Shown here: piece after piece, positions 1 through 52,620 of the stretch | How the letters are laid out: each line of letters opens with the position of its first letter | Numbering within the stretch: position 1 is the stretch's first letter | Origin: Arenicella sp. | GTDB lineage: Bacteria > Pseudomonadota > Gammaproteobacteria > Arenicellales > Arenicellaceae | Length of the DNA: 52,620 nt | Direction: 5' to 3' | Assembly: GCA_023301745.1 (NCBI GenBank) | Contig: JALZVW010000031.1 | Coordinates: 1-52,620, forward strand | Position numbers and translations under genes: made by a program | Notes under the pieces: model-generated | What the model saw: only the letters and a program-made list of their open reading frames with translations | Databases searched by the model: none | What the model was told of the DNA's origin: nothing

Positions 1-1871
1 TTTGAGATATTTCGGTCGGATAACACGATGATTCGCCCTGCGGCTCTGACCGCTTGCTCGGCTTCATCGCAAATCTCTTGAATTCGGGTTTCGAGAGACG
101 TGCTTTTATCAAACGTGATGTCGATCAAATGATGCTCAAAATCTGGGTCTTCATTCGCCAAAAGTCGCAAGTACTTACTCGTAGATAAGAGCGGCGAATC
201 GACGACAATCGCCTTCGCCATGCTTTCAGTTGGTTCAAACAAACCACTTTCGACACCGAAATAGGTCTCTAGTGACATTACGATTTGCTCTCGTAATGGA
301 TCGATCGGCGGGTTGGTGACTTGTGCGAACTGCTGGCGAAAGTAGTCACTGAGCATACGATGACGCAACGATAATACGGCCATGGGCGTATCGTCACCCA
401 TTGACCCGGTGGCCTCTTGAGCCGATTCAGCTAATACTCGAATCACGTCGGTACGCTCTTCATTGCTGACCTGAAAAAGCTTTTGGTAAATTTTTAGCGA
501 CGCCGCGTTCAAAGACACCGTCGTCTCTTCATCAGTTAGCCCCGACTTCAGCCTAACAACATTATCCTTTAACCATTGCTTATAAGGGTGTTCACTTTTT
601 ATTCGTTGATGTACATCACTCGGCATAACGATCTTGCCGGTATGCGTATCAACCGCCATCATCTGACCCGGTTTCAGCCGGCCTTTTTCAACGACATCGG
701 ACTGTTCGTAGTCGTACACACCTACCTCAGAAGCCAAGGTAATCATTCGATCTTTAGTGATTACGTACCGAGCTGGGCGTAAACCATTGCGATCTAATGC
801 ACACGAAGCATAGCGTCCATCAGTAAGCACGATGCCGGCCGGGCCGTCCCATGGCTCAGCGTGTATCGCTTGAAAACGGTAGAAAGCTTTCAAATCAGGA
901 TCTATGTGCTCTGCATTTTGCCACGCTGGAGGAACCAAAGTCTGAGTCGCTTTAAAAATATCCATGCCACCCATTAAAAACACTTCGAGCATGTTATCCA
1001 AACTCATGGAGTCTGAGCCCTTAGTATTCACAAATGGAGCCGCTTCATTCAAGTTAGGAAAGAATGAAGATGACAGCTTTGCGCCACGCGCGATCGCCCA
1101 GTTGCGATTGCCCTGAACGGTATTGATTTCACCGTTGTGAGCCAGGTAGCGGAACGGTTGCGCCAAACGCCACTGTGGCAACGTATTGGTAGAAAAACGC
1201 TGATGAAACAAACACAGCGAAGACGCTATATCGTCTTCATTTAAATCTTTAAAGAAGACCGGCAGATACTCTGGCATTACCAACCCTTTATACAAAATAA
1301 CTTTGCATGAGAGGCTCGGAATGTAGAATTCGCTATCGTCGGTTTCAGCGATTTTTAGCTCGGTTTTGCGACGCGCCAGAAATAGGCGCCGTTCAAAATC
1401 GTTCTCACTTAAAAGGGCTGGAGCATTTATGAAAATCTGTCGAATAACAGGAATAGACAACTTTGCTTGTTCGCCTAGTGCTGATTGGTCTAGCGGCAAA
1501 TCACGCCAGCCCGCAACACTAAGACCTTGCTCTTTCAGTTCGTGGGTGAGCGTTTCAATTGATTCAGCGCGCTTACTATTATCACGCTCTAAGAAAACCA
1601 ATCCTGAGGCAAAGCGCTTTGCAAGTTCAATGCCTTGCTCATGTGCCGCTCGGCGCATAAAATCTTCGGGCATCGCCATCAATAAGCCACAGCCGTCACC
1701 CGTTTTGCCATCGGCCGCTACCGCACCGCGATGGGTCAGACGGGCAAGTGCGCTAATGGCGGTACTAATGAGCCAATGGCTTGGCACACCATCCATCTGC
1801 GCGATCATTCCAAAGCCGCAATTATCTCTTTCGAATTCAGGGCGATACAAGCCGCCTTCACTGTGATACAT
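1..1871 (-). CDS. gltB: Glutamate synthase large subunit, N-terminal part (5' end complete, 3' end off the window)
   Basis: Translating the minus strand from 1871 gives a continuous open frame to the left edge, about 620 residues. It begins MYHSEGGLYRPEFERDNCGF, which is the class II glutamine amidotransferase start of GltB; the nucleophile is the Cys of DNCGFG (residue 18), exposed after a short propeptide is removed. Further conserved blocks are THRGA..ADGKTGDGCGLL, LFHQRFSTNTLPQW, RYLAHNGEINT, PPAWQN, EPWDGPAGIV and DDTPMAVLS. The enzyme makes two glutamates from glutamine and 2-oxoglutarate with NADPH, together with GltD; the synthase, FMN and Fe-S parts lie outside the window. A GTG three codons upstream (1880) is an alternative start. 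It lies downstream of aroK in the same direction, as in many gammaproteobacteria, but after a long gap with its own candidate promoter. Confidence 0.97.
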   Translation of the reverse strand, partial: MYHSEGGLYRPEFERDNCGFGMIAQMDGVPSHWLISTAISALARLTHRGAVAADGKTGDGCGLLMAMPEDFMRRAAHEQGIELAKRFASGLVFLERDNSKRAESIETLTHELKEQGLSVAGWRDLPLDQSALGEQAKLSIPVIRQIFINAPALLSENDFERRLFLARRKTELKIAETDDSEFYIPSLSCKVILYKGLVMPEYLPVFFKDLNEDDIASSLCLFHQRFSTNTLPQWRLAQPFRYLAHNGEINTVQGNRNWAIARGAKLSSSFFPNLNEAAPFVNTKGSDSMSLDNMLEVFLMGGMDIFKATQTLVPPAWQNAEHIDPDLKAFYRFQAIHAEPWDGPAGIVLTDGRYASCALDRNGLRPARYVITKDRMITLASEVGVYDYEQSDVVEKGRLKPGQMMAVDTHTGKIVMPSDVHQRIKSEHPYKQWLKDNVVRLKSGLTDEETTVSLNAASLKIYQKLFQVSNEERTDVIRVLAESAQEATGSMGDDTPMAVLSLRHRMLSDYFRQQFAQVTNPPIDPLREQIVMSLETYFGVESGLFEPTESMAKAIVVDSPLLSTSKYLRLLANEDPDFEHHLIDITFDKSTSLETRIQEICDEAEQAVRAAGRIIVLSDRNIS

Positions 1872-2342
1872 ATTAGTCACGTCGTTACCCTAGAAAAAAC
1901 AAGCGATGCACAGACATAAAAATGCGCATCTGTAATGAAAGAAGCAAGAACGGTGTCTCGACCTCCGATTTCAACGCTCTCTAAGTCCCAGAAGATACCA
2001 AACACACTTAACACAAACCGTTAGCTAACCTGCCTTAAAAATTAAAGACAAGATATCAACAATTTCGGGGCTTCGGTGAGCTTACATACTAAAATGCAAT
2101 CTCGGTGAGTGAGCCGTTAACATATGGCTAATCGACTAAAGTAGTCGACGGGTTTGGTCGCTAGGTAAACCGATTTAAATTCGGTTGGAGCGAAAAAGGA
2201 CGCAAAGTATACTGTTATGTGACCCAAAAGTCACTATTGCGAAGCCGCTTAATCTAAGCAGTAAATAGGTAGGTCATCGAGGCTGTCATTAAATATTTTC
2301 CTCGGCGACCTGAATCGGGGAGTTGACAGCGACATTCATGGC
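1872..2342. other. 471-bp gap between aroK and gltB
   Basis: No convincing protein-coding frame is seen here. It holds a candidate gltB promoter (listed separately) and a small perfect hairpin at 2168-2186 (AACCGA, 7-base loop, TCGGTT) inside the predicted gltB leader. Many bacteria have aroB and a damX-like SPOR gene in this place; neither is present. Confidence 0.7.
2206..2234 (-). promoter_or_regulatory. Candidate gltB promoter overlapped by an inverted repeat
   Basis: On the minus strand GTGACT (2234-2229) and TATACT (2211-2206) are separated by exactly 17 bases, a fair sigma70-type match. A perfect inverted repeat GTGAC-N6-GTCAC (2219-2234) covers the -35 box and part of the spacer, as an operator would. 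If used, transcription would start near 2199 and leave a leader of about 330 bases before gltB. This is inference from sequence only. Confidence 0.4.
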
Positions 2343-2846
2343 TTACTTTTCAAGCGCTTCCATGATTTCATCAACAACCTTTGACACAATGCGATCTCCA
2401 GACATGACGACTAAATCAGCTTCTTGTTCATAAAGCTGGCCACGCTCTTCCATTAGCTGGCGTAATTTAACTTCGGCATCGACATTCTCTAGCAATGGAC
2501 GATTTTGGTTCTTTTGAGTGCGAGCTAATTGGGTCTCGATTGATGTTTTTAAATAAACGACAAAACCTTTTCGCAATAAGATCCGGTTTTCCTCACTCGT
2601 AATTGCGCCGCCGCCAGTCGCTAAAACAACACCAGATCGTTCGCATAGCTCCGCCAACATTTTAGTTTCTCGTTTACGAAACCCGTCTTCGCCTTCGATA
2701 TCGAAAATAGTTGAGATAGAGACACCGCACCTGTCTTCGATCATGTGATCTGAATCAACAAAATCCATTCGTGTACGCTTTGCCAACTGCTTTCCAACAG
2801 TGGTTTTTCCCGAACCCATTGGACCAATAAGGATTAAATTTTGCAT
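2343..2846 (-). CDS. aroK: Shikimate kinase
   Basis: A 167-residue P-loop kinase of normal length for AroK, which phosphorylates shikimate at the 3-hydroxyl in the aromatic amino acid pathway, in the cytoplasm. Visible motifs: Walker A GPMGSGKTT (residues 8-16); shikimate-binding DSD (31-33) and FRKRE with Arg57; GGG (78-80); the lid arginine in NRPLL (Arg116); and Arg135 in ERGQLYEQEAD. It is downstream of pilQ, the usual gammaproteobacterial position, but a terminator-like hairpin separates the two. The 3-dehydroquinate synthase gene aroB, which normally follows directly, is absent here. Confidence 0.97.
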   Translation of the reverse strand: MQNLILIGPMGSGKTTVGKQLAKRTRMDFVDSDHMIEDRCGVSISTIFDIEGEDGFRKRETKMLAELCERSGVVLATGGGAITSEENRILLRKGFVVYLKTSIETQLARTQKNQNRPLLENVDAEVKLRQLMEERGQLYEQEADLVVMSGDRIVSKVVDEIMEALEK

Positions 2847-3023
2847 TATTTCTATCTATTATTTCTATCTAAGTAAGTCTGGCTTGTCGCAAACCAGTAA
2901 CGCTTAAGCCAACCAGGCACAAGCCTTCGAACAATTTTGGCATGATACGCTTTGTAGAGGAAAAAGTTGAGCAGAACAGAGGAAAAACTGTCGATTAATC
3001 AACGTTTCGGTACAGTTCAAAAC

Positions 3024-3054
3024 CACAAAAAGCAGAGGCCTATGCCCCTGCTTC
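3024..3054 (-). terminator. Rho-independent terminator after pilQ
   Basis: Reading the minus strand, AGCAGGGG (3052-3045) pairs with CCTCTGCT (3038-3031) around a 6-base loop, with one G-T pair, and is followed by TTTTTGTGG. It lies about 50 bases past the pilQ stop and would separate the pil operon from aroK. Confidence 0.7.
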
Positions 3055-3099
3055 TGTGTCAGTCTCCTACTTCAAGACCTTAGCTCTATATAAAGGTAA

Positions 3100-5385
3100 T
3101 TATCCTAAATTCAACTTAGGTGAAATTATTTTTGGCGTTAAAAAGATTAGTAGCTCCGTTCGATTAGCGGTCTTAGATTTCTGCTTAAACAGATTGCCTA
3201 AGAATGGAATATCACCAAGAAATGGAACTTTAGTCTCGGCCTCGCTGTCAGTTTGCTGGTAAATACCACCAATAACAACCGTTTCGCCATTATCAGCCAA
3301 AACCTGAGTTTGAATCTCAGTGGTGCCAACTACGTTAATGTCGGCCGAGGTGGTAATAATGTTGTCCTGATTGATATCAACGTCCATAATAACACGATCA
3401 TCGGGTGTTATTTGCGGCGTCACAGTTAACCTGAGTTCAACCTCAATTTCTTCAACACCGCCGCCGCCGCCAACACCACCGCCAGCGCCGCCACCTGCGC
3501 CGCCACCTGCACCATCACCATTGCCAGGAACAGTGATGAATATAGACTGACCCTGACTAATCACAGCTTCTTGTTGGTTAGAGGTAATTAACCGCGGGCT
3601 GGCAACAACGCGACCGCGCCCATCAGCTTCCAATGCCGAAAGCTCCAGACTAATTAAGTGTGCAAAGCCATTCCCAGTTCTAAAAATATCGAAGGCATAT
3701 GAAGCTGGATTCGACCCACCAATAGCGTTAGCACCTAAGTCAACAGCCAACCCTGCTGGTCCGCCAAAAACTAACGGCTGCGTTGGGTCCTCAATTCGGT
3801 CATTGATAGAGTCTTGAATGATCGTGTTGCCGTCTAATGTACCTCCAGCAACGATATCGCCTATATTAGTGTTGTTAGAACCAGGGAATCTCGCGTTCTC
3901 TGTTATGCGCTGGAAGCCCAAACGCGCGCCTAATTCGCGGCTAAAGTTATCGTTAGCTTGAACGATACGAGTTTCAATAAGCACCTGCCGGACAGGTTTA
4001 TCAAGCTTTGCAACAAGATTTCGTAATTCCTTAATTTTTGCAGGAAGATCTTGAACCAACAAGCTGTTAGTACGCTCATCAACAGTGACACTCCCTCGCG
4101 CACTCAGCAGTGTATTTTGGCCCGCAACTCTAGTTTGATCTTGATTGCCACCACTATTACCATTACCGCCACCGCGATTAACAATCGTGCTAGCTGACTG
4201 GATTACTCCAGCTATTTCTAATGCTCTAGCATAATTAATCTGAATTACTTCAGTCGTTAACGGAGCAAACTCTTCTACCGTAGCCATGGCCTTAAGTTCG
4301 GCTTCTTCGACTCTCGAGACTTCAGCACTTGGAGCAACCCAAATAACGTTACCGGTTTGCCTCTTTGCAAGCCCTTTGGTACGTAAAATAACATCCAAAG
4401 CTTGGTCCCAGGGCACATCTCTCAAGTTGATCGTAATTTCACCCTGCACCGAATCACTGGTAACGAAATTAATCCCGGTGAAATCTGCGATCACCGCCAA
4501 TGCGGAGCGAACATCTATTTTCTGAAAATTAATCGACAAACGTTCGCCATTAAAGCCTAACTCTAAATCTTCTTCGTTTCGAAGGTCTTCTTCGGTTTCA
4601 ATAATAGGGTCAACAACCAGTGTGAATCGCTTGCCTGCTTGAAACGATAAATGTTGATATTTACCAGTCGGCACGACAACCATTCGCACATTACTCGCGT
4701 TCTGAAACGAGTCAATTGTTTGCACTGGTGTAGCAAAGTCAATTACATCTAAACGCTGCTCTAGTTCGGCTGGGACACTAACGCCTAGCAAATCAATAAT
4801 AATTTCACCATCACGCTCACGCGTATCAATAGTGGCGTTGTCATCACTTAAATCAACAACAAGCTTACCACCACCTGCGTCGGAGCGACGGAAGTCAATG
4901 TTTGTCACTGTAGTAGATGCTTGTATATCTGGACGAGTAGCAAATGGTTTCGGAGCTTTCACCTGACTGTCATCGGAAGAAGTGTTGTAAACGGTTAAAG
5001 AATAGCCATTTTCTATCGGCAACAATTTATATCGTGCGGTATCCAGCAAGTTAACAATCAAACGAGTTCGATCAGGTGTCTGTACCGCAACAATGCTGTC
5101 GACCTTGCCCATACCGATTTGAGTCGTTGGACTTGCAAGCAGGCTCTTCATTCCGAAAAAATCGATTGCAATGCGCGCAGGACGATCGGTACTAAAGGTT
5201 CCCGGTTCTGACAACTCGGCATCCGCCAAAAAATTGATTTGCACGTCCCCACCACTCAAGGTACTGAACACCACCTCGGTTAAATTTGGGCTCTGGGCAT
5301 AAACAGCATTAACGCTAGCTGTTGCTAGCACCAACACTGAGACGCACAACATCTTGAAGCGTTTTGGTAAATTAATTGCTCTCAT
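3100..5385 (-). CDS. pilQ: Type IV pilus secretin PilQ
   Basis: Outer-membrane secretin that forms the pore through which the pilus passes. From the chosen start (761 residues) there is a Sec signal peptide ending ...ASVNAVYAQ (about residue 31), two AMIN domains (about 35-125 and 150-260) that bind peptidoglycan, an STN/N0 domain with RLSINFQKIDVRSALAVIAD, an N1 domain, and the C-terminal secretin domain (VVASPRLITSNQQEAVI, LTVTPQITPDDRVIMDV, FLGDIPFLGNLFK). I chose the ATG at 5385 because AGGA precedes it at good spacing and the signal peptide then starts properly; an ATG at 5415, overlapping pilP, would add ten residues. Odd: the short loop normally found between the two secretin strands is a glycine-rich run (DNA 3453-3527). 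Last gene of pilMNOPQ. Confidence 0.96.
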   Translation of the reverse strand: MRAINLPKRFKMLCVSVLVLATASVNAVYAQSPNLTEVVFSTLSGGDVQINFLADAELSEPGTFSTDRPARIAIDFFGMKSLLASPTTQIGMGKVDSIVAVQTPDRTRLIVNLLDTARYKLLPIENGYSLTVYNTSSDDSQVKAPKPFATRPDIQASTTVTNIDFRRSDAGGGKLVVDLSDDNATIDTRERDGEIIIDLLGVSVPAELEQRLDVIDFATPVQTIDSFQNASNVRMVVVPTGKYQHLSFQAGKRFTLVVDPIIETEEDLRNEEDLELGFNGERLSINFQKIDVRSALAVIADFTGINFVTSDSVQGEITINLRDVPWDQALDVILRTKGLAKRQTGNVIWVAPSAEVSRVEEAELKAMATVEEFAPLTTEVIQINYARALEIAGVIQSASTIVNRGGGNGNSGGNQDQTRVAGQNTLLSARGSVTVDERTNSLLVQDLPAKIKELRNLVAKLDKPVRQVLIETRIVQANDNFSRELGARLGFQRITENARFPGSNNTNIGDIVAGGTLDGNTIIQDSINDRIEDPTQPLVFGGPAGLAVDLGANAIGGSNPASYAFDIFRTGNGFAHLISLELSALEADGRGRVVASPRLITSNQQEAVISQGQSIFITVPGNGDGAGGGAGGGAGGGVGGGGGVEEIEVELRLTVTPQITPDDRVIMDVDINQDNIITTSADINVVGTTEIQTQVLADNGETVVIGGIYQQTDSEAETKVPFLGDIPFLGNLFKQKSKTANRTELLIFLTPKIISPKLNLG

Positions 5386-5404
5386 AGTATTGCTTCCTGA
5401 ATCG

Positions 5405-5944
5405 TTATTGTTCATCTATTGTTATTTCCACGTCTCTAGTCACCCATCGCCCAGCAGGGTCGATGACGGTCTCTACTAAAACGACACGTTGTTCTTCTGG
5501 GAAGATTTGAGTTATTTTCCCATCATTTTGCCCTAGGTAATTACCAATCGAAGCTAAAAGCGCAGTACCTTGGGTCGTTTTAACGATTACCCATGGCACC
5601 CCTTTTTGTGACATTGTCCCAACCATGCTCAATGCATCTAAAGGGAATTCTTCCAAAGGCTCTTTGATTCTGTCTGCGTCTGGGCGTTTGCCAGAAACAA
5701 TGCTTTCATCGCCCCTATTCGAAATTATATTATCAAACCGAAAAGGGTCATTTTCTTCAACCGCTCCATACTCAAACCCCTTATAAGGTTGAATTTCTGG
5801 TAACGGTTCAATTTCAGGCTTTTTATCCTGATAAGCATCTGCCACAAACTCGCGAAGGTCAGTCATATTTCGATCCGCACAACCCTGCAGGACCAAAGCA
5901 ATCACGACGACCGAAACCAGCTTAATATGATTACTCAGAAACAT
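5405..5944 (-). CDS. pilP: Type IV pilus inner-membrane lipoprotein PilP
   Basis: A 179-residue PilP that links the PilN/PilO inner-membrane complex to the periplasmic part of PilQ. The N-terminus MFLSNHIKLVSVVVIALVLQGC is a lipoprotein signal peptide with a lipobox (LQGC; lipidated Cys near residue 22). The PilP fold follows after a linker: FPLDALSMVGTM and QGTALLASIGNYLGQNDGKI. The ATG at 5944 is preceded by GGAG at 7 bases and gives the lipobox in the right place; the longer frame reaching 6040 would bury the signal and is rejected. The start overlaps the end of pilO by 14 bases, which suggests translational coupling. Confidence 0.95.
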   Translation of the reverse strand: MFLSNHIKLVSVVVIALVLQGCADRNMTDLREFVADAYQDKKPEIEPLPEIQPYKGFEYGAVEENDPFRFDNIISNRGDESIVSGKRPDADRIKEPLEEFPLDALSMVGTMSQKGVPWVIVKTTQGTALLASIGNYLGQNDGKITQIFPEEQRVVLVETVIDPAGRWVTRDVEITIDEQ

Positions 5945-6530
5945 ACGCACTCTCCAAATAATGATACGTCTTGGTGGTTGCTCTAAAACGTAAGTTATCA
6001 GAGGTATCAGAAACTCGTTCAACCGAAAAGTTGGACACATTGATAATACGAGGCAACGCCGCTACATCACTAACGAAACCAGCAATTTGATGGTATGTGC
6101 CATTCGCAATAATATTGACATTTTTCTCAGCATAGAAGTCTTTATCAATATTGACTCCCGGTTTTATCTGCTCAAACTGCAAGCCTCGAGACAAACCGAC
6201 TTGTGTCATATCAATCAATAAATCTGGAATTTCGCTTTCGTTTGGTAGCTGCTTGAGCAACACTCCAAACGTTTCTTCAGCCTCGACCATCTGCTCTTTG
6301 TAAGCTTCTAAGTTAATTGCTAACGCTTTCTTCTCAAGATAAGAGTCTTTCAAGCCTGGCTCTTTCTTTTGCTCAGTAGCCAAAGCTTTACGTTGCTCTT
6401 GAATAATGAAATAAAAACCCGCACCAACAATAACCAGACATAGTATACCCGCCATAAAAATTTTGACGCGCCGAGTCCATGACCCGATATCATTGATATC
6501 CAGATCCTTCAGTTCTTCTGCAAGGCTCAT
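5931..6530 (-). CDS. pilO: Type IV pilus assembly protein PilO
   Basis: A 199-residue bitopic inner-membrane protein that pairs with PilN to form the alignment subcomplex between the cytoplasmic PilM and the periplasmic PilP/PilQ. A cytoplasmic N-terminus (SLAEELKDLDINDIGSW) is followed by one membrane helix (about 26-44, FMAGILCLVIVGAGFYFII), a coiled-coil stretch (about 45-95) and a ferredoxin-like periplasmic domain (GLQFEQIKPG, GTYHQIAGFVSDVAALPRII). AGAGGT lies upstream of the ATG at good spacing. There are 96 non-coding bases between pilN and pilO, more than at the other junctions of this operon. Confidence 0.95.
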   Translation of the reverse strand: MSLAEELKDLDINDIGSWTRRVKIFMAGILCLVIVGAGFYFIIQEQRKALATEQKKEPGLKDSYLEKKALAINLEAYKEQMVEAEETFGVLLKQLPNESEIPDLLIDMTQVGLSRGLQFEQIKPGVNIDKDFYAEKNVNIIANGTYHQIAGFVSDVAALPRIINVSNFSVERVSDTSDNLRFRATTKTYHYLESAYVSE

Positions 6531-6626
6531 AGTTGACCTCTTTTTATTTGTCGTCTCATAACTGTATGTTGTCTCTTAAAATCTCGATCTTCATAGTTTC
6601 ATTATTGTCAATCTACGAAGCGCTGC

Positions 6627-7208
6627 TCAACGAACTGTGTCACTGGCATCGGCGTCAGCCGATTCACCTTGGCGCTGCTCTTTCACCAGCACATCAAATT
6701 GACTCACTGAAGCGCCATTCTGATCAACAACATTAACCACATTCAATGTCGCATTAGCAAACCAGTCGGAAGCGTCTAGGCTGCGCATTAGGGCGGATAC
6801 CCGTCCATTTGATTGAGCCTTACCTTTGATCGCTAAACTGTTTTGAGTTTTAGTAATCGTGTCATAATAAACGCCATTAGGCAGCTTGCTAACCAAATCA
6901 TCAAAAACATGAACGATTTGAGCTCGATTTTTTTGCAGATTCTGGATCACTTCCATTCTAGACAAAAGAGCGTCTCGCTTCTCTTTGAGATCATCTATTT
7001 CACGAATAACCTTAGATAAAGCATTTATTTCTGATTGAACATAAGCGTTTCTGGCCTTTTGATGATCAATTCGAGAATCCATAAACATTTTGCCTGCAAG
7101 AACTAAAAGACCCGCAACGCACCACATGCCCACACAAAAGGTCAAAGTTGTCTGGTTACGTTCGCGCCTTTGCGCCTCACGCCAAGGCAGTAGATTAATA
7201 GTTGCCAT
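6627..7208 (-). CDS. pilN: Type IV pilus assembly protein PilN
   Basis: A 193-residue PilN. The first residues ATINLLPWREAQR contain the INLLPWR motif that docks into PilM in the cytoplasm. One membrane helix follows (about 22-42), then a coiled coil (about 45-100) and a ferredoxin-like periplasmic domain (LPNGVYYDTITKTQNSLAIKG) that pairs with PilO. Its ATG overlaps the pilM stop codon by one base (TAATG), so translation of the two is probably coupled. Confidence 0.95.
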   Translation of the reverse strand: MATINLLPWREAQRRERNQTTLTFCVGMWCVAGLLVLAGKMFMDSRIDHQKARNAYVQSEINALSKVIREIDDLKEKRDALLSRMEVIQNLQKNRAQIVHVFDDLVSKLPNGVYYDTITKTQNSLAIKGKAQSNGRVSALMRSLDASDWFANATLNVVNVVDQNGASVSQFDVLVKEQRQGESADADASDTVR

Positions 7209-8257
7209 TAGCTAAGCCCTCTTAATGAAAGTCCGTACGCAACCGAAAGCGCCGGAGCCGATGATGCAATCATGTCGCGTCTAGACTGCACATTTGCACC
7301 GGAAACCGGATTTAACACAGAAACCTTAGCTCTTAGTTTAACTTCAAGGTCACCGGCTAATCCAGCAAGCCCACAACAACCTCCTGAGAGGACAACACTG
7401 TCGATATTGGAGTAAGTACTGGACGAATAGAAAAACTGCAAAGCTCGACTAACTTCTTGGCGCAACATTTCAACAAAAGGTTCCTGTACCGCCGTTAGAA
7501 AATCGCCTGGCGGCTGCGACGACGCAAGAATTTCTTCAGCCTCGTCAGCCGATACTCCATATTCTTTTCGGATCAACTTAATAAGTTGGGCAGAGCCAAA
7601 GTTCTGGTGACGTGAGTAAAGTACCCGGTCACTATCCATCACCATTAAATGACTACTGGAAGCGCCAATATCAAACACAGCTACTGGCTGATCGGACTGG
7701 GCACCGAGCGAGTTTTGAGAACGATAAACACGTTCTAGTGCATAAGTATCAATGTCGACATAATTAAGTTCTAGCGACGATCCCTCAATCAAATCGATAT
7801 AATCATCCACAATACTTCTTCGACAGGCAACAAGAAGCACATCGTTCTCGTCTTCATTAGCATCCGATTTCCCAATGATTTCGAAATCAAGATTAACTTC
7901 ATCAATTGGGTACGGAATAAAATGAAGAGCTTCGATATTGATTTGCTCTTCTAGCTCGTTCTCGCCTATTTCAGCCGGCATACCTAGCACTTTAGTGATT
8001 GCATGACTAGACGACACCGCCACTGCGGCCGCTTCGCCTTTCGCTCCAGATTTAACCATTGCTTCATTCAGCGCATCAGCGACTAACTCAGCATTAGCAA
8101 TCGCGTTCTCCGAAAAAGCACCGGCCGGCAATGGGACGACAGCCCAGGCTACAACCCTCGGACTTGCTTTTGATCCAGCGAGCTCAACTAGTTTTATCGA
8201 ATGAGTTCCGATATCTATGCCGATGACTGCTTTAGATTTTTTGGTGAACAGTTTCAA
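7208..8257 (-). CDS. pilM: Type IV pilus actin-like ATPase PilM
   Basis: A 349-residue actin/FtsA-like cytoplasmic protein that binds ATP and the N-terminus of PilN. Phosphate-binding motifs of the actin fold are visible: VIGIDIGTHSIKLVEL (about residues 12-27), VAVFDIGASSSHLMVM (about 190) and VVLSGGCCGLAGLAGDLE (about 288). The start is TTG at 8257; it is strongly supported by GGAGG a few bases upstream, and the only nearby ATG runs straight into a stop. First gene of the pilMNOPQ operon and divergent from ponA. Confidence 0.95.
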   Translation of the reverse strand: MKLFTKKSKAVIGIDIGTHSIKLVELAGSKASPRVVAWAVVPLPAGAFSENAIANAELVADALNEAMVKSGAKGEAAAVAVSSSHAITKVLGMPAEIGENELEEQINIEALHFIPYPIDEVNLDFEIIGKSDANEDENDVLLVACRRSIVDDYIDLIEGSSLELNYVDIDTYALERVYRSQNSLGAQSDQPVAVFDIGASSSHLMVMDSDRVLYSRHQNFGSAQLIKLIRKEYGVSADEAEEILASSQPPGDFLTAVQEPFVEMLRQEVSRALQFFYSSSTYSNIDSVVLSGGCCGLAGLAGDLEVKLRAKVSVLNPVSGANVQSRRDMIASSAPALSVAYGLSLRGLS

Positions 8258-8408
8258 GAAACCTCCATAAAAACCGATATTTATATCATTATTATAATTA
8301 CTTACCTTAAAGTCTAACCAACCCTGAGCAATAATGCCACATTTCTATTTAGGAAATCTAATATTTCATATATTATCGTTTTTGGTTAACAAATAAGAAA
8401 CTGGCATT
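8258..8408. promoter_or_regulatory. Divergent pilM/ponA promoter region
   Basis: This AT-rich 151-bp gap must hold the promoters for both pilM (minus) and ponA (plus). A perfect TATAAT -10 candidate for pilM lies at 8296-8291 on the minus strand, with a weak TTAGAC-like -35 upstream. The same spot also reads TATAAT on the plus strand (8293-8298). I cannot assign a clear ponA promoter. Confidence 0.5.
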
Positions 8409-11090
8409 TTGAAAAAATCACAGCTGCTGTTACCGCTCACCATTTGGCTTAGCGGCGCGTTTATGTTTGGACTTATAATCGCTGGTTTTTTAATTGTTCA
8501 GTTCAGCAAAGAACTCCCAAATGCTGAAAGTATAAAAGGTATTGAGCTTAAGGTTCCACTTCGAGTTTACTCCGCCGACGAGCTTTTAATTTCAGAGTTT
8601 GGCAACGAGCGCCGCAAACCAATCGCGTACCAAGACACTCCTCAAAGCCTTATAGACGCAGTGCTTGCGAGTGAAGACGACGGCTTTTTCGAACACAATG
8701 GAGTCGATTTCAAGGGCTTATTTCGAGCAGTGCTATCCAATTTCAAGTCTGGCAACTCGGGCCAGGGTGCAAGCACCATCACCATGCAAGTCGCACGAAA
8801 TTTTTTCCTAAGCAGAGACAAGACCTACACCCGTAAACTAAGAGAAGTGCTACTGGCATTTAGACTTGAGCAAATGCTCTCGAAAGAAGAAATTTTATCT
8901 CTCTACTTGAATAAGATTTTCCTTGGGCACAGGGCCTATGGATTTGGTGCGGCCGCTGAAGTTTATTACTCCAAGGAGCTAGGTCAGCTGAGCATTGCTC
9001 AAATAGCGATGCTTTCGGGTCTACCAAAGGCCCCATCGACCTTCAATCCACTACGTAATCCAGAGCGAGCCCTGATTCGCCGAAACTACGTTCTCGGCCG
9101 CCTTAACGAGCTCGGAAAAATAACAGAATCGGACTATAAAGCAGCCTTATTGGAACCCATTAGCGCAAAACGACACGGTAGGCAATCAGGCTTAGCGGCG
9201 CCTCATATCGCTGAAATGGTCCGCGCTCAGTTAGCCGAAAAATATGGTGAAGGTGTTTATTGGCAAGGGCTCAATGTCTACACGACCATTGTATCGCAAC
9301 AACAAATAGCCGCTCAGTCATCGTTACGCAAAGGGCTTCAAGCTTATGATCGACGCCATGGCTTTCGCGGCGCGGTTGGCCATTTAGACTTAGAGTTAAT
9401 TGCGCGGCGAGCCGAACCTGAACTGCTAGACAGCGCATACGAAGAAGCATTGCAGACCTACCCAAGCAGCCAAGAACAAGTTCCGGCAATTGTACTCAAT
9501 GTTTCCGATAGTGAATCTCGGGTGTGGACACGTGACTTCGGCGAAGTCGACATTCAACTTACCACATCAAAATGGGCGAAACGCCACAAGACGGCCAACT
9601 TAGTCGGCGCCACGCCCAAAAAAATGTCAGAGTTAATGGACGTCGGAGATGTACTTTACATTCAACCCCGTGACGTAGAGGGCGGAAAAAATAATAGCAA
9701 GAGCATTGATAGCACTATAACCGACTGGAAACTATCACAAATACCTAAGGTAAGTGGCGCACTCATCTCAATGGAGCCGTCGTCCGGTAAAATTTTGTCG
9801 CTCATTGGTGGCTACGATTTTTTCCTTAATAAATATAATCGAGCAACTCAGTCGATAAGACAGCCCGGGTCGAACATTAAGCCGTTTATATATTCCGCAT
9901 CATTGGACCGTGGTTTTACACCAGCCAGCCTAATAAGCGGAAGCTCAATTGTAATCACCGACCCGGCTCATGGCACGCTGTGGCGACCGGAAAATTATAG
10001 CGGCAAATTTTATGGGCCTACCCGCATGCGTATAGCGCTAGGCAAATCGATGAATCTCGTTTCTATAAGGCTATTGAGGGCGATCGGCATACCCTATGCT
10101 CGTCAATACATCGAGCGTTTTGGCATTGATATGAACAGGTTTTCGGCTTCGCTCACCATGGCGCTTGGCTCGGGCGGCGTTAAACCGTTAGAAATGCTCG
10201 GCGCGTATAGCGTACTGGCAAATGGTGGCTATAAGGTACAACCCTATTTTATTGAACGGATCACTGACCGTGCTGGCTATACGCTCTATGAAGCGCCAAA
10301 ACCGGTACTTTGCGACGAATGTTATTCTCAATACTTAGTAAAACCGCAAGAAGACAAACTAACGAGTGACGAGCAAGAGGCTGATGGCACTGCAGAAGAC
10401 GAACCCCTCATCACCGTGGAAGCCGAAGTAGAACCCAAGCTAGAACCGGGCACTGAGCCGAGTGGAGCTATTACTTACCAAGCCCCTAGGGTAATGTCGC
10501 ATGCCAACAACTTCATGACCGTCAGCATGATGAAAGATGTGGTAAAACATGGCACAGCACGACGAGCACTTACCCTTAATAGACAAGACCTAGCCGGCAA
10601 AACGGGCACCACCAATGACTACGTCGACGCATGGTTTACTGGGTTTAACTCTAAAGTTGCAACCACTGTTTGGATTGGTTTCGATAACCCCACTACTATG
10701 GGGCGAGGGGAAGCCGGTAGTTTAAGCGCACTACCTATCTGGATCGACTACATGAAAAGCGGCCTCGAAGGGGTTCCAGAGGATGTCGCAACGCTCCCTG
10801 ACTACATAGAAGCCGGCTTTGTTAATCGCGACACTGGCAAACGCACCTCGGAGCTAGACCCTGATGCGACGACAGAGTTCTTTACGATCGAAGAGCTAAC
10901 GCCTGAGTACAGTCTTTTTCAACAAAGTCATACAGACCTAGGTGGCGATCTAACTGGCTTGGACGCCAGCGAAGATCAACAAGGCGACCTTGAAACTGAC
11001 ACGGACGACACGCTTGAAGAGGCACCAGTTGAAGTAATTCAAAAAGACAGAATAATTGAAGACGCCGAGGATACTGAAGGCTTATTCTAA
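8409..11090 (+). CDS. ponA: Penicillin-binding protein 1A (bifunctional transglycosylase/transpeptidase)
   Basis: An 893-residue class A PBP that polymerises and cross-links peptidoglycan at the inner membrane. There is an N-terminal membrane helix (about 7-30). The GT51 glycosyltransferase domain shows EDDGFFEHNGVD, GASTITMQVARN and RKLREVLLA. The transpeptidase has SxxK in GSNIKPF (catalytic Ser near 487), SMN (near 545) and KTGTT (near 730). An acidic low-complexity insertion sits around 650-680, and the C-terminus is an Asp/Glu-rich tail, so the protein is somewhat longer than typical. The start appears to be TTG at 8409: a stop lies 15 bases upstream and the next Met falls inside the membrane helix. 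Divergent from pilM, the usual gammaproteobacterial arrangement. Confidence 0.95.
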   Translation: MKKSQLLLPLTIWLSGAFMFGLIIAGFLIVQFSKELPNAESIKGIELKVPLRVYSADELLISEFGNERRKPIAYQDTPQSLIDAVLASEDDGFFEHNGVDFKGLFRAVLSNFKSGNSGQGASTITMQVARNFFLSRDKTYTRKLREVLLAFRLEQMLSKEEILSLYLNKIFLGHRAYGFGAAAEVYYSKELGQLSIAQIAMLSGLPKAPSTFNPLRNPERALIRRNYVLGRLNELGKITESDYKAALLEPISAKRHGRQSGLAAPHIAEMVRAQLAEKYGEGVYWQGLNVYTTIVSQQQIAAQSSLRKGLQAYDRRHGFRGAVGHLDLELIARRAEPELLDSAYEEALQTYPSSQEQVPAIVLNVSDSESRVWTRDFGEVDIQLTTSKWAKRHKTANLVGATPKKMSELMDVGDVLYIQPRDVEGGKNNSKSIDSTITDWKLSQIPKVSGALISMEPSSGKILSLIGGYDFFLNKYNRATQSIRQPGSNIKPFIYSASLDRGFTPASLISGSSIVITDPAHGTLWRPENYSGKFYGPTRMRIALGKSMNLVSIRLLRAIGIPYARQYIERFGIDMNRFSASLTMALGSGGVKPLEMLGAYSVLANGGYKVQPYFIERITDRAGYTLYEAPKPVLCDECYSQYLVKPQEDKLTSDEQEADGTAEDEPLITVEAEVEPKLEPGTEPSGAITYQAPRVMSHANNFMTVSMMKDVVKHGTARRALTLNRQDLAGKTGTTNDYVDAWFTGFNSKVATTVWIGFDNPTTMGRGEAGSLSALPIWIDYMKSGLEGVPEDVATLPDYIEAGFVNRDTGKRTSELDPDATTEFFTIEELTPEYSLFQQSHTDLGGDLTGLDASEDQQGDLETDTDDTLEEAPVEVIQKDRIIEDAEDTEGLF

Positions 11091-11109
11091 ACTACAGTTA
11101 ACGCCCACA

Positions 11110-11152
11110 AAAAAAGGTTGTCCGACTTTCATTCAGCCCGACAACCTTTTTT
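11110..11152. terminator. Bidirectional terminator between ponA and topA
   Basis: AAAAAAGGTTGTC (11110-11122) and GACAACCTTTTTT (11140-11152) are perfect inverted arms around a 17-base loop. The A and T tracts on the two sides let the hairpin work for ponA (plus) and for topA (minus). Confidence 0.85.
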
Positions 11153-11180
11153 ACTCGCTCTAATTTAGCGATTTACCTAA

Positions 11181-13901
11181 TTAGGCCTTTTTGCTGACTA
11201 CTTTTTTCTTAGTCACTTTCTTTTTTGCCTTTTTCTTGGCTACTTTCTTTTTTGCCTTTTTCTTAACAGTTTTGGTTCCAGTCACCACCCATTTTCCGCC
11301 TTCATAAAACGACTTCCAGCCGGTGGCCTTGCCGTCTTCTTCCGATTGAACATAAATTTCTTTGGTTTTACGGCTATAGCGAATGACCGTCGGCAAACCA
11401 TCGTCGTCAGCCATCGGCGCGCTAAATAAGAAATCATACTTAGTATCAATTTGATCTTTGTACGGCAAAATTTCGGCCACCAAAGGTGCTCGAGTCTCAC
11501 GGTTTTTAGGAAATCCACTGGCGGCTAAAAACATACCTGAAGCACCGTCACGCAACACGTAATGGTCATCGACTTTAAGGCAACGCAACTCAGGCATCTG
11601 TACAGGGTCCATTTTAGGAGGAGCCGCTTCGCCACTTCGCAAAAGCTTACGTGTGTTCTTGCAGTCGTCGCTAGTGCAACCAAAATACTTACCAAAACGG
11701 CCATTTTTGAGCTGCATATCGCTCTCGCACTTGTCACACTCAAGTACAGGGCCTTCATAACCCTTTATTTTATAGGTCCCGATCTCAACTTCAAAACCAG
11801 AGCAGTCGGGATTATTCCCACAGATGTGTAATTTACGGGTCTCGTCCAAGAGATAGCTATCCATCGCGGTATTACAAACTGTGCAGTGATGCTTACTAAT
11901 TAACAACTTGGCCTCGGCCTCATCATCTTCATCAACGTTAACCGCTTCATCGCCAGAGACAAGATTCATCGTCGACTTACAACGCTCTTTTGGTGGCAAG
12001 GAATAACCTGAACAGCCTAGAAATACACCCGTGCTACCAGTACGGATCTGCATTGGGCGACTACAGGTTGCGCACTCGATGTCAGTTTCAGTAGGGCTAT
12101 TGGGCCTCATTCCACCATCATCGTCATTCTGAGCTTTCAACAAGGTTGATGAGAAGTCAGAATAAAAACTATCTAGAAGGTCACGCCATTGCATGCGGCC
12201 CTTTGCAACATCATCTAAACGATCTTCCATCGTGGCTGTAAAACTATAGTCCATTAACTCGGTAAAGCTTTCAACCAAGCGCTCGGTAACAATGTCACCC
12301 ATTTTTTGAGCATAAAAACGCCGCTTTTCGACCTGAACGTAACCGCGATCTTGAATCGTCGATATGATCGCTGCATAGGTTGACGGGCGCCCAATGCCGC
12401 GTTTTTCTAACTCTTTCACCAAGCTCGCTTCGGTATAACGCGCGGGCGGCTTAGTGAAGTGCTGAGTTGGTATAAGGGCTTGCAAATTCAACACTTCGCC
12501 AACTGTCATCGACGGCAGTACACCATCATCATCTTTCTTGACTTGAGCGGGCTGAACTCTCTGATAGCCGTCAAAGACAATTACTCGGCCTCGAGTACGC
12601 AGCTCGTAATCGCCAACATTCAATACCACGCTGGTGCTTAAAAACTTAGCTGGGACCATCTGGCAGGCCACGAACTGCCGCCAAATCAAGGTATATAAAC
12701 GCTCTGCATCACGATCTACATTGGTGATTTGAGTCGGCTTTACTTTTACATCAGATGGGCGAATGGCTTCATGCGCCTCTTGCGCTCCATCTTTACTCGA
12801 ATAAGACATCGGACCGTCGGGCAAATACTTTTTACCATATTCACTATCAATGAATCCGCGACAATCAGCCACCGCATCTTTGCTCAAGTTAGTTGAATCG
12901 GTACGCATATAGGTGATGTAGCCAGCTTCATACAGGCGTTGAGCTAGCATCATCGTTTTTTTAACACCAAAACCTAACCGTGTACTCGCTGCCTGTTGCA
13001 AGGTCGACGTGATATAGGGCGCGGTCGGCTTGGTTGAAGTAGGTCGCTCATTGATTTCGGCAACCTTATAATCAGCCGCCTCTAAATGCGCGACCGCAAT
13101 ATCGGTTTGTTCTTGAGTAACGGGCTTGAAGCTCTCGCCTTTGTACTTACGCACTTCAAAATTGACTGTATCTTTCGCTTTGGTTTTTAAATCGGCAAAA
13201 AGGTCCCAATACTCTTCGGGAATAAAGGCCCGAATTTCGCGCTCTCGCTCAACGACTAAACGTAATGCGACCGACTGAACACGCCCAGCAGACAAACCCC
13301 GAGCAATTTTAGCCCACAGTAGCGGGGAGACCATATAGCCTACAACTCTGTCAAGAAAACGACGCGCTTGCTGTGCTTGGACACGCGCCATGTCTACTGG
13401 GCCAGGGTTTTCAAACGCCGCTTGAATCGCCGTCTTAGTGATTTCATTGAATACCACTCGGCGATAACGCGTAGGGTCACCACCGATAGCTTCTTGAAGG
13501 TGCCAAGCAATAGCCTCACCCTCTCTGTCCATATCAGTCGCGAGATAGATAATGTCAGCATCTTTGGCGAGTTTAACCAACTCGTCGACCACTTTTTCTT
13601 TACCTGGCAGAATTTCGTAACGCGCCTCCCAGTTCTTATCAGGATCAATACCCATCCTGTTAATCAGCTGGATCTTACTTTTTTTCTGTCGATGAACGAT
13701 CTTATCTTCGGGAGATAGTTTGCGAGTGATGGCCGCTTGACGAGCACGCTCTTTCGAGTCGACAGGTTTTTTATCGCCACCACTGGTAGGTAGATCTCGA
13801 ATATGCCCAACGCTGGACTTAACTATGTAGTCGTCACCGAGGTATTTATTGATCGTTTTCGCTTTTGCTGGCGATTCGACTATGACTAAAGACTTGCCCA
13901 T
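11181..13901 (-). CDS. topA: DNA topoisomerase I
   Basis: A 906-residue type IA topoisomerase that relaxes negative supercoils. It has an N-terminal Toprim domain ([27 protein letters not shown] with the acidic metal ligands), the core with the catalytic Tyr in YITYMRTDS (near residue 331) and three C-terminal Cys4 zinc ribbons (CATCSRPM...C, CTVCNTAM...C, CDKCESDM...C). It ends in a very basic Lys/Ala/Val tail (about the last 30 residues, [12 protein letters not shown] type), which could add non-specific DNA binding. Last gene of tsaP-dprA-smg-topA and convergent with ponA. Confidence 0.97.
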
Positions 13902-14010
13902 TTTTTATTGCTTACTATGTTGTATTTAATGCTGTACGCAGGTTGCTAACAGACAAATTTGACTTTATAAGTGTGCAGAGTATCCACAATAAGCGGCATG
14001 CGAGCAAGGC

Positions 14011-14499
14011 TTAGTGTATTGCAGGTAACAAATCTTCACTAACAATCACCTCGACCCACTCGGCTATTTCGTCAAAACCAGGCTGATTACTCAATACCAT
14101 CAGCACTACCCATTTTATATGGTCGATAGTGACATCAACAGAGTCGAGTGCGATAACTCGATCAATAACCGTTTCGCGAGAAAACTGATCTAGCAAACCT
14201 GCGCTCACCAACCGCGCTAAAAGAGTCTGCCCCTCAATTTTCAAACGATCAAGCTCTTGTTTTGTATAGAAACGCGTCGAACTGGCCGCCGGTGGCTGCC
14301 AATCAACCTCACTCGGATCGCGCTCACATACATCAAGTAGACCTTCAAGCCAAACAAATGCCTTGTCGACTTCATCATCGGGAAAACCAACATTAACTAA
14401 CTCTTTCGCCAGTTCCTCTTGGCCCGGTTCAAACGAGTCACCATCAATGATGTAATTTTCGAAGAGGTAAATCAGCACTTCGAGCATATCTTCTTTCAT
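14011..14499 (-). CDS. smg: Smg family protein (DUF494)
   Basis: A 162-residue protein of the Smg/DUF494 family, recognised from MKEDMLEVLIYLFENYI at the start and its place between dprA and topA, the same order as in E. coli. It is mostly helical and acidic with no signal peptide or membrane segment. The molecular function of this family is not established. A GAGGGGTG ribosome-binding stretch precedes the ATG. Confidence 0.92.
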   Translation of the reverse strand: MKEDMLEVLIYLFENYIIDGDSFEPGQEELAKELVNVGFPDDEVDKAFVWLEGLLDVCERDPSEVDWQPPAASSTRFYTKQELDRLKIEGQTLLARLVSAGLLDQFSRETVIDRVIALDSVDVTIDHIKWVVLMVLSNQPGFDEIAEWVEVIVSEDLLPAIH

Positions 14500-14536
14500 T
14501 CACACCCCTCTAGATAAATCGGCACAACCGAATCTA

Positions 14537-15673
14537 TCAAGATAAATTTACGTAACCACCATCATCGGCGATTGCCACAACCCCTAAGAGCTCCAGTTCA
14601 AGTAGCATGGATGAAACTTCGGCCGAGGTCAATTCGCTGCCCAATATTATGTCGTCAATCGAGGTCGACTCGGTAGAAATATACTTAAGAAGGAAGTGTT
14701 TGGCGTCAGTGTTCGATGCTATAGATAGAGACGTTGAAGTGAGGGAAGTATTGGCTTGCACGAACCTAGACAGCGGCTCAGACAAACAGTGAATCACATC
14801 TTTAGCTGAGCTGACTAATGCCGCACCTTGCTTTAGTAATTGGTGAGAGCCGTAGTATTGGGTACTCAACGCAGAACCCGGCACCACCATTACCTCTCTA
14901 TTTTGCTCCATCGCTAAGCGAGCTGTTATCAAGGTGCCGCTGCGTTCGGCCGCCTCGACGATAACAACACCGAAAGACAGGCCACTTATAATGCGATTTC
15001 GTTGGGGAAACGTATAACGACTTGGCTTTACTCCAAGTGGGTATTCAGAGATCAATAATCCTCCAGCTGCTAAATTTTCATACAACGCTCGATGTCTCGA
15101 GGGGTAGATCGTATCCAAACCATTGCCAAGCACGGCGATACTCTTGCCCCCGTTAGTAATCGCAGCTTGGTGAGCTGCACCATCCACGCCAAACGCCATA
15201 CCACTTGTCACCACGACTCCCAACTCAGCCAAATCATGGCTTATTGTTCGAGTGATTTTTTCACCAACCGGGGTTGGCCGACGAGAGCCAACAATAGCCA
15301 CCTGGGGTTCGGTCAGTAAACCAATATTGCCAATGGCAAACAACGCCAGCGGCGGGTCAGTCAACTCAAGCAATAAAGGTGGATAGCGCTCATCAGTAAA
15401 CGGAATCAAATGATGATTATCTCGATTGAGCCAACTCAGGTCCGCTTGAATACTCAACTTATCAATTGATGACGATAGATTTCGTTGCCGGCCAGCGATG
15501 AGCATACGCACCTGTTCAACTGGCGCATCTAACACCCGTGACGGGCTTTTAAAGTAGTGGATTAAGTCGCGTTTTTGCGAAGAGCTCCAACGCCGATCAC
15601 GAATCAGTCGACACCAACACTCATAAGGCAGTTTATCGGTTTCGCCGCCGATAAAAAAACGATCTTGCTGCAT
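14537..15673 (-). CDS. dprA: DNA-processing protein DprA
   Basis: A 378-residue DprA/Smf protein, which loads RecA on incoming single-stranded DNA during natural transformation. An N-terminal helical region (1-80) is followed by the Rossmann-like core with VAIVGSRRPT, SGMAFGVDGAAHQAA, GNGLDTIYPSRH, ISEYPLG, FPQRNRIISGLSFGVVIVEAA and SGTLITARLA. A C-terminal winged-helix domain (about 310-378, TSAEVSSMLLELELLGVV) completes it. The presence of type IV pilus genes nearby means a competence role is plausible but not shown. It lies between tsaP and smg in an all-minus run. Confidence 0.96.
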   Translation of the reverse strand: MQQDRFFIGGETDKLPYECWCRLIRDRRWSSSQKRDLIHYFKSPSRVLDAPVEQVRMLIAGRQRNLSSSIDKLSIQADLSWLNRDNHHLIPFTDERYPPLLLELTDPPLALFAIGNIGLLTEPQVAIVGSRRPTPVGEKITRTISHDLAELGVVVTSGMAFGVDGAAHQAAITNGGKSIAVLGNGLDTIYPSRHRALYENLAAGGLLISEYPLGVKPSRYTFPQRNRIISGLSFGVVIVEAAERSGTLITARLAMEQNREVMVVPGSALSTQYYGSHQLLKQGAALVSSAKDVIHCLSEPLSRFVQANTSLTSTSLSIASNTDAKHFLLKYISTESTSIDDIILGSELTSAEVSSMLLELELLGVVAIADDGGYVNLS

Positions 15674-15703
15674 AATAACGACCCTCCATGGTCATAGTAA
15701 AAT

Positions 15704-15740
15704 ACGGCGCCAAGCTAAGTCTTGCGCCGTTTCTTTATTT
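15704..15740 (+). terminator. Hairpin with T-rich tail between tsaP and dprA
   Basis: ACGGCGC (15704-15710) pairs with GCGCCGT (15724-15730). The tail TTCTTTATTT follows on the plus strand and a weaker ATTTTACT on the minus strand. As both flanking genes are read on the minus strand it may act as a partial attenuator between tsaP and dprA. Confidence 0.5.
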
Positions 15741-15764
15741 AGATTCGCTAAACCCTAAAAAGAA

Positions 15765-16898
15765 TCACTCGGCACTAGGGCTAACTAAAGCATCACCAGC
15801 GACTATTTGTTGGTTTGAATCAGTTATGATGGCGTAACTAACCTTCTCAAACGTTCTAAACACCAAGGCAAGTCCGATTTTCTCTTCTGGCAAAAAGTAT
15901 TTTTCACCGGTAAATGGATCTTTCTTAGCCTTCTTTTGGCTCAGAACTCGCAACACATCGCCCGCTTTCACCCCTTCTCGCTCACCCAGGTTAATCGCAA
16001 CAATTGATAGCGCGCCTAGCTCGGCAGATCGATTAGGCGTCTCCAAAATAACGCCACGAATTTTATCATTCTGCGGAGCGCTCGGAGCAAAGAAAGGCAA
16101 AGCCTCTTCGACTAAAACCGCACGAAGCCGGTCTCTAATATTAATATCTTCGTAACTCTTAGTGATGGTCAAACGCGCAGGGTCACCCTCTTTTAACAGA
16201 TTAGCATCTCCTAAGTGCCTCGCTTCCCAGCCTAGGCTCTCACCACTCACCGGGTCAACAAAATGACGGCCCGGTTTAAATATTCTAAATTTATCAATCG
16301 ACTGATCCTCAATACCTCTCGCATAAAACTGGTCGTATTTACCGAGAACCAAACGACTATTATAGCCGTCTACAATGTAAGGGGCTGATTTCAACTCATT
16401 CGCATCTGTAACCAATGGCGAATTGATGTATGGCTCAATAGCGGCGGGATCGATCAAAGGGATCGCATCACCGTAGCGACTAGCTCTGGGCTCTGGCGAC
16501 AATTTAACGGTTTCACGACGCAGAGTTCGCAATACCGGACGACCATCAACAAAGGTCAATACCAGCACATCACCAGGGTAAATAAGATCAGGGTTTTCTA
16601 CCTGAGGGTTCCCCTGCCACACTTCAGGCCAACGCCACGGATCACGCAGAAATTTGCCTGAAATACCCCACAAGGTATCACCTTTGACTATGGTGTAGCG
16701 ATCTGGGTAAGAGTCAGCTAACAATGAATCATTGGCTGCGTGACTGTTCACGCCAACACTCATCGTTAATGCCAAAGCAACCAGGGCTAGCTGGAAGCGG
16801 CGAATAAGGCGTTGAACAATCTCACCAAATGCAAACCTGTTGCTTGCTAGGCTTGCTTGATGAGACGGTATTTTGAAGTTCGATTTAATTATTGTCAT
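15765..16898 (-). CDS. tsaP: LysM-domain secretin-associated protein TsaP
   Basis: A 377-residue exported protein. After an unusually long N-terminal region and a hydrophobic signal segment (about 36-53, ending NSHAAND) comes a LysM peptidoglycan-binding domain (about 67-115: DRYTIVKGDTLWGISGKFL...DPWRWPEVWQGNPQV...LIYPGDVLVL). The remainder is the conserved C-terminal domain of this family (YDQFYARGI, REGVKAGDVLRVL). Its position upstream of dprA and divergent from def matches the Pseudomonas gene assigned as TsaP, which ties the PilQ secretin ring to peptidoglycan. The pilQ operon in the same window fits this job. The role here is by homology. Confidence 0.85.
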   Translation of the reverse strand: MTIIKSNFKIPSHQASLASNRFAFGEIVQRLIRRFQLALVALALTMSVGVNSHAANDSLLADSYPDRYTIVKGDTLWGISGKFLRDPWRWPEVWQGNPQVENPDLIYPGDVLVLTFVDGRPVLRTLRRETVKLSPEPRASRYGDAIPLIDPAAIEPYINSPLVTDANELKSAPYIVDGYNSRLVLGKYDQFYARGIEDQSIDKFRIFKPGRHFVDPVSGESLGWEARHLGDANLLKEGDPARLTITKSYEDINIRDRLRAVLVEEALPFFAPSAPQNDKIRGVILETPNRSAELGALSIVAINLGEREGVKAGDVLRVLSQKKAKKDPFTGEKYFLPEEKIGLALVFRTFEKVSYAIITDSNQQIVAGDALVSPSAE

Positions 16899-17370
16899 TA
16901 GTTATGTGCCTATATAAGTTAGGCTTAGCTGGTTAGGCTGCATTCGCTTACTTAAATTCTTCACCTGAATTATAACTCCAATAAATTCGAAGTATAATAG
17001 GCTCAAACAAGCTTCACACTTTTGGTTTTCATGGCATGTCTTCTACTATTCGAGCATAATACACACACTCAAATGGCTAAAGCAGTTTGCACGCCGTTTA
17101 TTTAAACTCTTATTAAAACTTTATCACTTAACTTTGTTCTAGATAGCGCCTGATACTGCTCGGTATAACTAATCATTAGTGCCGCATTACAGTAACTAAG
17201 TGGCTAGATTAGTTCTCAAGCGAGCCATTAAGCAAGCCTAGAACGTAAATAATATAGCTTATTTAGTATGTTACGAGAACATTGTAGAATACAGTTTACG
17301 TTATTTTTAACCTAAACTGTAAGCGAAATTCAGTATTAGTGACCCAAACCCAGGTATTGTGAGCCCGCAA
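16899..17370. promoter_or_regulatory. 472-bp divergent gap between tsaP and def
   Basis: No protein-coding frame is convincing. It must carry the promoters for tsaP (minus) and def (plus). A TATAAT box reads on the plus strand at 16993-16998 but lacks a good -35. A perfect 8-bp inverted repeat ACAGTTTA/TAAACTGT (17291-17298 and 17313-17320, 14-base loop) lies about 50 bases before def. A 13-bp palindrome ACTAATCATTAGT lies at 17167-17179. None can be given a function. Confidence 0.5.
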
Positions 17371-17874
17371 ATGGCCATTTTAGAAATCTTAGTTTATCCA
17401 GATGAACGCCTTAGAACTGTCGCGAAACCCGTCGAGACAGTTGATGAATCAACTCGCCAATTGGTTAAAGACATGACTGAGACCATGTATGACGCCAATG
17501 GTATCGGCCTTGCGGCAACCCAAGTCAACATCCATCAGCAAGTAATTGTTATGGACCTTTCGGATGAGCGCAACGAGCTCAGAGTACTAATTAATCCGAC
17601 CGTGATCGAGCAAGATGGAGAACAAGTATACGATGAAGGCTGCCTCTCAGTGCCCGAATACTACGCGCCGGTGAAACGGGCCGAGAACATAAAGATCAAT
17701 GCGTTAGATGAACAGGGTGAGATTTACCAACTCGAAGCGCACGGGCTACTAGCCGTTTGCATTCAACACGAGATGGACCATCTGGCGGGCAAAGTGTTCG
17801 TCGATTACTTATCGCGCCTGAAGCAAGATCGCATCAAGAAAAAATTTGTAAAACGCGCCCGTTCTTTCGATTAA
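17371..17874 (+). CDS. def: Peptide deformylase
   Basis: A 167-residue iron-type peptide deformylase that removes the formyl group from the start methionine of new proteins. All three motifs are intact: [10 protein letters not shown] (residues 44-53), EGCLSVP with metal ligand Cys91, and HEMDH with His133, Glu134 and His137. The ATG at 17371 gives the family start [14 protein letters not shown]; a GTG 12 bases upstream was rejected because its ribosome-binding spacing is poor and the family does not carry the extra residues. It heads the def-fmt-rsmB run. Confidence 0.97.
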
Positions 17875-17958
17875 TCGAACCGCATTAGCGACGTAATTTA
17901 CTAATACGTATTCAGACAAAAAAATGACTCACCTCGAACCAAAAACTACTTATATTTA

Positions 17959-18924
17959 ATGAAAATTATTTTTGCCGGCACTCCAGCGTTTGCCGTCGCG
18001 CCGCTCAAAGCATTGGCAACAGCGCATGAAGTCGTCGCGGTCTTCACGCAGCCTGACCGCAAAGCTGGCCGTGGTAAAAAACTAACAGCATCTCCAGTAA
18101 AAGAATATGCTTGCGAAATTGGTGTGCCTGTTTTCCAGCCCTCAACATTAAAAGACCAAGCAGGTCTAATACAAGACTTGAATGCCGATATTATGATAGT
18201 GGTAGCTTACGGCATGTTGTTACCGCAAGAAATACTCGACATTCCGCCCTTAGGCTGCTTAAACATTCATGCATCCCTACTACCTCGCTGGCGTGGCGCG
18301 GCGCCAATTCAGCGCGCGATTGAAGCCGGCGATCAACAAACAGGGGTGAGCATAATGCGCATGGAATTGGGCCTCGATACTGGCCCGGTCTTTAAAATGT
18401 TGACCCTCGACATTTCAGACTCTGACACCAGTCAAACTATACATAACCAGCTAGCAACGCTGGGCGCTGATGGCATTTGTCAGGTTGTGCTGGCACTTGA
18501 GAACAACCCAGATATCACACCAACACCTCAAAACCAAGCCTTATCAAACTACGCGAAAAAAATCACCAAAGCTGAAGCTGAACTTGACTGGACAATGTCT
18601 GCCAAGCAACTTCAGCAGCAATTACGCGCTTTTATTCCTTGGCCTGTTAGTCAAACTCAACATCAAGGAACTCGTCTTAGAATTTGGCAGTCGAGCGTCG
18701 TCGAAAGCGAGCACTCAAGTTTGCCCGGCACCATCATCGCGGTCAGCGACTTAGGCGTTGATGTTGCCTGCGCTTCAGGAGCACTACGATTGGAAAAACT
18801 ACAACGTGACGGCAGCAAACCAATGGCTTACTCAGATTTTCGCAACGGTTACAGTTTACCGGTTGGAGACGTTTTAGGCAGTCGGGCTGCACTTGATCTG
18901 GATAAGGAGAACATAAATGGCTAA
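17959..18924 (+). CDS. fmt: Methionyl-tRNA formyltransferase
   Basis: A 321-residue enzyme that formylates initiator Met-tRNA with 10-formyl-tetrahydrofolate, the step that Def later reverses. The N-terminal Rossmann domain shows MKIIFAGTPAFAVAPL and the catalytic region NIHASLLPRWRGAAPIQRAI with the following GVSIMRMELGLDTGP. The C-terminal OB-like tRNA-binding domain begins near residue 205 (AELDWTMSAKQLQQQLRAF). The end overlaps the rsmB start by 8 bases. Confidence 0.97.
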   Translation: MKIIFAGTPAFAVAPLKALATAHEVVAVFTQPDRKAGRGKKLTASPVKEYACEIGVPVFQPSTLKDQAGLIQDLNADIMIVVAYGMLLPQEILDIPPLGCLNIHASLLPRWRGAAPIQRAIEAGDQQTGVSIMRMELGLDTGPVFKMLTLDISDSDTSQTIHNQLATLGADGICQVVLALENNPDITPTPQNQALSNYAKKITKAEAELDWTMSAKQLQQQLRAFIPWPVSQTQHQGTRLRIWQSSVVESEHSSLPGTIIAVSDLGVDVACASGALRLEKLQRDGSKPMAYSDFRNGYSLPVGDVLGSRAALDLDKENING

Positions 18925-20218
18925 ACGCCTAAACGCACGTGCCGCCGCCGCCAAGCTTTCATGGCAAATCATAGACAAAGGCCAGTCACTTGATGCCGCA
19001 ATCTCTGATTTTTTCGAAACAAATGACTACTCGCCCCAAGACAGAGGCTTTGTACAAGAGCTTGTTTACGGCGTATGCCGTTGGTACGGAGAGTTAGACG
19101 CCATTGCCGCGACGCTTTTACGATCACCTATTCGCAATAAAGACCGTGTAGTCCATTTTGTTTTGCTGATTGGCCTATATCAGTTGCGTCATATTGACAC
19201 GCCAGAGCATGCCGGCGTTGATGAAACCGTGTCGGCTTGCAAACAACTGGATAAACAATGGGCCAAAAATGTAATTAACGGGTGCCTACGTAACTATCTC
19301 AGGGCGCCCAACGAATTCGAAGAGGATGTCAATAAAATGAGTCATCCCGAATGGATGCAGCATGCTATTGACAATGCCTGGCCACAGCATTCAGAGGCTA
19401 TTTTCGCGGCCAATAACCAACGCCCGCCAATGTGCCTACGAGTCAATACTCGGCAACAGAGTCGTGATGATTATCGACTTCAACTCAAACAAGTTGGCAT
19501 TGATGCTAGTCTCGATGACAACGCCGATGACGGGCTTATCTTAGCGTCGCCCTGTGCGGTTACCTCTCTACCTGGATTTAATGACGGCACATGCTCGGTG
19601 CAGGACACCGCCGCACAAATTAGCGCAGACTTACTCGATGTTCAAATAGGTATGTCGGTGTTAGACGCCTGTGCCGCTCCTGGGGGGAAAACAGCACACA
19701 TTCTTGAGCGATGTGACAATAACGTCGAAATGCATGCGCTCGATATTTCTGAACGCCGTTGTCAGCAGCTATTGTCGACACTCGCTCGCCTAGAGCTGAC
19801 GGCGAATGTCATTACCGCTGATGCCAGTAAAACTCCGAATTGGAAAATACCTAGCGATGGCTACGATCGTATATTGATAGACGCCCCCTGTAGCGGCCTT
19901 GGCGTGATTCGTCGCCACCCAGATATTAAGCATCATCGCCGCCCGAGCGACATCGACGCTCTGGAAGGCATTCAAACGGCGCTCTTAGATAGCCTTTGGG
20001 CTCAACTAAAGCCCGGTGGCGTCATGCTTTACATGACTTGCTCGGTACTGCCTCGTGAAAATGAACACCAAATCGAACAGTTTGTTGCGCGAACAAACGA
20101 TGCTATGCTCGATGATATACAGCACCCGAGTGCTTTGACTCTTAATTATGGCGCCCAAACATTGCCGGGCGTCCATGGCATGGACGGTTTTTACTATTGC
20201 GTATTGCGAAAACAATAA
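18917..20218 (+). CDS. rsmB: 16S rRNA cytosine-967 C5-methyltransferase
   Basis: A 433-residue RsmB (Sun/Fmu). The N-terminal NusB-like domain (about 1-145, AKLSWQIIDKGQSLD, RGFVQELVYGVCRW) binds RNA. The C-terminal SAM-dependent domain carries VLDACAAPGGKTAHI (SAM site), IDAPCSGLGVIRRHPDIK (motif IV Cys) and YMTCSVLPREN (catalytic motif VI Cys). GGAG precedes the ATG inside the end of fmt. The gene end overlaps the proposed start of the next gene. Confidence 0.96.
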   Translation: MAKRLNARAAAAKLSWQIIDKGQSLDAAISDFFETNDYSPQDRGFVQELVYGVCRWYGELDAIAATLLRSPIRNKDRVVHFVLLIGLYQLRHIDTPEHAGVDETVSACKQLDKQWAKNVINGCLRNYLRAPNEFEEDVNKMSHPEWMQHAIDNAWPQHSEAIFAANNQRPPMCLRVNTRQQSRDDYRLQLKQVGIDASLDDNADDGLILASPCAVTSLPGFNDGTCSVQDTAAQISADLLDVQIGMSVLDACAAPGGKTAHILERCDNNVEMHALDISERRCQQLLSTLARLELTANVITADASKTPNWKIPSDGYDRILIDAPCSGLGVIRRHPDIKHHRRPSDIDALEGIQTALLDSLWAQLKPGGVMLYMTCSVLPRENEHQIEQFVARTNDAMLDDIQHPSALTLNYGAQTLPGVHGMDGFYYCVLRKQ

Positions 20219-20817
20219 ACACCCAGCCCGTTAGACAAACAAGCACTGAGTCTGGGTGTGGGTCTGAGTGCGCGTTATCAACTCAGGCATTCGTCGCGCA
20301 AAAAACAAAGTGGTACGCGATCACTCTTTTAAGCGCTATTTTGTTGCTGGCAAACCCTGCAGCATCCGCTCAAAGTATCACGTATGACGCTGGCGGGCTA
20401 AAAATAGAACTATCAGAAGACGTGCGAGCTGCAATCGACAGTGGCGTTTCTTTGACGTTTGAAAGTCAATTCTCGCATACGAAACGATTCTTTTTTTTTC
20501 AATGGCGCACTGAAGTGGTTCAACATAACTTTGTTGTCACGCGCCACACTTTATCGAATCGGTATCTTGTGCACGAAAACAATAAACCAGCTCCTCATAT
20601 TTTCACCTCGATGCGCGAAACGATGGCATTTATTAGTGAATCAGCTCTGGATCGCTTCGCTAAATATCATTGGCAACAACCACATGCTGCCGATGAACAT
20701 CAGATAAGATTGCGTTTAAGCAAAACTAAACTCCCTGGGCCGATGCGCTTAACCGCCTTCATCGCCGCCGATTGGGACCTAGACTCTGGCTGGAGCTCAT
20801 GGCACTCAGATCAATAA
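20197..20817 (+). CDS. DUF4390 family exported protein
   Basis: Up to 206 residues. The core matches the DUF4390 family by position (between rsmB and ntrY in many gammaproteobacteria) and features such as GLKIELSEDVRAAIDSGVSLTFE and RYLVHENN. A hydrophobic segment (about 40-58) ending in PAASAQS looks like a signal peptide. The start is uncertain: the frame has no ATG before the signal segment, so TTG at 20197 (overlapping rsmB) is used here. The function of the family is unknown; conserved linkage suggests a link to the NtrY sensor that follows. A run of nine T (20491-20499, coding FFFF) is a possible slippage point. Confidence 0.8.
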   Translation: MRIAKTINTQPVRQTSTESGCGSECALSTQAFVAQKTKWYAITLLSAILLLANPAASAQSITYDAGGLKIELSEDVRAAIDSGVSLTFESQFSHTKRFFFFQWRTEVVQHNFVVTRHTLSNRYLVHENNKPAPHIFTSMRETMAFISESALDRFAKYHWQQPHAADEHQIRLRLSKTKLPGPMRLTAFIAADWDLDSGWSSWHSDQ

Positions 20818-23141
20818 TAAAAAAAATATCATCGCCACTCCCGGTGATTTCGGTTTGCACCGGCCTACTCTTTGCTCTGACCTACCTGATCATCAGATCG
20901 CTTAGCGATGATGCTTCTGGTGAATTACAACTGTGGATCACCATCATCGGCAGTCTGGGTATTGCCGTACTGATATTCTTTCTGATCAGCAACGGCTACA
21001 CACTATTCGCACAATATCGGCGCAACGAAATCGGATCGAAGCTAACCGTTAAAATGGTCGTTATATTTTTTTTTCTCACTGTCATTCCTTTTTCGCTAAT
21101 CTATTTCTTCTCGATTCAATTTCTAAATAAAGGGGTCGACAGCTGGTTTGATGTACGCATTGAAAAAACAGTGAAAGACTCCTTATTATTGAGTCAGTCA
21201 GCGCTTGAAGGCATCAAAGAAGAAGTGATTACCGACGTTGAAGAAATCGCCAATAATATTAGCATTAGATTAGAATTAAACAGACTAAAGTTAAATCGCC
21301 CGCTGAGCACAAAAGACCTGGTCGATATTTTAAAAGATCAACGGCGGATCAATGACTACAACGAACTATCGCTGTACAACGACGATGGCCGAATAGTTGC
21401 CTTTTCTATTGTCGATGATGCCAGCATTTTGCCCGACATTCCTGGCGATGAGGTTTTTACAGAGTTACGTTTAAATCAGATTTACAATAGAAAGTTAGAC
21501 CAACCCTATAGCTACACATTGCTAGAACCCATTTCCGAGACCATGCAACAACTGCGAGTGGCGACATTCATTCGTGACAAGCAGTTTGGTCAGTTCTACT
21601 GCCTGCAAGCAATTAAGTTACTGCCTTTGCGTTACGCCAATTTAGCCAGTAGCGTCGAAAGCGCAAACAATCAATATGCTCAAATGGTGTTTGCTCGCGG
21701 CCCATTAAAATTCAGCTTAATCGTAACCTTGAGCCTAATTTCCTTAGCGAGTCTGCTGTTTTCAATCCTCACGGCCGTATATTTGTCTCGCCGACTCGTT
21801 GCGCCTATTTCAAACTTAGCATCAGGCACACAGAAAATTGCCGAAGGTAATTACGGTTCTCATTTACCCGTTACGAGCTCCGATGAACTTGGTATTTTGA
21901 CCAAGTCTTTCAATAATATGAGCAGCAAGATCAGTGAGGCACAACAAATAGCGCTTGCTAGTCAAACCGAAACAGAACAACAAAAAGGGTACCTTGAAGC
22001 GGTGCTTACTAATTTGTCGTCTGGTGTATTTTCTTTTGATGAGAATACATGCTTACAAATATGTAATAGCGCGGCGACTGAAATTTTAGGTTTAGAGCAA
22101 GGTTCGCTGTTAGAGAAATCAGCCGACCAACTGTGTGAACAAGACCATCATGCCCAACAATTTTTCGAGTTAATCAATGCCGGAATTAAATCAAAGCAGA
22201 ATAATTGGCAAGATGAAATCACCTTGCTTGGTACTCATGGGCGCCAAATGTTGATTGTTAGAGGCTCTGTATTACAAATTAACAATGATCTATTTGACGC
22301 GGCTGGCGAAGCCGTAAAACCACTCGAAAATCACGTGGTTGTGTTCGATGACGTCACGAATCTCATTCAAGCTCAGCGTGATGCCGCTTGGGGCGAGGTC
22401 GCACGAAGGCTCGCTCACGAGATCAAAAACCCGCTAACACCTATCCAGCTATCGGCAGAACGCATCAAACTAAAACTGTACGACAAGGTAGATGGGGAAC
22501 TTCAAGAAACACTCGAGCGCAGCACTCGCACCATCGTTCAACAAGTTGAGTCAATGAAAGAAATGGTCAACGCCTTTTCAAGCTATGCCCAACCGGTTAG
22601 AGCTAAGCTCGCCCCGCTCAATGTGAACCAGCTAATAAGAGATGTTGTTGAACTTCATACATCTCATCTAAATAAAATAGAACTGCGTTTAGAGCTTCAC
22701 TCAGACTTGCCAACAATTAAGGCAAACGCGTCAGCCATGCGACAAGTGTTGAACAACCTCGTGATCAATGCGAGTCATGCTCTAGAAGAGACAGAAAAAC
22801 CGACCATTACAGTCCGCACAGACATGGCGGCTAAAGTGACTGGCGAATACATCGATTTGGTCGTTGAGGATAATGGTTCTGGCATTCCTGAAGACATACG
22901 CGAGTCTTTATTCGATCCATACGTGAGCTCGAAAGCGAAGGGTTCTGGTTTAGGCTTAGCCATCGTAAAACGCATTGTCGAAGAGCACAGCGGCTCTGTT
23001 TGGACCCGTAAAGGCTCACAAGGAGGCACAGCAATGCATCTAAGGCTGCCGATCAACGCGATGCAAACCTATCGTGGCAATCGCCGTCAAAATAGTTTAC
23101 ATTCGAGCGATTCTGATGACATCGACCAAGTTATTAAGTAG
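20799..23141 (+). CDS. ntrY: NtrY-like membrane sensor histidine kinase
   Basis: About 780 residues. Hydrophobic helices near residues 10-30, 40-60 and 80-105 precede a periplasmic sensor region (about 110-290). Another membrane helix (near 310-335) leads into a HAMP domain (RRLVAPISNLASGTQKIAEGNYG), a PAS domain, a HisKA domain with phospho-acceptor His in RRLAHEIKNPLTPIQ, and a HATPase domain with N-box NNLVINASHAL, DNGSGIP and GSGLGLAIVKRIV. ATG at 20799 overlaps the DUF4390 stop by 19 bases; GGAG is rather close to it. A TTG at 20772 is possible. It forms a pair with the downstream NtrX-like regulator and probably responds to an envelope or nitrogen/redox cue, which the sequence does not reveal. 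Confidence 0.92.
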   Translation: MALRSIIKKISSPLPVISVCTGLLFALTYLIIRSLSDDASGELQLWITIIGSLGIAVLIFFLISNGYTLFAQYRRNEIGSKLTVKMVVIFFFLTVIPFSLIYFFSIQFLNKGVDSWFDVRIEKTVKDSLLLSQSALEGIKEEVITDVEEIANNISIRLELNRLKLNRPLSTKDLVDILKDQRRINDYNELSLYNDDGRIVAFSIVDDASILPDIPGDEVFTELRLNQIYNRKLDQPYSYTLLEPISETMQQLRVATFIRDKQFGQFYCLQAIKLLPLRYANLASSVESANNQYAQMVFARGPLKFSLIVTLSLISLASLLFSILTAVYLSRRLVAPISNLASGTQKIAEGNYGSHLPVTSSDELGILTKSFNNMSSKISEAQQIALASQTETEQQKGYLEAVLTNLSSGVFSFDENTCLQICNSAATEILGLEQGSLLEKSADQLCEQDHHAQQFFELINAGIKSKQNNWQDEITLLGTHGRQMLIVRGSVLQINNDLFDAAGEAVKPLENHVVVFDDVTNLIQAQRDAAWGEVARRLAHEIKNPLTPIQLSAERIKLKLYDKVDGELQETLERSTRTIVQQVESMKEMVNAFSSYAQPVRAKLAPLNVNQLIRDVVELHTSHLNKIELRLELHSDLPTIKANASAMRQVLNNLVINASHALEETEKPTITVRTDMAAKVTGEYIDLVVEDNGSGIPEDIRESLFDPYVSSKAKGSGLGLAIVKRIVEEHSGSVWTRKGSQGGTAMHLRLPINAMQTYRGNRRQNSLHSSDSDDIDQVIK

Positions 23142-23247
23142 TTTAGTGTTAAAGAAAACTAAACATTCGAAACATTAATCAAAAGTGCCCATTCTAAGAA
23201 TGCCTCAATTCAGTTCAAAAGCACGCCTTTCCTAAGCGAATAAATAG

Positions 23248-24624
23248 ATGAATACTGATCGCCAACATATATTAGTCGTCGATGATGAACCCGATATTCG
23301 CAATATTTTGCAAGACATATTGCAGGACGAAGGTTATAGCGTCAGCGTTGCTGAAAATGCCGACCAAGCACGAGTTCGGTTCAGAGAAGATCAACCCAAT
23401 TTAGTATTGTTGGATATCTGGATGCCCAAAGAAGACGGCATTTCAGTGCTCAAAGACTGGGTTGAAAACCAGGTATTATCCGATACGCCTGTGGTGATGA
23501 TCTCAGGCCATGGCACCGTAGAAAATGCAGTCGAGGCTGTAAAACTTGGGGCCTACGACTTTTTAGAAAAACCGTTGTCGACCGGCAAGCTTCTATTGAG
23601 TGTTGAACGAGGCTTAGAAAATGCATCACTTCGTCGAGAAAACAAACAACTAAAATCTCGGTTAAAGTATAACTCTCCGATGATTTCTAATAGCGACTCT
23701 AGCCGTGAGTTATTGCGTCACATCCAATTGCTAGGCCCTACAGACAGCTGGGTCTTCATTACCGGTGAGTCAGGTACTGGCAAACACTTAGTCGCTCAAA
23801 AAGTACACGAAAACAGCCCTCGTTCAACGGCTTCATTTGTAGAGCTTAACTTAGCCGCCATGCCTAGCGAAGGTGTGGCACAAGCGCTATTCGGAAGCGA
23901 AATCGACGGAAAACTCGTTCTCGGGCGCTTTGAAGAAGCAAAAGGCGGCACCTTATTTATCAATGAGGTGCTAGGGCTTAATTTAGAAACCCAAAACATG
24001 CTATTGAGTGCGCTCCAAGAACGTCAATTTCTGCGTTTAGGTGGCAGTGAATATATAGAACTGGATGTTCGCGTCATTGTTACCACTAGCGGAAACCCGC
24101 AAAAAGCAGTTAACGAAGGCAATTTTAGCGAAGATCTATATTATCGACTGAACGTCATTCCAATCCAAGTTCCAGCTCTTCGCCAACGCCGAAAGGATTT
24201 GCCAGAGCTAATTGAGTTGTTCATTGAAGATGTCGCCAGCAAAAATCAGCTAGAGGTTCCCGAGCTCACTGGTGAGGCCATGACCACTTTAATCGAATAT
24301 AAATGGCCTGGAAATGTTCGCCAGCTGCAAAATGTAATTCAGCGCTTATTAGTACTCAATAGCGGCGACAAAATAGATATAGACTCGATTAAGTCAGCTC
24401 TGGGCGGCGATTTAGATATGCGTCAAAAATCAGCGCAGCTACCCGATTACTTCGAAGGTGATATGCGCCAGGCAAAAGAAGAATTCGAACGCGCCTACTT
24501 GAGTCATCATCTCGAAACAGTTGGCGGAAACGTTAGCCAATTAGCGAAAAAAGTGGGTCTGGAGCGAACTCATTTGTATCGAAAGCTCAAAAGCTTGGAC
24601 CTTAACGCGCGTGACGCCAAGTAA
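23248..24624 (+). CDS. ntrX: NtrX-like response regulator with degenerate sigma54 AAA+ domain
   Basis: 458 residues: a receiver domain (1-120, phospho-acceptor Asp56 in LVLLDIWMP, Lys108 in FLEKPLS), an AAA+ domain (about 145-370) and a Fis-type helix-turn-helix (NVSQLAKKVGLERTHLYRKLK). Walker A is intact (GESGTGK, 173-179). The GAFTGA loop that touches sigma54 is missing: after ALFG the sequence is SEIDGKLVLGRFEEAKGGTLF, and Walker B reads FINE instead of FLDE. DLYYRLN with the likely arginine finger is kept. So it probably cannot remodel sigma54 holoenzyme and may act as a sigma70-type regulator. Partner kinase is the NtrY upstream. Confidence 0.92.
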   Translation: MNTDRQHILVVDDEPDIRNILQDILQDEGYSVSVAENADQARVRFREDQPNLVLLDIWMPKEDGISVLKDWVENQVLSDTPVVMISGHGTVENAVEAVKLGAYDFLEKPLSTGKLLLSVERGLENASLRRENKQLKSRLKYNSPMISNSDSSRELLRHIQLLGPTDSWVFITGESGTGKHLVAQKVHENSPRSTASFVELNLAAMPSEGVAQALFGSEIDGKLVLGRFEEAKGGTLFINEVLGLNLETQNMLLSALQERQFLRLGGSEYIELDVRVIVTTSGNPQKAVNEGNFSEDLYYRLNVIPIQVPALRQRRKDLPELIELFIEDVASKNQLEVPELTGEAMTTLIEYKWPGNVRQLQNVIQRLLVLNSGDKIDIDSIKSALGGDLDMRQKSAQLPDYFEGDMRQAKEEFERAYLSHHLETVGGNVSQLAKKVGLERTHLYRKLKSLDLNARDAK

Positions 24625-24657
24625 CGGCGCTACTTAGGCTTACATAGTGAACGCAAC

Positions 24658-26037
24658 ATGAAAATTCTAATCCTAGGGGCCAGTCAGGTCGGGGTGTCCA
24701 TTGCCGAAGTGTTGGTTGGTGAAGAAAATGATGTCACCATCATCGACGTTAACAGCGACGTGTTACAACAGTTGCAAAATCGTTTGGATATTCGCACAGT
24801 CACGGGCAGTGCCGCTCACCCATCGGTTTTAAGGGCCGCTGGCGCTGAAGATGCCTCACTGATTTTAGCCGTCACCGACAACGACCAGGTCAACTTAGTC
24901 GCATGCCAAATCGCCGAAACTTTTTTTTCCACGCCGACTAAAATTGCGCGCCTACGCTCAAATGAATATTTAAATAACCCCGAATTATTCAGCAGTGAAT
25001 CGGGTTTCCATGTAGATGTTGTCATCTCGCCAGAGAAAATTGTTCGCGATCACATCACTCGTTTAATAGAGTTTCCAGGGGCCTTACAAGTACTCGATTT
25101 CGCTGATGGCTTAGTACAACTAGTCGGCGTTAAGGCGGTCGCCGGGGGCGCTTTAATTAACTGCCCTCTTGAAGAACTCAAAGAGCACATGCCTGGCATT
25201 GAGACCCGTGTAGCCGCTATTTATCGCGATGGTGAGGTCATTACCCCAAAATCCGACACCATCATCAAAGAAGGCGATGAAGTGTTTTTTGTTGCGGCGC
25301 GCGAGCATATTCGAGAAGTCATGAAAGAGATGCGTGGCCAGAGCGATAAGACCAAACGCGTTTTCATCGCTGGAGGCGGCAATATCGGCTTAAATCTAGC
25401 TCGAGAATTAGAACGCAAAGGCTATAGCGTTAAACTTATCGAATTCAATACCGCGAGAGCGGAGCAAATAGCCAAATCAGTACGTAGCACAATTGTGCTC
25501 AACGGCGACGCGGCTGATGCGAACCTTTTACTGCAAGAAAATATCGAAGCGGCCGATGTGTTTTGTGCTGTTACTGAAAAAGACGAAATCAATATTTTGT
25601 CGGCCAATTTAGCCAAACAATTGGGTGCTAAGCGAGTTATGGCGCTGGTAAATAAACCCGCTTACGTCGAACATTTAGAACACCGAGATATCAACGTCAT
25701 CATATCTCCTCGTGTTGCCACCATTGGCAGCGTGTTAGCCCATATTCGACGTGGCGATGTAGTCGCAGTGCACTCATTACGTAGAGGCCGTGCCGAAGCC
25801 ATCGAAGCGATCGCTCACGGTGATGCTAAGTCATCAAAAGTAATTGGTCGTGGCGTTAGAGAGATACCGTTCCCTGAAGGCACAGGCGTTGGTGCAATTG
25901 TTCGCGATCAACAGGTTATTATCCCCAATGTTGACACCATTATTGAACCTGAAGACCATGTAATTATATTCATGGATAACAAGTCGTGCATCGCTGACGT
26001 AGAAGCGCTATTCCAAGTCGCTGTCACCTTCATCTAA
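24658..26037 (+). CDS. trkA: Trk system potassium uptake protein TrkA
   Basis: 459 residues with two RCK units, each an NAD-binding RCK_N (MKILILGASQVGVSIAEVL at 1-19; VFIAGGGNIGLNLAREL near 237) followed by an RCK_C domain. It is the peripheral, nucleotide-sensing subunit that gates the TrkH potassium channel on the inner face of the membrane. The first glycine motif reads GASQVG rather than GAGQVG, a mild change. 29 bases before trkH, so the two are almost certainly one transcript with ntrYX upstream. Confidence 0.96.
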   Translation: MKILILGASQVGVSIAEVLVGEENDVTIIDVNSDVLQQLQNRLDIRTVTGSAAHPSVLRAAGAEDASLILAVTDNDQVNLVACQIAETFFSTPTKIARLRSNEYLNNPELFSSESGFHVDVVISPEKIVRDHITRLIEFPGALQVLDFADGLVQLVGVKAVAGGALINCPLEELKEHMPGIETRVAAIYRDGEVITPKSDTIIKEGDEVFFVAAREHIREVMKEMRGQSDKTKRVFIAGGGNIGLNLARELERKGYSVKLIEFNTARAEQIAKSVRSTIVLNGDAADANLLLQENIEAADVFCAVTEKDEINILSANLAKQLGAKRVMALVNKPAYVEHLEHRDINVIISPRVATIGSVLAHIRRGDVVAVHSLRRGRAEAIEAIAHGDAKSSKVIGRGVREIPFPEGTGVGAIVRDQQVIIPNVDTIIEPEDHVIIFMDNKSCIADVEALFQVAVTFI

Positions 26038-26066
26038 TGCAAACCCCTTAGTGACGGTTACCTACT

Positions 26067-27521
26067 ATGCATTATAAAACCGTTTTAAAAATTCTAGGTG
26101 TACTACTGATTATCTTCAGTGTTACGCACCTAACGCCACTCTTAGTGTCATTAATCTATGATGATGGCAATAGTTTCCCATTTATGGTGTCTTTTTCAGT
26201 CACCTTGCTTACAGGCTTATTTTTATGGGCGCCCGCTCGGAAAAGTAAACGCGATTTGCGCTACCGAGATGGCTTCCTCGTAGTGGTTTTATTCTGGACA
26301 GTGCTTGCAACCTTTGGAGCGCTGCCTTTTTTATTCTCGAGTCACCATTCCTTGAGTGTGACCGATGCATTTTTCGAATCGATGTCTGGCTTAACGACGA
26401 CCGGTGCCACCATTCTCACCGACCTCGATTCTCTACCCCACTCTACACTCTATTACCGCCAGCAACTTCAATGGTTAGGTGGTATGGGCATTGTTGTATT
26501 AGCCGTCGCGATCATGCCTATGCTCGGAATTGGCGGCATGCAGCTTTATCGCGCCGAAACACCAGGGCCAATGAAGGACAGTAAATTAACCCCACGGATA
26601 ACCGAAAGCGCTAAAGCCCTTTGGTATATCTATCTAGGTTTAACGGTACTGTGCATAGTGTGCTATTGGATTGCTGGCATGACCTTGTTTGATGCTATTT
26701 GCCATGCTTTTTCAACCGTCGCTATTGGAGGGTTTTCGACCCATGACGCCAGCCTAGGTTTCTTCAATAGCGCCTCCGTCGAAATTGTTGCCATGGTATT
26801 TATGCTAATAGCCTCAGCTAACTTCTCGTTACACTTTCTAGCCTGGAGAAATAAGTCGATCATGCCTTACCTTCGTGATAGCGAGTACCGATTCTTTCTA
26901 TCAGCTCTTGGGGTTACTGCGATAATTGTCGTGGCATCACTTGTGTCACAAGACCTTTATAGCACCAACAGTTTGGCGGCACGCCAAGGTTTGTTTCATT
27001 TAATCTCCGTAGTAACAACAACAGGCTTCACCTCGACTAACGGCTTCGCTTGGTGGCCTGGGGCACTGCCTGTCTTGTTAATCTTATTTAGCTTCATGGG
27101 TGGTTGCGCTGGCTCTACCGCGGGTGGAATGAAGGTTATGCGCATTCAAATGATGTACAAACAAGGCAGTAAAGAAATCGTGCGTCTAGTGCACCCAAAC
27201 GCCATTTTATCGATCAAGACCGGGGGGCAAGTCATTAGTGACCGAGTCATCAGCACTGTAACCGCGTTTTTCTCGATGTATATTTTCAGCTTTGCGCTGA
27301 CAGGTTTCGCCTTAAGTGCAGCAGGCCTAGATTGGATCACCGCATTTTCAGCCGCCGCCGCTTGCTTGAATAATCTCGGCCCAGGTTTAGCTGAAGTGGC
27401 AAACAACTACGCCAACATCAATGACACAGCAAAGTGGATTCTATCGTTTGCCATGCTATTAGGGCGACTTGAGTTATTTACACTATTGGTGCTTTTCACA
27501 ACCACGTTTTGGCGTGACTAA
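26067..27521 (+). CDS. trkH: Trk potassium transporter membrane subunit TrkH
   Basis: A 484-residue polytopic membrane protein with the four pore-loop selectivity-filter regions of the SKT superfamily: SGLTTTGATIL, STVAIGGFST, VVTTTGFTSTNG and NNLGPGLAEV. These line the K+ path; TrkA binds on the cytoplasmic face. Normal length for the family. Its end is followed by a strong terminator, closing the run that starts at def. Confidence 0.96.
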   Translation: MHYKTVLKILGVLLIIFSVTHLTPLLVSLIYDDGNSFPFMVSFSVTLLTGLFLWAPARKSKRDLRYRDGFLVVVLFWTVLATFGALPFLFSSHHSLSVTDAFFESMSGLTTTGATILTDLDSLPHSTLYYRQQLQWLGGMGIVVLAVAIMPMLGIGGMQLYRAETPGPMKDSKLTPRITESAKALWYIYLGLTVLCIVCYWIAGMTLFDAICHAFSTVAIGGFSTHDASLGFFNSASVEIVAMVFMLIASANFSLHFLAWRNKSIMPYLRDSEYRFFLSALGVTAIIVVASLVSQDLYSTNSLAARQGLFHLISVVTTTGFTSTNGFAWWPGALPVLLILFSFMGGCAGSTAGGMKVMRIQMMYKQGSKEIVRLVHPNAILSIKTGGQVISDRVISTVTAFFSMYIFSFALTGFALSAAGLDWITAFSAAAACLNNLGPGLAEVANNYANINDTAKWILSFAMLLGRLELFTLLVLFTTTFWRD

Positions 27522-27546
27522 AATGCTTTTTCAGACACTCCATCAA

Positions 27547-27582
27547 CATTAAAAAAGGCCGCAATAGCGGCCTTTTTTAATG
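27547..27582. terminator. Bidirectional terminator after trkH
   Basis: Two perfect 16-base inverted arms (27547-27562 and 27567-27582; core GGCCGC-aata-GCGGCC) with A and T tracts on either side. It serves trkH on the plus strand and the DUF2853 gene on the minus strand. Confidence 0.9.
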
Positions 27583-27594
27583 AAAGTCGTGAGT

Positions 27595-27936
27595 CTATTT
27601 ATAAACTGACGCTTTACGAAAATGCTTAGTAAGCAAATAATATACAACCGCGCGGTATTTATTGCGGTTTGATTTTCCATAGATCTTGATCACTTCTTGG
27701 ATTCCCTCATCGAGTTTCGGTGAGTCTTTCAGGCCAAGCTTCTTAATCAAGAAATTTTTCTTTACTCGATCAAGCTCCTTTGGGTCACCACCCGACACCG
27801 TAGAGGCATCCGCATTATAAATTGAAGGGCCGCAACCAATGGTTACCGCTGTCAACAATTTCATATCAGGTTTCATCTCACACTTCTTTTCTAAATCACC
27901 GGCATACTTGGCAATTAAATCATCGCGCTTGCTCAT
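27595..27936 (-). CDS. DUF2853 family small protein
   Basis: A 113-residue cytoplasmic protein recognised as DUF2853 from MSKRDDLIAKYAGDLEKK, VTIGCGPSIYNADASTVSGG and the C-terminal KYRAVVYYLLTKHF. It is highly charged and mostly helical, with no signal or membrane segment. GGGAGATGAGT lies before the ATG. The biological role of the family is not known. It stands alone between the trkH terminator and an acyltransferase gene. Confidence 0.87.
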   Translation of the reverse strand: MSKRDDLIAKYAGDLEKKCEMKPDMKLLTAVTIGCGPSIYNADASTVSGGDPKELDRVKKNFLIKKLGLKDSPKLDEGIQEVIKIYGKSNRNKYRAVVYYLLTKHFRKASVYK

Positions 27937-28100
27937 TACTCATCTCCCAAAATTGGTAGTTAGGGTTAATTATAAATTGTCTAACTCGACTGAGGAAACA
28001 ACTTCTTAAATCCCCAAATTCAAGTCGTGAAACACTGCACACCATCACAGTGCATTTGACAGTACCGTAAGCCCTTTTAAATTAAAAGAGTAATACAGAT

Positions 28101-29129
28101 CTATTTATAAAATTTAACACCCTTGTCAACCTCCTCAGGTGGTCGCGTTTTAAACCGTTTATGTACCCAAAAATATTGTTCTGGATTAGGCCTAATTAAA
28201 TTAGCGACCTCCTCATTCATGCGAGCAGTGTCTACAAATTCATCCCCGCTAGGAAAGTTTTCTAACGCTGGATTTAGAAAAATATCATAACCTCTTCCCC
28301 ATGGCCGAATTCGAGTTCGGCAAGGTATCACTAGAGCGTCAGTCATCTCTGCAAATTTACCCAGCATCGAATACGTGGATGCTAACTCATGAAAGAACGG
28401 CACAAACACACCTTTGCTACCCGCATCTTGATCAGGCAAATAATAAAATGGATGCCCCTGTCGTATCGCTCGAATCAAGTTTCTCATGGGCGCTTTACGT
28501 TCGACCATTACACCGCCGAAACGAGTACGGCCTCGCCTGACGAGTTCATCGATCAAGCCATTTTTAGCGTATTGATACATACTCAGCATTGGCCTTTCTT
28601 GGGCCAGTATGTGCCCGGGAACTTCAATCGCAGCAAAGTGTGGTGCAAGTAGAATAATATTCCGTCCAGAGCTCAATGCGCTATCGTAATCATCTCGCCC
28701 GTGGACAGTGACCAGCTTGTTATAGCGCTTCTGAGATATCCACCAATTCATTGGCGTTGCTAACAATGCCTGCCCCGCCATTTGATAATGGCGGCGATTT
28801 ATTAGCTGGCACTCAGCCGCAGAAAATTCTGGAAAGCAGGCACTTATATTTCTAAAAGCGATACGCCTCCTTGACGCACCCAAAGCGTAAAAAACCAAAC
28901 CAATACCTTGACCTAAAATAGCGACAATGGGTAACGGTAGAACGCTTAAAAGACGAAAAAAACCTAAACCTAACCAAGTTGGCCAATAGCGAGGGTTGAG
29001 AAAAGAGGTGAGAGGGGTAGATTGCACGAAGACTGTCGATAATCGAGTTGCACCAGTAATACTTGATAATATCATATTGTCAGTAAGTTCTGGCACGTCC
29101 AGCGGGTCTTTAGATTCATAGCATCGCAA
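28101..29129 (-). CDS. LpxL/HtrB-type lysophospholipid (lipid A) acyltransferase
   Basis: Up to 342 residues of the bacterial lipid A acyltransferase family. One membrane helix lies near 60-82. The catalytic HX4E motif is His164-Glu169 (APHFAAIE), followed by FGGVMVERKAPMRNLIRAI, YYLPDQDAGSKGVFVPFF and a C-terminal WVHKRFKTRP, all typical of HtrB/LpxL. It probably transfers a secondary acyl chain to the lipid A precursor at the inner membrane. The start is unsure: the first 18 residues are unlike the family, and ATG at 29075 (residue 19) is also possible and would leave more room for the divergent msrB promoter. Confidence 0.88.
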   Translation of the reverse strand: MRCYESKDPLDVPELTDNMILSSITGATRLSTVFVQSTPLTSFLNPRYWPTWLGLGFFRLLSVLPLPIVAILGQGIGLVFYALGASRRRIAFRNISACFPEFSAAECQLINRRHYQMAGQALLATPMNWWISQKRYNKLVTVHGRDDYDSALSSGRNIILLAPHFAAIEVPGHILAQERPMLSMYQYAKNGLIDELVRRGRTRFGGVMVERKAPMRNLIRAIRQGHPFYYLPDQDAGSKGVFVPFFHELASTYSMLGKFAEMTDALVIPCRTRIRPWGRGYDIFLNPALENFPSGDEFVDTARMNEEVANLIRPNPEQYFWVHKRFKTRPPEEVDKGVKFYK

Positions 29130-29154
29130 TCACGTATAGTTTGCTAAACTCTTA

Positions 29155-29724
29155 ATGCAGAATATGATTATGAATAGACGTACATTACTCTCAGTTTCAG
29201 TTGTCGGCCTCGTTGGCGGTATTGCCGGTGTCGGCTGGCTCAAAGCTCAAGAGAGCAGTGCTGATACAGCAACTCAAACGCCAACAAAGAAAACCATGAC
29301 TGATGCCATTAAACTAGATCCTAACCCGATCAACATTGAACCACTAGAATTAGACAAGGCTCAATGGCAAGCGCGTCTAAGCGAAGAAGCCTATTATGTA
29401 TTACGCAAAGAAGGCACTGAAAGACCCTTCACTAGCGAGCTTAATGATGAAAAACGCGATGGCGAGTTCGCCTGCGCGGGCTGCGATTTAGTATTATTTA
29501 AATCCAACCAAAAATTTGACAGTGGCACTGGCTGGCCCAGTTTTTTTGATGCTGTCGAAGGCCGTGTTGGTACAAAGCGAGACTTCAAATTGATTTTGCC
29601 TCGCACTGAATATCATTGCGCACGCTGCGGTGGTCACCAAGGGCATATTTTCAATGACGGCCCGGCCCCGACCAATCTACGTTATTGCAATAACGGCGTC
29701 GCCCTAAAATTCATTCCAGCTTAG
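29155..29724 (+). CDS. msrB: Exported peptide methionine-(R)-S-oxide reductase
   Basis: 189 residues. The MsrB domain (about 68-189) has zinc ligands Cys107/Cys110 (CAGC) and Cys155/Cys158 (CARC), GTGWPSF, and the catalytic Cys178 in RYCNNGVALKF. In front is a signal sequence NRRTLLSVSVVGLVGGIAG with a twin-arginine pair, then a Thr/Ala-rich linker, so the enzyme is probably exported (Tat-like) and repairs oxidised methionine in the periplasm. Three closely spaced ATGs (29155, 29164, 29170) are possible starts and none has a clear ribosome-binding site. Its stop overlaps the stop of the convergent glycosyltransferase by 4 bases. Confidence 0.93.
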   Translation: MQNMIMNRRTLLSVSVVGLVGGIAGVGWLKAQESSADTATQTPTKKTMTDAIKLDPNPINIEPLELDKAQWQARLSEEAYYVLRKEGTERPFTSELNDEKRDGEFACAGCDLVLFKSNQKFDSGTGWPSFFDAVEGRVGTKRDFKLILPRTEYHCARCGGHQGHIFNDGPAPTNLRYCNNGVALKFIPA

Positions 29725-30380
29725 CAACTTAAAAAGAGTTTTTGAGCCTGCAAATAGGCCTGCAGGCTCGGCACTTTCGGCGCCGCACTCAGCAGGTCAC
29801 TCCACTCGTCGACATCATTGAGTTCAGGCAACTCGTTTAAGTTTAAACACACCGAGTCAGCTCTGAGTCGAGTTGTATTGAGCACCTGATCACCACCCCA
29901 AGGCATATTCGCAAATAAAGCGTCAGCGGCCCCACATAAACCCAGAAAATAGTAGCCGCCATCTTCAGACGGCCCAATGACCGCATTACCTGCCTGTAGA
30001 AAGTCATGAGCTTGCTTTAAAGCCAACGGTAAAACATGAGGCGCATCGCACCCCATTACCGCGCAAGGGTACCCAAAGCGAGCTAAGCCGTCGCGCATTT
30101 TTTCGCCAAGATCTCCGGCACATTGCGGCACCAAGGTGATAGGGTAACGTTGCTGCATCTCGATAAAGAAGGCATGTTCCAGATCTAACCACGCAGACAA
30201 ATAAACCTCGCCAGGCCAGTATTCACATGCTCGTTGTATAGATGCTTCCATTAGCCGCTCGGCAATTTTAGCGGCTTGCTCAGCTGAGCAATTCGACATT
30301 AAACGTGTCTTTACTTTTCCAGCGATAGGCGCCTTAGCAAATAATAGTAGAGGAATACTATCTGACATCGTCGTAACCAC
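29721..30380 (-). CDS. TIGR04282-type glycosyltransferase (DUF2064, arsenosugar family)
   Basis: 219 residues with a nucleotidyl/glycosyl-transferase A fold: LLLFAKAPIAGKVKTRLM, LGEKMRDGLARFGYPCAVMGCDAPHV and VIGPSEDGGYYFLGL. These are hallmarks of the TIGR04282 family, named for its link with arsenosugar biosynthesis. It overlaps the start of its minus-strand partner (TIGR04283 type) by 23 bases, so the two are co-translated. No arsM or radical-SAM arsenosugar gene is visible in the window, so the substrate is not certain. An internal ATG (fifth codon) is an alternative start. Confidence 0.87.
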   Translation of the reverse strand: MVTTMSDSIPLLLFAKAPIAGKVKTRLMSNCSAEQAAKIAERLMEASIQRACEYWPGEVYLSAWLDLEHAFFIEMQQRYPITLVPQCAGDLGEKMRDGLARFGYPCAVMGCDAPHVLPLALKQAHDFLQAGNAVIGPSEDGGYYFLGLCGAADALFANMPWGGDQVLNTTRLRADSVCLNLNELPELNDVDEWSDLLSAAPKVPSLQAYLQAQKLFLSC

Positions 30381-31038
30381 GTTTGAGCTTTAGTGGAGAA
30401 ACGCCAAAAAAATAAGCTAAACGGAACCACCACATTTTAACGGTGGTCGTAAAGACTCCGTTTTTCTCCCAGCGGCGAGCACTCGTTGTCGCTTTCGCCC
30501 GAGAATTAAATGGTCGATGCAATTGGCGTAAGCACTTACACATTGCCACGTCTTCCATCAATGGAAAATCAGGATAACCTCCGACCGACTCAAATACATC
30601 GCGATCAATAAATAGCACGTGATCACCCGTGGATACACCTGTGATTCGGGAACGAAGGTTCATAAAGAAGGCGATCACCTTCATCGCCTTGGATGAACTT
30701 GCAAAGCGCACATCAAAACGCCCCCAGACCTCAGCCTTTTTAACTTCACTCTTGTAGTGTTTGGGAAGTTGGGTATCGGCATGCAAAAATAGCAACATAG
30801 ATTGGGTCGCGACCTTAGCACCTGCGTTCATTTGACATGCACGCCCGGCTGAGCTTTCAATAACCTGATAACCCGCTTCTTGCATCAGGCGCGGCGTCAT
30901 GTCGGAACTGCCTCCATCGACAATAACAACTTGCTCAGCCGCTAAATGATCGAGTTGAGCAATCAGCTCTGGCACCACGGCTGCTTCATTGAGCAGTGGC
31001 ACAATCACCGAAACACCGATAGGTTTATGGAGGTTCAC
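30358..31038 (-). CDS. TIGR04283-type family 2 glycosyltransferase (arsenosugar family)
   Basis: 226 residues of a GT-A glycosyltransferase. VSVIVPLLNEAAVVPELIAQL begins the nucleotide-sugar fold, followed by VIVDGGSSDMTPRLMQEAGYQVI, GRACQMNAGA, LLFLHADTQLP (DxD-like), FIDRDVFESVGGYPDFPLMEDVAMCKCL. The pattern LxSxxGRAxQMNxGA and FLHADT is typical of TIGR04283. It is directly coupled to the TIGR04282-type gene downstream. The two commonly occur as neighbours or fusions. No membrane helix is obvious. Confidence 0.88.
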   Translation of the reverse strand: MNLHKPIGVSVIVPLLNEAAVVPELIAQLDHLAAEQVVIVDGGSSDMTPRLMQEAGYQVIESSAGRACQMNAGAKVATQSMLLFLHADTQLPKHYKSEVKKAEVWGRFDVRFASSSKAMKVIAFFMNLRSRITGVSTGDHVLFIDRDVFESVGGYPDFPLMEDVAMCKCLRQLHRPFNSRAKATTSARRWEKNGVFTTTVKMWWFRLAYFFGVSPLKLKRGYDDVR

Positions 31039-31072
31039 CGAGTTCTAGAGGTCCGCTATGCCAACCATAGGG

Positions 31073-32296
31073 CTAACTAGAGCGTTTCGCCCCAATACGT
31101 AAGCGCAACGCATTGAGCTTAATAAAGCCTTCTGCATCAGCTTGATTGTAAGCGCCTTCATCATCTTCAAACGTCGCAATGCGCTCATCGAACAATGAAT
31201 CTTTCTCGGATTTTCGACCAGCAATCGACACCAGTCCTTTATAAAGCTTAACGCGAACGGTACCGTTTACATATTTTTGTGACTCGTCAATCATAGTCTG
31301 TAGCATTTCGCGTTCAGGGCTCCACCAATAACCGTTATAAATCAGCTCGGCGTACTTCGGCATTAATTCATCTTTCAAGTGAGCAACTTCGCGGTCTAAG
31401 GTAAGAGACTCCATGGCTCGGTGAGCACGCAGCATAATTGTGCCGGCGGGCGTTTCATAGCAACCACGAGATTTCATGCCGACATATCGATTTTCGACAA
31501 TGTCGTCACGGCCGATACCATGCTCGCCCCCTACTTTGTTTAGCCACTCCATCACCGTGGCCGGACTCATAGCCTCGCCATCAATCGCAACGATGTCGCC
31601 CCGCTCAAAGTCCAACTCGACGTATTGTGCTTGGTTAGGCGCCTCTTCAGGCGCTACAGTCCATCGCCACATGTCGTCTTCGGCTTCGGCCCATGGGTCT
31701 TCAAGGATGCCCCCCTCATACGATATATGCAGTAAGTTAGCATCCATTGAATATAACGATTTACCGTCGGCTTTCTTTTCAACGCTAATGCTATTAGCGT
31801 CGGCATAGGCCAATAACTTATCGCGGGAATTTAAATCCCATTCGCGCCAAGGCGCAATGATTTGAATATCAGGGCGTAATGCATAAGCGCCCAGCTCAAA
31901 ACGAACTTGATCATTGCCCTTGCCTGTCGCGCCGTGTGATATTGCATCAGCGCCAGTTTCATTAGCAATTTCGATTAAGCGCTTAGCGATAAGTGGTCTC
32001 GCAATAGACGTGCCCAAACGGTATTCCCCCTCGTACATCGCATTTGCACGCATCATCGGATAAACATAGTCTCGCGCAAACTCTTCGCGTAAATCGTCTA
32101 TATAGATACTTTTAACGCCCATTGCTTGAGCTTTGGCACGCGCCGGCTCAACCTCTTCACCTTGACCAATATCCGCAGTGAAGGTCACAACTTCACAATC
32201 ATACTCTTCTTGCAGCCACTTAAGGATAATCGAGGTATCCAAACCACCAGAATAGGCGAGAACTACTTTTTTAATATCTTTCTTCGAATTAGACAT
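31073..32296 (-). CDS. argG: Argininosuccinate synthase
   Basis: 407 residues of the PP-loop ATPase ArgG, which joins citrulline and aspartate in arginine synthesis. Motifs: [16 protein letters not shown] (residues 10-25), [41 protein letters not shown] and [15 protein letters not shown]. Normal length. No Shine-Dalgarno sequence is obvious before the ATG. It is a lone minus-strand gene, while argD and argF lie a short way off on the plus strand; I see no clear ArgR box in the 192 bp upstream. Confidence 0.97.
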
Positions 32297-32488
32297 AACA
32301 AGGGTTAAGTTGGGAAAATTTCAGTGCGCGTAGTGTCTTGTTTTCACTGCCAAAGGTCAAGGTTTGGCGGGCTATTGAAGGAAAAACTTGAGTGTCAAAA
32401 GCGTAAAAAAGGTGTATAAAAGAACCAACAGTTAAAAGAAACTGTTTCTAAATCCAAAAAAATAACTAAAAACTCAAAGGTAACCGTA

Positions 32489-33115
32489 ATGGAAGAGATT
32501 CACTTTATTGCTCGTTGGGGGCATTTACTGTTCGGCATTACATGGCTTGGCATGCTGTATTACTTCAATTTTGTTCAAGGCGGTTATTTCAAAAGCGCCT
32601 CACCTGAAGGCTTAGCGGATGCCAAGGCTAAACTCGCACCAAGCGCATTATGGTGGTTTCGCTGGGGAGCGATGTTTACTTTTCTCACTGGGCTCTATTT
32701 GCTAGGCACCATAGGAGCGACCCTAGGCCAGAATGAATTCATCATCGTTGGCGCAATACTTGGAACACTGATGTTCCTTAATGTCTGGTTCGTGATATGG
32801 CCAGCACAGCAGATCGCACTTGGAATGAAAGAAGGTGATGGTCCGGCTGCCGGCGCTAAAGCGCTACTAGCATCACGGACGAACACTCTATTTTCAGCAC
32901 CCATGGCCTATTTCATGCTTGCCTCAGCGCATAAAGGCGCGCAGTACTCTGCCGAAGGCTTAAGTGCCGGCTTGTGGGCGGCATTAGCCATTGTGGTTGC
33001 GCTTGAGGTCAACGCCCTCATTGGTAAGCAAGGACCCATGGCATCGGTCAACGGCGTGATCGCCAGCAGTATTGCGCTAACAGCGATATTAGCGGTCATT
33101 ATACGTTTTGTATAA
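32489..33115 (+). CDS. PuuD/Urate_ox_N-like membrane protein without cytochrome domain
   Basis: A 208-residue polytopic membrane protein (about five or six helices). The start EEIHFIARWGHLLFGITWLGMLYYFNFVQGG, with WFRWGAMFTFLTG and NVWFVIWPAQQ further on, resembles the membrane domain of the urate hydroxylase PuuD (Urate_ox_N). Full PuuD carries a C-terminal cytochrome c domain with CxxCH; this protein ends after the membrane part. Conserved His residues (7, 12 region) could bind haem. It may be a haem-binding respiratory component rather than a urate enzyme. AAGG precedes the ATG. It stands alone between argG and argD and ends with a strong terminator. Confidence 0.75.
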   Translation: MEEIHFIARWGHLLFGITWLGMLYYFNFVQGGYFKSASPEGLADAKAKLAPSALWWFRWGAMFTFLTGLYLLGTIGATLGQNEFIIVGAILGTLMFLNVWFVIWPAQQIALGMKEGDGPAAGAKALLASRTNTLFSAPMAYFMLASAHKGAQYSAEGLSAGLWAALAIVVALEVNALIGKQGPMASVNGVIASSIALTAILAVIIRFV

Positions 33116-33180
33116 AACCGCATAAAATAAGGCTATTCAGGTTTGTCTTCATTTGACAAAACCTAGTAGACTTAAGACAC

Positions 33181-33224
33181 AAATAAAAAGCGCCCCGCTT
33201 CAAAAGTTGGGGCGCTTTTTATTT
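33181..33224. terminator. Terminator after the PuuD-like gene
   Basis: Perfect 16-base arms (33181-33196 and 33209-33224; core GCGCCCC/GGGGCGC) flanking a 12-base loop, with A-rich and T-rich outer ends. It closes the PuuD-like transcript on the plus strand. Confidence 0.9.
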
Positions 33225-33286
33225 CTAAACATAGCCTAAGTTCTGGTTGAAAAACTCACTAATTTACTCATAAAAATACAGCAGTC

Positions 33287-34504
33287 ATGTTACAGAAGCT
33301 TTTGAAAAAACTCCGAAAGGAACCGGTCGTAAAATACACTGAACCTTCAATCATGAAGTCCTATGCGCGCCTACCAGTCAGTTTTGTGCGCGGAGAAGGG
33401 GCGAAACTGTGGGACGCAGATGGCCGTGAGTATATAGATGCGCTTGGCGGTATTGCCGTCACTTTTTTGGGGCACTGCCACCCAAAAGTGAGTGAAGCAA
33501 TCTCCCTTCAAGCCAATAAGATATTGCACACTAGCAACCTTTTTCATATTCAAGAGCAAGCCGATCTAGGCGAGCGATTTTGCGCTATATCAGGTATGGA
33601 CAAAGTGTTCTTTGGAAACTCTGGTGCAGAAGCGAACGAAACAGCAATCAAAATCGCACGCCTGCATGCTCGCTCCAAGGGTATCGACAAGCCAATTATA
33701 CTGACCGCCGAACAATCCTTTCATGGCCGCACCATGGCTACCTTATCAGCCACCGGTAATGCCGCGATCCAAAAGGGTTTTGCACCATTATTAAGTGAGT
33801 TCATTCACGTACCTTATGATGACATTACGGCAATGCGCGAACACACTGAAAATTCTAATGTCGTGGCGATTATGATCGAACCGATCCAAGGTGAGGGCGG
33901 CATTATTGTTCCTCAAGAAGGCTACCTGAGTGCCTTGCGAACGCTGTGCGATGAACAAGGCTGGCTGTTGATAGTAGATGAAATTCAAACTGGAATCGGT
34001 AGAACAGGTCAGTGGTTCGCCTTTCAACACGAGAACATTCAACCTGACGTAGTTACCAGTGCAAAAGCGCTTGGCAACGGCATCCCGATCGGCGCTTGTG
34101 CGGCTAAAGGCGCCGCTGCCGAACTGATTAGTCCTGGAACTCACGGCACGACCTTTGGCGGCAACCCATTTTCTAGCAAGGTTGCGGCAACCGTTATTGA
34201 TATAATCAGCGAAGAAAACCTCGTCGATAAGGCTGGCCAAACCGGAGCATCACTAAAAAAACAACTACAACACACTTTGGGAACATCCTCTAAAGTGGTG
34301 GATATTCGGGGTAAAGGCCTGATGCTCGGAATAGAGTTAGACAAAGTTTACCCAGATCTAGCCATGAAATTTTTGGATGCTGGCCTGGTTATCAACATCA
34401 CGGGCGGCGGTAAGGTCATTCGCCTACTCCCGTCAGTGCTGTTAAGTGATGTGCAGGTAAAAAAGATAGTTCAAACCATTCTCGATGTCGTTTCGGCACT
34501 TTAA
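33287..34504 (+). CDS. argD: Acetylornithine aminotransferase
   Basis: 405 residues of a class III PLP aminotransferase. ARLPVSFVRGEGAKLWDADG is the typical ArgD start after a 25-residue basic leader. Other motifs: FFGNSGAEANETAIKIAR, SFHGRTMATLSATG, LLIVDEIQTGIGRTG and the PLP lysine K260 in TSAKALGNG. It makes N-acetylornithine for arginine synthesis, and family members also act in related pathways. The N-terminal leader is longer than usual; an ATG at 33353 is a possible alternative start. It is 21 bases before argF, so they form an operon. Confidence 0.93.
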   Translation: MLQKLLKKLRKEPVVKYTEPSIMKSYARLPVSFVRGEGAKLWDADGREYIDALGGIAVTFLGHCHPKVSEAISLQANKILHTSNLFHIQEQADLGERFCAISGMDKVFFGNSGAEANETAIKIARLHARSKGIDKPIILTAEQSFHGRTMATLSATGNAAIQKGFAPLLSEFIHVPYDDITAMREHTENSNVVAIMIEPIQGEGGIIVPQEGYLSALRTLCDEQGWLLIVDEIQTGIGRTGQWFAFQHENIQPDVVTSAKALGNGIPIGACAAKGAAAELISPGTHGTTFGGNPFSSKVAATVIDIISEENLVDKAGQTGASLKKQLQHTLGTSSKVVDIRGKGLMLGIELDKVYPDLAMKFLDAGLVINITGGGKVIRLLPSVLLSDVQVKKIVQTILDVVSAL

Positions 34505-34525
34505 TTAACTTCGAAGGAGCCCCAA

Positions 34526-35434
34526 ATGACTAACTCAGTTCAACATTTTCTAACACTCGACGATTTAAGCCCAGATACCTTACAGGGCTTAATTGATCGT
34601 GCCGTTGAATTAAAAGCCCTGACCAAGCAAGGGGCTATTTACCAACCGCTTAAGAATAAAACGCTGGCAATGATCTTTAGCAAATCATCGACCAGAACTA
34701 GAGTCAGCTTTGAAGTAGGAATGAGGCAACTTGGCGGCGGGGCCATCAATTTGAACCCCAACGACACTCAAATTGGTCGCGGCGAACCGATTGAAGACAC
34801 CGCTCGTGTGGTATCGAGCATGGTCGATGGAATTATGATTCGCACTGACGCTCATAGTAAGATCGAGACGTTTGCCGCGAACTCGAGCGTGCCGGTCATT
34901 AACGGCTTAACCGACGACTACCACCCTTGCCAGTTACTTGCCGACATTCAAACGTTTCAGGAGTTGCGCGGTAATATCAAAGGCGCCACATTTGCCTGGG
35001 TCGGTGACGGCAATAACGTGTGTCATTCATTCATGAATGCGGCCCGACTTTTTGATTTTCAATTAAACATCGCAACGCCTAAAGGCTTTGAGCCGGCGCT
35101 TGAGATTAGCGATAAAAATCGCTCCCACATAAGCATTACCAACGAGAGTGATGCGGCGGTAGAAAACGCCGATGTCGTTGTAACCGATACCTGGGCTAGC
35201 ATGGGGCAAGAAGACGAAAAAAATCAACGCAAAGTAGCATTCGCAGACTTCTGTGTGGATGACGCCCTAATGAGTAAGGCTAATAACGACGCTATTTTCC
35301 TTCATTGTTTACCAGCTTACCGAGGCATGGAGGTCACGGCATCGGTTATTGATGGCCCCCAGAGCGCTGTATTCCAAGAGGCTGAAAATCGTTTACATGC
35401 CCAAAAGGCATTATTAGAACTATTACTAGGTTAA
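34526..35434 (+). CDS. argF: Ornithine carbamoyltransferase
   Basis: 302 residues of anabolic OTCase, which makes citrulline from ornithine and carbamoyl phosphate. Carbamoyl phosphate site SKSSTRTRVSFE (about 52-63), DDYHPCQLLAD (near 130), FAWVGDGNNVCHSF and the ornithine-binding HCLPAYRGMEV are all intact. GAAGGAG lies 7 bases upstream of the ATG. It follows argD and is only 7 bases before an ABC ATPase gene. Confidence 0.97.
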   Translation: MTNSVQHFLTLDDLSPDTLQGLIDRAVELKALTKQGAIYQPLKNKTLAMIFSKSSTRTRVSFEVGMRQLGGGAINLNPNDTQIGRGEPIEDTARVVSSMVDGIMIRTDAHSKIETFAANSSVPVINGLTDDYHPCQLLADIQTFQELRGNIKGATFAWVGDGNNVCHSFMNAARLFDFQLNIATPKGFEPALEISDKNRSHISITNESDAAVENADVVVTDTWASMGQEDEKNQRKVAFADFCVDDALMSKANNDAIFLHCLPAYRGMEVTASVIDGPQSAVFQEAENRLHAQKALLELLLG

Positions 35435-35441
35435 ACCGAGA

Positions 35442-36500
35442 ATGTCACTCAATGCCTTTCTGAACGTAAATAATGTCAGTGCTGCGTATGACCAAAAAAC
35501 CACTGTGGTCGAGCAGGTTAGCTTCAGCCTTGAAGAAGGTGAACTGGGGTGCCTATTGGGGCCTAGCGGGTGTGGCAAGACCACAATGTTGCGGGCAATA
35601 AGTGGCTTTCAAGATCTACGTTCGGGGTCAATATCATTGGCAGGCAATGTCATTTCACAACCCAATGATATCACCTCACCCGAACGAAGGAATGTCGGCA
35701 TGGTATTTCAAGATCACGCCTTATTTCCACATCTAACTATTGCTGAAAACGTAGGTTTTGGACTCAGCAAACTAGCCAGAAAAAAGCGCGATGACCGCGT
35801 AGCTAGCCTCCTTGAATTGGTTGGAATGAAAGCCTATCACGGTCAGTACCCTCATGAGCTTTCCGGTGGCCAGAGCCAACGTGTTGCACTTGCTCGAGCG
35901 ATTGCGCCACAACCAAAGCTGTTGCTGATGGATGAACCATTTTCAAACCTCGACACCGAGCTACGTGAAAACCTAGGCTACGAAGTGCGTGCGCTGCTCA
36001 AAGAGCTCGGCATTACCTCGATCATGGTGACACACGACCAGCAAGATGCGTTTGCACTTGGAGATCAAATTGGAATTATGTCACAAGGCAAACTAGTTCA
36101 GTGGGGCAGCTCTTTTAGCCTCTACCACACGCCCAATAGCCGCTTTGTTGCAAACTTCATCGGTGACGGAATTTTCGTTAGCGGTGAAATAACCGGAGAC
36201 AATACGGTTATTACTGACTTCGGAGAGATTAAAGGCGAAATCATAAATATCGACCATAGTAGCCGTAAAGTTGATATATTGATTCGCCCCGATGACGTTA
36301 AATACGATCCTCAGAGCCCTATACGAGGGGCTGTGGTACGTAAAGCATTTAAAGGCGCCCAAACCCTCTATACGATTAAAACAAACAAGGGCCGCAGCCT
36401 AATGAGTCTGGTACCAAGTCATGACGACCACGAAATTGGGGATGTTATCGGAGTATCAATCAACGCCGACCATTTGGTGTGCTTTGCGCAGCAAATTTAA
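35442..36500 (+). CDS. Iron(III)-type ABC transporter ATP-binding protein (FbpC/PotA-like)
   Basis: 352 residues of an import-type ABC ATPase. Walker A GPSGCGKTT (40-48), Q-loop Gln89, signature LSGGQSQR (139-146), Walker B LLLMDEPFSNLD and H-loop MVTHDQQDA are intact, followed by a C-terminal regulatory TOBE-like domain (about 240-350). Overall it resembles FbpC iron(III) importers. No matching permease or binding protein is next to it, so the partner is elsewhere. It is 7 bases after argF and probably co-transcribed. The last 12 bases of the gene form part of a tandem repeat that continues past the stop. Confidence 0.88.
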   Translation: MSLNAFLNVNNVSAAYDQKTTVVEQVSFSLEEGELGCLLGPSGCGKTTMLRAISGFQDLRSGSISLAGNVISQPNDITSPERRNVGMVFQDHALFPHLTIAENVGFGLSKLARKKRDDRVASLLELVGMKAYHGQYPHELSGGQSQRVALARAIAPQPKLLLMDEPFSNLDTELRENLGYEVRALLKELGITSIMVTHDQQDAFALGDQIGIMSQGKLVQWGSSFSLYHTPNSRFVANFIGDGIFVSGEITGDNTVITDFGEIKGEIINIDHSSRKVDILIRPDDVKYDPQSPIRGAVVRKAFKGAQTLYTIKTNKGRSLMSLVPSHDDHEIGDVIGVSINADHLVCFAQQI

Positions 36501-36581
36501 TGATTAAGAGCGCAGCAAATTTAATGATTAAGAGCGCAGCAAATTTAATGATTAAGAGCGCAGCAAATTTAATGATTAAGA
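36486..36581 (+). repeat. Four perfect 24-bp tandem repeats at the 3' end of the ABC ATPase gene
   Basis: The unit begins GCGCAGCAAATTTAATGATT and is 24 bases long, with four exact copies at 36486, 36510, 36534 and 36558. The first copy covers the last codons and stop of the ABC gene, so the array seems to have grown from it. Each unit holds an 11-base palindrome TTAATGATTAA and one ATG. The unit length is a multiple of three. There are no spacers, so it is not a CRISPR. Confidence 0.95.
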
Positions 36582-36643
36582 ACCCTGTAAACCAACAACT
36601 AAATCAAACTCTAAATCACCATTCGAGCAGCAACGCTAACTGA
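36500..36643 (+). CDS. Possible repeat-derived small open frame (47 codons)
   Basis: An ATG overlaps the ABC gene stop as TAATG at 36500. The frame runs through the repeats as three exact copies of MIKSAANL, then continues MIKNPVNQQLNQTLNHHSS to a stop at 36643. Every repeat offers an in-frame ATG and the 24-base unit keeps the frame. This may be only a by-product of the repeat. No Shine-Dalgarno stands before the ATG; coupling to the ABC stop would be needed. Confidence 0.2.
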   Translation: MIKSAANLMIKSAANLMIKSAANLMIKNPVNQQLNQTLNHHSSSNAN

Positions 36644-36895
36644 ACCAGAAATCAACGCAGCCCCGGAGTCAGCCTTACAGCTTCGAATAACTGAGTTTTC
36701 CGACTTGACCACGCCGCAGCCATCGCATGCTTGTAAAAGTGATCGTCGATTAGTCGGGTCTACCACGGTAACCCATATGTGTTGCCGAAAATCATTAGCG
36801 GCGCTTATTGCCCGATCTGAAGAAACCCCTAGACGATTCAACAATTCGGTACTTAATAAACTAGTACTACCAAAACCATTTTGAAATTTTGTCAT
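36611..36895 (-). CDS. Unrecognised 94-residue protein with Cys cluster
   Basis: I do not recognise this gene. It is likely real: GAGGT lies 6 bases before the ATG at 36895, and it fills a gap between converging genes. The protein starts MTKFQNGFGSTSLLSTELLN, has no membrane segment and carries CDGCG (near residue 58) and a further Cys (near 73) in SVIRSCKADSG, a possible metal or redox site. The C-terminus is small and hydrophobic (SGAALISGSVSVAARMVI). It lies downstream of sufE on the same strand after about 120 bases; whether it belongs to that operon is unclear. Confidence 0.6.
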   Translation of the reverse strand: MTKFQNGFGSTSLLSTELLNRLGVSSDRAISAANDFRQHIWVTVVDPTNRRSLLQACDGCGVVKSENSVIRSCKADSGAALISGSVSVAARMVI

Positions 36896-37017
36896 TTTCT
36901 ACCTCGCTCAAATCTATGATTGACGTTACGTCTATTATAGTGACCGTGCGACGATAGATCTTCTTACTAAACCGAGGTTTACAATTGTTTTAGTTCGCTA
37001 AACCAACCCGTATTAAC

Positions 37018-37452
37018 TCAGCCAGAGACCGCTGGAGAGGCTAAATTTTGCCCCGCCTTTTGATAAATGCTTCGTAACATAGAATGCAAACCATTACTTC
37101 TTGTTGGACTTAAATGGTCATTAAAGCCTATGTCTTTAATGAAGTCAGGTTTTGCATTCAAGATATCTTGCGGTGTTTGATCGCTATAAACTCGCAGCAC
37201 AATCGCGACTAAGCCTGAAACTATCGACGCATCGCTAATACCATCGATGTGCATTCGTCCATCGCGCATACTCATGTTTAGCCAAACTTGCGATTGGCAA
37301 CCTTGAATTTTATTCTCATCGATTTTCCACTCATCACGAAAATCAGGCAGCTGACGACCCAAATCAATCACGTATTCATAACGCGACATCCAATCTTCGA
37401 AAATTTCAAATTCATCAACTAAGTCAGCCTGTATTTGGGCAATATCATTCAT
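37018..37452 (-). CDS. sufE: SufE family cysteine desulfuration protein
   Basis: 144 residues of SufE, which accepts persulfide sulfur from a SufS/CsdA cysteine desulfurase and raises its activity for Fe-S cluster assembly. The accepting cysteine is Cys52 in KIQGCQSQVWL, and DEFEIFEDWMSRYEYVIDLG is the typical start. It begins 4 bases after the end of cysS, so the two are co-expressed. No desulfurase gene is in the window. CsdE is a close paralogue and cannot be fully excluded. Confidence 0.93.
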   Translation of the reverse strand: MNDIAQIQADLVDEFEIFEDWMSRYEYVIDLGRQLPDFRDEWKIDENKIQGCQSQVWLNMSMRDGRMHIDGISDASIVSGLVAIVLRVYSDQTPQDILNAKPDFIKDIGFNDHLSPTRSNGLHSMLRSIYQKAGQNLASPAVSG

Positions 37453-37456
37453 ATTT

Positions 37457-38830
37457 TCACTTCTCTATACGCCAAGTAGTACCACTTTCAGCATCTTCAA
37501 CGACGACTTTCTTGTCTGCTAAAATATCTCGTATTTCGTCCGCTCGGGCCCAGTTTTTATTCGCTTTGGCTTGTAAACGTTCGGCAATTAAAGCGTCAAT
37601 TTCTTGTCCATCAAGGTCATCACCGCCACTTGAAAACCACGCTTCAGGATCTTGCTGCAACAGGCCTAACCATTCCCCACTTTGCAGTAAAGCCGCTTTA
37701 ATTTTGACCAACTCATTATCGGAGTCGCAGGTGTTGGCTTCTTTGGCCAGCACAAAAAGCTCCGCCAAGGCTTTGGGCACATTCAAATCATCCAACATGG
37801 CATCGACAAACGCCTTAGTCTTTTGATCACCAATATCATTCGGCACGTCTATATGTGACATTTTTCGAAGTGCGCCGTAAATGCGGTCGAGGTTATTGTT
37901 AGCCTGTTGCAATGCGGCATCGGTCCAATCTAATGGGGCACGATAATGTGCAGACAACAGAACATAGCGAATTGCTTCACCGCTCGCCTGTTCAAGTAGG
38001 TCGCGAACCAACAAAACATTGCCTATAGACTTAGACATTTTCTCTTTATTTACATTTACGAAACCATTGTGCATCCAATAGTTAACAAAGGGCGCGTCGT
38101 GAGCACAGGTACTCTGAGCGCGCTCATTTTCATGATGAGGGAAAACCAGGTCGTGTCCACCGCCATGAATATCGATAGTCTCTCCAAGATGTGTTGCCGC
38201 CATTGCTGTGCATTCTATATGCCAACCTGGACGCCCTCGACCCCAAGGGCTATCCCAACCCGGTTGCTCATCCGAAGACGGTTTCCAAAGCACGAAATCA
38301 CCATCGCTTTTTTTATACGAGGCAACATCTATTCGAGCTCCGGCCAATAACTCTTCAGGATCTCGCTTTGATAGCTCGCCATAACCTGAGTACGATGGCA
38401 CATCAAATAAAACATGACCATCAGCCACATAAGCGTGACCACGATCAATCAGAGATTGAATTTTGACATGTATTTCACTGACATGATCAGTAACTTTAGG
38501 TTCGATGTCGGTTTGCAGCACTCCCAGTGCCTTAAGGCCTTGATGATAGAAGTTTGTGTATCGCTCAGAAATAACCGAAATATCAACGCCCTCTTCAGCA
38601 GCGGCCTTATTAATTTTATCATCAATATCGGTGATGTTTCGCGCATAGGTGACTTTCGGGAACTGCGAACGTAAGACACGAGTCAGCACATCAAACACCA
38701 CAGGGGGACGATAGTTTCCAATATGGGCATGGTTCCACACCGTCGGGCCACACACATACACCGTCACATTATTCGGGTCTATGGGGACAAATTCAGTCTT
38801 GACTTTGGTTTCGGTGTTATAGAGTTTCAC
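37457..38830 (-). CDS. cysS: Cysteinyl-tRNA synthetase
   Basis: 457 residues of class I CysRS, which loads cysteine on tRNA-Cys. The HIGH motif is HAHIGNYRP (near residue 34-42). KMSKS appears in KEKMSKSIGNVL (near 265). Zinc-site residues are in YVCGPTVWN, GWHIECTAM and HGGGHDLVFPHHENERAQ. The anticodon-binding domain occupies the C-terminal third. Normal length. It is directly coupled to sufE downstream. Confidence 0.97.
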   Translation of the reverse strand: MKLYNTETKVKTEFVPIDPNNVTVYVCGPTVWNHAHIGNYRPPVVFDVLTRVLRSQFPKVTYARNITDIDDKINKAAAEEGVDISVISERYTNFYHQGLKALGVLQTDIEPKVTDHVSEIHVKIQSLIDRGHAYVADGHVLFDVPSYSGYGELSKRDPEELLAGARIDVASYKKSDGDFVLWKPSSDEQPGWDSPWGRGRPGWHIECTAMAATHLGETIDIHGGGHDLVFPHHENERAQSTCAHDAPFVNYWMHNGFVNVNKEKMSKSIGNVLLVRDLLEQASGEAIRYVLLSAHYRAPLDWTDAALQQANNNLDRIYGALRKMSHIDVPNDIGDQKTKAFVDAMLDDLNVPKALAELFVLAKEANTCDSDNELVKIKAALLQSGEWLGLLQQDPEAWFSSGGDDLDGQEIDALIAERLQAKANKNWARADEIRDILADKKVVVEDAESGTTWRIEK

Positions 38831-39003
38831 GACAGTAACAGGGCATTAAATTAATTGATTTAGACAGTGGCCAAAAAATCAGTTTGCTAGCCACTAAGTA
38901 GGCCTAGTGTAACAGCCTACAATACCCCTGCAAGCGTCACTTAAGCCTGCATACGTAATTTTGAACGTTGTCGCTGTTGTTTATACCTGCCTTAGTAAAG
39001 CAA

Positions 39004-41211
<2,208 letters not shown>

Positions 41212-41442
41212 AGGGTATCTCTCGGCCAGCCGCGGGCTAGCTCATTATTTTAACCACTTGAGCCATTTATTATGATAGCGCTAGCTGTTTTAACGGATTA
41301 GTTACCCCACAACTAGGTGTTGGAAGCACACGCCGTATTTATATATTTTGACTTAAATATAAGCCAATTCATCCTTGAAGCAAGTAACCCTTAACGAATA
41401 CTAATGCTCAGGATACCAATATAAGCCCTAATAAGCGTAATA

Positions 41443-41958
41443 CTAACGCCCTAGGGCACCGGAAAAGTAGTTACGTTCCTTGCGAAATAGAAGCCGTAAA
41501 CAAATCAACACCATCACCGAAAAGATTAAGACCATCCACTCAGGCATGCTAAAAGAGAGTAAGGTCCATTGAACTTCAGCACATTCCCCACTGCCAGCTA
41601 AGACCCGTTGAATAACCTCAAAAATTGGATCCATTTCCAACATAAAAGATAAATCCGGGCCACACTCAGGCACCTTATCGGCAGGTAAATGTTGAAGCCA
41701 AACCTGACGACCGGCAATCAGCAGTCCAATAAAAGAAGAAGCAGCTGCCCCAAAGGCAAGCAGTTTAGAACCAACTTTTTTAGGTCGAAAGAAAATTCCT
41801 AACAGGCAGAAAAAAGCGACTCCCAAGAGAGCACCACGTTGAAACATACACAGCGGACACGGGGCTAAACCGAGTTTCTGTTGAAAATAAAAATAGGCAA
41901 TGGCTAACAACGCACCACAACCAATTAAACCTACCCAATACAAACGTGCTGCAATCAC
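41443..41958 (-). CDS. dsbB: Disulfide bond formation protein DsbB
   Basis: A 171-residue four-helix inner-membrane protein that reoxidises periplasmic DsbA and passes electrons to quinone. The first cysteine pair is Cys34-Cys37 in LAPCPLCMFQR and the second is Cys99/Cys126 (PECG...GECAEVQW). Arg41, just after helix-flanking CPLCMFQ, is the conserved quinone-side residue. A 20-base palindrome lies 35 bases upstream. No dsbA is in the window. Confidence 0.94.
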   Translation of the reverse strand: MIAARLYWVGLIGCGALLAIAYFYFQQKLGLAPCPLCMFQRGALLGVAFFCLLGIFFRPKKVGSKLLAFGAAASSFIGLLIAGRQVWLQHLPADKVPECGPDLSFMLEMDPIFEVIQRVLAGSGECAEVQWTLLSFSMPEWMVLIFSVMVLICLRLLFRKERNYFSGALGR

Positions 41959-41992
41959 TTGTTTCGCTCCAAGCGGATATACTTATTAACGT

Positions 41993-42012
41993 TCAAAGCT
42001 GAACAGCTTTGA
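41993..42012. promoter_or_regulatory. 20-base palindrome upstream of dsbB
   Basis: TCAAAGCTG (41993-42001) and CAGCTTTGA (42004-42012) are perfect 9-base inverted arms with an AA centre. There is no T tract, so it is more like an operator than a terminator. A weaker inverted repeat GGTGTA-N11-TACACC follows at 42048-42070. The binding protein is unknown. Confidence 0.5.
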
Positions 42013-42139
42013 CTATTTCAATTTACTAATTGTGTAAAACAACCTACGGTGTAAAAAGTCAGTATACACCATCAACCAGTAATTGAGGCTGGCATTAGCT
42101 AACAACCACTAATATTACACTTTTCTCTTACTCACTAAG

Positions 42140-42598
42140 CTAACCTGCATTAGCCGGCCATTCTACAATGTAATCTTGAATGTCATCTTCATTGATTTCA
42201 TGCTGAAACCGAACACGATGACGAACCGAGAAACCATTTTGGTGAACCGCCTCACGGTCGCTAGAATTGAGGTGGTGCCAAGCCGGAAGCGATTCACCCT
42301 CGAGTAATAGGCGATAGGCGCAACTCGGTGGAGCGAATGCAGCTGAATCCTCAACATTATCTTTGTTCATGGTAACGCAGCTTGGCACTCGAACTGATCG
42401 GTTTTCATAATCAGTACATCGACATGTTTGATCATCTAGTAAGTTACAAGCAACATCAGTAAATACTAACTGCTCGCTTTCTTCATCTTGAAGCTGGGTC
42501 AAGCAGCATTTAGCACAACCGTCACAAATGCTCTCCCATTCATTAGGAGTCATTTCAAACAAGGTTTTGGTTTGCCAAAAAGGTTTATCGTTTTGCAT
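42140..42598 (-). CDS. ycgN: YcgN family cysteine-cluster protein
   Basis: About 152 residues of the YcgN/UPF0260 family. FWQTKTLFEMTPNEWESICDGCAKCCL is the conserved N-terminal block, with more cysteines in ACNLLDDQTCRCTDYENR, VPSCV and PPSCAYRLL; together they look like a metal or Fe-S binding cluster (CxxCxxxCC zone). The DNA role is not established. ATG at 42598 is chosen; a GTG at 42613 would add five residues. It follows the deoxyinosine glycosylase gene on the same strand after about 30 bases, so they may share a transcript. Confidence 0.9.
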   Translation of the reverse strand: MQNDKPFWQTKTLFEMTPNEWESICDGCAKCCLTQLQDEESEQLVFTDVACNLLDDQTCRCTDYENRSVRVPSCVTMNKDNVEDSAAFAPPSCAYRLLLEGESLPAWHHLNSSDREAVHQNGFSVRHRVRFQHEINEDDIQDYIVEWPANAG

Positions 42599-42625
42599 CA
42601 AATATAAGCCCACTCAGGCAGAAAT

Positions 42626-43129
42626 TTATAAAATAGCGCTTCGCCAAGCGGCTAGCTTATCATGCTTACTAACGCTTGCATGCGCAGGACTAGTTGATGG
42701 GCAGCGATGCAACTCAAAGCTCGGCCTATCTTTCCTAAGCGCTTGGACTAGAGTTTTATAATGGCGCAAAAAGATTGCCTCGGCGGCCGCACCGTTGAAT
42801 ATAATTCGAGTAAGACTGAGGTGACTGTTCATAAACTTCTCAAAGTCATTTGGCACCTCAGTTCGTTTTACAATCGCACTATCTAGGCTGCCTGGGCGTT
42901 CGCAATCATATAGGACATCCCAAACAGCAACTCGGGCTTGCTCTAGCGCGATACTTCTATCGTGATACTCCATCGTTAAATCGAACTCGAATAACTCAGA
43001 CATGATCCACCAAAATGAATTCTGAGGATTAGCGTAATAGCGATTTTCACTTAGTGATATCTGGCTCGGCATTGATCCCAAAATTAAAACTTCAGGATCA
43101 GCACCCAATATAGGCGAAAATGCAGCCAT
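42626..43129 (-). CDS. DNA-deoxyinosine glycosylase (uracil-DNA glycosylase superfamily)
   Basis: 167 residues of the hypoxanthine-DNA glycosylase group of the UDG superfamily (family 6), which removes deaminated adenine from DNA. Motif A reads LILGSMPSQISLSENRYYAN followed by PQNSFW; RIIFNGAAAEAIF is the central block; and CPSTSPAHAS is the motif-2 loop (here with Cys before PSTSPAHA). It is short and cytoplasmic. Substrate choice (hypoxanthine versus uracil) is by family and not directly visible. Confidence 0.88.
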   Translation of the reverse strand: MAAFSPILGADPEVLILGSMPSQISLSENRYYANPQNSFWWIMSELFEFDLTMEYHDRSIALEQARVAVWDVLYDCERPGSLDSAIVKRTEVPNDFEKFMNSHLSLTRIIFNGAAAEAIFLRHYKTLVQALRKDRPSFELHRCPSTSPAHASVSKHDKLAAWRSAIL

Positions 43130-43181
43130 AAAATATCGTCGTAGGCTAGTTGCTCGGTGCTCTGTTTACCAACAACAAACT

Positions 43182-45260
43182 CTAGTGCTGTGCTAGCTGC
43201 ACTACTAACTGAGAAATTTGGGTCTGCAGGTTTTGTGGGAATGTCGGTATTTTAGACTCTATTTCGTAATAATACTCATAGAAACCATCTTCGTCTCTCA
43301 TTTTTTCGAGCATACGTAAACGCTCACAATGATAACGCTCATCGTTGATTTCATTGTGCCGAGCAAAATCCAAAAGCTCGCGGGCAAACTCAAAGTCTCG
43401 CTCCGCCAATAGCCGCTCAAAGCGCTCATCAAAACTAAGGTCTTCGCTATCTTCAACGGTTTCTTCAGTTTCAAATTCGAGAACATCGTTCTCTTGATAA
43501 GAACCATCATCGGCTAAATCGAGGTAAGAGATACCATCAAGAACATCTTTGTCTGACATACTAGATTCTACTGCACTCAAGATAGAATAATCTTTTTCGG
43601 CTTTTTTACTTGCATCAGGAACATGGAGTGACGGCTCGGCGTGCGCCTCGCTACGTGGTCGTGACGCTTCCTCAATAGCAACACTATTGAATTCTACTTC
43701 GTCGTTCGAGCCAAATAAGTTCAATGATTGAAACAGTGCGTAAAGTCGATCACGCATAAAATAGGCCAGCAAACTCAAAGAGAAAAAGCAGAGTAATAGC
43801 CACTGCCAAATCGGGGTCGACTCAGAAACAGAAGCTGGGCGATCAATCGACGCACTCTCACTACTCACGGCTAGGCCTTGAGAGCCGGCCTCAGAAGCTG
43901 ATGGCTGTTCAACTGTGGTTGAAGAAGACTCTTGAGCGACTGTTGAAGACTCTTGAAGGGCTGTTGAAGACTCTTGAAGGGCTGTTGAAGACTCTTGAAG
44001 GGCTGTTGAAGACTCTTGAATGGCTGTTGAAGACTCTTGCACTATTGATGCAGATTCCTGTGCTAAAACGGCCTCAGGAGTGATTTCGAATTCTGACGAT
44101 TGAGTATCGATAGCAGACGAATCTGAAAATTCAGTGAGCGCGTCGTCATTAATGAAACTTTTCAACTCAACAACTTGTTTCTCTAAAAAGTCGATCTTCT
44201 GGTCTTTACGGAATAGCTGTTGAGACAAATTCCCTACGGTTTCGGTCAACGACACAATCACTTGTTGCGACTGCAAATCGGTCGGAGCCGCTGCGGCATC
44301 ACCTGCACTATCAATGCCCGTGACTTGAAATGGCGCGGTTTGCTGTTGATCTGAGACTGGATCACTGGCGGTTAAGTCAAATACCTCTAACTCATCATTT
44401 GGGTTCGATACCGCTACCTGACTCGCTTGTGGTGAATTCGCCCTTAATGCTGAGAGGTTGGCTTTTGCTTGAGAGTCACTGACGGCTCTGACAACGGTTT
44501 CATCAGGGATAGTTAGAAATGAACCGGCCTTCAGGCTAGTCACCGAACGACTAGAAAAGGCATCGGGATTCGCTTGGTACAAGCTCCATATCATTTGGCT
44601 TTTAGAGACCCCCATAGCCTCATTAATTCGTCTAGCGACACGCCACAGTGATTGCCCATCAAGCACCGCGCCAAATCGTTGAGGAATGCTTCCAGGCTGA
44701 GCCGTGTCATACGGGCCCATTAGACTCCCTGCTTGCGCTGGGCCACTTGACGCTATTTCAGAAGCAGTAAATGCCGCTTCAAATGGAGAAACGACATCAG
44801 TGTTGCGCCGCGCAGGCAAGTCCATCAATACCGTGAACTCTTTACTGAACTCATCATTGCTATCAACTAAGTCGAGTTTAAAGCTAACGTAAGGCTCATT
44901 TACCACCGAGTCGGAGCTGAGTTTAATCGATAGCTGTGAATTTGAACGATCCAAAACAGCATTGACCTTAGCTTGGCCATTACCATCAAACTGTTCAGAC
45001 TCAAACGAGATGCTCAACGAGTTAGGGTCAGTGACATTGAACAGTGGTATCCGAACCGACAACTGCTCGCCAATGAAGGAGTCAGCTTCGGCCGCACCGA
45101 CGCCGAGCGCCTCGACCTTAGAGCTCATTGATGCGGCTAAAATAAACGATGCCACCAACAGACTGATCACGAACTTAGATGAGTCAATGATTCTTAAAGT
45201 GTCATTCTTTGAGAGAACTTGATCCTGCAACCTGCCCTCCTCAATAAACCTACGCACCAT
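43182..45260 (-). CDS. fimV: FimV/HubP-like polar peptidoglycan-binding protein, short C-terminus
   Basis: 692 residues. The membrane-leading signal (about 33-52) is followed by the FimV N-terminal domain (ALGVGAAEADSFIGEQL...SISFES), a LysM domain (FGAVLDGQSLWRVARRINEA...NPDAFSSRSVTSLKAGSFLTIPD), a coiled coil (VSLTETVGNLSQQLFRKDQKIDFLEKQV), a Ser/Glu-rich repeat region (QESSTAL), a transmembrane helix (IWQWLLLCFFSLSLLAYFM) and an acidic cytoplasmic part with one TPR-like pair (FDERFERLLAERDFEFARELLDFA). The far C-terminal FimV domain normally present appears to be missing. It probably organises pole-located pilus and chemosensory proteins. ATG at 45260 is chosen because AGGGG is 6 bases upstream; a TTG at 45284 would add eight residues. 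Confidence 0.88.
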   Translation of the reverse strand: MVRRFIEEGRLQDQVLSKNDTLRIIDSSKFVISLLVASFILAASMSSKVEALGVGAAEADSFIGEQLSVRIPLFNVTDPNSLSISFESEQFDGNGQAKVNAVLDRSNSQLSIKLSSDSVVNEPYVSFKLDLVDSNDEFSKEFTVLMDLPARRNTDVVSPFEAAFTASEIASSGPAQAGSLMGPYDTAQPGSIPQRFGAVLDGQSLWRVARRINEAMGVSKSQMIWSLYQANPDAFSSRSVTSLKAGSFLTIPDETVVRAVSDSQAKANLSALRANSPQASQVAVSNPNDELEVFDLTASDPVSDQQQTAPFQVTGIDSAGDAAAAPTDLQSQQVIVSLTETVGNLSQQLFRKDQKIDFLEKQVVELKSFINDDALTEFSDSSAIDTQSSEFEITPEAVLAQESASIVQESSTAIQESSTALQESSTALQESSTALQESSTVAQESSSTTVEQPSASEAGSQGLAVSSESASIDRPASVSESTPIWQWLLLCFFSLSLLAYFMRDRLYALFQSLNLFGSNDEVEFNSVAIEEASRPRSEAHAEPSLHVPDASKKAEKDYSILSAVESSMSDKDVLDGISYLDLADDGSYQENDVLEFETEETVEDSEDLSFDERFERLLAERDFEFARELLDFARHNEINDERYHCERLRMLEKMRDEDGFYEYYYEIESKIPTFPQNLQTQISQLVVQLAQH
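43924..44049 (-). repeat. Six 21-bp tandem repeats in fimV (QESSTAL-type)
   Basis: Six 21-base units run head to tail on the plus strand. The three central copies (43945-44007) are identical and begin GAAGACTCTTGAAGGGCTGT; the outer copies differ by a few bases. On the coding strand each gives a seven-residue unit QESSTAL or close. The array makes a Ser/Glu-rich periplasmic stalk that can change length without frameshift. Confidence 0.95.
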
Positions 45261-45582
45261 CAGATACCCCTTTAATATATACAATACGACACCTCACTTC
45301 GCCGAGTAAATGTCGACAACCCTAAATTTCATATAGTCTAAATTACCGTACTGCGCTATATGCCAACCTGAATAAACAATAGACAGTGCCTCCACAACAC
45401 GGCCTAGCTCACGTATTTTGCTTAATAATCAGTTAATTGTGAACGACTATCACCGTCTAATCAATGCGACAAAGGTCCATTTATGACCATTTATTAACCA
45501 ATTGTCTCAAAAAACCAAATAATTATAAAATTTTAACAAAGCGCACGAAGTCACTCACCGATAAACTGATTTAGATACCACT
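45261..45582. promoter_or_regulatory. 322-bp gap between pgk and fimV
   Basis: AT-rich and without a convincing gene. It must hold the fimV promoter. A TATAAT box reads on the minus strand near 45522-45527 but far from fimV and with a poor -35; a direct repeat CCATTTAT occurs twice around 45478-45493. I see no clear terminator for pgk. Confidence 0.4.
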
Positions 45583-46764
45583 TTATACTTTTGCAGCTCT
45601 GTCTTCAAGAATCGTCACCGCCGGTAGTTTTTTGCCTTCAAGAAACTCTAAAAAGGCACCGCCGCCGGTAGATATATATGAAATATCCTCGGTCACTCCG
45701 TACTTATCAATCGCAGCAACAGTGTCACCACCACCGGCAATGGAAAAGGCCGTTGACTCAGCAATCGCTTGCGCAAGAGCCTTGGTTCCCTCTCCAAATT
45801 GATCAAATTCAAACACGCCCACGGGGCCATTCCACACAATCGTCCCCGCGCCCTTAAGTAATTCCGAAAAATGTTCGGCCGTTTTCGGGCCGATGTCGAA
45901 AATCATATCATCAGCCTCTAGGTCACCTACGTTCTTTATAACGGCCTCGGCCGATTCTGAAAATTCTTTTCCACACACAACATCGACCGGAACTGGAATG
46001 TCCCCATCGGCGGCTCGCGCATTATGCGTGAGCTCATTGGCCTGTCCGATGAGATCGTTTTCACACAACGACTTACCAACCTGATGGCCAGCCGCCGCGA
46101 TAAAAGTGTTTGCAATACCGCCGCCAACGATTAACTGGTCCACTTTGTTCGAGAGCGAATCAAGCACAGTCAATTTAGTAGATACCTTCGAACCTCCAAC
46201 GATAGCGACAATCGGTCTCGCTGGATTATCAAGCGCTTTAGCCAACGCAGATAATTCATTGGTTAATAATGGGCCGGCACAAGCCGTATCGGCGTATTTA
46301 GCAACACCATGAGTTGACGCTTGGGCTCGATGAGCCGTGCCAAAGGCGTCCATGACAAAGACATCGCACAGTGAGGCGATTCGCTTTGCTAGGGCATCAT
46401 CATTGGCCTTCTCTCCAACGTTGAAGCGTACATTTTCGCATAGCACCACCTCGCCTATATCCAATTCAACGCCATTTAACCAATCAGCATCCAAGCGTAC
46501 CGGCTGCCCCAAATGCTCACTGAGACAATCAGCTACTGCATGTAACGAAAATTCGTTTTCGGGCGCGCCCTCAGTCGGCCGACCTAAATGCGACATCAAC
46601 ATAACCTTAGCGCCTTTTTCAAGTGCTAATTTAATAGTGTTAAGTGATGCCCGTATTCGAGCATCATTGCTCACCGCACCATTTTTAATTGGTACGTTAA
46701 GGTCTTGGCGGATCAAAACTCGCTTTCCAGCGAGTTCTAGGTCTTGCATACGCAGTACGTTCAT
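45583..46764 (-). CDS. pgk: Phosphoglycerate kinase
   Basis: 393 residues of the glycolytic/Calvin-Benson kinase that transfers phosphate between 1,3-bisphosphoglycerate and ADP. Motifs: [64 protein letters not shown] and [10 protein letters not shown]. It lies 20 bases after tkt on the same strand, so they form an operon. The glyceraldehyde-3-phosphate dehydrogenase-type gene usually between tkt and pgk is missing. Confidence 0.97.
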
Positions 46765-46784
46765 TAAGACTAGATGCTCGTTTT

Positions 46785-48782
46785 TTATAAGTTATTAACG
46801 GTATCAACAACATTGTCGACGGTGAAACCAAAGTGCTCAAACAACTGATCAGCTGGAGCAGATTCGCCAAAGCTTGTCATACCGATCACAGCACCTTGAA
46901 GGCCAACGTACTTATACCAGTAATCACTACTGCCAGCTTCAAGTGCAACACGTTTGGTAACGGCACTTGGAAGTACACTTTCTCTATACGCTAAGTCTTG
47001 CGCATCAAAGCAGTCAGTTGATGGCATAGAGACCACACGAACAGCCATGCCTTGCTCTTTCAAGGCAATAGATGCGTCCATCGCTAACGCGACTTCTGAA
47101 CCGGTTGCGATCAAAATCACGTCGGCGACGCCCTCGCAATCGGTCAACACATAACCACCTTTTTGAATGTCTGCAAGCTGCTGTGTATCACGCACCTGAT
47201 GCGGTAAGTTTTGACGCGAGAAGACTAAACTGCTTGGCTTATCATGCGCTTCAATGGACATTTTCCAGGCAACCAGAGACTCTACCGCATCACATGGTCG
47301 CCAGAGCGACATATTTGGAATTAAACGCAAGCTCGCAACGTGCTCGACTGGCTGGTGAGTTGGGCCATCTTCCCCTAAGCCAATTGAATCGTGGGTTAAC
47401 ACATAGATCACGGGTTGCTTCATTAATGCGGACATTCGCATTCCATTTCGCATGTAATCAGCGAAGACCAAAAATGTGCCTCCGTATGCTTTAAAACCAC
47501 CATGGATCGAAATGCCATTTGATATCGCGGCCATCGCAAATTCGCGCACACCAAAGTAGAGATAGTTACCAGATGCATCGCCCGCATTAATGCCTTTCGA
47601 ACCACTCCAAATCGTATAGTTTGAACCGGCCAAATCGGCAGAACCACCAATAAGCTCAGGCAATAGCGGACCAAGTTGGTTCAAAGAGTTTAGGCTCGCT
47701 TTACGAGTTGCTACCGTCTGTGCCGCTTGGTCTGCCTCAATAACTAGCTTAGCCGATTGCTCAGCCCAATTGGCTGGCAAGTCGCCGCTCATTCGTCGCA
47801 AAAATTCGGCCGCTTGCTCAGGATTAGCTGCTTGATAGGCATCGAAGGTTGCTTGCCATGCCTGCTCTGCGTCAGCGCCTTTAGCGCTGCCGTCCCATGC
47901 ACTTTTGATATTCGCTGGCACGTCAAATGGTGACGAGTCCCAACCTAATCGCTCACGCATGAGGGCAATTTCGTCTACCCCTAATGGAGCGCCATGACAG
48001 TTTTCTGTACCTTCTTTGTTCGGAGAGCCTTTACCAATAATCGTTTTGCAGCAAATTAGTGTCGGTTTTAGAGTCTCAGCTTTAGCTTGTTTGATAGCGT
48101 TTTTTAAGGCGCCAGCATCATGTCCGTCAACATCAGAAATAACCTGCCAACCATACGCTTCAAAACGAGCCGGTGTATCATCGGTAAACCAACCTTCAAC
48201 TTCGCCATCAATGGAAATGCCGTTGTCATCCCAAAAAGCGACCAACTTACCCAAGCCCAAGGTGCCGGCCAAGGAACAGGCTTCATGAGAGATGCCTTCC
48301 ATCATGCAGCCATCACCCATAAACACATACGTATGATGGTCGACGATCGCATGATCCGGGGTATTAAACTGCGCCGCTAGTGTTCTTTCTGCAATTGCCA
48401 TGCCGATACCATTGGCAATACCTTGACCTAGAGGACCAGTAGTTGTCTCTACTCCAGGGGTATAGCCGTACTCGGGGTGGCCCGGTGTCTTAGAATGAAG
48501 TTGACGAAAATTTTTCAAATCTTCAACACTGAGGTCATAGCCAGTTAGATGCAAAAGCGAATAAATTAGCATCGAACCATGGCCATTTGACAATACAAAA
48601 CGATCTCGATTATGCCAATTCGGATTCTTTGGGTTGTGGCTCAAAAAATCGTTCCATAGAACTTCCGCAATATCAGCCATGCCCATTGGCGCACCAGGGT
48701 GCCCTGAATTGGCTTGTTGAACAGCATCAGCACTAAGCACTCGAATCGCGTTAGCGAGTTGTTGGCGATTTGTCGAAGACAT
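46785..48782 (-). CDS. tkt: Transketolase
   Basis: 665 residues of a thiamine diphosphate enzyme that moves two-carbon units between sugar phosphates. The ThDP site is [18 protein letters not shown]...[11 protein letters not shown], and [21 protein letters not shown] and [18 protein letters not shown] are the other signature blocks. AAGGAG lies before the ATG at 9 bases. The 291-bp gap upstream (48783-49073) holds no gene and probably the tkt-pgk promoter. Confidence 0.97.
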
Positions 48783-49073
48783 GAAAGGAGCTCCTTGAGC
48801 AATGATATGAAAAATTTAGATCAATGTGAGACTGCGATAAAGAAGCATCGTCACACCGTCCGTAATAACAGGCCGTAATATAACAAATTTGAATATACAT
48901 GCCTCGAATGAGGGCAAAAATAAGCGGTTTTTTATCTGAATAGAGAGCCTCTAATAATCAAATCGAGCTAATTCGAAAACTTGGAACTCAAAGAATGCAC
49001 TCAATTAGTATTATTTACTAATTGAGGCAGTTCTAGAATGGGGTATTGGTCAATTTCAAGGAAACCAACTATA

Positions 49074-49535
49074 TTAAAAATAAGAGAAGGCCACACCAAG
49101 CGCAACTAACTTAGGCACCACGAACTCGGTATCTCCCAATTTGACAATAGCTTCAACATAGCGCTTATCCATATTGTCAGGCACTTCACCAAAATCCAAG
49201 TTTGGCTCGACTGTAATGCGCTTTACCTCTCCATGGCAAAACAAGCCTGAATATGTTTTTCTCGCAGCATTTGGAATCGGATTGAGAACCACTAATAAAG
49301 CATCTTTGGCCGACGCGCTTTTATCTTTTAACTTAGCATCATGTAAGCCGGGATAAGACAACACAGGCAATCGCTGATTTCGCCAATTCACATGCCCTTT
49401 CATCCAACTTGCCGGCGCATTATTCAACATTTCGATTTCGGGCTTTGCAACTACTTCTGATACAGTTTCAACAGGCAATAGTAACGGCATGTTAACCGAA
49501 GGCAAAATATAACAATCTAGTGTTTGAGTGCTCAT
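49074..49535 (-). CDS. chpC: CheW-like adaptor ChpC
   Basis: 153 residues of a single CheW-like domain: LPVETVSEVVAKPEIEMLNN, SWMKGHVNWRNQRLPVLSYPGL and a C-terminal VVPKLVALGVAF. Its place after chpA matches ChpC of the Pil-Chp pathway, an adaptor that links a receptor to the ChpA kinase. The chpB methylesterase gene expected between them is absent. It starts 93 bases after chpA. Confidence 0.85.
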   Translation of the reverse strand: MSTQTLDCYILPSVNMPLLLPVETVSEVVAKPEIEMLNNAPASWMKGHVNWRNQRLPVLSYPGLHDAKLKDKSASAKDALLVVLNPIPNAARKTYSGLFCHGEVKRITVEPNLDFGEVPDNMDKRYVEAIVKLGDTEFVVPKLVALGVAFSYF

Positions 49536-49628
49536 AAGTCAGCGTTATTTCTCTTATTGTTCTTACAATGGTTTGTCACCAAACCGTTTCTGTCGAAAGC
49601 ATTTTCCATAAAGTTAGCTCAGCTCTAT

Positions 49629-52620
49629 TTAGGAATCTAGTTCAATTGGAGTATCAAGCTTCAAATGCTGGTTAAACACTTGAACCAAGTTCTCTAGCAA
49701 GTATGGCTTACCTAGAAAAGCACTACATCCCAAGGCCGTGGCTTTGTCAATATACTTTTCAGTTGCGCGAGACGAGATCATGACGACGGGAATGTGTTTT
49801 AAGCCATCGACTGACTTGACCCATTCTAATAGTTCGAACCCATCCATACGTGGCATTTCGATATCAAGCAGAATCATATCGGGCGCTTCTTGATTCAACT
49901 GAATTTGAGCATCTAGTCCATCTTTGGCCAGCACCGAGTTAATACCTAAACCAGTGATATCTCGTTCAGCAGACTTACGAACTGTGAGTGAATCGTCGAC
50001 CACCATAACCGTAGGAATAGTCTGCGAAACCGTTGTATTTAGCTCAGGTATTGATACGAATGATTCGTAATACGATATACCTACCAAGTCTAGCAATAAC
50101 ACGACCGAACCATCAGCACGAATAGTTGCACCTGCATAAATTGGGATACGCCCAAGATGGTCGCCTAAATTCTTAACCACAATTTCTTGGGTGTCGAGCA
50201 ACTGTTCAACAATAACAGCAATGTTTTGCACACCGGCATTAACTAGAATCACCGACTGCTTACCCGTTAGCATTGCTAACGCAGAGTCATACCCTAAGTA
50301 GTCGGCTAAATCGATTAACGCATAGCTCTGTCCACCGATATCCATTCTTGGCTTTTCAGCTTTTAAATGGCCGATCAATTCGTCAGAGTCGACATTAATA
50401 ATACGCTCAATTGTCCTCGCTGAAATTGCAAACGTTTCATTGCCCGAATTAACGAACATCGCGCTCGAAACCGCCAATGAAATCGGCAGCCGTATAATGA
50501 AGTGAGAACCAACACCCTTGTTCTCAATATCATAAGCGATGCTGCCACTCATTCGCCGCAAGGTTGATTGCACTACATCCATGCCAACACCACGACCTGA
50601 AATCTGCGTCAGTTTAGAGGCGGTGCTAAAACCACTTTGAGAGATATACATCAGCATATCTTCAGGATTCAGTGGCTGATCTTCAGTCAATAAATTGTCG
50701 TCAATCGCCTTTGCTCGAATTTTTTCTAAATCAAGACCAATACCGTCATCACGAACCGAGATCATAATTTCACGTGCCACTTGGCGACATTCAACGGTAA
50801 TCTTGCCTACTTTAGATTTACCTGCTTTCTTTCGACCTTCAGGTGTTTCAATACCATGATCGACAGAGTTACGAAGCATGTGTTCTAGCGCAGGAACAAC
50901 GCCGTCGAGAATGGTTTTATCCAACCTCACATCTGACCCTACCATCTCAAGCTCAACGTCTTTTTCTAGCTCTCGACCTGTTCGACGGACTACCTGGCGC
51001 AACTGCGCAGCAATACCGCCAAATGAAACAAGCCGAACCTGCATAATCTCATCTTGCAACTCGCGATTCAGGCGCTCTTGCTTCTGAAGCGATGTCTCAG
51101 CTTTATACACAAAGCTCGTTAAGCTATTTTGAATGCCACTTAGTTCATCGAGATTTTCGGCTAAACCACGAGACAATTGCTGCAGTTTTGTGTATCTATC
51201 AAGTTCTAGAGGGTCAAATTCATCACCACGTTCAGTGCCCACGCTTTGATTTGTGCGCGACGTAATTTTACTATCAGCCTCGATTTCCAGCTCTCGTAAC
51301 TGCGCGCTAAAACGTTGTACATTGCTGTACAACTCATCCACAACAGACTTCACTGAGATTACATCTTCGCGCATTTGCGAACGATTCATACTCGCATCAC
51401 CAACGAAGTTGGTTAATGAGTCAAGAGTATCAGTTCTAATCCTCAGCGCCGCCGCTCTATCTTTTGCCGCTTGCTCTTGGCGATTAATATCTTTCTGTTC
51501 AGCTTCACTAACTTCAGTAGACCCCGGCACGAAAATAGCCGCTTCAACTGCCGATGCTGACGCTAACGGATCAGTACTAGATACCCCACCTGAGTCTTTC
51601 GTCTTCGCGTCTATCAACAACTGTTCCATCAACGCAGTAAAGTCGTCGACAGAACCGCCAGAGACCAATTTATTACTGCCCGCAATAATCACATCAAACG
51701 ATTCTTCTAATAGCACTTTCGATTGCTTAAACTCAGCGACATTTGAAATAGATACTTCTTCAACATAAACCTGGGTTCGATTCATTAGCGGCATGATGTC
51801 ATCAATGGCATTAGCGCTATCATCCGCGAGATTACGAAGCAATATGCATTGATCTAACATCTGAGGCTGAACTTTAGTCCAACCCTTTGCAGACTTCCAA
51901 TTGGCATTAATATCACTGACCTGAGCTTCAATTCGAGTAAGCCCTTCGTTGATATCAAGTCGACTAAGCCCTTCTTCGACCAGCGCTTCGGCATCAGCGT
52001 CCTTAGCCGCCTGAATGATTTCAGCTTTAACCGCCTCTTGATCAAGCTCTGTATCAGCGTTAACGCCCAACTTAATAAGCAAGTCACCCGGGGCCTTGAA
52101 TTGGTTCTTGGCTTGATAGTCATTTGATGCCGTATCTACCGCATCTACATACAACTCCAATGTCTTACGTACTTCACGCAAATCATCTTCATTGCGAATG
52201 AAATTACTCTCTAAAAAGCTTTCAGCGTGATGAGTCAGCTCACCCAAAGCGTTCGCCTCTGCCATTAAAGAACTGCCTTTTATGGTGTGCAAGTGCCTCA
52301 TAACATTTGCCATAGCCGGTGCCATTTCACCAAGATTAGAAAGTTTTGCAACTTCGTCATCAAGCTCGTGATGCAAACTACGAAGCTCTTCAATGAAGAT
52401 ACCTCTAAGTTCAGCGCCGATATCGTCTTCGACGACAACTTCTGGCTCTGGCTCTAAAGAAGACGCAACAGCAGCGGCAGCGGCAGCTAATCCAGTTTCT
52501 TTCGCATCAGCAGCTTCTTTTGCATCAGCAGCTTCTTTTGCTTCAGCGGCCTCTTTGGCGTCAGCCGCTTCTTTTGCTTCGGCAGCCTCTTTCGCTTCGG
52601 CAGCTTCGGCGGCTTCTTTC
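49629..52620 (-). CDS. chpA: Pil-Chp chemosensory hybrid kinase ChpA (C-terminal part; 5' end off the window)
   Basis: An open frame runs from the right edge to the stop at 49629, about 997 residues of the C-terminal part. In order: a (KEAAEA)n-type helical linker, an Hpt domain (MRHLHTIKGSSLMAEANALG), a possible degenerate Hpt region, a dimerisation coiled coil, HATPase (LEHMLRNSVDHGIE, DDGIGLDLEKI, GRGVGMDVVQSTL), a CheW-like domain and a C-terminal receiver (VMVVDDSLTVRKSAERD, phospho-Asp in MILLDIEMPRMDG, Lys in FLGKPY). It is the CheA-like core kinase that controls type IV pilus motor and cAMP in relatives. The true start lies beyond the window; an internal TTG near 52376 is not a start. 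Confidence 0.93.
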   Translation of the reverse strand, partial: KEAAEAAEAKEAAEAKEAADAKEAAEAKEAADAKEAADAKETGLAAAAAAVASSLEPEPEVVVEDDIGAELRGIFIEELRSLHHELDDEVAKLSNLGEMAPAMANVMRHLHTIKGSSLMAEANALGELTHHAESFLESNFIRNEDDLREVRKTLELYVDAVDTASNDYQAKNQFKAPGDLLIKLGVNADTELDQEAVKAEIIQAAKDADAEALVEEGLSRLDINEGLTRIEAQVSDINANWKSAKGWTKVQPQMLDQCILLRNLADDSANAIDDIMPLMNRTQVYVEEVSISNVAEFKQSKVLLEESFDVIIAGSNKLVSGGSVDDFTALMEQLLIDAKTKDSGGVSSTDPLASASAVEAAIFVPGSTEVSEAEQKDINRQEQAAKDRAAALRIRTDTLDSLTNFVGDASMNRSQMREDVISVKSVVDELYSNVQRFSAQLRELEIEADSKITSRTNQSVGTERGDEFDPLELDRYTKLQQLSRGLAENLDELSGIQNSLTSFVYKAETSLQKQERLNRELQDEIMQVRLVSFGGIAAQLRQVVRRTGRELEKDVELEMVGSDVRLDKTILDGVVPALEHMLRNSVDHGIETPEGRKKAGKSKVGKITVECRQVAREIMISVRDDGIGLDLEKIRAKAIDDNLLTEDQPLNPEDMLMYISQSGFSTASKLTQISGRGVGMDVVQSTLRRMSGSIAYDIENKGVGSHFIIRLPISLAVSSAMFVNSGNETFAISARTIERIINVDSDELIGHLKAEKPRMDIGGQSYALIDLADYLGYDSALAMLTGKQSVILVNAGVQNIAVIVEQLLDTQEIVVKNLGDHLGRIPIYAGATIRADGSVVLLLDLVGISYYESFVSIPELNTTVSQTIPTVMVVDDSLTVRKSAERDITGLGINSVLAKDGLDAQIQLNQEAPDMILLDIEMPRMDGFELLEWVKSVDGLKHIPVVMISSRATEKYIDKATALGCSAFLGKPYLLENLVQVFNQHLKLDTPIELDS
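52497..52620 (-). repeat. 18-bp repeats coding a KEAAEA-type helical linker in chpA
   Basis: On the coding strand about seven 18-base units give Lys-Glu-Ala-Ala-(Glu/Asp)-Ala hexapeptides, imperfect at third positions, and the run continues past the window edge. Such Ala/Glu/Lys repeats usually form a rigid single alpha helix. One unit near 52605-52613 is shortened to three residues. Confidence 0.9.

Follow-up and report, generated by a model that had tools for sequence, protein, structure and literature searches.

What does a regulator with the build of a sigma54 enhancer-binding protein do once the loop that contacts sigma54 is gone? The question is raised by a gene on the forward strand (23248-24624) of the window, the 52,620-nucleotide stretch of Arenicella sp. 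DNA analysed here. The original prediction read its product as an NtrX-like regulator with receiver, Walker A and Fis domain intact, no GAFTGA loop after ALFG and Asn in place of the Walker B Asp, a protein that could not be expected to open sigma54 complexes and might act as a direct DNA-binding regulator. The gene is a single open frame without internal stops, running from ATG at 23248 to a stop ending at 24624 and encoding 458 amino acids. It and its parts are as follows.

23248..24624, + strand: NtrX-type response regulator without a GAFTGA loop (open reading frame, Pfam, NCBIfam, PDB match, alignments)
23413..23415, + strand: phospho-acceptor Asp56 of the receiver (Asp in 206 of the 206 cluster-linked NtrX proteins surveyed below)
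23764..23787, + strand: Walker A, GESGTGKH, residues 173-180, intact (sequence)
23896..23925, + strand: shortened L1 region, SEIDGKLVLG, replacing the GAFTGA loop (alignment; short hairpin in the AlphaFold2 model)
23944..23970, + strand: Walker B, GGTLFINEV, with Asn239 for Asp and Glu240 kept (sequence; codons in 17 genomes)
24088..24147, + strand: sensor I (Ser281 for Asn) to R-finger region (Ser294 for Arg, Arg300 kept) (alignment)
24472..24603, + strand: Fis-type helix-turn-helix (HTH), residues 409-452 (PF02954; ERTHLYRK-type helix conserved)

Pfam placed four domains above their cut-offs, namely the receiver (PF00072, residues 8-119), Sigma54_activat (PF00158, 145-307), the lid (PF25601, 312-390) and HTH_8 (PF02954, 411-448); with the complete GESGTGKH motif, this agrees with the domains predicted to be intact. 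The phospho-acceptor Asp56, the acidic pocket residues Asp12 and Asp13 and the conserved Lys108 were invariant in a 21-row alignment, as is required of a response regulator. Among NCBIfam models the NtrX equivalog NF051870 came first (residues 7-451) at 463 bits, short of its curated cut-off of 600, and the label NtrX-type rests on this best model match, the structure match and the neighbouring ntrY gene, not on that cut-off. The best PDB match by sequence was Brucella NtrX (E 1.1e-105).

After ALFG (residues 213-216) the protein reads SEIDGKLVLGRFEEA, where the loop-bearing relative L045 has HEKGAFTGAVSSKKGKFDMA, and the alignment leaves the window protein five residues shorter at this place, as predicted. 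The Walker B change was likewise found, residue 239 being Asn with Glu240 kept. Two departures come in addition to those of the original prediction, Ser281 at sensor I and Ser294 at the first of the two R-finger-region Arg positions; the roles of residues 281, 294 and 300 in sensor I and the R-finger region are assumed by us from PspF and NtrC. The receiver/AAA+/Fis-HTH architecture and fold of a sigma54 enhancer-binding protein were thus recognised by Pfam, the AlphaFold2 model and structure matches, while the GAFTGA loop, a full Walker B and the complete pair of R-finger-region Arg residues were missing (Asn239 and Ser294; Glu240 and Arg300 kept). The AlphaFold2 model (mean pLDDT 84, pTM 0.55) places a short hairpin at the loop position, with strands at 216-219 and 222-225. 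Over most of the chain it matched Brucella NtrX and NtrC1 in VIA-align with Z 33-35 and rmsd 11-15, the latter reflecting domain arrangement, and to AAA+ domains alone the fit was close, with Z about 30 and rmsd of 1.6-1.9. In Foldseek, Brucella NtrX took the first six rows; it was also among the top VIA-align rows. Vibrio cholerae VpsR was a structural match in both programs, with the difference that its structures are titled c-di-GMP-binding. The AAA+ core is accordingly modelled, and so predicted, to fold as in NtrC.

A sequencing error, a recombinant contig or a decaying pseudogene might also present itself in this way, and the genome is a 191-contig assembly. However, the same changes recur in all 17 NtrX genes obtained from 18 genomes of the genus, none of which has GAFTGA and all of which carry Asn239 (codon AAT or AAC), which excludes sequencing error, including the base-calling error hiding a GAFTGA sequence that would have overturned the prediction. 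The frame is open, the gene cluster described below is intact, and non-synonymous divergence of ntrX within the genus was far below synonymous divergence where measurable. Since synonymous sites were saturated and dN/dS mostly unusable (of 136 pairs, 8-11 were usable for receiver, AAA core, lid and HTH, and 28-30 for the two linkers), amino-acid identity was used instead. Within the genus, receiver, HTH and lid had mean identities of 0.85, 0.82 and 0.59 and the AAA core one of 0.81, so the core is about as conserved as the receiver and HTH and the gene is not dead. An artefact or pseudogene is contradicted by these data and is given practically no chance by us.

Within the genus, Ser at sensor I was found in 17/17 NtrX, whereas Ser was not fixed at position 294 (Ser 11, Arg 4, Leu 2), and position 300 held Arg in 14 and His in 3. 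The 18th genome (G009) gave only a 35%-identity NtrC-like match; with a completeness of 85 and about 310 contigs, ntrX may be missing from this assembly. Several NtrC-like matches of about 35% identity, G012:C8, G002:C18 and G015:C3 among them, show one internal stop each, possibly where the alignment runs past the gene end. The window's own genome also carries a second regulator, L083 (G000:C104, 1024-2418, + strand), with a receiver and an enhancer-binding-protein-like core without GAFTGA; it has ILSDF at the Walker B place, adjoins a histidine kinase gene and lies outside the rsmB-plrP-ntrY-ntrX cluster.

The surroundings of ntrX consist of six genes in a row on the + strand, rsmB-like, DUF4390, ntrY, ntrX, trkA and trkH, the other five of which are listed here.

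18917..20218, + strand: rsmB-like 16S rRNA methyltransferase, first gene of the cluster (open reading frame; homologues by blastp in related loci)
20197..20817, + strand: DUF4390 protein, PlrP-like, start codon unsure (PF14334, E 2.4e-19)
20772..23141, + strand: NtrY-like sensor histidine kinase with HAMP, PAS, HisKA and HATPase, start codon unsure (Pfam)
24658..26037, + strand: trkA, potassium uptake regulatory subunit (PF02254/PF02080)
26067..27521, + strand: trkH, potassium channel subunit (PF02386)

The name rsmB is our presumption for the first gene and fits its position and the cluster order. With rsmB and a DUF4390 gene preceding the NtrY-like kinase and the regulator, the locus shows the arrangement that marks the PlrPSR subtype, and its gene order is that of Bordetella, rsmB-plrP-plrS-plrR-trkA-trkH, as given in excerpts of PMC13001219. 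For Bordetella PlrP, a DUF4390 protein, the same excerpts describe genetic evidence for a third component acting on the phosphatase activity of the kinase, and by analogy the DUF4390 protein of the window would be such a third component. DUF4390 was present in 246 of 370 genomes of the class. One DUF4390 locus (L264) has an NtrY-like kinase, and NtrX was not found there by blastp over 8.4 kb. The potassium uptake genes do follow ntrX in the same run, as originally noted, and in the 185 rows that extend 1.6 kb or more past ntrX, trkA was found in 135 at up to 7 kb on the same strand and, by stop-to-stop frames, no more than 500 bp downstream in 118. Among 198 plrS homologues, potassium genes were linked in 27% and 23% as against 98% for rsmB and the DUF4390 gene (PMC13001219). 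This linkage is the looser one, and it says little about the targets of NtrX.

A candidate for control of ntrX itself was found in the 3′ end of ntrY.

23064..23104 (about), + strand: conserved synonymous-codon stretch, candidate ntrX promoter or control site (codon comparison in the genus)

The 15 best of 390 twelve-codon windows, compared over 16-17 congeners, all fall in the last ~25 ntrY codons, the top one with a codon identity of 0.81 observed versus 0.44 expected, and a similar peak was absent in three other clades. The stretch occurs as a single copy in its own genome at 0-1 mismatch; at 2 mismatches there were six genome matches, against six for a reversed control pattern. Its position agrees with that in Bordetella, where a promoter for the regulator sits in the 3′ end of plrS in the published excerpts (PMC13001219), and we regard it as a candidate element at the DNA or RNA level, for instance the promoter of ntrX. 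It was not among the sigma70-like or sigma54-like sites found, and sigma70-like sites were near expectation at 17000-28100 (15 found, 16.6 expected), a region with 19 terminator-like sites where 11.6 were expected. The alphaproteobacterial NtrX site CAAN2-5TTG was absent from the 361 bp before ntrX (22900-23260); near the cluster it had three matches, one each before rsmB, plrP and trkA, at background density, the whole window holding 129 (2.45 per kb). No Rfam family reached its gathering score at 17000-28500. An inverted repeat lies directly after ntrY (23141/23158).

In order to place the window protein among its relatives, as the original prediction had proposed, NtrX sequences were pooled from the best 80 genome-contig matches, loci from relatives and 120 hand-chosen stretches. 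Of these stretches, 110 came from the 246 genomes with DUF4390, with a single stretch for most families, and 10 came from relatives. A regulator was obtained from 229 loci, the window included, one of them being an NtrC outgroup (L081), and from neither L183 nor L264; removal of six duplicates left 223 rows. NtrX was counted as cluster-linked if ntrY, together with one or more of the genes plrP, rsmB and trkA, lay on its strand no more than 7 kb away; this applied to 206 of these rows, a non-random sample biased to query-like proteins. A GAFTGA-like loop was present in 0/206 and the receiver Asp in 206/206. All 31 NtrC controls, of which one belongs to the window's genome and 30 come from the 38 matching of 40 searched genomes sampled for NtrX, kept GAFTGA, the five catalytic residues, the receiver Asp and the sensor II Arg. 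Loop-bearing pool rows were L045, L072, L077, L078 and L080, whose titles are not gammaproteobacterial, and the NtrC outgroup; L079, the sole row titled Alphaproteobacteria, fell outside them on the tree, beside a long root branch. Excerpts of two papers report NtrX without the GAFTGA loop in Caulobacter (PMC10274813) and Thioalkalivibrio (PMC5744179). On the sequences compared, GAFTGA loss is ordinary for NtrX and common to the sampled gamma- and betaproteobacterial cluster-linked proteins, and a loss peculiar to the window protein is not supported. The Walker B change follows the lineage: Asn239 is found in 17/17 genus members and in L108, of another genus in the same family, while L113 and L115 of that family keep Asp. 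From these sequences, Walker B Asn is the lineage-specific part of the change, a genus-level step in a wide and repeated ATPase decay.

These counts bear on the idea that NtrX has retained a role at sigma54 promoters, either by forming mixed rings with NtrC or by means of another loop. The window's genome does carry a sigma54 gene and an NtrC with GAFTGA, so the loop was not lost for want of sigma54, and the predicted fold is that of an enhancer-binding protein. The loop is nevertheless missing from every one of the 206 relatives, the window protein has substitutions at Walker B, at sensor I and at one of the R-finger-region Arg positions, and sigma54-type sites in the window, with 2 mismatches allowed, stayed at chance level (30 found, 31 expected). 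We hold sigma54 action to be very unlikely. As originally predicted, no opening of sigma54 complexes would be expected, since nothing in the sequence suggests sigma54 contact or remodelling.

A second alternative gives the AAA+ core an active role, as a working nucleotide switch in which oligomerisation is driven by the binding of ATP and not by its hydrolysis, and in which activation at sigma70 promoters requires that binding; it differs from our explanation, with which it is compatible, in that role alone. The Walker A Lys is present in the window protein and in 162/206 relatives, the core is well conserved within the genus, and, to judge by structure titles, crystals of Brucella NtrX have been obtained with either ATP or ADP. 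This protein is reported to bind ATP and not to hydrolyse it. A precedent is R. capsulatus NtrC, for which ATP binding rather than hydrolysis is described as needed, while hydrolysis is argued to matter for Caulobacter NtrC (both in excerpts of PMC10274813). With Walker A intact, the core in the window's lineage probably still binds nucleotide. Against the switch, the Walker A Lys is replaced by Arg in 39/206, and in the order of genome G268, described below, it is absent from 19 of 19 long NtrX proteins, with the whole AAA+ domain absent from 19 more; nucleotide binding is thus not a general need. We regard the switch as possible, with the balance somewhat against it.

The remaining catalytic positions were lost to different degrees. 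Walker B Asp was kept in 96/206 cluster-linked NtrX (Asn in 37), Walker B Glu in 144/206, the first and second R-finger-region Arg in 168/206 and 65/206, and sensor II Arg in 179/206. Asn at sensor I (position 281) was counted in the NtrX pool alone, where 29 of the 222 rows with a residue at this position had it. All five catalytic residues (Lys, Asp, Glu, Arg, Arg) were present together in 30/206, and some members of the family may therefore still turn over ATP. The commonest residue had a mean frequency over the 206 rows of 0.59 in the core, 0.62 in the lid, 0.76 in the receiver and 0.70 in the HTH. On a FastTree of the 223 rows with trait columns removed, a method rated below more careful tree building, Walker B Asp required at least 25 changes, Walker B Glu 20, sensor II Arg 21, the second and first R-finger-region Arg 19 and 17, and Walker A Lys 11. 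These minimum counts alone do not separate losses from gains; on the assumption that it never came back, Walker B Asp disappeared 35 times on this tree. The window's genus lies inside a 48-row branch with many rows keeping the catalytic set.

The order of G268 extends this picture. A short NtrX query matched 79 of its 80 genomes, with open frames of at most 343 amino acids in 20 and at least 411 in 59. NtrX was read in 42 loci, 38 after four duplicates were dropped; 19 of the 38 are 210-275 amino acids long with the AAA+ domain absent, and the other 19, of 417-433 amino acids, include none with the Walker A Lys. All 38 keep the receiver Asp. One of the short forms, L319, may keep an AAA+ remnant. 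A tree of receiver plus HTH, with 55 rows and 19 of its forks open, showed 5 changes between short and long forms, and the number of separate AAA+ excisions is unsure. The order is probably betaproteobacterial, judging from the short forms and from the GTDB placing of the betaproteobacterial group, which we assume here. Betaproteobacterial NtrX is said in excerpts of PMC13001219, itself citing another paper, to lack the AAA+ domain, unlike the window protein, which keeps it; from the sequences read here, that statement would hold for part of them only.

Taken jointly, we think it fairly likely that these proteins form a decay series, in which the loop is gone throughout, catalytic residues are lost repeatedly in varied combinations, Walker A goes next and the domain is excised last, the receiver Asp and the DNA-binding helix stay fixed, the window's genus represents one early, separate step, and much of the order of G268 stands in mid-series, not at its end. 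The order of loop first, residues next and domain last is our interpretation of the sequence pattern. In the literature searched, mostly outside subscription papers, no account of catalytic decay in gammaproteobacterial NtrX was found.

Known systems help in deciding how such a protein could act. Brucella abortus NtrX (PDB 5m7n, 5m7o, 5m7p) shares the domain order receiver, AAA+, Fis-type HTH and lacks the GAFTGA loop in alignment with the window protein, though it keeps the Walker B Asp (GGILYLDEV). In alphaproteobacteria ntrYX is described as lying beside ntrBC and not in an rsmB-plrP cluster (excerpts of PMC13001219). The NtrC proteins of Caulobacter and Rhodobacter capsulatus, which differ from the window protein in being NtrC, are likewise enhancer-binding-protein relatives without GAFTGA, and they act at sigma70 promoters, as does Vibrio cholerae VspR, again without GAFTGA, which in the excerpts of PMC10274813 needs no phosphorylation, unlike the control proposed here. 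Direct promoter binding by NtrX is published for Sinorhizobium, in the phosphorylated form, and for Brucella (PMC9223101, in part), which by analogy argues for the direct DNA-binding regulator originally suggested.

We consider it likely that the window protein is the PlrR-type NtrX belonging to the rsmB-plrP-ntrY-ntrX cluster of gamma- and betaproteobacteria, and that it works as a DNA-binding regulator under the control of phosphorylation, independently of sigma54 and with a core that is a pseudo-ATPase. Asp56 would be phosphorylated by NtrY, on which the DUF4390 protein perhaps has a tuning effect, and phosphorylated NtrX, probably as a dimer, would bind DNA through its Fis-type HTH and activate or repress ordinary sigma70-type promoters according to position, presumably without ATP hydrolysis and without sigma54. 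In our reading, the AAA+ core is a pseudo-ATPase that serves as a scaffold linking the receiver to the HTH.

NtrX proteins are still listed as putative sigma54 activators (table 2 of PMC5744179; PMC12194929; both in excerpt), although the window protein and its sampled relatives are without what sigma54 action needs. If true, the decay series refines the published statement on betaproteobacterial NtrX without AAA+, and it offers a natural experiment in the change from a motor-driven activator to an ordinary regulator and in which parts of the AAA+ domain outlast catalysis. For the widespread NtrYX/PlrPSR cluster, the prediction is that its targets should be sigma70-type promoters.
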